A stretch of DNA of 43,951 nt from Clostridiaceae bacterium (GTDB lineage Bacteria > Bacillota > Clostridia > Acetivibrionales > Acetivibrionaceae), in assembly GCA_012519925.1 (NCBI GenBank), contig JAAYPF010000248.1:1-43951 (forward strand), written 5' to 3'. The notes beneath the pieces are model-generated. The model was not told the origin of the DNA. It did no database searches and saw only the letters and a program-made list of their open reading frames with translations. A program made the position numbers and the translations under genes. Positions 1 to 43,951 of the stretch are shown piece after piece. Numbering within the stretch: the first letter of the stretch is position 1; each line of letters starts with the position of its first letter.

Positions 1-153
1 ATTCTTGGTTAAACATATATGCACCATTCCTTCTATTTCATTATGTGCATATATTATATAACATTTTGTACTTCCATAAAAGTTGTATTTTTACATATCA
101 TTTACCCACACAAAATAGCGAAGCGCCATAAAAAAGAGAGGTTGAAATCAATT

Positions 154-768
154 ATGTTTTATTTTAAGAATTTAGAAAAAAGTGTTCCAGTAATCTCATC
201 AAGGGAAATAGCAAAATATTTTAATAAAGCCCATGCTGAAGTACTCAAATATATTGAAGGAAGTATTGTACACAAAGGAGCAATACAATTGTTAGAAGGC
301 ATTTCTACTAATGTATCAAACTTTTTTATTGAATATGAATACACTGATGATATGCCTAGAACCGACAAAGTATACCTTTTAACATTTAAAGGATTTACTT
401 TGATAGCACCATACTTCAATGGCAGGAAATCAGTAGAGTCCTTAATTAGGTTAACTCTAGAATTTATTGAAATGGAAGAGAAAAGTATTGAAGAGTCAAT
501 ATTACCATTTCTTAAGCAGTATAGTGCAGAGAAATGTGACGAAGTTTGGTGTGATTCAAATAACTTCCAGTCAGAGTACACCTTTGAGGAAGTTGAGGAA
601 GCACACTTAGCATATGATGAATATTTGAAAATGCATATAGATGAAGAAATTGAGAGAGAACAATTTGAAGCACTATATGGCTGCACATTTGAGGAATATG
701 AGGAATCTCAGGAAGCACGCTTAGCATATGATAAGTATTTATTAAAACAGCATAGGAAAATTTTGTGA
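154..768 (+). CDS. Rha family phage regulatory protein
   Basis: A 204-aa protein. The N-terminal ~100 residues match the Rha fold of phage and mobile-element regulators: an opening SREIAKYFNKAHAEVLKYI segment (helix-turn-helix-like, compare the K/R-H-x-x-V-L-R-x-I of Rha), then YLLTFKGFTLIAPYFNGRKS, the hallmark hydrophobic block. The frame opens further upstream (to base 19), but ATG at 154 has the AGAGAGG ribosome site at 135-141 and begins where Rha proteins begin, so the upstream part is taken as non-coding. The last ~60 residues are not Rha: they are acidic and carry an imperfect duplication (TFEEVEEAHLAYDEYL and TFEEYEESQEARLAYDKYL). First gene of a three-gene plus-strand set at the edge of an integrated element. 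Family call is strong; function (phage growth or host interference) is only inferred from the family. Confidence 0.75.
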   Translation: MFYFKNLEKSVPVISSREIAKYFNKAHAEVLKYIEGSIVHKGAIQLLEGISTNVSNFFIEYEYTDDMPRTDKVYLLTFKGFTLIAPYFNGRKSVESLIRLTLEFIEMEEKSIEESILPFLKQYSAEKCDEVWCDSNNFQSEYTFEEVEEAHLAYDEYLKMHIDEEIEREQFEALYGCTFEEYEESQEARLAYDKYLLKQHRKIL

Positions 769-817
769 GAAACAACTATATTTCAAACTTTTAAGATTTA
801 ATCGGAGGTAAAAGTTA

Positions 818-997
818 ATGTTTAAATTTAAAGAAGAAGAATCAAGAAAGAATGTTAAGAAAAATGCTAAAGATTCAGAATTACCTTTCTGTAAGCAATA
901 TGTTGTAAGGAAGCATTCCAATGATTCATATTTCGAACTTGTATTAGCCCAAAGTGAATCCGACGATTATTCCTTTGATGAGTCTGAATCAGGATGA
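818..997 (+). CDS. 59-aa acidic hypothetical protein
   Basis: Small ORF with an excellent ribosome site (CGGAGGT at 803-809, 8 bases before the ATG), 49 bases after the Rha gene. The protein starts with a basic-acidic, lysine-rich stretch (MFKFKEEESRKNVKKNAKD), has one Cys (PFCKQY) and ends in a Ser/Asp/Glu-rich tail. No recognisable domain. Its position between the Rha-type regulator and the nuclease candidate, all with strong ribosome sites and the same direction, suggests co-transcription. Could be a small accessory or antirepressor-like protein; that is a guess. Confidence 0.55.
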   Translation: MFKFKEEESRKNVKKNAKDSELPFCKQYVVRKHSNDSYFELVLAQSESDDYSFDESESG

Positions 998-1062
998 ATA
1001 TTGTTTTGACAAATGTAATGACCTAAATGATTTTATTTTTAATTCGGAAGGAGGAAACCTGA

Positions 1063-1635
1063 TTGGATAATGATTATATAACTAACTTAAAATATGGACA
1101 GCACAAAGAAACAGTTATTATAAATATACTAAATATAGCCTATGGGATTTCTAGTATACAAGATAACACTGAAAACGTGCATGACCTCAAATTAAACTCC
1201 GGCTGTCTTGTTGAGGTAAAGTGTGATAGCAACATTAAAGCAACTAGCAATTTCTGGCTTGAATTGTTCGGGAATTTTACCAAACAAAAGCTTGGATGGT
1301 TCTTTTATACAGATTGTAATATTCTTGCATATTGTGCTGTTAAAAACAGGAGTCCCTATGAGCTAGAAAAGGTTTTCTTCATTGACTTTCATGGGTTATA
1401 TAACTTTGTTAAAGAAAAATACTACAGTGGAAATTTCACAAACGAAATTGATATTTGTGCCAATATAGTATACAAAGGGAATGAAATGGCACTTCTAATA
1501 CCAATCAGTGAAGTAAAACCTTTTATTGTATCTGAATTTACGAAATATGACGGTGTAGAAACCTTCTGCAACCCAAAATATAAGTCCATGCAAGAATTTA
1601 GTAAGAAAGGATATATAGATGCCCTCGTTTGCTGA
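1063..1635 (+). CDS. PD-(D/E)XK nuclease-like protein
   Basis: A 190-aa protein read from a TTG start chosen because GGAAGGAGG (1046-1054) lies 8 bases upstream. Residues 41-53 show D41, nine residues, then E51-V-K53-C-D, the D...E-X-K core of the PD-(D/E)XK nuclease fold. A Gln/Lys/Glu-bearing helix precedes it (GQHKETVI, 12-20) and alternating hydrophobic strands follow (WFFYTDCNILAYCAV). The size fits phage-type single-domain members of that superfamily. No specific subfamily is recognised, so target and role (resolvase, restriction-like or repair) are unknown. Last gene of the plus-strand set. A GC-rich hairpin overlaps its stop codon. Alternative: an unrelated protein with a chance E-V-K motif. 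Confidence 0.6.
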   Translation: MDNDYITNLKYGQHKETVIINILNIAYGISSIQDNTENVHDLKLNSGCLVEVKCDSNIKATSNFWLELFGNFTKQKLGWFFYTDCNILAYCAVKNRSPYELEKVFFIDFHGLYNFVKEKYYSGNFTNEIDICANIVYKGNEMALLIPISEVKPFIVSEFTKYDGVETFCNPKYKSMQEFSKKGYIDALVC

Positions 1636-1643
1636 GGGCATCC
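1619..1643. terminator. GC-rich hairpin at the end of the nuclease-like gene
   Basis: An 8-bp perfect stem (ATGCCCTC / GAGGGCAT, 7-base loop) spans the stop codon at 1633-1635. It is followed by only a short C/T-rich stretch, so termination on the plus strand may be weak. It sits between the convergent nuclease-like and integrase genes and may serve both strands. Confidence 0.45.
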
Positions 1644-1668
1644 CTTTACCTGTTATATTGCCAGACAC

Positions 1669-2610
1669 TTATAACTTAATGTAATCCTTACTTTTGCCTC
1701 TTGCTATACATTCTAATGGATTAAATTTTTCGAAACTCTCTTTTAAATCCCCTTGTCCAAAATCCCTTAAATATTGCTGAGTTATCATTATATCTTCGTG
1801 CCCAAGTATTTTCTGTAATCTAAAAATATCTCCGTTACTCTGTATCCAGTGCTTAGCAAAAGTGTGTCTAAATAAGTGACAACTTGTCTTTGTAATACCT
1901 TTTCTTTGGTTATATTTTGCTATTGCATGGATTAATCCATTACGTTGTATCTGCTTTCCCCACTGGTCACAAATAAGGTAATCATCAGGTTCTCCGCCTC
2001 TATATTCAAGATAAAGTTTCAATGTATCATGTAATGCTTTAGTCATGGGTACAAGTAGCTGTTTTCGTCCTTTTGTTTTTGTAAATCTTATCATAGATTC
2101 ATCAAATAATAAGTCTTTTATTTTAAGGTTTAATAAGCTACCAATTCTACATCCTGTACCAATTAATACACTAATAGCAGTCCATGTTCTGAACTCTGTA
2201 AAGCTGCACTTCTTGATATTAGGTCTCTCAAGTAATATCTTTAACTCTTCCGTAGTATATGTAGCTTTAATTTCCTCATCCGTTTTTAGTAACTTTACCT
2301 TAAATGGAGTAATGTAACCTAATTCACTACAGTAATTAACGAATACCCTTATTCCCCTAAGCCTTGTGTTAATAGATGTTTCCTTCATTGTTTTCTTTAG
2401 TTCAAAAATCAGGTCTTCAACTACACTTTCAGATAATGAACTAACTATGTTGTCGGGCATAATTGTTTTGGTCAAATAACGAAATGATTCTTGATAATAA
2501 CTTATTGTGTCTTTTGACAAGTTTCTTAACTGGCATTTCTTTATGAAACCATCAAATGCTTGCTGTATTGTTTTTGATTCTGCCGAATTTTTCATTGAAA
2601 TTCTTTTCAT
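1669..2610 (-). CDS. Tyrosine recombinase / integrase
   Basis: A 313-aa phage-type integrase. An N-terminal SAM-like core-binding domain (about 10-105) is followed by the catalytic domain, with Arg155 (GTGCRIGSLL), a beta-hairpin Lys (FTKTKGRK), His245 and Arg248 (HLFRHT), His271 (LGHED) and nucleophile Tyr280 (TQQYL). All catalytic residues are present, so it should be active. The frame is open up to 2709, but that extension runs through the tRNA terminator hairpin. ATG at 2610 after GGTGGT is preferred; ATG at 2631 is possible. The gene starts about 100 bases from the 3' end of tRNA-Arg, the usual geometry of an element integrated into a tRNA gene. It probably catalyses integration and excision of the element whose other genes lie to the left. 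Confidence 0.9.
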   Translation of the reverse strand: MKRISMKNSAESKTIQQAFDGFIKKCQLRNLSKDTISYYQESFRYLTKTIMPDNIVSSLSESVVEDLIFELKKTMKETSINTRLRGIRVFVNYCSELGYITPFKVKLLKTDEEIKATYTTEELKILLERPNIKKCSFTEFRTWTAISVLIGTGCRIGSLLNLKIKDLLFDESMIRFTKTKGRKQLLVPMTKALHDTLKLYLEYRGGEPDDYLICDQWGKQIQRNGLIHAIAKYNQRKGITKTSCHLFRHTFAKHWIQSNGDIFRLQKILGHEDIMITQQYLRDFGQGDLKESFEKFNPLECIARGKSKDYIKL

Positions 2611-2681
2611 AAAATGCACCACCGTATCCATAAAATTTCTATAGATAATCCGTTGGTGTGAAGTACACTCCCGGCAAAAAT

Positions 2682-2715
2682 AAAAAACCTTGAAATCTAG
2701 TAACTTCAAGGTTTT

Positions 2716-2716
<1 letters not shown>
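2682..2716 (-). terminator. Terminator of the tRNA operon
   Basis: A 9-bp stem (AACCTTGAA 2686-2694 with TTCAAGGTT 2705-2713) extended by A/T pairs, followed on the minus strand by two T-runs. It begins right at the CCA end of tRNA-Arg, so it terminates the tRNA transcript and argues against an integrase start at 2709, inside the hairpin. Confidence 0.8.
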
Positions 2717-2792
<76 letters not shown>

Positions 2793-2805
2793 ATATTTGA
2801 AACTT

Positions 2806-2879
2806 TGGAGCGGGTGATGGGAATCGAACCCACGCAATCAGCTTGGAAGGCTGATGTTCTACCATTGAACTACACCCGC
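2806..2879 (-). tRNA. tRNA-Gly (anticodon TCC)
   Basis: Cloverleaf on the minus strand: acceptor GCGGGTG paired with CACCCGC, D-arm GTTC...GAAC, anticodon stem TCAGC/GCTGA with loop CTTCCAA (anticodon TCC), T-arm GTGGG-TTCGATT-CCCAT, encoded CCA. It lies 13 bases upstream of tRNA-Arg in the same transcript. Confidence 0.95.
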
Positions 2880-2921
2880 ATTTAGCTTGTAGAGTGCTTT
2901 ACCGCACTGCCGACTTTTTAT

Positions 2922-2950
2922 ATTATACAGACAACCTTTTGATTTGTCAA
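2922..2950 (-). promoter_or_regulatory. Consensus sigma-A promoter of the tRNA-Gly / tRNA-Arg operon
   Basis: On the minus strand TTGACA (2950-2945), a 17-base spacer and TATAAT (2927-2922): a perfect match to the vegetative consensus, about 42 bases before tRNA-Gly. Its strength fits stable RNA genes. Confidence 0.9.
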
Positions 2951-3003
2951 CACTATTTTAAAACATTTTTTCAAATCGCCCTTTTAGGGAGATATGCTAA
3001 TTT

Positions 3004-3606
3004 TTAACATGCCTCTAATCTCCCTTTGAGCTCCGCAAGCATTAATTTGAGTGCTTTACCTCTATGACTGATTTCGTGCTTTTTTGATGCATCTAACTGT
3101 GCAGCAGTTTTGTTGTATTCTGGCAGAAAGAAGAGAGGGTCATACCCAAAGCCATTTTCCCCAACGGGCTCAAGTCCAATATACCCTTCAAAAGTCCCTC
3201 TTACAACAAAGTGTGTACTATCTGGTAGTATAACCGCTATCACACATACAAATCGAGCTTTCCTTTTTTCAAAGGGAACATCCTTCAACATTTCAAGTAA
3301 TTTATTATTTCTATCCGAATCGCTTGCACCATCACCTGCAAACCTTGAAGAATATATTCCTGGAGCACCGTTTAAAATTTCCACTTCCAAACCCGAATCA
3401 TCAGCCATTACCAGTTCTCCAGTTTGCTTATGTACCTCTCTAGCTTTTATTAGAGCATTTTCTTCAAAGGTGCTACCACATTCTTCAATATCTTCGTTTA
3501 CTCCAGCTTGCTCCATAGAAACAACTTCTAAATCCATTCCATTTAGAATCTCAACAATTTCTTTTAGTTTACCCTTGTTCTTCGTCGCTACAACAAATTT
3601 TCTCAT
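3004..3606 (-). CDS. rdgB: XTP/dITP diphosphatase (RdgB/HAM1)
   Basis: A 200-aa non-canonical purine NTP pyrophosphatase that hydrolyses dITP, XTP and similar deaminated nucleotides to monophosphates, keeping them out of DNA and RNA. Signatures: N-terminal [22 protein letters not shown] with its catalytic Asp, [13 protein letters not shown], and C-terminal [10 protein letters not shown]. Start chosen at the ATG giving [10 protein letters not shown], typical for the family, with GGGAGAG 9 bases upstream. An upstream in-frame ATG at 3630 also has a weak ribosome site. The 5' end overlaps the 3' end of rph by ~38 bases, so the two are translationally linked. Confidence 0.93.
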
Positions 3607-4351
3607 CCTTTGTAACTCTCCCAATTTCATTTGACACCTGACCTAAAGCTTCTTTTTGCAATTGGATCAAATCCTTTATTCCTCCCTGAGCTAAGTCTAG
3701 TAGTTTATTTAGCTGTTCTCTTCTAAAGGGTGATTGTTCTCCAGTTGCTTGAACTTCTATAAACTCCCCCGATGAAGTCATAATAACATTCATATCCACA
3801 ACGGCATTCGAGTCCTCTTCATAGCACAAATCCAACATTTCTTCATCGCCTATTATCCCAACGCTCACTGCTGCAACCATATCGGTTATAGGAATTTTTT
3901 CAATTATTCCATCTTCTACAAGCCTTTTGCAGGCATCTACTAAAGCAACAAATGCACCAGTTATAGAAGCAGTCCTTGTACCACCGTCTGCCTGTATAAC
4001 GTCACAATCGAGTGTAATTGACCTTTCACCTAGTAAATTAAAATTCACTACCGATCTTAATGACCTTCCGATAAGCCTTTGTATTTCCTGAGTCCTTCCA
4101 TTTAACTTTAGCCTGTTTATATCTCTTTGGTTTCTAACCCCAGTAGCTCTCGGAAGCATTGAGTATTCTGCAGTAACCCATCCTTCACCTGTATTCTTCT
4201 TAAAAGCAGGAACCTTTTCATCCACCGATGCAGTACAAATTACTTTAGTGTCTCCCATCTCAATTAATACGGAACCTTCTGCATGTTTTATATAATTTCT
4301 CGTTATCTTAACTTTCCTAAGGTTTGAATCCCCTCTTCCGTCAATCCTCAA
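3569..4351 (-). CDS. rph: Ribonuclease PH
   Basis: A 260-aa phosphorolytic 3'-5' exoribonuclease that trims tRNA 3' ends. Diagnostic segments include [68 protein letters not shown] and the C-terminal [13 protein letters not shown]. The start is TTG (TTGAGGATTGAC) with a G-rich ribosome site upstream. The C-terminal ~12 residues run into rdgB. Order gerM-rph-rdgB matches the Bacillus gerM-rph-ysnA cluster. Confidence 0.95.
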
Positions 4352-4502
4352 TAAAGCCCCAACCTTTCTTTAATTAATTTTCTACTTTATATATCTCATG
4401 TTATATACTATCTAAAACCTATGATGATTTCAACCAATTTATATTATTCTTCTTAGAAAAGTTTTTATTTCTTTAGCAAATGCTTATTTTAAAATGCATT
4501 TG

Positions 4503-5657
4503 TTAATTTACTTTATTTATCTTGTCAGGAATTAATAAAGGTTTTGAAATATCAGTTCCCTCGGGAAGATCATCTTTCTTACCCTCTATCAGTATTCTAA
4601 TTTTCTTAATACCGTTTATTTGTTTCATTGTATATAGAATTTGTTTTATAAGCCCTTCTTCCCTTGAATTTCCACCGTAATTTTTAATCTCTTTACTAAA
4701 ATTTAAAGTCAAAACTTCATCAGAAATACTTGAATCGAGCAATCTAGCATTTTCCGGCATTTGAGTATATAAATTTGGGTCTTTAGGTTCTTTCGAAAGT
4801 GAACCAACAATTTCCATTGGTAGTTTATCTTTTGAAACACCTATGTATTCCATTGAGACTGGCAATAATTTTTCATGTTTATTCTCTAAATACTTAAATA
4901 GATAAACATCAAGTTTCATAGTTTTACTATCCGTATTTAATTTATCTGAATTTATAAGTATATTATCTCTTTTTAGAGTTCCTGATATATCACCTGAATA
5001 CTTCAGTTCTTCTTTGACATAGCCGTTTATTAGAATTCTAACTGCGTTTATCGTCTCAAACTCCGTTAGCGAATAAACAATACTTGTAATAATATTATTT
5101 TCATCTCGTGCTGTACTATAACCTAATAGTTTGCTGTTAAAATCTATTATTGCAATGCCGTTTTCTATATTTATACCTAATATTTCTGTTCCTTCTGGAA
5201 GGACTGGTTTTAAACCTAATGGTCTTAACGCTTCTCTATTAGTTTCATTTTCAATCATTGTTTTTATGGCAGCCTTTGCTACCCCCTCTTCCTTTTCAAT
5301 TTTTCTTGTTACGGGTATTAAAACATTCTCTGAATCCTTATAATAAGCTGTTATAGTTAAAATCTCATTTGCTGTTTTATCTGAGCTACTATTTTGATCA
5401 CTGACTTGTTCTTTTGTTTTAGGCTTATCCTCTTTGGCGACTTTGCTTACAACATCCCTGTCTATTTCGTCCTTTTTTGCATCTTTACTATTTTCTGAAA
5501 CTTCGGTAGCATCACTGACGTCTATTAAATCTTGTTCTTTTAATGTTTCAATATTATCAATGCGTGTTTGTATGTTGTCAAGTTCACTTAATGGATTTTT
5601 ACACCCTGATATTAGTACTACTCCTGTTATTAATAAAAAACATAAAAAATTCTTCAT
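4503..5657 (-). CDS. gerM: GerM-type lipoprotein with two GerMN domains
   Basis: A 384-aa lipoprotein. Signal peptide with lipobox LISGC (Cys19), a charged Ser/Asp/Lys linker to about residue 100, then a GerMN domain (about 100-215; GIAIIDFNSKLLGYS and ETINAVRILINGY) and a second GerMN domain (about 245-375; DEVLTLNFSKEIKNYGG, GIKKIRILIEG). Two GerMN domains is the arrangement of B. subtilis GerM, which is needed for spore cortex and germination. Start supported by AAGGAG 9 bases upstream. It lies ~150 bases upstream of rph on the same strand, as in Bacillus. Should be anchored on the outer face of a membrane, probably in the forespore or mother cell (known of the family). Confidence 0.85.
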   Translation of the reverse strand: MKNFLCFLLITGVVLISGCKNPLSELDNIQTRIDNIETLKEQDLIDVSDATEVSENSKDAKKDEIDRDVVSKVAKEDKPKTKEQVSDQNSSSDKTANEILTITAYYKDSENVLIPVTRKIEKEEGVAKAAIKTMIENETNREALRPLGLKPVLPEGTEILGINIENGIAIIDFNSKLLGYSTARDENNIITSIVYSLTEFETINAVRILINGYVKEELKYSGDISGTLKRDNILINSDKLNTDSKTMKLDVYLFKYLENKHEKLLPVSMEYIGVSKDKLPMEIVGSLSKEPKDPNLYTQMPENARLLDSSISDEVLTLNFSKEIKNYGGNSREEGLIKQILYTMKQINGIKKIRILIEGKKDDLPEGTDISKPLLIPDKINKVN

Positions 5658-5765
5658 ATATACTACTCCTTACTGTAAAAATTTGTTCCTACTGTAAGTA
5701 TAGACATATATGAAGAATAATATAATTTCCTAGGTAAATTTTTCTAAAATACTTTCTTAATAGCC

Positions 5766-6755
5766 TTATCTGTCATTATAGCCGTTAGGGTGTTTGCTAT
5801 GCCATTCCCATGCCGTAGTCACTATTGTTTCCAAATCATTCATTTTAGGCTGCCAATTGAGCTCTCTTTTTATTTTTTCAGAAGATGCAACCAAGATTGC
5901 TGGATCGCCAGGTCGTCTTGGTGCATCGATGGCAGTAATATTCTTTCCTGTAACTTTTCTCACTACATCTACCACTTCTCTAACCGAAAAACCTTTACCA
6001 TTTCCTAGATTGTATATGTCGCTGTCTTCTCCCTTTCTCAATTTCTGCAAAGCAAGATAATGTGCTTGTGCCAGATCGGATACATGTATATAATCCCTTA
6101 CACATGTTCCATCAGGGGTATTATAATCATTTCCAAATAATTTAATGGAATCTCTTTTTCCCATTGCCGCCTGGATTATCAATGGAATGAGATGGGACTC
6201 AGGATTGTGATCCTCTCCAATTTTACCACTTACATGTGCACCGCAGGCATTAAAATAACGTAGTATAACATGCTTTATACCATAGGCTCCATCTGCCCAT
6301 TTTAAAGCCTTTTCAACCGCAAGCTTTGTCTCACCATACGGATTTGTAGGTAGAGTCCTGTCAGTTTCAATTATAGGTATGTTTTCAGGTTCTCCGTATG
6401 TAGCAGCAGTAGAAGAAAACACAACTTTATTTACTTTAGCTTCCTTCATTGCAGTCAGCAAATTCAAAGTAACCGCAACGTTATTGTTATAATATTTTAA
6501 TGGGTCTGAAACGCTTTCACCCACTTCAATATACGCGGCAAAATGGATAACAGCTTCTATATCATTTTCTAAAAATACTTTTTTTATAAATTCCTTATCT
6601 CTCAAATCTCCGACTATGAGTTTTCCTCCAAGAACAGCATCTTTGTGACCTTTCTCAAGATTGTCTACAACAATAACTTCTTCATTTTTTTCAAGGAGTT
6701 CTGCTACTGTATGACTTCCGATATAGCCCGCTCCACCGGTTATGAGTACAGCCAT
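5766..6755 (-). CDS. galE: UDP-glucose 4-epimerase
   Basis: A 329-aa extended short-chain dehydrogenase/reductase that interconverts UDP-glucose and UDP-galactose, feeding galactose use and cell-wall polysaccharide. NAD-binding GGAGYIGSHT at the N-terminus, catalytic Ser/Thr region SSTAATYGEP, YxxxK as NPYGETKLAVEK, LRYFNACGA and the C-terminal RRPGDPAILVASSEK substrate region. The ATG giving MAVLITGG is preferred over 6773 because AAAGG lies 10 bases before it and homologues start there. Apparently monocistronic. Confidence 0.93.
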   Translation of the reverse strand: MAVLITGGAGYIGSHTVAELLEKNEEVIVVDNLEKGHKDAVLGGKLIVGDLRDKEFIKKVFLENDIEAVIHFAAYIEVGESVSDPLKYYNNNVAVTLNLLTAMKEAKVNKVVFSSTAATYGEPENIPIIETDRTLPTNPYGETKLAVEKALKWADGAYGIKHVILRYFNACGAHVSGKIGEDHNPESHLIPLIIQAAMGKRDSIKLFGNDYNTPDGTCVRDYIHVSDLAQAHYLALQKLRKGEDSDIYNLGNGKGFSVREVVDVVRKVTGKNITAIDAPRRPGDPAILVASSEKIKRELNWQPKMNDLETIVTTAWEWHSKHPNGYNDR

Positions 6756-6939
6756 TTTAACACAACCTTTCATAATCTATTGTATTTTTGTTGCTTTACA
6801 CTGTATAATGTTTCATTTCAATTAATTTTAAACAATATTATAATAACATATTCAATTTGCTTATACTAGTGTTTGGTTACTTCAATAAAATGATGATTGG
6901 ATTACTTTATGAACTTAATACTACATTTTATAGGACAAT

Positions 6940-6975
6940 AAAAAGAGAGATGATTAGGCATCATCACTCTTTTTA
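6940..6975 (-). terminator. Terminator of the amidase gene
   Basis: AAAAGAG-A-GATGAT / ATCATC-A-CTCTTTT hairpin with one A-A mismatch and a 5-base loop, T-rich on the minus strand, 12 bases past the amidase stop codon. Confidence 0.8.
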
Positions 6976-6986
6976 TGAATTTCTTA

Positions 6987-9900
6987 TTATACTTCTCCTA
7001 GGGCTTTAATAATCGAATCACAAAGTGCTTGTGCTGCCTTTTGCCTAAACTCTTCCGACTTAAGATTCGCAAGATCCTCACTATTTGTCATAAAAGCAAT
7101 TTCGGCTAGTATAGCAGGCATTTTAGTGGCTTTTAAAACAACAAGGTTAGGTCTTTCAACAATTCCTCGGTTATGAGTTCCAAGAGCTTTTATAAGTTCA
7201 TCCTGTACTATCTGTGCAAATCTCTTACCATTGAATCCTGAACTGCTTGTCACTTGAGGATAATACAAGGTCTCAGTACCTTTGTATTTTGTGTAATAAG
7301 CGTTGTTATGAATACTTACAAATAATGTAGCTTTCATATCGTTTGCTATATAGGCTCTTTCATAAAGACCTACAAAAACATCATCTTCTCTTGTCATATA
7401 GGTTTTTATATTCTTGCTCTTTAGCAGTTCATTTAGTCTTTTTGCAATATCAAGGTTTAAATCTTTCTCGTTAATTCCACCATATACTGCACCTGGATCT
7501 GTACCTCCATGACCTGGGTCTATAACTACAAGTTGGTCTTTAGGCAGAGCTTCTTTGAAAAGGGTTATTGTTGTATCGTTTTCCGATTCCCTTGTAATAA
7601 CTTCATAATTAAACTGCTCCTTTGTTGTAAAGGTTAAAGTTGTCTGATTAGTTTCATCGTTTTTTGTTATTTTTACATTAGTTACTTTACTATCATTAAT
7701 ATTCATTGTGCCAAATCCTAAGTCCGCTAGCTCACTAGGAAAGGTTAGTTTATATATTCGTCCTTCGAAAGAATACTCATCGGTGTAAAGTCGTTTTAGG
7801 ACTTCTCCACCCTCTGTAAGTTTAGCTCCTCTTAAAGTAAAGTACGCTCTATTTCCTATGTTACTGTATTCAATATTTTTATATGAGGCTTTTCTCATTA
7901 TAATTACTATATCATCATCCGTCTTTTCCGCTTCAAACTCAGGTTGACCGATTGTATCAAAAACTATTCTTGCTGTAGTATTTTCAAACTGTGCCGATCT
8001 TATGGAACTGATATTGCTGCTGTCTACATTTATTTTTTGCTCCTTACCGGCCTCATAATTAGGTATATCAATAATAACTCTGTCCGGTTCAGTAAGTTTC
8101 CACAAATTATAGTCCTTAGCATCCTTTGCAGAAATTGTTATCCTATCAACACCATCTATAAAAGTATGATTAATTTTTATAGATTCTTTACTATCATTGT
8201 CTTCATCCTTTGTTGGCGTCACTGTCGGCTTTGGTGTTACAATAATTGTAGCAGTTGCACTTGCTGTTGATTTTGGTGTTACTATCTTAGTAGGAGTTGC
8301 ACTCACCGTTGGTTTTGGTGTTACTATCTTAGTAGGAGTTGCACTTACCGTTGGTTCTGGTGTTGAAACTACTGTAGACGTTGCTGTCGGTGTTGATTTC
8401 GCCGTTGCAATCACGGTTGGAGTCGGGCTTATTGTTGGTTTTGGCGTCGCAGTTATTATAGGTGTCGATTTTACTGGAGATTGTTCACTGTCACTAGTTT
8501 CATCTGTTTGGATATCATCCACATCAACACTTGGAATTACATTTATTACAAGTGCCTTTTCTTCTTCCGCCACAACATATTGGCATTGTCCTTTTAGCTG
8601 GATAATGACTCTTGATGAGGAACTACTCACTCCTGCATACCTAATATTTTCTATGTGCTTGCTTTTAACATCTATATTTTTTTCTGCCGCCTCGGCGGAC
8701 ACATTAGGAAAATCAACAACAAGCCTATTTTTATCTAACTGCTTAACAATGTTGTATCCTGTGTAGTCTTCCAAAAACATTGCAACTGTTTCATAAGTTT
8801 CCTGAGCTTTATAACTTACACTCAGATTATCTTTTCCAATAGCTTCGTCTCTGTTGGTATCACTTCTTGAAGCATCGAAAGAAATCAAATCGATGCTTTT
8901 TGCAATATATGCCACAAGTGTACCATCACTTTCAGACAATTTATATTTAATATCTCCTTTTGTATCTATAACCAATCTAGATCCACCTGTATCTTTTGCG
9001 GCATATCTAACTGATTTAATCAGTGCACTATCAATATTCAATGTCTTTTGCTCATTTAGAGCAATCGCTTTAGGAATATCAATTACAACTCTGTTAGGAT
9101 TAGGAAGCTCAAAGGCTTCATAGCCTTCATAATCCTTTACTCCAATTACTATTGCCTCATATAACGAATTATCAATGTGCTTAACAGTCAAATTATTATC
9201 CACCGGTTTGATAATCCCATCTATAGGCTTGTGTACCTCATTCATACCAGAACTTATCGAAGGTCCTTTCTTCTGAAGATTTAGTAATAATCTATTATTG
9301 GTTTCAGTCACTTGGTATTGAGGCTCACCTTCTAAATCTAAAACTACTCGAGCCATATCAGCTTCAAATTGACTACACCTAACAGATTTTAAAAGTTCAT
9401 CATTTATAGGTATATTCTGTTTGTCACTTATCAGCTTTGTATTCGTAAAATCAACTACTATTCTGTCCGGTGAAGGCAATCTCATAATTCTGTAGTTTTG
9501 AAATCTATCTAAATCTATGGCAACACTCTGACCATCATTCCTCTTTATATACTTTATGTCGTTCAGGCTTGCAAATTGTGCATCCTTTTTGTTGCTAATG
9601 GTAATTTCACCTTTATCAGCATGCCAACCCACTTCCATTTCTAACTGTTCCCCTACAAAACGTAAAGGTACCATTGTACGGTCATTAATTATCTTTGCAG
9701 GCACTTCCATTTTAACCTTGTTACCGTTTATAAGGGCATTATCATCATTTATTTTAAGTTCCACTTGATTACCGATATACGAAACGGATACTTTTTTGTT
9801 TTTTGCATCCCAAGCAACTTCAGCTCCTAACTTTTCAAAAATTGCTCTTACAGGAACCAGTGAACGGTCATTAATAATGATAGGGGGCATATCAGAATTG

Positions 9901-10052
9901 ACAAGCTCATTATTGACATAGAGCTTGTATATATTTCCTGTATACTTTTTAGTCACACCATCATATGTAAGTGTTATCCCCTGTGCATATGTAGTAACAC
10001 AAGTCAGAATAAAGGTTGTAACCATTAAATAGATGCAAAGTAATTTTTTCAT
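6987..10052 (-). CDS. N-acetylmuramoyl-L-alanine amidase with stalk-type and multiple AMIN domains
   Basis: A 1021-aa exported cell-wall hydrolase. Signal peptide (MKKLLCIYLMVTTFILTCVTTYA), two copper-amine-oxidase-N-like repeats (about 30-155; NDRSLVPVRAIFEKLGAEV and NDRTMVPLRFVGEQLEMEV), three AMIN domains (about 160-265, 285-395, 405-510), a Thr/Pro linker with 14-residue repeats (about 520-620), a fourth AMIN (about 625-725), a possible degenerate fifth, then Amidase_3 (about 845-1021). The zinc/catalytic residues are visible in DPGHGGTDPG, GINEKDL, FVSIHNNA and LAEIAFMTN. ATG at 10052 follows AGAGGTGG; the frame also opens at a GTG inside that ribosome site, which is rejected. AMIN domains target amidases to envelope sites and occur in type IV pilus secretins. 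The adjacent upstream gene encodes PilM. Confidence 0.92.
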   Translation of the reverse strand: MKKLLCIYLMVTTFILTCVTTYAQGITLTYDGVTKKYTGNIYKLYVNNELVNSDMPPIIINDRSLVPVRAIFEKLGAEVAWDAKNKKVSVSYIGNQVELKINDDNALINGNKVKMEVPAKIINDRTMVPLRFVGEQLEMEVGWHADKGEITISNKKDAQFASLNDIKYIKRNDGQSVAIDLDRFQNYRIMRLPSPDRIVVDFTNTKLISDKQNIPINDELLKSVRCSQFEADMARVVLDLEGEPQYQVTETNNRLLLNLQKKGPSISSGMNEVHKPIDGIIKPVDNNLTVKHIDNSLYEAIVIGVKDYEGYEAFELPNPNRVVIDIPKAIALNEQKTLNIDSALIKSVRYAAKDTGGSRLVIDTKGDIKYKLSESDGTLVAYIAKSIDLISFDASRSDTNRDEAIGKDNLSVSYKAQETYETVAMFLEDYTGYNIVKQLDKNRLVVDFPNVSAEAAEKNIDVKSKHIENIRYAGVSSSSSRVIIQLKGQCQYVVAEEEKALVINVIPSVDVDDIQTDETSDSEQSPVKSTPIITATPKPTISPTPTVIATAKSTPTATSTVVSTPEPTVSATPTKIVTPKPTVSATPTKIVTPKSTASATATIIVTPKPTVTPTKDEDNDSKESIKINHTFIDGVDRITISAKDAKDYNLWKLTEPDRVIIDIPNYEAGKEQKINVDSSNISSIRSAQFENTTARIVFDTIGQPEFEAEKTDDDIVIIMRKASYKNIEYSNIGNRAYFTLRGAKLTEGGEVLKRLYTDEYSFEGRIYKLTFPSELADLGFGTMNINDSKVTNVKITKNDETNQTTLTFTTKEQFNYEVITRESENDTTITLFKEALPKDQLVVIDPGHGGTDPGAVYGGINEKDLNLDIAKRLNELLKSKNIKTYMTREDDVFVGLYERAYIANDMKATLFVSIHNNAYYTKYKGTETLYYPQVTSSSGFNGKRFAQIVQDELIKALGTHNRGIVERPNLVVLKATKMPAILAEIAFMTNSEDLANLKSEEFRQKAAQALCDSIIKALGEV
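8229..8354 (-). repeat. Three tandem 42-nt repeats in the amidase linker
   Basis: Units begin at 8229, 8271 and 8313. The last two are almost identical and the first is diverged. Each encodes a 14-residue TPKPTVSATPTKIV-type unit. The in-frame period suggests length variation by slippage or unequal crossover. Confidence 0.85.
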
Positions 10053-10283
10053 AAAAGCCACCTCTTAAAATTTCTCTTTAGTAAAATTATCGCCTCAGAA
10101 AATATCTATATTTTGATTTAATACTTCTCTAATAGTAATGTTCGACAAATACTTTGATTTTCCTGTCGTAATAAAGGAAAAGTAACAATAATGTAATATG
10201 TATTTATTGTTTATTATATATTAAACAACAATTTTTAACAACATTTTTCATTACATTTAAGATACTGGTACATCATTTGATCG

Positions 10284-10324
10284 TAAAAAAAAATCTCAGA
10301 GTATAGTTATACTCCAAGATTTTA
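10284..10324 (-). terminator. Terminator of the pilM gene
   Basis: Nearly perfect 16-bp hairpin: AAAATCT (10290-10296) and GAGTATA (10299-10305) with TATACTC (10308-10314) and AGATTTT (10317-10323), followed by eight T on the minus strand. The rest of the 290-base gap between the amidase and pilM genes shows nothing else clear. Confidence 0.85.
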
Positions 10325-10351
10325 GGACGTTTATATAAAGATTTTAATAAA

Positions 10352-11452
10352 CTACAATGTAATTCCAACAGCATTAACTAAAAAATTCAATTTTTCACTA
10401 TTTAAATTTCTGTTTATATCAATTCCATCAATATCAAGTAAACCAACAGGATATACAGGAATTTGAAGCGTCTGCTCCATATAATCACTCAAACCTTTAA
10501 GCAAAGACCCTCCACCAATTATAAATATCTTGCCAACCTTAACGCCGTAACAACGTGCTTCATAAAAAGTCAAGCACATATATATCTGATTAATCAACCT
10601 ATCCACCATATCCTTTAATGTTTTGTGTATCTTTATATGCTCTTCAGCCGCTTCATAGGAAGGCGGTGGTGTTATTCCGTACATTTTTTTGAGTCTCTCT
10701 GAATCTATTATGGACTTCTTAGCAACTGATGCAATAGCCTCATCCATATTTGAGCTACCGGTTAGTATGACTTTATTAAACTCTAAAATTCTATTACGCA
10801 ATATATTGATTATTGTAGTTTCAGAGCCAAAATCTATAACAGCGAAAGCATCTTTGTTTAAACCCTTATTTGGGTTTACATATTTAACATGGTCTATACT
10901 GACTTTAATATCCCTATTAAAGAACTTTGCTGTACTATTAGCAGGTATATCAACCGAAATAGGCTTCAATCCTAATTCAAAAAGTACGTCTATGTAACTA
11001 TTGATTATATTCTTCCTAACTGCTGTCACAAATATTTTTAGTTTGTCTTCGCCATTTTCTTTTAATTCCTGTAATACCTTGTAATCAATTTTATGTTCTT
11101 CTAAGTTTATAGGCATATTTTTGACAATAGCATTCTTGACCACTGTATCAATATCTTGGTCTGCTACCTTCTCAACAAGAAAAACTCTAGATATAATACT
11201 AGTCCCCGACATAACAATCTTAGACTTTTTTACTTTCATATTGTTTTCTCGAATTATCCTGCTTATTTCACTTGAGACAGCGTCAATGTTTTTAATGACA
11301 CCATTTTTTATACAGTTTAACGGAGTAGAAGCAATACCAAAATTTTTGATATATACCTCATTGCTTCGATTAACTGCGACCTCAACAACTTTAATATTTC
11401 TAAAGCCCACGTCAATGCTTAGATAATTGTTCTTCATAAATGGAAACAGCAT
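10352..11452 (-). CDS. pilM: Type IV pilus assembly protein PilM-like ATPase
   Basis: A 366-aa actin-fold (FtsA/PilM superfamily) protein. Opening phosphate loop YLSIDVGFRNIKVVEV, a PilM-typical AIVKNMPINLEEHKIDYKVL segment near 90, second phosphate motif FAVIDFGSETTIINI near 205, and adenosine motif IFIIGGGSLLKGL near 320. PilM is the cytoplasmic ATPase of the type IV pilus alignment complex (PilMNOP). No PilN, PilO, PilB, PilC or pilin gene is next to it, so the gene is an orphan here. Start at 11452 is supported by AAGGGAG 9 bases upstream; ATG at 11437 has no ribosome site. Function in a pilus is inferred; a related cell-shape or division role is possible. Confidence 0.8.
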   Translation of the reverse strand: MLFPFMKNNYLSIDVGFRNIKVVEVAVNRSNEVYIKNFGIASTPLNCIKNGVIKNIDAVSSEISRIIRENNMKVKKSKIVMSGTSIISRVFLVEKVADQDIDTVVKNAIVKNMPINLEEHKIDYKVLQELKENGEDKLKIFVTAVRKNIINSYIDVLFELGLKPISVDIPANSTAKFFNRDIKVSIDHVKYVNPNKGLNKDAFAVIDFGSETTIINILRNRILEFNKVILTGSSNMDEAIASVAKKSIIDSERLKKMYGITPPPSYEAAEEHIKIHKTLKDMVDRLINQIYMCLTFYEARCYGVKVGKIFIIGGGSLLKGLSDYMEQTLQIPVYPVGLLDIDGIDINRNLNSEKLNFLVNAVGITL

Positions 11453-11736
11453 ACATTTTAACTCCCTTATCCATAATCAAACAGTATAAAAAATTTATAA
11501 TCTCCCACATATAAAGTATCACACATTTGGAAAAAAATCAATAATTTTTATAGTGTTTGATGATTAATAAAAAATATTTATTTTTATAGTGGAATAATAT
11601 CTCTCTATCCTTTATTTATTCAGACTTTTCAACGCTTAGGGTTTTAAGATTATAATAAAAAAACGCAACATTATTGGTGTATTGTGAAAATTCGTTTGTT
11701 GTGATACTAACTCTTTATTAAAAAGTTACGAAGTTC

Positions 11737-12729
11737 CTATTCATATCTTAAACCAAAGTGATCATATGCAAGTTTTGTTGCTACCCTTCCCCTTGGTGTT
11801 TTGTTAATAAAACCTAATTGAAGTAGATATGGCTCATATACATCCTCTATGGTATTCGCCTCTTCCCCTGTGGTAGCAGCTAAAGTATCTAACCCCACAG
11901 GCCCCCCTGCAAATTTGTCAATTATGCTAAAAAGGAGGCTTCTATCTACACCATCTAGACCTATAGGATCGATCTCAAGGGCATCAAGGCTGATATTCGC
12001 AATTTCCTTTGTTATTAAGCCTTCCCCTTTCACTTCAGCAAAATCTCTAACTCTTTTAAGTATCCTGTTTGCAATCCTAGGAGTTCCTCTAGAACGCCTT
12101 GCAATTTCTTCTGCCGCATCACTTTCTATTCCAATATTTAATATTCCTGCAGACCTTTCAACTATTAATTTTAACTCCTTTGAAGTATACATTTCGAGTT
12201 TGTTTATAACCCCAAACCGATCTCTTAAAGGCGATGTTAAGAGTCCTGCTCTTGTAGTTGCTCCTATCAGAGTAAACTTAGGCAAATCTAATCTTATTGA
12301 TCGTGCACTCGGTCCCTTTCCAATGATAATGTCTAAAGCATAATCTTCCATAGCAGGATACAATATCTCTTCAACACTCCTATTAAGCCTGTGTATTTCA
12401 TCTATAAAAAGGACGTCATAGTTTCCAAGATTGGTTAGTATTGCAGCAAGATCACCTGGCTTTTCAATGGCAGGTCCAGAGGTAATTCTTATATTCACAC
12501 CCAATTCAGATGCTATTATACTGGCCAGGGTTGTCTTACCAAGACCAGGAGGTCCATACAGCAAAACATGGTCAAGTGCTTCATTTCTCTTTTTGGCAGC
12601 TTCAATAAAAACTGTAAGATTTTCCTTGACTTTTTTTTGGCCTATATATTCATTTAATTTTCTCGGTCTAAGACTTATTTCGTCAACGTCCTCTTCATTT
12701 GCCTTACAGCCAATAATTCTGTCTTCCAT
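11737..12729 (-). CDS. ruvB: Holliday junction branch migration helicase RuvB
   Basis: A 330-aa AAA+ motor that forms hexamers and drives RuvA-bound Holliday junctions. Walker [10 protein letters not shown], Walker [10 protein letters not shown], sensor GATTRAG, arginine finger region SPLRDRFG, and a C-terminal winged helix ([16 protein letters not shown]). ATG at 12729 is preceded by GGAGGGAG; an open extension to 12759 is rejected. Third gene of ruvC-ruvA-ruvB, separated from ruvA by ~150 bases. Full length. Confidence 0.96.
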
Positions 12730-12881
12730 TTTGCTCCCTCCAAAATATTTATAAAGCATTTTGCCTATTCTAGTGCTTTTTAACTATATATTTTGCATTA
12801 AACATTCTACATTGATTTTGATATTGCAACATATATACAAACGATTATAGAAAAGTTTCCCAATGTGAAATAACAAAAAAC

Positions 12882-13490
12882 TTAATTTCTAGCAAGTGCC
12901 TTAAGGGCATTTTTTATAATCAGCTCTAAATCCATATCCTCTGAATAAACAGATGCTACAGCTTTGTTTGCCTCAGACGCTGTATATCCTAATACAATTA
13001 ATGCACTTATTGCCTCAGAAATTCTTGAATTATCTTTATTTACATTAACAGAATCCTCTTTGTCAACGTAGGTATTCACCAAATCTGTCTTATTTATCTT
13101 ATCCTTAAGCTCAAGAATTATCCTTTGTGCAACTTTGTTCCCCACTCCTTGAGCTATAGTAAGCGATTTGTAATCATCAGTAATTATTGAAAGTCCGAAT
13201 TTAGAGGGAGACATTGAGGAAACAAGCGATAGGGCAACTTTAGGTCCTACTCCTGTAACGCCTAAAAGCATCTCAAACATTCCAAGTTCCTCTTGCGTCA
13301 AGAAGCCGTATAGGCTCATAATATCCTCACGTACATGAAGATAAGTATATATCTTCACTTCACTTCCTAAACTCTCAATATTCTGAAGTGTTGACAAGGA
13401 AGTAAAAATTTTGTAACCTACTCCTTTAGCTTCAACAACTAAATAATCGTTATGCTTGTACTCAAGTATTCCTCTTATATATGCGAACAA
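12882..13490 (-). CDS. ruvA: Holliday junction DNA-binding protein RuvA
   Basis: A 202-aa protein. N-terminal OB fold (MFAYIRGILEYK...), helix-hairpin-helix motifs (EMLLGVTGVGPKVALSLVS and TIAQGVGNKVAQRIILELKDK), and a C-terminal domain that regulates RuvB (AISALIVLGYTASEANKAV). TTG start with GGAGGG six bases upstream. It starts 39 bases after ruvC. Binds four-way junctions as a tetramer and loads RuvB. Confidence 0.95.
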   Translation of the reverse strand: MFAYIRGILEYKHNDYLVVEAKGVGYKIFTSLSTLQNIESLGSEVKIYTYLHVREDIMSLYGFLTQEELGMFEMLLGVTGVGPKVALSLVSSMSPSKFGLSIITDDYKSLTIAQGVGNKVAQRIILELKDKINKTDLVNTYVDKEDSVNVNKDNSRISEAISALIVLGYTASEANKAVASVYSEDMDLELIIKNALKALARN

Positions 13491-13529
13491 TATATTCCCT
13501 CCGTATTTTAATATTTATAATCAGCACTA

Positions 13530-14027
13530 TTACCTATTTGTATTAATGAGCCCTGAAATTCTATGAGAATGCCCATGGCATATTGCAATTGCAAGGGCAT
13601 CTGCTACATCATCGGGTTTAGGTATTTTAGAAAGATTTAATATTATCTTTACCATTTGTTGTACTTGTGCTTTTTCTGCCCTTCCATAACCTACAACTGA
13701 CTGTTTTACTTGAAGGGGCGTGTATTCAAAAACATCCACACCACTCTCCGCTGCGGCTAAAACTGCCACTCCCCTGCCGTGACCTACAGTAAGAGCTGTT
13801 TTAATATTTTTATTGAAAAACAGTTCTTCTATAGCAATTGCATCTGGTTTATATCCACATATCAATTCCGCTAATGAATCATGCAAATGTAGAAGCCTCT
13901 TAGGTAGTTCCATCGTGCTAGCTGTTGTTATTGCTCCATAATCTACAGGGAAAAACTTGTTCCCTTCATATTTTACTATACCATAACCTGTTATTGCAAA
14001 CCCAGGGTCAATACCTAGTATTATCAT
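13530..14027 (-). CDS. ruvC: Holliday junction resolvase RuvC
   Basis: A 165-aa RNase H-fold endonuclease that cuts Holliday junctions symmetrically. Catalytic acids are visible: Asp7 in ILGIDPG, Glu67 in [10 protein letters not shown], and the C-terminal Asp pair in [14 protein letters not shown]. First gene of ruvC-ruvA-ruvB and divergent from argG, with a 168-base shared intergenic region. The ribosome site before the ATG is weak (GGGACG). Confidence 0.95.
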
Positions 14028-14072
14028 TTGTTCACGTCCCGCAATATAAATTTTTTATAAAAAAACCAACCA

Positions 14073-14090
14073 ATGAATAATTATATGATT
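14073..14090. promoter_or_regulatory. Possible ArgR operator (ARG box-like)
   Basis: An AATGAATAATTATATGAT segment three bases upstream of the argG -35 box. Its left half fits the ARG-box half site (TGAAT plus A/T centre); the right half is poor. Position suits repression or activation by ArgR, but this is a weak match and no argR gene is in the window. Confidence 0.25.
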
Positions 14091-14092
14091 TG

Positions 14093-14121
14093 TTGCATAT
14101 TTATACATCTTATTGTATAAT
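14093..14121 (+). promoter_or_regulatory. argGH promoter
   Basis: TTGCAT (14093-14098), exactly 17 bases, TATAAT (14116-14121). The argG ATG is 74 bases further on, preceded by TGAGGAGGT. Confidence 0.75.
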
Positions 14122-14195
14122 GTATTCCATTATATTATTTTGAAAAAATATAATTATACTATTAAATATTCTAACACATTTGAGGAGGTATTAAC

Positions 14196-15413
14196 ATGAG
14201 TCAAAAGGAAAAAGTAATCCTAGCATATTCAGGAGGATTGGACACGTCAATAATTATACCCTGGCTTAAGGAAAACTATGACTATGAAGTTATTGCAATG
14301 GCTGCTGACGTTGGGCAAGGAGAAGAACTTGATCCGTTAAACGAAAAAGCAATAAAAACTGGTGCAAGCAAAATATATATCGAGGACTTAAATGAAGTTT
14401 TTGTTAAGGACTTTGTCTTCCCGACAATAAAAGCAGGTGCTGTTTACGAAGGTAAGTATCTTCTAGGGACTTCCTTTGCAAGACCTATAATAGCAAAAAG
14501 AATGGTTGAGATTGCCGAAAAAGAAGGTGCAACTGCAATATGTCATGGTGCAACCGGTAAAGGTAATGACCAAGTTAGGTTTGAGCTTACAGTTAAAGCC
14601 TTAGCACCACATTTAAAGATAATTGCACCTTGGAGGATCTGGGACATCAAGTCAAGAGAAGATGCAATAGAATACGCTGAAGCAAGAAATATTCCCATTC
14701 CTGTTTCAAAGAAAGACAACTACAGCATGGACAGAAACTTGTGGCACTTAAGTCATGAAGGTTCCGACCTTGAAGATCCTTGGAATGAACCTCAATACGA
14801 CAAACTTTTAAAGCTTATGGTTTCCCCTGAAAAAGCACCGGACAAGCCTACATACGTAGAAATAGACTTTGAAAAGGGAATACCTAAAAAAGTAAACGGC
14901 GTCGAGTACAGTCCCGTAGAATTGATTGCGGTACTAAATAAAATAGGCGGCGAAAATGGCGTAGGTATTGTAGACATGGTTGAAAATAGGCTTGTTGGAA
15001 TGAAATCAAGGGGAGTATATGAGACTCCAGGTGGTACTATTCTTTACGCTGCTCATAGAGAGCTAGAATTACTTTGCCTTGACAGAGACACTCTGCACTA
15101 TAAAGATCTCGTTTCACAAAGATTTGCCGAGTTAGTATACTTCGGACAGTGGTATACTCCTCTTCGCGAAGCGATCTCTGCTTTTGTTGATGTTACGCAG
15201 GAAAATGTAACTGGTACTGTTAGACTCAAACTCTACAAAGGAAATTGTATGCCCGCTGGAGCAAAATCCGATTATTCACTTTACAGCGAAGAGCTTTCAA
15301 CCTTTGAAAGAGATGAAGTTTACAATCAGAAAGATGCGGAAGGCTTTATCAATCTGTTTGGATTGCCAATGAAAGTCAGTGCACTTATGAAAGAACAAAA
15401 TAAAAACAAGTAA
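14196..15413 (+). CDS. argG: Argininosuccinate synthase
   Basis: A 405-aa cytoplasmic enzyme that joins citrulline and aspartate using ATP, the penultimate step of arginine synthesis. N-terminal PP-loop [10 protein letters not shown], then [15 protein letters not shown] and [19 protein letters not shown], all characteristic. Strong ribosome site GAGGAGG. Stop codon 9 bases before argH, so the two form an operon. Confidence 0.97.
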
Positions 15414-15422
15414 GGTGATAAA

Positions 15423-16802
15423 ATGAAGCTCTGGGGCGGTAGATTTGAAAAAAGCACCGACAAATCAGTTGATGATTTTAACTCCTCAATTAGATTTGAC
15501 AGTCGCATGTATAAGCAGGATATACTTGGCAGTATTGCCCATGCAAAAATGCTTGGAAAAAGCAAGATTATTTCACAACAAGACTCTGAACTGATTCAAG
15601 CTACTTTACAAGAAATTTTGACGGATATTGAAAACGGAAAGATTGAATTTGAAGTTGATGCAGAAGATATACACATGAATATAGAAAAAATCCTTATCAC
15701 AAGGATTGGTGATGTCGGAAAAAGACTTCATACCGGTAGAAGCCGCAATGACCAGGTTGCTCTTGATCTGAGGATGTATCTTAAAGATGAGGTTTGCGAA
15801 ATAAAGAAAATGCTTGTTTCTTTAGAAAACACATTAATTGATATAGCTGAGAATAACTTAAATGTTATACTACCTGGATACACCCATCTTCAAAGAGCAC
15901 AACCCATTACTTTTGCTCATCATATGATGGCTTATTTTCAAATGTTTAAGCGCGACCTAGAACGTCTTGATGACTGTTACAAAAGAATTAATGTGATGCC
16001 TTTAGGCTCTGGTGCTCTCGCATCTACTACCTATCCTCTTGACAGGAATATGGTAGCGGATGAGCTTGGGTTTGACGATATAACTGAAAACAGCCTTGAC
16101 GGAGTCAGTGACAGAGATTTTGCTATAGAATTGGCCAGTTGTCTCTCAATAATTATGATGCACTTAAGTAGATTCAGCGAAGAGCTTATTATGTGGTCTT
16201 CACATGAATTTGGTTTCGTTGAAATGGACGATGCTTACAGCACAGGCAGTAGTATAATGCCTCAAAAGAAAAATCCCGATGTAGCAGAACTTGTAAGAGG
16301 CAAAACTGGCAGAGTCTACGGAAGCCTTATTGGTCTTCTTACTGTTATGAAATCCCTTCCATTAGCTTACAACAAGGATATGCAAGAAGACAAGGAATCC
16401 ATATTTGATGCGGTTGATACCGTCAAGCTTTGCTTGCCTGTTTTCACTAGCATGATATCGACTATGAAAATCAATAAAGAAAATATGTACAAAGCTGCAC
16501 AAGGTGGTTTTACTAACGCTACTGACATTGCAGACTATCTTGTAAAAAAAGGAATTCCCTTTAGGAATGCCCATGAAATAATAGGCAAAATGGTGCTCTA
16601 TTGCATAGGCAATAACAAAGCTATCGATGAACTCACAATGGAAGACTTTAAAAGTTTCTCTGATTTAATATCAGAAGATGTCTACGAAGAAATAAGTCTT
16701 GAAACTTGCGTTTCTGGAAGAAATATTCCTGGAGGTCCTGCTAAAGAGAGGGTTTTAGCAGCCATACAAAGTGGTAGGGAATTTTTGAAATCAAAAAATT
16801 AA
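15423..16802 (+). CDS. argH: Argininosuccinate lyase
   Basis: A 459-aa member of the fumarase/aspartase superfamily that splits argininosuccinate into arginine and fumarate. Signature [12 protein letters not shown], plus [15 protein letters not shown] and [16 protein letters not shown]. Start ATG after AAGGTG, 9 bases past argG. A strong terminator follows, so the operon appears to hold only argG and argH. Confidence 0.97.
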
Positions 16803-16812
16803 TAAAGTATTC

Positions 16813-16855
16813 AAACAATAGCTATGGAAATATACCATAGCTATTGTTTTTGTTG
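16813..16855 (+). terminator. Terminator of argGH
   Basis: AAACAATAGCTATGG / CCATAGCTATTGTTT stem with a 7-base loop, followed by T-rich sequence. It begins 10 bases past the argH stop. Confidence 0.9.
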
Positions 16856-16858
16856 CCA

Positions 16859-17026
16859 TTACTTTTGATTTATTGACAGCTTCAAATTTCCACTTTCCTG
16901 TCTAAAGTCCACATCAATTTCTGAAAAGCTAATCCCCTTTTTCCTAAGACTTTGAATTATTTCACCTCTAATTTTTGCAACTACATCATTATATGTCGTG
17001 ACTTTCTCCTTTTTCTTAAATAGCAT
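16859..17026 (-). CDS. 55-aa hypothetical protein
   Basis: Short ORF on the minus strand between the argH terminator and the next gene. ATG at 17026 preceded by AGGT 8 bases upstream. The product is basic at its N-terminus (MLFKKKEKVTTYND), with an amphipathic helix VVAKIRGEIIQSLRKKGISF and a strand-like end (EIDVDFRQ...LKLSINQK). No family recognised. Codon use and the absence of other function in the interval support coding, but the evidence is moderate. Confidence 0.5.
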   Translation of the reverse strand: MLFKKKEKVTTYNDVVAKIRGEIIQSLRKKGISFSEIDVDFRQESGNLKLSINQK

Positions 17027-17137
17027 AATCCATTACCTCACTTTGCATTAAAAAGTATTTATATTCACTAAATATATGATACACTATTTCCCTTTTAATG
17101 TATAATATTCCCTCCAAAATTCAAAGTGGATATAAGG

Positions 17138-17160
17138 AAAGCCTCCTTATTGGAGGCTCA
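17138..17160 (-). terminator. Terminator of the 106-aa gene
   Basis: GAGCCTCC / GGAGGCT stem (17140-17146 with 17152-17158), followed on the minus strand by TTTCCTTAT. It lies 60 bases past the stop codon of the 106-aa gene. Confidence 0.6.
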
Positions 17161-17219
17161 AATGAACTCTTTATTTTATTGTGTTTGCTTAGACTAAGGT
17201 ATTCGTTTTTGAAATACTA

Positions 17220-17540
17220 TTAACGCTTAACCTTTTTGTCTAAAGCCCTTCCAAAACTGTACCAAGAGTCCCTAAGTTTAAATCTAATATTTTCATCTAG
17301 AACTCTCTCAATAACATCGTTCAGGTTTTTTCTCATACGAATGTACTCGACAAGTTCAAATTCTGGTTTTTCCAATAGTTCATCCATTTCTTTAATCCAC
17401 TCGTTAACATGAACGGCACCAACAAATTCTTGAGCTACCTTCTTCTTCATATGAGAAATAACCAGCTTAACAGCCCTTTTTTTTACTTCTGCATCTGTCA
17501 TTATCTTACTATTGGCTTTACTTGAACTAGCTTTTTTCAT
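17220..17540 (-). CDS. 106-aa basic hypothetical protein
   Basis: Well supported as a gene by GGGAGTG five bases before the ATG and a terminator downstream. Lysine-rich start (MKKASSSKANSKI), then mostly predicted helix with many charged residues (VKKRAVKLVISHMKKKVAQEF, EWIKEMDELLEK, YIRMRKNLNDVIERVLDENI). No Cys, signal peptide or membrane segment. No family recognised. Cytoplasmic, perhaps nucleic-acid or protein binding given the charge; function unknown. Confidence 0.7.
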   Translation of the reverse strand: MKKASSSKANSKIMTDAEVKKRAVKLVISHMKKKVAQEFVGAVHVNEWIKEMDELLEKPEFELVEYIRMRKNLNDVIERVLDENIRFKLRDSWYSFGRALDKKVKR

Positions 17541-17713
17541 TTTAACACTCCCTATAAATATATTGTTATATAAACAATGTACAAATAGAAATACACATTT
17601 ATTATAATATAGTATAGTAAATTATGCAAATTTAACCATACAAAATAGTTGTATCTTCTCAAAAAGTGCTTATGTATAAGACTCAATATAAATAATAGTA
17701 TACTAAAAACTAC

Positions 17714-17774
17714 GAGACATCGAGCACCTTCGTTTTGGCCTCTTTTACTTCGTTTGAAATATGCGTAATAAAAG
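17714..17774. repeat. Intergenic repeat, copy A
   Basis: About 60 bases in a 296-base non-coding gap, clearly related to 23930-23988: both open G-(A/G)-CATC-(G/T)-AGC, share CGTTTT near the middle and end in GCGTAAT plus A-rich sequence. This copy runs into the terminator at 17769. Confidence 0.5.
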
Positions 17775-17805
17775 CACCAACTCCATCGGAAGTTAGTGCT
17801 TTTTA
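17769..17805 (-). terminator. Terminator of the deacetylase gene
   Basis: AAAAGCACCAACT / AGTTAGTGCTTTT hairpin with an 8-base loop, about 30 bases past the stop codon. A/T-rich on both sides, so it may work in both directions. Confidence 0.75.
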
Positions 17806-17836
17806 ATGCCTTTGCTATACCTATTATAAAGCATTA

Positions 17837-18967
17837 CTAATATACCACTAAACTCTTACCTTGAAGTTTTCCAGTATCTATATTCTCTTCTTTTGACTTT
17901 GGTACTGTTACTGTATCGGGATTACCATCACTGATATACTGCCCTTCTCTTGTAAGGTTTTTAATCCACCATGCTAAGTCAGCATCAACTGGTTTAATAC
18001 CCGATGCCCGAACCCTGTGAACTGATAAAGGATTAAAATTCTTGCTTACAGGTGAAAGTGCGGGATCCCATCCTACTTCCATAATTGCAAGGTTTTCATA
18101 TTTTACGCCTTCGTATTCACCCTTTTCTACGTATTTCTGCAAGTTTTTTGAAGGTGCTCCATAGGGCAGAGAGAAGGTATTCATTTTGTATCCAGGTATC
18201 AACTCAAACATAGTCTTTTGGTTTAAGCCAATTTCCTTTTGAATGTGATCCGAATCCTTTGCATTTGTTAGATTTATATGTGTGTAAGTGTGATTACCGA
18301 TTTCAAATCCCTTGTCTACAAGGTACTTTAACCTCTCTTCTAAAGTACCTTCTCCTTGAAAAGTACTATTGCCAAGGTTTACATAGAAGGTTCCTTCAAC
18401 ACCAAAATCCGGATGTGTTTTGTTAAACTCCTCAATAATCCCCACTGCAGAGTTTTTGTTAGCTACCAACTTTCCATCCTCATTCACAAGGTTGAACTGA
18501 CCTGTGGTACCATCATCAAAAGTAAATATCATTGGTATACAACCTGCTGTCACTGAGATATTATTGTTCAAATAGTCTGTCATGCTAGTGAGCCTGTAGC
18601 CTTGCTCATAGAGATATGGCAATAGCTTCCTAAATTCATCAAAGGTAGTGGTGTATGCCCCATCGTCATATTTTGAAGGTACAAATGACTCTACAAAATT
18701 GTGAAACATGACAACCATTATCTTACCTGATTCGTCCGGTTTGACTACTTGAAGGTCAATTGTAGGTGCAGGTGTAGGTTCAACCTCCATTGGCGTTGGT
18801 GATACATCTATAGTTTCGCTTGAGGTCGTAGATGTCTGGTTTGGAATGACTAAATCATTATCATTACCTGCTTTGGGCTTGTTTGAACAAGCTGTTAATA
18901 ATAAAGAAAGCCCTATCAGTGATACAGCTAAGCTTCTTGAAATCTCTTTTTTAAACTTTGAAGTCAT
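17837..18967 (-). CDS. Polysaccharide deacetylase family lipoprotein
   Basis: A 376-aa lipoprotein with a basic N-terminus, hydrophobic segment and lipobox LLTAC, then a Thr/Pro/Glu-rich linker to about residue 75 and a NodB-type deacetylase domain. Motif 1 is FTFDDGT (the two Asp), motif 2 is GNHTYTH (metal His pair), motif 3 is SLPYGAP (the usual Arg before PYG is missing), and a motif 4-like GWDPAL follows. Likely acts on cell-wall glycan or extracellular polysaccharide on the outer face of the membrane. ATG at 18967 chosen because GGAGCG lies upstream; 18982 also possible. Monocistronic, with its own terminator. Confidence 0.85.
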   Translation of the reverse strand: MTSKFKKEISRSLAVSLIGLSLLLTACSNKPKAGNDNDLVIPNQTSTTSSETIDVSPTPMEVEPTPAPTIDLQVVKPDESGKIMVVMFHNFVESFVPSKYDDGAYTTTFDEFRKLLPYLYEQGYRLTSMTDYLNNNISVTAGCIPMIFTFDDGTTGQFNLVNEDGKLVANKNSAVGIIEEFNKTHPDFGVEGTFYVNLGNSTFQGEGTLEERLKYLVDKGFEIGNHTYTHINLTNAKDSDHIQKEIGLNQKTMFELIPGYKMNTFSLPYGAPSKNLQKYVEKGEYEGVKYENLAIMEVGWDPALSPVSKNFNPLSVHRVRASGIKPVDADLAWWIKNLTREGQYISDGNPDTVTVPKSKEENIDTGKLQGKSLVVY

Positions 18968-19156
18968 TACTAATCGCTCCATTCTTTTGTGAGAATTGAA
19001 AACACTCTAGTTTTCCATAAGTTATTTAAATAAATTCATAAGTAAATATTTGTAGAACAAATCAGGTTTTATAAAAAAATTATTAACCAGTTATTTTTAA
19101 TAGAATCACCTAATATAATTATATATATTTAAACAGAAATATCAAATGAAAAAACT

Positions 19157-19197
19157 ACAAAAAATCTGCAACTTCGTATTTTTTGCAGATTTTTTAT
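19157..19197 (-). terminator. Terminator of the LtaS-like gene
   Basis: AAAAATCTGCA / TGCAGATTTTTT stem (19160-19170 with 19184-19195) with T-run on the minus strand, about 30 bases past the stop codon. Confidence 0.85.
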
Positions 19198-19225
19198 AGA
19201 ACAAGAAATTATACACTAGATTAAA

Positions 19226-21112
19226 CTACCTATCAAATTTCATTTTCCCGAACGCATTTTTTTCTAAAATCAGATCGGAGATTCTCAATTCCTCTAGATA
19301 TTGCTTTATTTGTTGGTCATATGCCGTTCTATCAAGCTGCTTACCACTGTTAAAATCATAAATTTTATCTTCGTCACTAAAATAATAAACCTCATCGGTT
19401 ACAAAGGAACTGTTTCGTAAAACGGCATAACCTTTAGGATTATTAAGCAAATCTTTTCCTAATACATAATAATCATCCAGCCCCATTAGATTCATAATTG
19501 TAGGGCCTATATCCATCTGTCCACCAGTTTTCTGAATAACTTGACTTTCTAAGCCTTGACATCTTATTATCACAGGAACTTTCTGAAGCTTTGCCCAATC
19601 CAACTTACTGTCACTTTTGTTAAGCAATTTGAGTAAATCCCCTGCTTGTTCCTTAGGAAGCCCGTGGTGATCTCCATAAATCACCAAAAGACTATTGTCA
19701 TATAGACCTTCTTCCTTCAATTTTTCTATAAAACGTCCTATAGCAGCATCGGCATAATTTTGAGCTTTCAAATAGTTGCCAAGATAGGTTTTGTCATATT
19801 CTCCAACATCAAAATCCTGCTTATCATCAAAATATGAATATGGATGATGACTTGATAGAGTTACTAAGAAGGAGTAAAACGGTTTACTTTTATCAATAAC
19901 ATCTAGAGTTTGTCTGTAAAACGAGTCATCACTTAAAGCCCATCCGCCCCAACCAATGTATTCATCCATAATCATATCACTTTGGCTTATAAAATCATCA
20001 AAACCGATAACCTTATACATTTCCGTCCTATTCCAAAAACTTGGTCCGTAAGCATGGGCAGCATAGGTTGTATATCCTGACTCTTTCAGTAATATAGGTA
20101 GAGAATTAAAATTGTTAGTAGCAAATCTGAAATAGGCTGCACCTTCCTTTGCAGGATATAAGGAATTGTTTGTCATAAACTCTGCATCAGAAGTATTGCC
20201 CCCCGCAACTTGAACATATATATTCTCAAAGTATGCACTTTCATAAAGCAAACTGTTTAAATTAGGCGTAACTTCCTTTCCCTTTACCTTTAGACCTATA
20301 ACAAACTCTTGCAACGCCTCAACCTGTATAACTATCAAATTCTTTCCCTTTGCTATACCGTTGTAATATCCCTTTGAATTTCCACTTTTATTATCTAAAT
20401 AGGCTCTAATATCCTGTTCCTCTTCACTGCTTAACCTCTTATCCCTCAAAAAATTCTCTGTAATATATTTTTTAGCATCATAATAATGAAAATATCCGAT
20501 ACCAAAATTCTTTACAATATAATTATTGTCATAAATAGAAAAGTCGTTTTGACCTTTGGCAATTGTAAAACTTGTCACACCTAAGACCACCGCTACCACC
20601 GAAATTATTAGACGGCTAAGAAAAGAGCTTTTTAATGCCTTCTTTCTAAACACAATAGAGTATAATAAAAATAGTGGTAAATCAAAAAAATACAAAACAT
20701 CACTTCTTCGGAGCAAACTTGTAATACTGTCTCCTACAGAGCCTAAAAATCTTGCGTTGGATAATACCGGAACGGTTATAATTGTATTATAATACCTAAA
20801 ATACACTGCATCGGCGAAAAAAATCAACGAGAGAAGAATATTCGCTATAAGAAAAAGTACTTTGTTCCTAGAATAAAAAATAAATAAAATCGCAAAAAGT
20901 ATTAAAACAAAACCTACACTTGATAAAACCATAAATATATTAACTTTAGAAAGAAGCGGTGTAAAACTTATATTCATCTGAAACTGCATAAATACAGCTT
21001 TACAAAGTATAGCCGCTGCAAAAATGACTATATAGATAAAATCAAACAAATTAAACTCTTTAATTATACCGGTAAAAAGATTAGGTTTTAGTCTTTCTAT
21101 CTTAGCATCCAT
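19226..21112 (-). CDS. LtaS-like sulfatase-family phosphoglycerol transferase
   Basis: A 628-aa polytopic enzyme. About five N-terminal membrane helices (roughly 20-190) are followed by a large extracellular sulfatase-fold domain. Metal and catalytic signatures include LIVIQVEALQEF (Glu), GGNTSDAEF (nucleophile Thr), AAHAYGPSFWNR, LSSHHPY and VIYGDHHGL (Asp-His pair). This is the architecture of lipoteichoic acid synthase, which polymerises glycerol phosphate from phosphatidylglycerol. ATG at 21112 follows GAGGGG; the open extension to 21175 lacks a ribosome site. The exact substrate in Clostridia of this group is not settled. Confidence 0.88.
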   Translation of the reverse strand: MDAKIERLKPNLFTGIIKEFNLFDFIYIVIFAAAILCKAVFMQFQMNISFTPLLSKVNIFMVLSSVGFVLILFAILFIFYSRNKVLFLIANILLSLIFFADAVYFRYYNTIITVPVLSNARFLGSVGDSITSLLRRSDVLYFFDLPLFLLYSIVFRKKALKSSFLSRLIISVVAVVLGVTSFTIAKGQNDFSIYDNNYIVKNFGIGYFHYYDAKKYITENFLRDKRLSSEEEQDIRAYLDNKSGNSKGYYNGIAKGKNLIVIQVEALQEFVIGLKVKGKEVTPNLNSLLYESAYFENIYVQVAGGNTSDAEFMTNNSLYPAKEGAAYFRFATNNFNSLPILLKESGYTTYAAHAYGPSFWNRTEMYKVIGFDDFISQSDMIMDEYIGWGGWALSDDSFYRQTLDVIDKSKPFYSFLVTLSSHHPYSYFDDKQDFDVGEYDKTYLGNYLKAQNYADAAIGRFIEKLKEEGLYDNSLLVIYGDHHGLPKEQAGDLLKLLNKSDSKLDWAKLQKVPVIIRCQGLESQVIQKTGGQMDIGPTIMNLMGLDDYYVLGKDLLNNPKGYAVLRNSSFVTDEVYYFSDEDKIYDFNSGKQLDRTAYDQQIKQYLEELRISDLILEKNAFGKMKFDR

Positions 21113-21361
21113 ATACTGACCCCTCATACAACAAAATTTAATTAATAACAAATATAAGCCTAAATGATATTTCAAAAAAAATCAAGTGAGTTTTTATGGA
21201 TATAATTAAGTATACGAAAGTTATACTCTAATATAGAATATATGTTTTTAGATTTGCAAGATGTCAAAAGCTTCAATGCTTAAGAAGTGTGCTTCTTAAT
21301 ACAGGCTATTTTTATAAATGGAATATAGAAAAAGAATTGAATAGGACTCCTTAATAAGAAA

Positions 21362-21838
21362 TCAGATTTTATCTCCACAAAATGGGCATAAGAAATTTTT
21401 GTTACTCAAAGTGACATCAACAAATTTGTCACACTGTTTGCAATATTTTTTTACCTCATAGCTATCAGAATCATCGTATTTCTTTTCGCTTTCAGTAGAT
21501 ATACTTTCTAAAACCATTTTTAAATCATCCTTGCCTATCGGCATCCTAATTACTGCACTAACCTTATTTCGGTCAAAATCATTGATATCAATGGCATTGC
21601 TTGAGGATATTACAATTTTAATGTTAGGGTATTGAATTTTAATAACCGCTGCGAGTTGATCCCCATTAATTTCCTTCATAACATAATTTGTAATTATAAC
21701 ATCGGGACAAAAATTATGTACGGCTGCTATTGCATTATATTCGTCAGTTACACTAACCTCATAATTGATAGAAGTCAACATATCCTTCATAACTTCATTT
21801 TGGAGTCTACTATCATTTATTAATAGAACTTTTTTCAT
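21362..21838 (-). CDS. Degenerate response-regulator receiver with C-terminal zinc ribbon
   Basis: A 158-aa protein. Residues 1-115 have the CheY fold (KKVLLINDS start, CPDVIIT strand, KIVISSS, VSAVIRMP). The phospho-acceptor Asp is replaced by Asn51 (DVIITNYVM) and the conserved Lys before Pro by Met99; only Asp9 of the acidic pocket remains. After a charged linker (115-130), Cys133-x2-Cys136 and Cys151-x2-Cys154 form a probable zinc ribbon. No output DNA-binding domain and no kinase nearby. ATG supported by GGAG 9 bases upstream. Probably a phosphorylation-independent protein-interaction module; partner unknown. Confidence 0.85.
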   Translation of the reverse strand: MKKVLLINDSRLQNEVMKDMLTSINYEVSVTDEYNAIAAVHNFCPDVIITNYVMKEINGDQLAAVIKIQYPNIKIVISSSNAIDINDFDRNKVSAVIRMPIGKDDLKMVLESISTESEKKYDDSDSYEVKKYCKQCDKFVDVTLSNKNFLCPFCGDKI

Positions 21839-21921
21839 ATAGCTTATCTCCTGTACATGAAAATTTATTTATGTTTTTCCAACAAACACCCGTACCATTA
21901 TATTATATCATATACTTATAC

Positions 21922-22599
21922 TTAATTCATACCTATTGGACACACCTTCATACAAACACCACATACCGAACCTCTTCCTATATGTTTGAATTTCGAGTTC
22001 ATATAGTCACTACACGCTTTTGCGTCAACGATATCACTCCTGCTACACATTTTTGTCCAACAGTTTCCGCTTAAAGCCATAGCAGGACAACTCCTAACGC
22101 ATCTGTTACAGTCCCCGCATTGACTAGGCATTATAGAATTATTACAACTTATCTCCATATTAGTAAGTATTGTACCTAGCCGAACTCTCGGACCGCATTT
22201 TGGACTAATAAACAATCCACTCTTCCCTATCCATCCCAAACCTGCTTTTACAGCTGCAGTCTTATGAGGAAAAATTGCTGAGTACTTCTCGCTCATATCA
22301 TTAACGGTTTGAGAGGCGGGTACCGCCAATACCTTATATCCTTTTTCCTGAATCATAAGAAGCCCTTTAAGGGTAATCTGATCTATAAGTGCATTTACCG
22401 TCCTATAGTGATGAAAATAAGTATACGTCGGTTTATCTGTTATCTCATCAATAATAAAATCGGAAAGTCTGACTACAATTGTTATAGCAAATTTCAATTC
22501 TTTCAGCTTTTCCGGGAGTTCTTCGTATACATTGGAGTATCCTACTAAGGATGCACCAGCCTGCTTTAAACTTGTTTCAAGTTCATTAATAAACGCCAA
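21922..22599 (-). CDS. QueG-like iron-sulfur protein (double 4Fe-4S)
   Basis: A 225-aa protein related to epoxyqueuosine reductase QueG. The central HKTAAVKAGLGWIGKSGLFI and LGTILTNMEI match the QueG corrinoid/substrate region, and the C-terminal half carries a ferredoxin motif CGDCNRCVRSCP and a second cluster motif CGVCMKVCP, with further Cys between. QueG itself is longer (about 350-380 aa, often with C-terminal HEAT repeats), so this is a short paralogue, common in Clostridia and of unproven substrate. Start is TTG with AGGAG 9 bases upstream. A structured 200-base leader precedes it. Cytoplasmic redox protein. Confidence 0.75.
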   Translation of the reverse strand: MAFINELETSLKQAGASLVGYSNVYEELPEKLKELKFAITIVVRLSDFIIDEITDKPTYTYFHHYRTVNALIDQITLKGLLMIQEKGYKVLAVPASQTVNDMSEKYSAIFPHKTAAVKAGLGWIGKSGLFISPKCGPRVRLGTILTNMEISCNNSIMPSQCGDCNRCVRSCPAMALSGNCWTKMCSRSDIVDAKACSDYMNSKFKHIGRGSVCGVCMKVCPIGMN

Positions 22600-22630
22600 A
22601 ATTCAATTCTCCTATCTATATATCATAAAT

Positions 22631-22774
22631 ATTTGCATAAGCAAATGCAGTTAAAACATCCGAATTTACAAGCTAGAAACCAAATTTCCTCAATATGTGA
22701 ATCAAAATACATTCTTGCAATACCCGAAATTTGGCAATTCAAAAAACCCTTACATAATAAGGCTTTGTTTGAAT
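22631..22774 (-). promoter_or_regulatory. Structured leader upstream of the QueG-like gene (candidate cis-regulatory RNA)
   Basis: Three hairpins follow one another on the minus strand. First, ATTCAAA...TTTGAAT (22774-22768 with 22743-22737) enclosing CCTTA/TAAGG and ending in six T. Second, a perfect 9-bp stem CCAAATTTC/GAAATTTGG (22734-22726 with 22688-22680) around a 37-base loop. Third, ATTTGC/GCAAAT (22646-22641 with 22636-22631). The first resembles an intrinsic terminator. No good ORF covers this 370-base gap (22600-22969). No known riboswitch class recognised. Confidence 0.4.
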
Positions 22775-22969
22775 CTTCTACTTCTATAATATAATACCAT
22801 AGCACTAATAATTTTCATAGACACTTTATATGTTGCAATATCTATAATCCACGAAAATATATAGCTCATTTTGAAAAACAAATACGGGCAATATGGTCTA
22901 TACTAAATGACTATGTTATAATGTTTTATGAGGTCTAAAGCTCGAACTAGATACAGTGGAGGTAAACTA

Positions 22970-23506
22970 ATGCGTACATTAAAAAATAAAGAACTTGCTG
23001 AAAACAAGCTTATACTTCTATATATAATACATATGGCAAATATGCCTATAAGCAATCTGCAAATCACAAAGATAATTCTTGAAAATCAGTTTATGAATTA
23101 CTTTATTTTCCAACAGTTCTTAAATGAATTATGTGAACTTGAATATTTATCCTCAAATATAACAGATAATAAGACTTTTTATACTATAACAGCATCGGGA
23201 AAACAAACATTAGATTACTTTACAAATCATATACCTCTAGATGTCAAGAATAATATTGACAGAAGTATGCACGAAATTAGAAAAAGAATTAAAAATGAAA
23301 CTTTAGTTAAAGCAGACTACAAACCCGAAAGCGAAAATGAATTTATTGTTAAATGTCAGGTACATGAAGATAACTTTTCCCTTATTGATTTGGAAATATC
23401 CGTTGGAACAAAAAGTGATTGTAACACCATCTGCGAAAACTGGAAAAAGTTTTCCAATCAAATATATGGGGAAATACTTGAGAGTTTAATAAAGAAAAGG
23501 GAATAA
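22970..23506 (+). CDS. DUF4364 family protein (predicted winged-helix regulator)
   Basis: A 178-aa protein. N-terminal helical region (NKELAENKLILLYIIHMANMPI...TKIIL), a wing-like stretch (YLSSNITDNKTFYTITASGKQTLDYF) and a C-terminal alpha/beta part (VKADYKPESENEFIVKCQV) match the clostridial DUF4364 family, thought to be DNA-binding. ATG at 22970 follows GTGGAGGT; the open extension to 22928 is rejected. It is alone on the plus strand among minus-strand genes, with its own terminator, so it is transcribed independently. Target unknown. Confidence 0.75.
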   Translation: MRTLKNKELAENKLILLYIIHMANMPISNLQITKIILENQFMNYFIFQQFLNELCELEYLSSNITDNKTFYTITASGKQTLDYFTNHIPLDVKNNIDRSMHEIRKRIKNETLVKADYKPESENEFIVKCQVHEDNFSLIDLEISVGTKSDCNTICENWKKFSNQIYGEILESLIKKRE

Positions 23507-23510
23507 TAAT

Positions 23511-23536
23511 AGGGGCATTTTCAGCCCCTTTTCTAT
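23511..23536 (+). terminator. Terminator of the DUF4364 gene
   Basis: AGGGGC / GCCCCT stem with a 7-base loop followed by TTTTCTAT, four bases past the stop codon. Confidence 0.8.
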
Positions 23537-23559
23537 AGTCCATGTATAATTTTTTGCTC

Positions 23560-23850
23560 TTATGGTAGCACTAATACCTTATTCTCTTTTGACTCCTTAT
23601 ATATCACAAACTTATTGCCTATAATCTGAACTACTTCAGAGCCAGTTAGTTCAGCCACCTCATTACAAATATCACGGGTGTCCTCGGCTGAATTTTTCAG
23701 AACCGACACCTTGATAAGCTCCCTAGCTTCTAGTGCTTCATTAAATTGTCTAACCATATTCTCATTAATTCCGCCTTTACCCACCTGAAATATAGGCTCA
23801 ATACTATTGGCTAAACTTCTTAAATAACTACGCTGTTTTCCTGTTATCAT
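23560..23850 (-). CDS. yhbY: YhbY-type ribosome assembly RNA-binding protein
   Basis: A 96-aa CRS1/YhbY (CRM) domain protein (B. subtilis YqeI family) that binds pre-50S particles. Signatures: MITGKQRSYLRSLA, IFQVGKGGINENM (GxxG loop), ALEARELIKVSVL and VVQIIGNKFVIYKES. Homologues begin at MxTGKQ, so ATG at 23850 is taken; ATG at 23859 would sit almost on the GGAGGAG. Downstream of obg on the same strand with the 62-aa CxxC gene between, consistent with a ribosome-assembly group. Confidence 0.92.
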   Translation of the reverse strand: MITGKQRSYLRSLANSIEPIFQVGKGGINENMVRQFNEALEARELIKVSVLKNSAEDTRDICNEVAELTGSEVVQIIGNKFVIYKESKENKVLVLP

Positions 23851-23929
23851 TAATTTCATTCTCCTCCAAAATAATTACATAATATTATATACTCTTTTGT
23901 CTCACTCTAAGAGGCGTAATAAAAACTTT

Positions 23930-23988
23930 AGGCATCTAGCCCTTACGTTTTTGCTTTTTCGTTTCACTTCAAGAAGCGTAATTAATAA
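23930..23988. repeat. Intergenic repeat, copy B (with a partial copy at 23889-23926)
   Basis: Related over its length to 17714-17774 (16 of the first 21 positions agree by eye) and ending CACTTCAAGAAGCGTAATTA. A shorter tandem relative ends CTCTAAGAGGCGTAATAAAA at 23926. Non-coding, between yhbY and the 62-aa gene. Confidence 0.5.
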
Positions 23989-24015
23989 TAGGGATAGAAA
24001 AATCTATCCCTTCGA

Positions 24016-24204
24016 TCACACTTCAACCTCTTTTCGGCTTTTTCTTCTATGGACCTCGTAATTAGGTTGCCCCTTCTTCCAGCCTGTTCTACTCTTTTCG
24101 ATAACTTGTGATGTTGCTTCCTCATTCAGTACAAAGTCGTTTTTCATTGGACAATAATAAGCTGCACTGCCGATTTTACAATTTTCACATTTTAGGCATT
24201 CCAT
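24016..24204 (-). CDS. 62-aa Cys-rich hypothetical protein
   Basis: N-terminal Cys3, Cys6, Cys9 and Cys18 (MECLKCENCKIGSAAYYC) suggest a small metal-binding knuckle. The rest is polar and basic at the end (HRRKSRKEVEV), compatible with RNA or ribosome contact. ATG at 24204 with AAGGG very close and GGAG 13 bases upstream, so initiation is not ideal. It lies between obg and yhbY, all minus strand, which hints at a ribosome-related role. No family recognised. Confidence 0.6.
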   Translation of the reverse strand: MECLKCENCKIGSAAYYCPMKNDFVLNEEATSQVIEKSRTGWKKGQPNYEVHRRKSRKEVEV

Positions 24205-24372
24205 AACCCTTACTAAAACTCCTTCATTATTATAATACAGTTTGTTATATATATATTTTACATCACAAAATGTATGTTTGTCTAGTAGTTCTTTTTTCCC
24301 ATCTTTACTTAAAACACTCCTATACCGACAAAATAATAAGCTATTTTTAGTTTAGAAATCACCTTATAGGTA

Positions 24373-25677
<1,305 letters not shown>

Positions 25678-25719
25678 CTATTTTTAATTACTTTATATAG
25701 TATAACTCGTATATAAAAT

Positions 25720-25748
25720 TAAAATCCCGGTATTTACCGGGATTTTTT
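25720..25748 (-). terminator. Terminator of the rplU-prp-rpmA transcript
   Basis: AAAATCCCGG / CCGGGATTTT hairpin with a short A/T loop, 58 bases past the rpmA stop codon and before obg. Confidence 0.85.
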
Positions 25749-25805
25749 AAACTTATAAGACTTTTGTTTGTCAAAACAGGTTTGACAAAAATCAGTTATA
25801 TTTCG

Positions 25806-26084
25806 TTAAGCTGAAATTATGCTGACCTGTTTCCTATCCTTACCTAATCTTGAGAACTTAACCCTACCATCTGTTAATGCAAACAATGTGTCATCCTTGC
25901 CTTTACCTACATTAACACCGGGATGAATTTTTGTTCCTCTTTGCCTTACAATGATGTTCCCAGCTGTAACTAGCTGACCATCACCTCTTTTAACTCCCAG
26001 CCTTTTCGATTCACTATCACGGCCGTTTCTTGAGCTTCCGACCCCTTTTTTATGAGCAAAAAGTTGTAAATCAACTCTAATCAT
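25806..26084 (-). CDS. rpmA: Ribosomal protein L27 with cleavable N-terminus
   Basis: A 92-aa large-subunit protein. The Firmicutes form carries an N-terminal extension, here MIRVDLQLF, removed by Prp before Ala10 of [15 protein letters not shown]; the new N-terminus reaches the peptidyl transferase centre. RRGDGQ-like [20 protein letters not shown] and [11 protein letters not shown] confirm the family. It lies 3 bases after the gene for its processing protease. Confidence 0.97.
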
Positions 26085-26087
26085 CGG

Positions 26088-26417
26088 TCACACCTCCTCG
26101 TCTATCACCAATACATAATCTTCATAGGTCAATTGCAATTGTTTAAAACCTACAACTATGGTTTCAAGTATTATACTGACTTTTTCCTTTAATTCTGGCG
26201 AAAGGTCAGTCGGTACAGAGCAAATCATATAACCGTCCTCTATACCATAACTCTTAATTCCAACCAATTCATCAAGTGCATTTATGCCAGTATATGCAAC
26301 TGTAGATACCGCAGAACAAACAATGTCCTTACCTGCCTGCGCAAATCCTGCATGTCCCTCAACTATATACTGCCAAATAAATCCACTTTTATCTCTTACT
26401 ATATTTATAGTAATCAT
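26088..26417 (-). CDS. prp: Ribosomal-processing cysteine protease Prp
   Basis: A 109-aa protease that removes the L27 N-terminal extension. Catalytic His22 in VEGHAGFA and Cys34 in DIVCSAVS match the numbering of S. aureus Prp, which supports the ATG at 26417. A TTG two codons upstream (26423) also fits the AAGGT ribosome site. Sits between rplU and rpmA, the standard Firmicutes order, with gaps of 14 and 3 bases. Confidence 0.95.
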   Translation of the reverse strand: MITINIVRDKSGFIWQYIVEGHAGFAQAGKDIVCSAVSTVAYTGINALDELVGIKSYGIEDGYMICSVPTDLSPELKEKVSIILETIVVGFKQLQLTYEDYVLVIDEEV

Positions 26418-26431
26418 TTTCAACCGTTACC

Positions 26432-26743
26432 TTAAGCGTTAATCTTTTCGATTTGTACTTTTGTATATGGCTGTCTGTGTCCACTCTTTCTCCTATAGCC
26501 TTTCTTAGGCTTATACTTGAAAACAATGATTTTCTTATCTTTACCGTGGTTTAGCACTTTAGCTTGAACAGTCGCACTTGAAACGTAAGGTGCACCAAAA
26601 TCCACCTTGTCACCGTTTGAAACTGCTACAACCTTGTCAAAAGTCACAGAAGCACCTTCATCTTGAGCTAATCTCTCAATAAAAACAACTTCACCCTCTT
26701 GAACCTTGTACTGCTTTCCACCTGTCTCGATAATTGCGTACAT
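26432..26743 (-). CDS. rplU: Ribosomal protein L21
   Basis: A 103-aa large-subunit protein: [18 protein letters not shown] at the N-terminus and [19 protein letters not shown] at the C-terminus. ATG at 26743 with GGGAGGT 7 bases upstream; the frame also opens at a GTG at 26752 within the leader. First gene of rplU-prp-rpmA, preceded by a leader RNA that probably controls the operon. Confidence 0.97.
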
Positions 26744-26841
26744 ACTATACACCTCCCTACCCAGTCTCGCCAGCTAAGGCAGCAGAAAAATTCATTTACT
26801 GCATTTTAAGACCTATACCGTGCGGCTACCACGCAATTTTA
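26744..26841 (-). promoter_or_regulatory. L21 leader (candidate ribosomal-protein autoregulatory RNA)
   Basis: The 98 bases between rng and rplU contain, on the minus strand, GTGGTAGCCGCACGG, then CTGCTGCCTTAGCTGGCGAG and CTGGGTAGGGAGGTG up to the ribosome site. These conserved-looking blocks resemble the Firmicutes L21 leader known to lie before rplU-ysxB-rpmA. Identified from memory of the motif, not from a covariance search. Confidence 0.6.
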
Positions 26842-28335
26842 TCATAATAATGATTCTATGTCAATCTCCTTTATTTTCATTTCCTCATTTTTGACTTCTT
26901 CTGACTCTTTAATCACAATTTTTTTATTAAAAGTACTTTCAATCCTCTTAAGATTTTCACCATTTTCACCTAACAAAATACGTGCAACCGAAGGATGTAC
27001 CTCCACTTGAATTGCATTTGCAATAGTTTTTGTAAAGTATTTGCTTATCTCTTTCTCGACATTTCTAGCTATTGATTCGGGTGAAAGTATCTTACCTGTA
27101 CCATCACAGAGAGGACAATCATATAACACAGTAGAAGCTAAACCCTCTCTCACTTTTTTTCTTGTCATTTCTATCAAGCCAAGTCCTGTCATTCCCACAA
27201 CAGTTGTCTTAGTCCGATCCTTTTTTAGTGCCTGCTTTAGCGTATCAATAATTTGTTTTTGATGTTCTATTTCATGCATATCAATAAAGTCAATTATTAT
27301 TATACCGCCAATATCTCTAAGCCGGAGCTGTTTAGCAATCTCTTTGGCAGCATCTATATTTGTCCTTAATACAGTATCTTCAAGATTATTGTTTCCTACA
27401 TATTTTCCTGTATTTACATCCACAACCGTAAGTGCTTCGGTCCTTTCTATAATCAGATATCCCCCACACTTAAGCCATACCTTCTTTGAGAGAGCTCTTG
27501 AAATCATAGAATCTATCTGGAAATGCTCATATAAATCAATATTCTTATTAAAACATTCTACTCTAAGCTTCAGAGCCGGCGATGACATCTCAACAAGCTC
27601 AAGTACTTTATTGTATTCCTGCCTGTCGTTGATAATAAATTTATCGATATTCCAAGTGAATATATCCCTCACAGCTCTGTAAATAATATTTAAGTCTTTG
27701 TGAATACATCTAGGTACAGGACCGCTATGTTCGCTTTTCTTTATCTTTTCCCATAATTTAACCAAGAAGTTAATATCGTTTTTGAAGTCCTCTTCCCTTT
27801 TCCCCTCGGAAACTGTTCTGACAATCAAGCCCATGTTTTTAGGTTTTACCTTCTCTGCTATCTTCTTTAGCTTTGCCCGTTCGTCTTCGTCTTCTATTCT
27901 TCTTGATATACCGATATAATCTGCGTTAGGAAGAAGAACTAGCTGCCTTCCTGGAAGAGTTATATGTGTAGTTACCCTCGGACCTTTAGTACCTATTGGT
28001 TCTTTTGTGACTTGTACAGTTATTTCCTGACCCGGTCTTAATATCTCCTCAATGTTATAACTCTTCATATCACTGTACATTTCTTCTTCATCTTCGGTGA
28101 ATTCTTTTTGCGACACAGCGTCTCCAACATATAAAAAGGCATTTTTTTCATACCCGATATCTATAAAGGCCGCCTGCATACCGGGTAAAACGCTGCTAAC
28201 TTTCCCCCTATAAATATTCCCTACCAGTCTTTCCGAATCATTTCTCTCAATAAATACTTCTACAAGATCCTTGTCTTCTAAAAGTGCTACTCTTCTCTCG
28301 TTAAGACCCACATCTACAATTATCTCACTAACCAT
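26842..28335 (-). CDS. rng: Ribonuclease E/G family protein
   Basis: A 497-aa endoribonuclease. N-terminal S1 domain (about 35-120; GNIYRGKVSSVLPGMQAAFIDIG), a DNase I-like catalytic core with ALTVVDVNTGKYVG and GIIIIDFIDM (metal-binding Asp), and the zinc-link CPLCDGTGK near 410. Full length for RNase G and without the long RNase E tail. GAGGTGG ribosome site. Lies 9 bases downstream of the DUF2344 gene and directly upstream of the L21 leader, a conserved clostridial order that links RNA processing to ribosome synthesis. Confidence 0.93.
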   Translation of the reverse strand: MVSEIIVDVGLNERRVALLEDKDLVEVFIERNDSERLVGNIYRGKVSSVLPGMQAAFIDIGYEKNAFLYVGDAVSQKEFTEDEEEMYSDMKSYNIEEILRPGQEITVQVTKEPIGTKGPRVTTHITLPGRQLVLLPNADYIGISRRIEDEDERAKLKKIAEKVKPKNMGLIVRTVSEGKREEDFKNDINFLVKLWEKIKKSEHSGPVPRCIHKDLNIIYRAVRDIFTWNIDKFIINDRQEYNKVLELVEMSSPALKLRVECFNKNIDLYEHFQIDSMISRALSKKVWLKCGGYLIIERTEALTVVDVNTGKYVGNNNLEDTVLRTNIDAAKEIAKQLRLRDIGGIIIIDFIDMHEIEHQKQIIDTLKQALKKDRTKTTVVGMTGLGLIEMTRKKVREGLASTVLYDCPLCDGTGKILSPESIARNVEKEISKYFTKTIANAIQVEVHPSVARILLGENGENLKRIESTFNKKIVIKESEEVKNEEMKIKEIDIESLL

Positions 28336-28344
28336 GTTTCCACC

Positions 28345-29163
28345 TCATATAGCTAATAATTCGTTATCAAGAGGGTTCAGTGTTTTTTCCCCTTTATCAA
28401 TAAAAAGACCTACGCGATGCACCTTTAAAAGGTTCAAATCAAAGCCTGCCATCTCACTAAAGGCTTTCAAAGCAAATTCTGGCTTTAGATTTGCTATACT
28501 TCCTGCACTAAGAAGTAAAGAAAAAACATAATAGCCTTTTAAATCCCTTACTTCGTGTAAATCATAAAAATTCTTTAATTTATCTATATACTCAAAAAGA
28601 GCTAAATTTGGAGATTGTATATCCTTATTGCCATCAATATTAATGCTTTTATTCTCTATATAGCTTGCACTAAATTCGTGAATCATAGGCCTTATATTAA
28701 CATCTTTAACTTTTCGTTTACTTTCCTTCTTAATAATAATCTCATTATTATCGAAAAAACGAAGTATTTTTTCATTAACTTCATCCATCTCAGGACTTTG
28801 AGTTATTGCAACTAAAACTTCATAAGAAGCCTTAGTTATCGATGCCATAATATTGGATTTTGATGCTCTTATTTTAGCATCCAATAGCTTCAAGCCTTCT
28901 GGAAGTTGTTTATTTAAAGTTTCAACAAATTGTCTAGGTTCCATATCTTCGCTTAGTCCAAAATCCACATAATCAGCACTGCTTGTTACTCCCACCGATA
29001 AAGGTAGTCCAAACACAATCTGTGGATGAGGATTAAACCCTTGAGAATAGTAAATAGGTATCCTAGCACGCCTTAAAGCTCTTTCAAACAATTTCATCAT
29101 ATCTAAATGGGATATATATTTTAGCTCTTCCCCTCTTGCAAACCTAGCCCTGATATTAATCAA
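28345..29163 (-). CDS. DUF2344 / TIGR03936 radical-SAM-associated protein
   Basis: A 272-aa protein, N-terminal INIRARFARGEELKYISHLD and YYSQGFNPHPQIVFGLPLSVG, typical of the DUF2344 family that always accompanies a TIGR03960 radical SAM protein. In some genomes the two are fused. TTG start at 29163, 7 bases after GGAGGAGGT, overlaps the last 8 bases of the radical SAM gene, so translation is coupled. Frame extends to a GTG at 29196, which is rejected. Biochemical role not established; a tRNA or RNA modification role is suspected from its rng/ribosome context. Confidence 0.88.
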   Translation of the reverse strand: MINIRARFARGEELKYISHLDMMKLFERALRRARIPIYYSQGFNPHPQIVFGLPLSVGVTSSADYVDFGLSEDMEPRQFVETLNKQLPEGLKLLDAKIRASKSNIMASITKASYEVLVAITQSPEMDEVNEKILRFFDNNEIIIKKESKRKVKDVNIRPMIHEFSASYIENKSINIDGNKDIQSPNLALFEYIDKLKNFYDLHEVRDLKGYYVFSLLLSAGSIANLKPEFALKAFSEMAGFDLNLLKVHRVGLFIDKGEKTLNPLDNELLAI

Positions 29164-30997
29164 AACAAATACCTCCTCCAAATACCGTTGCTCCACATCC
29201 AGTGCATTCCATTTTGCAGTTTGGAGTAAGTTCTTCGTTATAAGCTCTCTTATTCTCCCTAATCAAATGCTCCTTAGAAACACCTATATCAATATGATCC
29301 CATGGGAATATCTCATCAAATTCCCTCTTACGGTTAGCGTAAAAACTTGGCTCTACCTTGCACTCATTAAAGGCTTCCATCCACTTCCCAAAATCAAAGT
29401 GCTCACCCCAGCTATCAAACTTACAGCCCTTTCTAAAAGCCTCAAAAAGTACTTTTCCAACTCTCCTGTCACCCCTTGCAAACACTGCCTCAAGCAGGCT
29501 CAATTCAGGGTCATGCCAATTATATTTAATATACCTATTTTTAATTTTGCCCTGTAAAAATTTCTGTTTCTCCTTAAGAGTCTCAATTTCATCCTGTGGT
29601 TCCCATTGAAAAGGTGTAAAAGGCTTTGGTACAAAAGATGATGTACTAAGTGCTATACTAAGCCCCTTACCTCTGTTTTCCTTTGGAGTCACCATGTAAG
29701 CATCTACAACCTTAAAGCCAAGATCGGCAATACCCTTTAAATCGTCAAAATTCTCGGTAGGAAGCCCTATCATAAAATAAAGCTTCACACTGCTCCAACC
29801 ACCATTAAAAGCAGTCGCCACTGAGTTTATCAAATCTTGCCCTGTAACTCCTTTGTTTATAACATCCCTTAATCTCTGACTTCCTGCTTCCGGAGCAAAA
29901 GTCAAACCGCTTTTTCTAACCTTTTGAGCCTTCTCCATGAGGTCAAGTGAAAAAGAGTCAATCCTCAAAGATGGAAGCGAAAGATTCACCTTTTTAGGCT
30001 CCATATCAACAAGCAAACCTTCTGCAAGCTCTTTAAAAGCACTATAATCACTAGTACTTAATGAAGTAAGAGAAATCTCTTCATAACCTGTATTATTTTC
30101 TAAATCCCCTGCAAGCTTTAGAAGTCTTTCATAGGACCGTTCCCTTACCGGTCTATATATATAACCTGCCTGACAAAATCTGCACCCTCTTGTACAACCT
30201 CTGAACAATTCAAGCATAATTCTGTCATGCACAATACCTGTATACGGAACAACCACCTTATCAGGAAAATAGACCTTGTCAAGATCCTTTATAATCCTTT
30301 TCTTGATCTTTTTCGGATATTTATCGCTTATTGGTTTAATACTTAAAATTGTATTGTCATCCTTGTATTTCACTTCATAAAACGCTGGAACATATATGCC
30401 TTCGATTTGCGAAATAGCCTCTAAAAACATCTCTCTTGGTAGATCTTGCTTTTTCCAATCTATATAGGCATCCATTACTTCATTAATGATCTCTTCTCCC
30501 TCACCCATCATAAAAAAGTCTATGAATTCTGCCAAGGGCTCTGGATTATAGGCACATGGACCTCCCGCACATACAAAGGGATGCTCTTTTGTCCTATCAC
30601 AACTAAAAACAGGAATTTGAGCTAAGTCCATCATGTTGATAATATTCGTGTAACTCATCTCATATTGTAGAGTAAATCCAATAATATTAAAATTTTTTAT
30701 TGGATCATGGGTTTCAAGAGAAAAAAGCGGTATATTGTACTCCCTCATTTTTGCCTCCATATCAACCCATGGAGCAAATACTCTCTCACAGTAGGTATCT
30801 TCTCTTTCGTTAAGAAGATGATATAGAATTTTCATACCTAGATGAGACATGCCAACTTCATAGACATCGGGAAAGCAAAAAGCAAATCTAGCCTCTATAC
30901 TTGAAATATCTTTATGAACACTATTCCACTCGTTACCTATATACCTTGAAGGTTTTTCTACACTTTGTAAAATTTTATCACTTATCTTTATACTCAA
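29156..30997 (-). CDS. TIGR03960 family B12-binding-like / radical SAM protein
   Basis: A 613-aa protein. N-terminal B12-binding-like region (about 40-200; FPDVYEVGMSHLGMKILYHLL) lacking an obvious cobalamin His motif, then a radical SAM core with CTRGCRFCQAG near 267 (the CxxxCxxC that holds the 4Fe-4S cluster) and LPSLRIDSFS downstream. A Cys-rich end (CKMECTGCGATVFGGGICFD) suggests another metal site. TTG start with GGAGG five bases before. First gene of a likely operon with DUF2344, rng, rplU, prp and rpmA. Confidence 0.9.
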   Translation of the reverse strand: MSIKISDKILQSVEKPSRYIGNEWNSVHKDISSIEARFAFCFPDVYEVGMSHLGMKILYHLLNEREDTYCERVFAPWVDMEAKMREYNIPLFSLETHDPIKNFNIIGFTLQYEMSYTNIINMMDLAQIPVFSCDRTKEHPFVCAGGPCAYNPEPLAEFIDFFMMGEGEEIINEVMDAYIDWKKQDLPREMFLEAISQIEGIYVPAFYEVKYKDDNTILSIKPISDKYPKKIKKRIIKDLDKVYFPDKVVVPYTGIVHDRIMLELFRGCTRGCRFCQAGYIYRPVRERSYERLLKLAGDLENNTGYEEISLTSLSTSDYSAFKELAEGLLVDMEPKKVNLSLPSLRIDSFSLDLMEKAQKVRKSGLTFAPEAGSQRLRDVINKGVTGQDLINSVATAFNGGWSSVKLYFMIGLPTENFDDLKGIADLGFKVVDAYMVTPKENRGKGLSIALSTSSFVPKPFTPFQWEPQDEIETLKEKQKFLQGKIKNRYIKYNWHDPELSLLEAVFARGDRRVGKVLFEAFRKGCKFDSWGEHFDFGKWMEAFNECKVEPSFYANRKREFDEIFPWDHIDIGVSKEHLIRENKRAYNEELTPNCKMECTGCGATVFGGGICFD

Positions 30998-31120
30998 TTC
31001 AGCCTCCGATGATAGTTAATATTAGTAGAATTTTATGTAATCTATGTCATAACATCAAATCTTTCACATTTTTTACTATATATAGATTTAAGCTTCTAAT
31101 ATGATTAGTACTATATACAT

Positions 31121-31149
31121 ATAATAACCAATTGATAACTTTTTAGCAA
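31121..31149 (-). promoter_or_regulatory. Candidate promoter of the TIGR03960-rng operon
   Basis: TTGCTA (31149-31144), 17 bases, TATTAT (31126-31121) on the minus strand, about 120 bases before the start codon. The rest of the 392-base gap 30998-31389 is AT-rich, with a palindrome CATTTTATATAAAATG at 31185-31200, and holds no convincing ORF. Confidence 0.45.
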
Positions 31150-31389
31150 TAAAAAACTTATATATAGTAAAAACCAAATCCCTTCATTTTATATAAAATG
31201 TAAAAAATACGTGTAAAATATAAAACTCTACGCTTCTGTTGAACTTCAGTTTTTTTATATTGTATATTATCAGCTACTCATACTTATTTATTTATATTGA
31301 ACAACCAAATGAGTTTACATAAAGTTTTGTAATTGAGGTATCTAGAAAATTAACTTTACCTTTTTACACAATAAAGCGGCTTAAAATAC

Positions 31390-32505
31390 TTATTCTATTG
31401 TCACCTTTCCGCTCGTTGGCGTAATTTGAATCCAAGTCTGTCCAGCATTAAGAGTAATTTCATTTCCTTCGTTGTCAGTATACTTAGTTTGCTCAGTTCT
31501 CGATTTCTTAGACCACTTAATTTCTATGTACTTACCATTTGATATAAAGTATCCAGTACCGTTCCCAACGGTGTTTACTTCCTGTCTTCCTGCATCATCA
31601 CCTTTTATAAGGTGATTTGAAACCTTTTGAATAATAATATTCTTTGCAATAAACTGCTCCTCTGTTATTCTTTCCATATGAGGATCACCTTTTCTATACC
31701 TCAAATAGTGCTTCTTAGTCTCATCATACTCAAATGAACAATCATAACCTGAAGTATATCTAATATTTATATTCAAAGCATCCTTGCCACCCTTAAGTTC
31801 ATAATCCTCATCAGAATATTTAAATAGAAGTTCCTTATCTGTCTCTGTTCTATATTTTACTCTTTGTACATACCCTTTTACTTTCTCCATGGACGTGTAA
31901 GAGTCCTGCCAATTTCTTTTATCGGTAGTCAAATCCCAGAATACTTCCCCACCATTAGCTACACCATTTATATTATTAATCTTATATTTTTTTAAATCCT
32001 GCATAGCCATAGGACTATACCCGAAATGCACATAAATTGCATCATGTTCCATTGCATAATCCAAAAAGTAATGTCTTGAACTTCTAACCGGACCTATCAT
32101 AGTGGGATCCTTATCCCAAAATACAGGCATTAACCGTGTTGTACCACCTTCAACAATTATCTCATAAATGATCTGAGCAAGATATATACCACCCTGAGGT
32201 AATGGTCTAGTACCCTCATTATCAATCATAACAGCATAGGGTCTAATTCCTTCTTTAGGAAGAGTAAAATTCAATTCGGCCATTCCCTTCTCAGAACCGC
32301 TCTTATCTTCTCCTATTTGATCAGAATTAATATTATCTTCGGGCGGAGCAATGGTATTTACAGGTGTTGGTGTTGGTGTTGATAATGTTGGTGTGCTTTC
32401 AACCTCCTTACTTGCAGGTGATCCATCCCCACATCCCCCAAGCATTGATAAAGTAAACAATACTAGTAATATAACAGAACTTTTCTTTATCCTTTTCATA
32501 AACAT
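31390..32505 (-). CDS. DUF3048 (YerB-like) lipoprotein
   Basis: A 371-aa lipoprotein: KRIKKSS, hydrophobic core, lipobox SMLGGC, then a Thr/Pro linker (TPTLSTPTPTPVNT) and the two-part DUF3048 fold (RPYAVMIDNEGTRPLPQGG; PVFWDKDPTMIGPVRSSRHYFLDYAM; C-terminal GTGYFISNGKYIEIKWSK). ATG at 32505 is five bases after GGGGG. The frame opens to 32580 without a ribosome site. B. subtilis YerB is the named relative; its activity is not known. Transcribed alone. Confidence 0.85.
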   Translation of the reverse strand: MFMKRIKKSSVILLVLFTLSMLGGCGDGSPASKEVESTPTLSTPTPTPVNTIAPPEDNINSDQIGEDKSGSEKGMAELNFTLPKEGIRPYAVMIDNEGTRPLPQGGIYLAQIIYEIIVEGGTTRLMPVFWDKDPTMIGPVRSSRHYFLDYAMEHDAIYVHFGYSPMAMQDLKKYKINNINGVANGGEVFWDLTTDKRNWQDSYTSMEKVKGYVQRVKYRTETDKELLFKYSDEDYELKGGKDALNINIRYTSGYDCSFEYDETKKHYLRYRKGDPHMERITEEQFIAKNIIIQKVSNHLIKGDDAGRQEVNTVGNGTGYFISNGKYIEIKWSKKSRTEQTKYTDNEGNEITLNAGQTWIQITPTSGKVTIE

Positions 32506-32650
32506 ATAAACCCCCACTAAATCTACTTCATTTACTCTCAGCCTCACCAGCTTCTTAAAACAAGTTATATGATGAAGCAAATGCGTTTTGTCAATTTACT
32601 TCTACATAGACCAAAAAAAGTCCTCTAATAGGTTAGGAAATAATTTCACA

Positions 32651-32690
32651 TAAAAAAGCCTAGGAGCATAATTTCTTTGTTTCTAGGCCT
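32651..32690 (-). terminator. Terminator-like hairpin (distal) after the DUF1292 gene
   Basis: GCCTAG / CTAGGC stem (32658-32663 with 32683-32688) with a 19-base loop and six T following on the minus strand. Confidence 0.5.
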
Positions 32691-32711
32691 AACATACAAT
32701 TAAGATGTAAA

Positions 32712-32748
32712 AAATCACAAAACTCCCTATATATTAATACAGGGAGCC
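32712..32748 (-). terminator. Terminator of the DUF1292 gene
   Basis: CTCCCT / AGGGAG stem (32723-32728 with 32741-32746), then TTTTGTGATTTTTT on the minus strand, 17 bases past the stop codon. A second hairpin follows at 32651-32690. Confidence 0.65.
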
Positions 32749-32764
32749 TTAAAACTATTTCTTT

Positions 32765-33049
32765 CTATTGCTCTTCAAAGTCGTATTCATTTTCCATTCT
32801 AGCTTTAAATTCTTCAAAAACTGCATCAAGTTCATCATCATCGTCTACACTTACAAAACTATCTTCTTCACCATGGTCAATTTTAAGTATTACAACTTCA
32901 TCAATATCATTTTCTTCTTCACTTTCAAGTATAGGAAGAAGAACCACATACTCATTTCCGTTAAATTCGATAGTATCTAAATGCTCAAATTCAACCTCTT
33001 CACCATCTTCATCTACTAAAACAACTATATCGTCTCTTTCTTCAGACAT
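32765..33049 (-). CDS. DUF1292 (YrzB-like) acidic protein
   Basis: A 94-aa strongly acidic protein: DDIVVLVDEDGEEVEFEHLDTIEFNGNEYVVLLP is the DUF1292 core, and the tail is Asp/Glu-rich. ATG at 33049 follows GGGAGGT by 7 bases; the open extension to 33121 is rejected. Downstream of yqgF, as in the alaS-yrzL-yrrK-yrzB cluster of Bacillus. Function unknown. Confidence 0.88.
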   Translation of the reverse strand: MSEERDDIVVLVDEDGEEVEFEHLDTIEFNGNEYVVLLPILESEEENDIDEVVILKIDHGEEDSFVSVDDDDELDAVFEEFKARMENEYDFEEQ

Positions 33050-33267
33050 ATCTTTTACCTCCCGTTTGGCTTTATAAGTATTAATTATATCATAGAGATT
33101 AAAAAATTCCATCATTTTCATTACAATAATGTATAATTAGTTTTCTCCTATATTTTTATTCTATTCTATAAACCTGAAAAGGGAATAGCCTTTCTAATTC
33201 CTAGTACAAAAAATTAAAAAACAGGTTTTTTATAAATTCCTATACATAAAAAATTCATAGCTAACTA

Positions 33268-33693
33268 TCAGTTCTTTAAAGCCATGGCATCTAAATAACC
33301 TTGGAGAATATAAACTGCTGCAATCTGGTCTACCACTTGCCTTTTTTTTGATTTTTTTACACCTATCACATTCATAGCTCTATTTGCAGCTACTGTACTT
33401 AGCCGCTCATCCCACTTTATTATCTCAATTCCTTCAACTCTATTATTTAAGAGCTCAATAAACTCGTTAGTTTTCTCTCCTCGAGGACCTATAGTTCCAT
33501 TCATGTTTTTAGGAAATCCTACTATCACTTTTTTTGCCTGGTAGGAATTAATAATTTCCGATATTCTTTCTATTGGCTCTTCAATATTGTTTTTCCAATT
33601 AATTGTTTCAATGGCCTGAGCTGTCCATCCTAAAGGGTCACTAACTGCTATTCCTATCCTACTATCCCCATAATCGATTCCAATTATTCTCAT
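33268..33693 (-). CDS. yqgF: YqgF/RuvX family RNase H-fold nuclease
   Basis: A 141-aa protein. Catalytic Asp in IIGIDYGDSRIGIAVSDPLG, VIVGFPKNMNGTIGPRG, WDERLSTVAANRAM and C-terminal DQIAAVYILQGYLD carry the conserved acids. Implicated in pre-16S rRNA 5' end maturation; formerly named as a Holliday junction resolvase. ATG after GGAGGAA. In many Firmicutes it follows ireB directly; here an aldo/keto reductase gene lies between. Confidence 0.94.
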   Translation of the reverse strand: MRIIGIDYGDSRIGIAVSDPLGWTAQAIETINWKNNIEEPIERISEIINSYQAKKVIVGFPKNMNGTIGPRGEKTNEFIELLNNRVEGIEIIKWDERLSTVAANRAMNVIGVKKSKKRQVVDQIAAVYILQGYLDAMALKN

Positions 33694-33825
33694 AATTCCT
33701 CCAAATTACTTAAGTTATAATCTTGTGACCAAAAAAAATACATAATAACTATAAGGACCTATGCTCCAAAAATAGCTTCTTTGGGACATTCAAATAGTTT
33801 AACAACATATTGCCTTATATAGGCT

Positions 33826-34773
33826 CTAGCAAATCTTTATTGCAAAGCATGGACATGCACTTGCACAATAGCCACACAAGAGACATTTTTCTTCTCTAAC
33901 CTTTGCTTTGTCATCCTGAATGTAAAGAGCACCTTGCTTGCATCTTTCAGCACATTTTCCACACCCTTCACACCAAAAATCAATATGAAGGTGCTTTTTT
34001 CTTTCAGCAACTAAAGACCTTATATTTTCAGGTACAGGCTTATTATTAAATACACACACATTCATTATAACCTCTTCAATAGATTGCATTCCAATAGCAA
34101 TCGAGTCAATATATGGTATATTTAAAACAAATTCCATACATTCTTTGTAAGAATTCAATAGATTGCCCCCACCTAAAGGCTTCATACCATATATTCCTTT
34201 TCCATTATCATGGGCTTTTTTTACTGCAGTAAGCATATCTTCTATTGTTCCGTCACCAATTCCTATTCCGGTTTTGTTGATTAAAGGATGAATAACATCT
34301 ATTTCAGGCATATCCGCACAAGCTTCCACTACTTCTACATTATGTGTGGACACTCCAACAGCCCTGATAATTCCTTTTTCCTTCATAGAAATATAGTACT
34401 CTAAAGCATCACGATGCCCTCTAAGGGTCAGCCTAGTTTCCTGTTCATGTAGTAAGAATATATCAATAACATCAATATCTAGTTCTTTTCTGGCTTTTTC
34501 GACGCTATCTCTAGCACCTTCAGAAGAATAAGCATAGGATTTTGTAGCAATGATAGGCTTTGTTTTTGATTTCTTAATCGCTTCTTTTATGTATTCATAA
34601 GTCCCGTACAACTCAGCGGTATCTATAAAGTTAACTCCTTGTTCTAAAGCTGCTAATATAACATTTGTCCCCTCGTCTAAAGGCAAATTTGCCTGAAGTG
34701 GTCCTATAATCAATCCCCCGAAGCACATTCTCGACACTTCAAGCCCCGTGTTCCCAAGCTTAACATATTTCAA
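33826..34773 (-). CDS. Aldo/keto reductase with C-terminal 4Fe-4S ferredoxin domain
   Basis: A 315-aa protein. TIM-barrel reductase with the catalytic Asp-Tyr region FIDTAELYGTYEYIK and Lys in IIATKSYAYS, then a two-cluster ferredoxin end with CEGCGKCAERC and CLLCGYCASACPC. This architecture is frequent in strict anaerobes and suggests electron transfer between ferredoxin and NAD(P)H-linked substrate reduction. TTG start (TTGAAATATG) with GGTGTAG upstream. It sits between ireB and yqgF, with a terminator just upstream, so it is probably transcribed separately. Substrate unknown. Confidence 0.9.
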   Translation of the reverse strand: MKYVKLGNTGLEVSRMCFGGLIIGPLQANLPLDEGTNVILAALEQGVNFIDTAELYGTYEYIKEAIKKSKTKPIIATKSYAYSSEGARDSVEKARKELDIDVIDIFLLHEQETRLTLRGHRDALEYYISMKEKGIIRAVGVSTHNVEVVEACADMPEIDVIHPLINKTGIGIGDGTIEDMLTAVKKAHDNGKGIYGMKPLGGGNLLNSYKECMEFVLNIPYIDSIAIGMQSIEEVIMNVCVFNNKPVPENIRSLVAERKKHLHIDFWCEGCGKCAERCKQGALYIQDDKAKVREEKCLLCGYCASACPCFAIKIC

Positions 34774-34823
34774 TTTTCTACACCAACCATTCCGTTAAAG
34801 AAATCCCGTTAGAAAAACTGTAT

Positions 34824-34850
34824 TAAAAAACCCCGTATTTTATACGGAGC
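34824..34850 (-). terminator. Terminator overlapping the end of ireB
   Basis: CTCCGTA / TACGGGG hairpin with a 5-base A/T loop and six T on the minus strand. The ireB stop codon (34840-34842) lies inside the loop. Confidence 0.8.
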
Positions 34851-35109
34851 TCTTATTACTATTCTCTTCTAAATAAAATCTAAGAATTTCTTCAAGTAAT
34901 TCATCTCTCTCTAATCTCCTAATAATACTTCTAGCATCTTGATGATTAGTTATATAAGTAGGATCACCAGAAAGTATGTATCCCACAATCTGGTTAATCG
35001 GATTATAACCTTTCTCTTTAAGTGCCTTAAATACAGAGAAAATTACCTCCTTTGCCTCATTCACCTTTTCGTTATCAACATTAAACATCATGGTCTCGCT
35101 GTTTGCCAT
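34840..35109 (-). CDS. ireB: IreB family regulatory phosphoprotein
   Basis: An 89-aa helical protein (DUF965): [46 protein letters not shown] is the conserved core. In Enterococcus it is phosphorylated at N-terminal Thr residues by the PASTA kinase IreK and affects cell-wall stress resistance. Here the N-terminus (MANSETMM) offers Ser4 and Thr6. Ribosome site GGAGAG about 10 bases before the ATG. Confidence 0.93.
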
Positions 35110-35306
35110 AACTAATCACTCTCCTGCATAAAGGATGGGACCTTGATATTTCAAAATACTTAGAATATTTAAGTAATACGCCCATATATATATAGTAATA
35201 CAAGAGGATAATTTATGCAACATATTTCAAATTCGATTAATCTGCATTATCTAAGCAAAATTTCGCCTGACTTCCCTGAATATCAAATTATCTTAGCTTG
35301 TTGACA

Positions 35307-36611
35307 TCAATTTTCAATATGTCCCCTAATATAGTCTTCTGTAGCCTCATTTAACTTAACTTTAAGGACTTGACCATTAAAACCCGATTCACCTTTACAT
35401 AGCACTTTAATATAATTTGACGTTAGTCCCTCTATAACACCCTTTTCACCTTTTACATCCTGTTCAAACAAAACTTCCATAGTTCTTCCTTCATATCTTT
35501 TATTAAACTCTTTTGTCTTTCTAGCAGATAGTTCAATCAATACATTGCTTCTCTCATCTTTCTTCTGTGGCGATACTTGTCCAGTTAAGTCAGCTGCTGG
35601 TGTCCCCTTCCTTTGGGAATACTTAAATACATGCATTGCTGCAAAAGATATCTCATCTAAAAAACGGACGGTTTCATCAAATTCCATATTCGTCTCCCCT
35701 GGAAAACCTACCATTATGTCGGTTGTTATTGAAACATCTTCTATATTTTCCCTCAAAAGTTCAACTGATGCCCGGTACTCTTCAGTGGTATATTTTCTGT
35801 TCATACGCTTAAGTGTACTATCACACCCACTTTGTAGCGATATATGAAAATGGGGACATAATTTATCTAATTTACTTATCTCATTTACAAAATCACGAGT
35901 TATTATTGTAGGTTCAATAGAGCCAAGCCTTATTCTTTCCACACCCTCAATTTCATGTACATTTTTGATAATATCCAGAAGCGAAGTGTTCTTTATATCT
36001 TTTCCATAGGAAGCAATATGTATACCAGTTAGAACTATTTCCTTGTATCCGTTTAAAACGAGCTTCTTTACTTCATCAAGAACATATTCAGCTGGACGAC
36101 TTCTTATAGGTCCTCTAGCATAAGGTATTATACAATAGGAACAAAACTGGCTGCATCCATCCTGTATTTTAATAAAGGCTCTAGTTCTCTCCTTATATAC
36201 TTCAACGCCTAACTCTTCAAACTCTCTTGTCTTCATAATATCCTGAACCAGATTTAATTTATCCTGTCCTTTAAGAAGCAAATTTATGTTTTCTACAATT
36301 TTGCCTTTATCCTTAGTTCCAATAACCAAATTTACTTCCGGTATACCTAAAACCTCATCGGGAGAAACTTGTGCATAGCATCCTACCGCCACAATAACTG
36401 AGCTTTTATTGTTTTTCTTAGCCCTCCGGATCATCTGTCTTGACTTTCTATCACTAAGGTTTGTGACGGTGCATGTATTTATTACATAAACATCCGCGAA
36501 TTCTTCAAAATCCACTACCTCATACCCGTTTTTCTTGAACATCTCAGTAATAGCTTCAGTTTCATATTGATTAACTTTACAGCCTAATGTAAAAAGTGCA
36601 ACTTTTTTCAT
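35307..36611 (-). CDS. mtaB: tRNA ct6A/t6A(37) methylthiotransferase MtaB
   Basis: A 434-aa radical SAM enzyme that adds a methylthio group to t6A at position 37 of ANN-decoding tRNAs. UPF0004 domain with three cluster Cys (TLGCKVNQYE, INTCTVTN, VGCYAQ), radical SAM CSQFCSYC near 150, LTGIHIASYG, and a C-terminal TRAM domain. ATG at 36611 follows GGGGGAT; a TTG at 36623 inside the ribosome site is rejected. Diverges from the HPr-like gene. Confidence 0.93.
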   Translation of the reverse strand: MKKVALFTLGCKVNQYETEAITEMFKKNGYEVVDFEEFADVYVINTCTVTNLSDRKSRQMIRRAKKNNKSSVIVAVGCYAQVSPDEVLGIPEVNLVIGTKDKGKIVENINLLLKGQDKLNLVQDIMKTREFEELGVEVYKERTRAFIKIQDGCSQFCSYCIIPYARGPIRSRPAEYVLDEVKKLVLNGYKEIVLTGIHIASYGKDIKNTSLLDIIKNVHEIEGVERIRLGSIEPTIITRDFVNEISKLDKLCPHFHISLQSGCDSTLKRMNRKYTTEEYRASVELLRENIEDVSITTDIMVGFPGETNMEFDETVRFLDEISFAAMHVFKYSQRKGTPAADLTGQVSPQKKDERSNVLIELSARKTKEFNKRYEGRTMEVLFEQDVKGEKGVIEGLTSNYIKVLCKGESGFNGQVLKVKLNEATEDYIRGHIEN

Positions 36612-36717
36612 AGTATCCCCCAAATTTTTGTGTATAACTTATATTATACAAAATTATTCTTAAAATATGTTTTAACATATCGTATAAAATCACAAGGAAA
36701 TTTTAGCAATATCACAA

Positions 36718-36746
36718 TTGACTTGCAACTACAAACAGGATAATAT
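36718..36746 (+). promoter_or_regulatory. Promoter of the HPr-like gene
   Basis: TTGACT (36718-36723), 17-base spacer, TAATAT (36741-36746), about 46 bases before the ATG. Confidence 0.75.
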
Positions 36747-36791
36747 ATATAATAATAGATGGTAAAACATTTGAATAAAGGAGGAATTCGC

Positions 36792-37019
36792 ATGAAATCA
36801 TTTAATATCTCTTTAAAATCCATTACCGATGTTAAGGACTTTGTAAATATAGTAAATAAGTATGACTTTGACATCGATTTGACTTCAGGTCGTTACGTAG
36901 TTGATGCAAAATCTATCATGGGTATCTTTAGTTTGGATTTAAGTAAACCAATTAAAGTAGACGTTCATGAAGATGATTGTGACAAGTTCTACGATGAAAT
37001 CAAAAGTTTTATAGTATAA
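36792..37019 (+). CDS. HPr-family protein lacking the phosphorylatable His
   Basis: A 75-aa protein with the HPr fold: residues 32-51 (SGRYVVDAKSIMGIFSLDL) align with the regulatory Ser46 region of HPr, with Ser41 at that position. The active-site G-[IL]-H-A-R-P motif near residue 15 is absent (LKSITDVKDF), so it cannot carry phosphate for the PTS. Resembles Crh, the His-less HPr paralogue of Bacillus that acts in catabolite regulation through Ser46, although no evidence of CcpA partnership is visible. ATG after AAGGAGGAATT; own promoter and terminator; plus strand among minus-strand genes. Confidence 0.8.
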   Translation: MKSFNISLKSITDVKDFVNIVNKYDFDIDLTSGRYVVDAKSIMGIFSLDLSKPIKVDVHEDDCDKFYDEIKSFIV

Positions 37020-37047
37020 AATACACTTCGCTTAATATGCGAAAGCT

Positions 37048-37083
37048 AAAGACCTTGAGAATCTTGTTTTCAAGGTCTTTATG
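37048..37083 (+). terminator. Terminator of the HPr-like gene
   Basis: AAAGACCTTGA / TCAAGGTCTTT hairpin, 28 bases past the stop codon, next to the convergent end of the DUF523 gene. Confidence 0.75.
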
Positions 37084-37084
37084 T

Positions 37085-37579
37085 TTAGATACTTTTATTT
37101 GGACCTCTTTCGAAAAACAACCTTAATAATTCTCTTTCATCTTCAGACACCACTTTAATCCCATTTTCTTCGAGCAGCTCTGCAGTTACTCCATTTCCAA
37201 CCTTTAGGTTCCCTGAGAAAGTACCGTCATAAATATTTCCTTTGCCACACGAAGGACTTCTCGCTTTTAAAAGAGCTGTTTTGATATTCATTAATTTAGC
37301 AAGATTAAGCACTTCCCTTGCTCCCTTTATGAATTGCTCAGAAACATCAATGCCGTCTTTTCTGATAACTTTCGTTCTACCTTCTAGTACATCTTTGCCA
37401 TTTCCTCCTTGTATTTCGGCAGGGAGTCTTGGTGTTGCACATCCCCCAAGTTGTTCGGGGCAGACAGGGATTAGGTTGCACTTTAAAGCTAGTTGTGCGA
37501 TTTCATTATTATAATTGTTTTTCCCATTGTACTTACAATTTGTACCTAAAAAGCAAGCACTAATTAGTATAATTTTTAA
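37085..37579 (-). CDS. DUF523 family protein without a standard start codon
   Basis: One uninterrupted frame of 164 sense codons. It covers the whole DUF523 family: ILISACFLGTNCKYNG at the start, LIPVCPEQLGGCATPRLPAE, ALLKARSPSCGKGNIYDGTF and NGVTAELLEENGIKVVSEDE. The position where homologues have Met is TTA (37579-37577), directly after an in-frame TAG. The first in-frame ATG/GTG/TTG is the GTG at 37312, in the middle of the domain. A GGGG ribosome-like site lies 9 bases before an in-frame ATT (37573). Either a non-AUG start (ATT or TTA), a start-codon mutation, or a sequencing error. Conserved Cys residues suggest metal or cluster binding; function unknown. Confidence 0.7.
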   Translation of the reverse strand, partial: LKIILISACFLGTNCKYNGKNNYNNEIAQLALKCNLIPVCPEQLGGCATPRLPAEIQGGNGKDVLEGRTKVIRKDGIDVSEQFIKGAREVLNLAKLMNIKTALLKARSPSCGKGNIYDGTFSGNLKVGNGVTAELLEENGIKVVSEDERELLRLFFERGPNKSI

Positions 37580-37661
37580 CTACCCCTTTTCTACTTTTAT
37601 CTTAATTCGATTTAGCGATGAATTAAAGCTTTTTGGCTGTTAGTTCTTAATTAGCGATATT

Positions 37662-40019
37662 TCATTCCTCCATTTTCTTATTGCTTGTCTTTGTTCTTTT
37701 TTTGCTGGTCTTTACGGATTTCTTTTCGGACTTTTGCCTTTTCTTTTCGGACTTTTCTGCTCGCTTTTTAGTCTTATCTTTTTTCTTACCTTGTATATGG
37801 TTCAGTATATCTTTATCGGCTTTTACTTTCCGCTGACGTTTTATTTCTTTTTCTTCATTTGATATTTCAAAATCAATCTGTGCTTCCTCTTCATTATCAT
37901 CATTTTCAGCAATAGTAAATTCAATCTTTCTAGCTGCAACATCAGCTTTTGCAAGCACTACTTTAATCACATCACCTATACGATACATCTTTCGTGTCCT
38001 GTCACCAAGGAGACAATACTGTTTATCATTAAACGTATAATAATCGTCTTCCATGCTACTCATTCTAACAAGTCCTTCTATTGTATTGTCGAGCTCCACA
38101 AACATACCAAAGGATGTAACATTAGATATAATACCTTCAAACACTTGACCTTCATATTGCTTCATATACTCAACCTTTTTTAGATCTTCAGTGTCCCTTT
38201 CTGCCTCTTCTGCAACTCTCTCCCTTTGAGAGCACATCCTAGCTATCTCTGGCAGTGAGTCTATAAGGTATTCTTCTCTTTTTTCATTCATCTGACCTTT
38301 CAAATACTCCTTCATTATCCTGTGAATAATGAGATCGGGATATCTTCTTATTGGTGATGTAAAGTGACTATAATACTTCGCTGCTAATCCGAAATGTCCC
38401 TGATTTAATTGAGAATACCTTGCTTTTTGCAGGGATCTAAGCATGACAGTACTAATTATTCTCTCTTCTCTGGTGTTTTTGACTTTAGCTAGTAGATCTT
38501 GAAGTGCCTTAGGATGTATTTTTTTTATTCCTTTTAGATTATATCCTAAATTGTGTACAAATTCACTAAACGCTTCCATTTTATCAGTATCGGGCTCTTC
38601 ATGGACCCTAAACACAAAAGGGACATTTGCCCAAAAGAAATGTTCCGCTACCGTTTCATTACACACAAGCATGAATTCCTCAATTATTTTGTTTGCAATG
38701 GTTATCTCATATGCCTTTATTTCAACGGGCTTGCCCTTTTCATCAAGCAAAATCTTTGCTTCCTCGAAATCAAAGTCAATGGCACCCCTTTGCATTCGTT
38801 TGTTTCTAAGTATTAAAGCTAATTCTTCCATTGCTTTAAAATCTTCCAAAAGGTACTCGTATCTCTTTGTAATCTCTTCGTCCTTCTCAACAAGAATTTT
38901 ATAGACATTTGTGTAGGTCATTCTCTCATCGGTCTTAATTACGCTCTCGAACATTTCATGATCAACCACTTTACCGGTTGAATCTATCTCCATCATAACA
39001 GAAAAGCAAAGCCTATCCACCTGCGGATTAAGGCTGCAAATTCCGTTGGAGAGTTCCCTAGGAAGCATAGGTATAACCCTATCTACTAAGTATACACTAG
39101 TGCCTCTATTATAAGCTTCCATATCTAAAGAGGAATCCTCGGTAACATAGTGACTGACATCGGCAATGTGAACACCAAGCTTATAGTTGCCGTTTGGAAG
39201 CCTCTCTATCGACACGGCATCATCAAGATCCTTAGCATCTTCACCATCAATAGTAACCATGCGAACATCTCTCAAATCCCGTCTATCCTTAATCATTTCT
39301 TCAGTAACTGTTTGACCTATAGACTCAGCCTGTTTTATAACACTTTCCGGGAACTCTTCTGAAAGATTGTGTAGCTTTATTATTGATAGTATGTCCGCAC
39401 CCGCTTCATCCCTGTCGCCTATTATCTCAACTATTTTCCCCTCAGCATTTCTCCTTTTTCCCGGCCACAAAAGTATTTGTGCAACAACTTTCTGCCCGGA
39501 CTTTGCACCGTTCACTTCATCCTTAGGTATGAAAATATCTCCCGATATCCTTCTGTCATCGGGTATTACAAAACCAAAATACTTGCTACTTTCAAAAGTT
39601 CCAACAATGGTTTTGTTCATTCTCTCAATTATTCTGATTACTTCTCCCTCTGCCCTTTTGTCTCCAATAACTTTTTTGTTTATTCTTGCAATAACTCTGT
39701 CATTGTGCATAGCTCCATTTAATGAGTCAGCGGATATAAATACATCTTTAATATTTTCATCATCGGGAATAACAAAGCCGTACCCCCGTTCATTTCCCTG
39801 AAGCCTTCCAACTATCAGGTTCATTCTTTCAGGCACTCCATACCTATCTTTGTGGGTCTTAAATATCTTTCCCTCTGACTCTAATTCGTTCAAAACATTT
39901 TTAAACAACTGTATGTCTGTTTTAGGTACATCTAAAACAGTTCTCAACTCACCAAATAACAAAGGCTTATAAGCATCTTCTCGCATAAATTCCAAAATGC
40001 GTTCTTTTCTATCCATCAT
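37662..40019 (-). CDS. rnr: Ribonuclease R
   Basis: A 785-aa 3'-5' processive exoribonuclease. N-terminal winged helix (about 1-60), cold-shock domains (about 65-215), RNB catalytic domain (about 245-580) with DGEDAKDLDDAVSIERL (metal Asp residues), an S1 domain (EGQVFEGIISNVTSFGMFVEL) and a long Lys/Arg/Ser tail of about 55 residues. Degrades structured RNA and aids rRNA quality control and trans-translation. ATG at 40019 has no good ribosome site of its own; it overlaps the stop codon of a 12-codon upstream ORF that does, so coupled initiation is likely. Downstream of eno, secG and the HD gene, but a terminator sits between the HD gene and rnr. Confidence 0.96.
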   Translation of the reverse strand: MMDRKERILEFMREDAYKPLLFGELRTVLDVPKTDIQLFKNVLNELESEGKIFKTHKDRYGVPERMNLIVGRLQGNERGYGFVIPDDENIKDVFISADSLNGAMHNDRVIARINKKVIGDKRAEGEVIRIIERMNKTIVGTFESSKYFGFVIPDDRRISGDIFIPKDEVNGAKSGQKVVAQILLWPGKRRNAEGKIVEIIGDRDEAGADILSIIKLHNLSEEFPESVIKQAESIGQTVTEEMIKDRRDLRDVRMVTIDGEDAKDLDDAVSIERLPNGNYKLGVHIADVSHYVTEDSSLDMEAYNRGTSVYLVDRVIPMLPRELSNGICSLNPQVDRLCFSVMMEIDSTGKVVDHEMFESVIKTDERMTYTNVYKILVEKDEEITKRYEYLLEDFKAMEELALILRNKRMQRGAIDFDFEEAKILLDEKGKPVEIKAYEITIANKIIEEFMLVCNETVAEHFFWANVPFVFRVHEEPDTDKMEAFSEFVHNLGYNLKGIKKIHPKALQDLLAKVKNTREERIISTVMLRSLQKARYSQLNQGHFGLAAKYYSHFTSPIRRYPDLIIHRIMKEYLKGQMNEKREEYLIDSLPEIARMCSQRERVAEEAERDTEDLKKVEYMKQYEGQVFEGIISNVTSFGMFVELDNTIEGLVRMSSMEDDYYTFNDKQYCLLGDRTRKMYRIGDVIKVVLAKADVAARKIEFTIAENDDNEEEAQIDFEISNEEKEIKRQRKVKADKDILNHIQGKKKDKTKKRAEKSEKKRQKSEKKSVKTSKKRTKTSNKKMEE

Positions 40020-40054
40020 TTAGTTCTAGTGTGCTGCATGTATTCCAACAGCAT
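40016..40054 (-). CDS. 12-codon upstream ORF coupled to rnr
   Basis: AAAGGAGGAA is followed at once by an ATG (40054) that reads MLLEYMQHTRTK and stops at TGA (40018-40016). The stop overlaps the rnr start as ATGA. The only strong ribosome site before rnr belongs to this frame; its ATG is rather close to it. No family. Probably a leader for translational coupling. Confidence 0.4.
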   Translation of the reverse strand: MLLEYMQHTRTK

Positions 40055-40093
40055 TTCCTCCTTTTATTAATGTTTGTAAAAAACATATATCTA

Positions 40094-40143
40094 CAAAAAA
40101 ACCAAGATTAATAGAAGATAACTTATCTTACTAAACTTGGTTT
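40094..40143 (-). terminator. Terminator of the HD-domain gene
   Basis: AAACCAAG / CTTGGTTT outer stem (40099-40106 with 40136-40143) with an inner AAGATAA/TTATCTT stem, followed by T-rich sequence on the minus strand. Confidence 0.75.
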
Positions 40144-40224
40144 ATAGAATTCGATATATTTATTATTAGCATAAAAGTTAAACAATACTCTAAAATTAAT
40201 TTAAAATCAAATATATATTTCACT

Positions 40225-40758
40225 TTATAAAGCTTGAATAGCTTTCACAGAAATCTCCACAAGCTTTTCAAGATCTATATCTATATCTTTACAAGAACTG
40301 ATCTGCTCTAGTATTGTTGCTTTGATAAAACCTTCTTCTCCGATCTTCTCCATAACAAACTCCACAGTCAAATCTTCAACCTTTTTTGAAGGAAGTGCTG
40401 CCGTACAAGCATTCACAATCACTGCCATAGGACTCGCACAATAAAGAGCCTTATCAATCTTTCTTTTTCTTTCAATTCCATGATAATCATTATGAGCCTT
40501 GACAGCATAAACAATAGAACTTTCAACATCAAGGGTCTCTAGAATCTCCGCTCCAACTAAACCATGCTTTGTAGGGTCACCAGCAGTCTTATCATAATCA
40601 ATATCATGAAGCAATCCTGCCATTCCCCATTTATCTATATCTTCTTTAAAATAAAAAGCCAATTCCTTCATAATAGCTTCAACTGCAAGAGAATGTTTAA
40701 GTAGATTCTCACTCTTCAAACGACCTTTTAATTCTTCAAGTGCTTGTTCTCTTTCCAT
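40225..40758 (-). CDS. HD domain (HDIG-type) putative phosphohydrolase
   Basis: A 177-aa protein. Metal ligands are visible as His in NLLKHSLAVE, His-Asp in GLLHDIDYD, then DPTKHG and AVKAHNDYHG. This single-domain HD protein is usually annotated as an HDIG hydrolase; nucleotide substrate unknown. ATG at 40758 (MEREQALEEL) with GGAGGT 10 bases upstream; earlier in-frame starts lie within or before the ribosome site. Minus strand, about 240 bases after secG. Confidence 0.85.
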   Translation of the reverse strand: MEREQALEELKGRLKSENLLKHSLAVEAIMKELAFYFKEDIDKWGMAGLLHDIDYDKTAGDPTKHGLVGAEILETLDVESSIVYAVKAHNDYHGIERKRKIDKALYCASPMAVIVNACTAALPSKKVEDLTVEFVMEKIGEEGFIKATILEQISSCKDIDIDLEKLVEISVKAIQAL

Positions 40759-40966
40759 GGGAACCATTACCTCCATTTGTATGCTTATTAAACACGAAAA
40801 CAAAACTATTATTAAAAAACAGGTTCAGACTCCATAGGTATAACTAAACAACCAGAATAAAGTTGTCTCACATATATATTACTAAAATAAAACTATAATT
40901 ACAAGAAAAAATGAAGCCTTTGAAAAAAGTTTGGAAACAACATATAGAAAAAGATATATAATAAAT

Positions 40967-40993
40967 AAAACTGTGGAATTCCACAGTTTTATT
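40967..40993 (-). terminator. Terminator of secG
   Basis: Perfect palindrome AAAACTGTGG-AATT-CCACAGTTTT with T-rich sequence following on the minus strand, about 10 bases past the stop codon. Confidence 0.8.
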
Positions 40994-41001
40994 CATTATC
41001 A

Positions 41002-41238
41002 TTAGGAATTAAACATAATCTGTAAAACAATTGATGTTATTAAGAAACCTACTGCTGCTACCGCAGTCCATTTACCTAGAATAGCATCTACTGTCCTACC
41101 TTTGTTTTTACCGAAAAAAGTTTCTGCACCACCTGATATTGCACCGGATAATCCTTCCTGCTTAGCCGATTGAAAAAGGACTATTATTATCAAGGATACA
41201 CAAAACAATATGTGCAATATATTAACTGCTATTTGCAT
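41002..41238 (-). CDS. secG: Preprotein translocase subunit SecG
   Basis: A 78-aa membrane protein with two hydrophobic helices (about 5-25 and 55-75) joined by the conserved loop LFQSAKQEGLSGAISGGAETFFGKNKG. Part of the SecYEG channel. ATG at 41238 follows AGGAGGT by 10 bases; the GTG at 41250 lies in the ribosome site. Downstream of eno, as in many Firmicutes. Confidence 0.94.
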   Translation of the reverse strand: MQIAVNILHILFCVSLIIIVLFQSAKQEGLSGAISGGAETFFGKNKGRTVDAILGKWTAVAAVGFLITSIVLQIMFNS

Positions 41239-41408
41239 GCTAAAAAGCACCTCCTGTCAAATTAACATTTTAATTTTAGCATACAGAATATGAAAATACA
41301 AGCAAAACCTAAAGATTTTTCATCATTATATAATTTCGTAGTTTGCCAGGCAAAAATCTAATTTGCATTCTTTGTGACTAAAACTAATACTTCTAGGCTT
41401 GAAAGCTC

Positions 41409-42752
<1,344 letters not shown>

Positions 42753-42821
42753 TTAGTATATTTTATCCAAAAAACCTCATATTCAAACAAATTCTTTTAT
42801 TTTCATCAAAAACTATGTACT

Positions 42822-43760
42822 TTACGGTTCAACACCAAATACGTGTTTCCCGTTTAAATATAGTGTCACTCTGTTCCAGTGAATAAATGAATTTGAAACG
42901 GAATAGGAGTAATCATTTCTTTGATTATATAAACTCCAATCATTTTTAGCAAAACCAACCAAGAGTTCCACGCTATTACCCGCTCTAATTTCACCTGCTC
43001 CCTCGCTAAAACTTATCTCTAAGTAGCTGTCAGCATTATTCTTTTTATTTTTAAGTGCAACAAAACGTCCTATTACATTATTAGAACCATTTGTAAAAGA
43101 ATCACACCAGAAGGTTTCAAGCTGATTATTATCTTTAGTATAGTAATATCTTATTTTTATGTCAGACAACTTTATATTTTTACTTCCACTGTTAATAAGT
43201 TTAAACACCGGATGTATGGATTCAGTCTCGGAACTAGCTTTACCGTTTTTGTACCTAAGCTCTATCTTAGTTTCAGCTTTTGGTGGCTCAACTACAGATT
43301 TTTCAGGTGGCTTTGGTGGTGGCTTTGCAGGAGTTTTCACAGGTGGCTTTGTTTTTGTAGGTGTTGGCTTTATTGTTGCTGTTGGCGTAGGTGTAGGCTT
43401 CAATGTCGGTGTAGTAGTTGGCACTGTTGGTGTAACTGTTGGTGTTTCTATTGGTGTTACTGTTGGCGTTGCTATAGTATCTGTGATTGTAACCGTGGGG
43501 GTTAGCGTTGGTACTACCGTCGGTGTTATTGTAGTTTGAACCATTGGTGTAGCTGTTACCGTTGTAGTATTCTCTGGTGCCTTTGACCCTGTTGTAGATT
43601 CCGGTGTATTTGTTACTTTTACAGTATTATCTGGTGCTTTCTTTGATTCATTCCCTCTGTTATTAAAGCTTGAAAATAGTAGTATTATAACAATTAGTAA
43701 AGAAAAAACAAAAAATCCAATTACTTTTTTTCTTTTCTTTACATCATAAAACCATCTCAT
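42822..43760 (-). CDS. Membrane-anchored CBM3 (cellulose-binding) protein
   Basis: A 312-aa type II membrane protein. A short cytoplasmic start (MRWFYDVKKRKK) and one membrane helix (about 13-30) lead to a Thr/Pro linker (about 45-160) and a C-terminal family 3 carbohydrate-binding module (about 165-310): IELRYKNGKA, IHPVFKLINSGSKNIKLSDI, RYYYT, WCDSF, FIHWNRVTLYLNG. This extracellular half resembles the sensor part of cellulosome anti-sigma factors (RsgI), but the ~50-residue RsgI N-terminal domain is absent. Likely displays cellulose binding at the cell surface. Start ATG with a run of G just upstream. Confidence 0.88.
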   Translation of the reverse strand: MRWFYDVKKRKKVIGFFVFSLLIVIILLFSSFNNRGNESKKAPDNTVKVTNTPESTTGSKAPENTTTVTATPMVQTTITPTVVPTLTPTVTITDTIATPTVTPIETPTVTPTVPTTTPTLKPTPTPTATIKPTPTKTKPPVKTPAKPPPKPPEKSVVEPPKAETKIELRYKNGKASSETESIHPVFKLINSGSKNIKLSDIKIRYYYTKDNNQLETFWCDSFTNGSNNVIGRFVALKNKKNNADSYLEISFSEGAGEIRAGNSVELLVGFAKNDWSLYNQRNDYSYSVSNSFIHWNRVTLYLNGKHVFGVEP

Positions 43761-43802
43761 AAAATCCCCCCCGCTACAAGTTGTGTTTTGGTCTAAATAA
43801 CA

Positions 43803-43832
43803 ATTATACTATTTCAGCTTATTAATTATCAA
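43803..43832 (-). promoter_or_regulatory. Promoter of the CBM3 gene
   Basis: TTGATA (43832-43827), 18-base spacer, TATAAT (43808-43803) on the minus strand, about 43 bases before the ATG. It looks like a vegetative sigma-A promoter. The final ~120 bases of the window show no gene. Confidence 0.6.
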
Positions 43833-43951
43833 CTCAAACTTCGCACATAAAAAAGTAGTCTGAACCTTGAAAAATCAATAATTTTCGACCATAAAGCATG
43901 GCAAAATCCTCAGAAATATGGTAAAATATTATCAACCAAAATAATACATAA

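Follow-up and report, generated by a model that had tools for sequence, protein, structure and literature searches.

A Bacillota family of small stand-alone receivers that lack the acceptor aspartate and carry an optional, predicted zinc ribbon

The receiver gene and the fold of its product

The window, i.e. the entire stretch of DNA analyzed here (43,951 nucleotides of a Clostridiaceae bacterium, contig JAAYPF010000248.1), encodes a small receiver-like protein with a cysteine-rich tail (Table 1). The gene starts with ATG, with AGGAG located 9 nucleotides upstream of the start codon. It is a gene beyond chance, as indicated by 49 homologs besides the window protein and by dN/dS values of 0.08–0.36 in the 12 member pairs computed, although dS exceeds 1 in three of these pairs. 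The protein matches the Pfam model Response_reg (PF00072) with 37.4 bits, over the cut-off of 30.2 bits (E = 3.1e-9); nothing else scored above its cut-off in the Pfam scan and, in agreement with the original prediction, no DNA-binding domain was matched, the OmpR type included. In NCBIfam, the best match (28.5 bits vs. a curated cut-off of 329) is not a fit, and the matches of the other 49 homologs, judged by E-values only, are scattered over other receiver families.

Table 1 Features at the locus, with positions in the window.
Feature	Positions	Strand	Evidence
Whole gene, 158-aa stand-alone Asp-less receiver with C-terminal zinc ribbon (predicted)	21362..21838	minus	ORF, Pfam, 49 homologs, AlphaFold2
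Receiver-fold domain, residues 1–116; N8, D9, N51, S79 and M99 at former active-site positions	21491..21838	minus	Pfam PF00072, AlphaFold2, VIA-align Z 19.7, column counts
Asn51 codon, acceptor position	21686..21688	minus	T. maritima CheY alignment; Asn in 50/50 members; codon checked
Met99 codon, switch-Lys position	21542..21544	minus	Thr in 44/50 members, Lys in 0/50
Predicted C4 zinc ribbon, C133-x2-C136-x14-C151-x2-C154, to the C terminus	21365..21442	minus	
QueG/reductive-dehalogenase-like short 4Fe-4S protein, upstream same-strand neighbor	21922..22599	minus	

In the alignment with Thermotoga maritima CheY, Asn51 falls on the acceptor Asp, as originally proposed, and N8-D9 on the Asp-Asp pair, whereas Met99 was assigned to the Lys column by alignment with the other receivers of the window genome. 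PF00072 matches this genome in 39 places at E = 0.001 or better, 38 of them over the cut-off. The acceptor column of these 39 receivers contains Asp in 37 cases, Glu in one and Asn in one, namely the window protein; in the Lys column, 35 of the 36 sequences that reach it have Lys, and the window protein alone has Met (L167, L168 and L173 stop short of this column, and L175 and L176 are doubtfully aligned). An AlphaFold2 model, computed with six sequences as input, predicts with confidence (mean pLDDT 84) a receiver fold in which helix 4 is nearly absent, being confined to residues 85–87, and the linker comprising residues 117–128 is poorly ordered. When this model was compared to solved structures with VIA-align, the top matches were ordinary receivers, the best of which was the YycF receiver (Z 19.7, 1.7 Å over 117 residues). 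The claim that the receiver fold is kept is thus borne out at the level of prediction.

Family membership and conservation of the pocket and the ribbon

Whole-genome searches, which stayed within Bacillota, yielded a family with 50 members from as many genomes, the window protein included, with pairwise identities of 25–92% (median 41%) and one clear copy per genome. The first search, over 60 relatives, gave nine clear orthologs, again counting the window protein. In profile searches, the order, represented by 58 genomes, contributed 9 clear members; with up to 9 or 18 candidates scored per genome in the class, f56 and phylum searches, members were also identified in at least 14 of the 391 genomes of the class sample, 4 of the 22 genomes of family f37, at least 32 of the 194 genomes of family f56 and at least 6 of the 398 genomes of the phylum sample; the search sets overlap and were merged, so that 50 is the size of their union. 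Members were picked by score rather than by any residue, the weakest with E = 7e-26. At a limit of 1e-12, 21 of the 58 genomes of the order gave a hit, of which the 9 at 6.5e-54 or better were accepted as members; below these came L010 (4e-18), followed by CheY-like and further receivers, none stronger than 2e-13. One of the 15 class hits at the limit of 1e-14 (G060/L063, E = 6e-15) is an ordinary Asp-containing regulator of 358 aa and was dropped, and a limit of 1e-20 was applied to the f37, f56 and phylum searches. No Asp-bearing ortholog was found between 7e-26 and 1e-20 in the order, class, f37, f56 or phylum searches.

The locus L010 (approximately 1495–1860, minus strand) encodes another stand-alone receiver whose acceptor residue is Asn, but which keeps the Asp-Asp pair and the Met-Pro motif (MNLIMPE); it was not placed by the tree, and is possibly an independent loss of the acceptor Asp. 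A pattern scan of genomes gave six loci, five of which are family members; the remaining one, L036 from Brocadiia (E = 6e-7), was dropped. By eye, L036 (3998–5215, plus strand) has a receiver-like N terminus, apparently without the acceptor Asp, fused to a Ser/Thr-kinase-like part. An origin from mobile elements was considered and rejected: there was no plasmid match, and none of 68 pattern stretches in viral contigs was confirmed.

A receiver domain is detected by Pfam in all 50 members at E = 0.01 or better. Eight columns are invariant (N8, D9, N51, M54, G59, K67, S79 and P100), and five of these (N8, D9, N51, S79 and P100) map to the former active site or its immediate vicinity. Position 99 is occupied by Thr in 44 members, Ile in three, Val in two and Met in one. 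Thus, the features of a functional CheY-type receiver, an acceptor Asp and a switch Lys, are replaced throughout, with Asn51 in 50 of the 50 members and Lys99 in none. The loss of the residues required for classic phosphorylation, predicted from the single protein, is therefore family-wide, and the opposite outcome, namely a local mutation among homologs that mostly retain Asp and Lys, did not materialize. The joint conservation of Asn51, Met99 and four cysteines, also envisaged originally, is realized in part: Asn51 is invariant, but Met99 is peculiar to the window protein, and the cysteines are found in 45 members only.

The first position of the acidic pair (DD1) is Asn8 in all 50 members, whereas the second (DD2, D9) is acidic in all of them. 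Position D+4, a turn-forming Pro in usual receivers, is Lys or Arg in 46 members, and 41 members have an aliphatic residue at position K-3, where true receivers use an aromatic one for Tyr-Thr coupling; most of the classical switch route has thus disappeared too. Kinase-driven switching is very unlikely in proteins in which the acceptor, the Lys, one Asp of the metal-binding pair and, in most members, the aromatic residue for coupling are replaced. Among bacterial pseudo-receivers at large, DD2 is acidic in about 20% and non-acidic in about 80%, by the figures given in a recent review (PMC12632262); compared to this, the uniformly acidic DD2 of the family makes the pocket look selected rather than drifting. 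Two cysteines outside the ribbon also recur, Cys75 in 45 members and a cysteine at position 10 in 29 (Ser in the other 21); the window protein has Ile75 and Ser10.

In the tail, C133, C136, C151 and C154 of the window protein form the two CxxC pairs noted originally. All four cysteines are present in 45 members and absent in L007, L008, L009, L057 and L062; the spacing between the pairs is 13 residues in 33 members, 14 in seven, 11 in three and 10 in two. After the receiver, zinc-ribbon-type models are the commonest Pfam matches across the family, and the 25 Pfam families listed for the 50 members include no DNA-binding output domain. Zn_Ribbon_1 matches 31 members at E = 0.01 or better (by the E-value criterion only), and Zn_ribbon_19 aligns with residues 132–156 of the window protein at 20.1 bits, below its cut-off of 30.8. 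A structure model of the ribbon only, searched with Foldseek, did not match any fold significantly (best E = 0.95). A scan for ribbon remnants over approximately 400 nucleotides downstream of the five ribbon-less genes, in three forward frames, detected no pair of CxxC motifs, and a single CxxC downstream of L007. On the receiver tree, the distribution of the ribbon requires four changes which, together with its presence in 45 of the 50 members, marks the receiver as the core of the protein.

Descent and genomic surroundings

In the tree of the receiver parts, groups f1, f37 and f112 each form one side of a branch (starred for f112, not for f1 and f37), with the bootstrap picture unsettled. 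The largest group, f56, is not a single clade and requires 3 changes; transfer or paralogy may be part of its history. In a tree with other receivers, which covered 17 of the 50 members and omitted the window-genome receivers L167, L168, L173, L175 and L176, the 17 members form one clade (100/99).

We compared 41 neighborhoods by clustering, with Pfam applied to ten representatives and other genes named by eye. Generic ABC ATPases aside, no adjacent gene shared between the main lineages was seen in these 41 neighborhoods. Within the order, the receiver gene follows a same-strand gene for a short QueG-like protein in 6 of the 9 loci. This protein contains a 4Fe-4S double-cluster domain, scores 53 bits against a QueG cut-off of 200, and was found in 12 of the 15 genomes searched; in the window, no terminator-like site was found between the two genes. 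An obligatory partnership is rejected because one genome (G006) has the receiver gene alone and three others (G003, G005 and G009) have the QueG-like gene alone; the latter is a frequent neighbor within the order, not a required partner. Divergent from it in the window is a gene for a DUF4364 protein (22928–23506, plus strand) with weak winged-helix and Sso10a-like matches, relatives of which occur in 7 of the 41 neighborhoods.

In f56, a convergent ABC-F-type gene directly adjoins the receiver gene in 14 of 23 neighborhoods (counted by eye, one checked with Pfam); in most cases, a gene for a Rex-type repressor comes next. The arrangement was not seen in other families; a functional ABC-F/rex partnership was accordingly rejected, and the adjacency is better explained by a common position than by a common function. 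The receiver gene of the four f37 loci is one gene away from cobT/cobU/cobS, and outside the order, f56 and f37 the settings differ.

Modes of action and relation to known receivers

Taken together, these observations describe a family of small stand-alone Asp-less receivers, with an optional ribbon, that selection maintains in many anaerobic members of the Bacillota. The best reading, which takes up the constitutive adaptor suggested originally and to which we assign about an even chance, is that these proteins are phosphorylation-independent adaptors, with the receiver fold as the docking module and the ribbon as a second, dispensable contact. The fold would be held in a single conformation by a network of hydrogen bonds among Asn, Ser and Thr residues in the old pocket, and, so frozen, would dock on one protein partner; the ribbon, on its flexible tail, might provide the additional contact with either protein or nucleic acid, and activity would be set by the amount of the protein or by the partner rather than by a kinase. 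This reading draws on the replacement of the phosphotransfer residues in all members, the invariant pocket and the fold kept in the model, and is supported by the dN/dS values, the single copy per genome and the position of f1, f37 and f112 each on one side of a branch. Precedents are the FrzS pseudo-receiver, reported to dock on SgmX (PMC12632262), and RitR, in which Asn takes the acceptor position (PMC4395418). Counting against the adaptor reading are the failure to see any adjacent gene shared between the main lineages in the 41 neighborhoods, the ribbon match below the Pfam cut-off in the window protein, the ribbon model with no significant structural match and the spread of f56 over more than one clade.

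The concentration of invariant columns around the pocket could equally mean ligand binding. Accordingly, in a less likely but serious alternative, the repurposed pocket (N8, D9, N51, S79 and T99) would sense a ligand or metal ion, with binding altering the fold and the tail relaying the change. Besides the five invariant columns in or near the old active site and the acidic D9, ligand binding has been reviewed for the pseudo-receivers ShkA, CikA, KaiA, JadR1 and RedZ (PMC12632262). However, two of the three side chains that would coordinate a metal are Asn instead of Asp, which is expected to reduce the affinity for cations, the window protein has Met rather than Thr at position 99, and the neighborhoods compared suggest neither a ligand nor a linked pathway.

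Somewhat more doubtful is a phospho-dead relative of flagellar CheY that acts in chemotaxis or motility by binding a CheY partner constitutively or by competing with CheY. When the family receiver profile was run against the 38 other receivers of the window genome, the best match, at 61.9 bits with the next at 46.2, was L140 (120 aa). Just after L140 come two ORFs that, on inspection by eye, look like flagellar FliO and FliP, and CheYs also head the PDB matches of the profile. As in the family, L140 and T. maritima CheY (1tmy) are stand-alone single receivers, but CheY keeps the Asp and the Lys, whereas the family has neither and mostly adds a ribbon. Moreover, CheY may score best only through its closeness to the receiver consensus, and a joint clade of the family with CheY is neither supported nor rejected by the tree (p-AU = 0.558). 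CheW is present in all 50 genomes with the gene, compared to 34 of 39 chosen genomes of related groups without it (Fisher p = 0.014, kinship ignored), and, in the class sample, in 154 of the 391 genomes, among them all 14 that carry the gene (Fisher p = 1.5e-6, kinship ignored); as a yardstick, Spo0A_C was found in 282 of 371 genomes. Because CheW is near-universal in related genomes without the gene, the association is confounded by descent. Furthermore, no che or flagellar gene was recognized among the clustered neighbors and 18 single neighbors.

Comparably doubtful is a broader scenario in which the pocket was converted once, at an early stage, into a binding site that has hardly varied since (N8-D9-N51-S79-T99), the ribbon being a detachable effector; the protein would then be a ligand- or partner-gated module outside two-component phosphotransfer, possibly derived from flagellar CheY, in a hitherto unnamed Bacillota family.

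A redox or metal sensor operating via cysteines appears improbable. It would resemble RitR, which, together with other atypical regulators, is reported to dimerize through cysteines (PMC12632262), and it would account for the prevalence of Cys75, of the ribbon cysteines and of Cys or Ser at position 10. However, a single cysteine mechanism does not fit the whole family, given Ile75 and Ser10 in the window protein and the missing ribbon in five members.

Deamidation of Asn51 to Asp, which would restore a normal phosphorylated receiver, is favored by Gly after Asn, but Asn51 is followed by Leu, Tyr, Phe, Arg, Met or Gln and never by Gly. Although raised for Asn-containing receivers (PMC4395418), deamidation is hardly credible here, with Lys99 absent and DD1 being Asn in all 50 members. 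Finally, decay of a response regulator or a local mutation, which has the lost residues and nothing further in its favor, is rejected in view of the same pocket in 50 members, the purifying selection and the single clear copy per genome across several groups.

As a kind, Asp-less receivers are already known: they are reported to comprise about 4% of receivers, with Asn as the replacement in 16% of them (PMC4395418), and Asn51 places all 50 members among them. The same account presents RitR of Streptococcus pneumoniae as the archetype of Aspartate-Less Receivers; like the family, it has a receiver fold in which Asn replaces the acceptor Asp, and changes in its acidic triad had no effect in the reported tests (PMC4395418). 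RitR differs in being a DNA-binding regulator of the OmpR type, whereas no DNA-binding domain was matched in the window protein, the C terminus of which is a predicted zinc ribbon; the acidic pair is Glu-Lys in RitR and Asn-Asp in the window protein. A zinc-ribbon-like domain of receivers has been described as well, under the name TackOD1, a Cys-rich output domain of unknown function found mainly in archaea and in some bacteria; TackOD1, however, is double-ribbon-like, with 11 conserved cysteines (five CxxC and one HxxC; PMC5847659), compared to four cysteines in two CxxC pairs in the window protein. The notion of a new type therefore stands in part: this is a new conserved family, but of a known kind. 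No published description of the family was found in the open-access literature, among the matches listed.

FrzS of Myxococcus xanthus is a larger polar motility protein, unlike the 158-aa window protein, and is not known to carry a zinc ribbon; no linkage of the family gene to motility genes was recognized. The FrzS pseudo-receiver resembles the family in being without the Asp site, and recognition by FrzS is reported to proceed without Asp phosphorylation (PMC1974792). A review from 2025 (PMC12632262) describes the activation of bacterial pseudo-receivers as a mystery. A small, single-copy, stand-alone family with an invariant dead pocket offers a simple system for the role of the receiver fold without phosphorylation, and its naturally ribbon-less members are ready-made controls.
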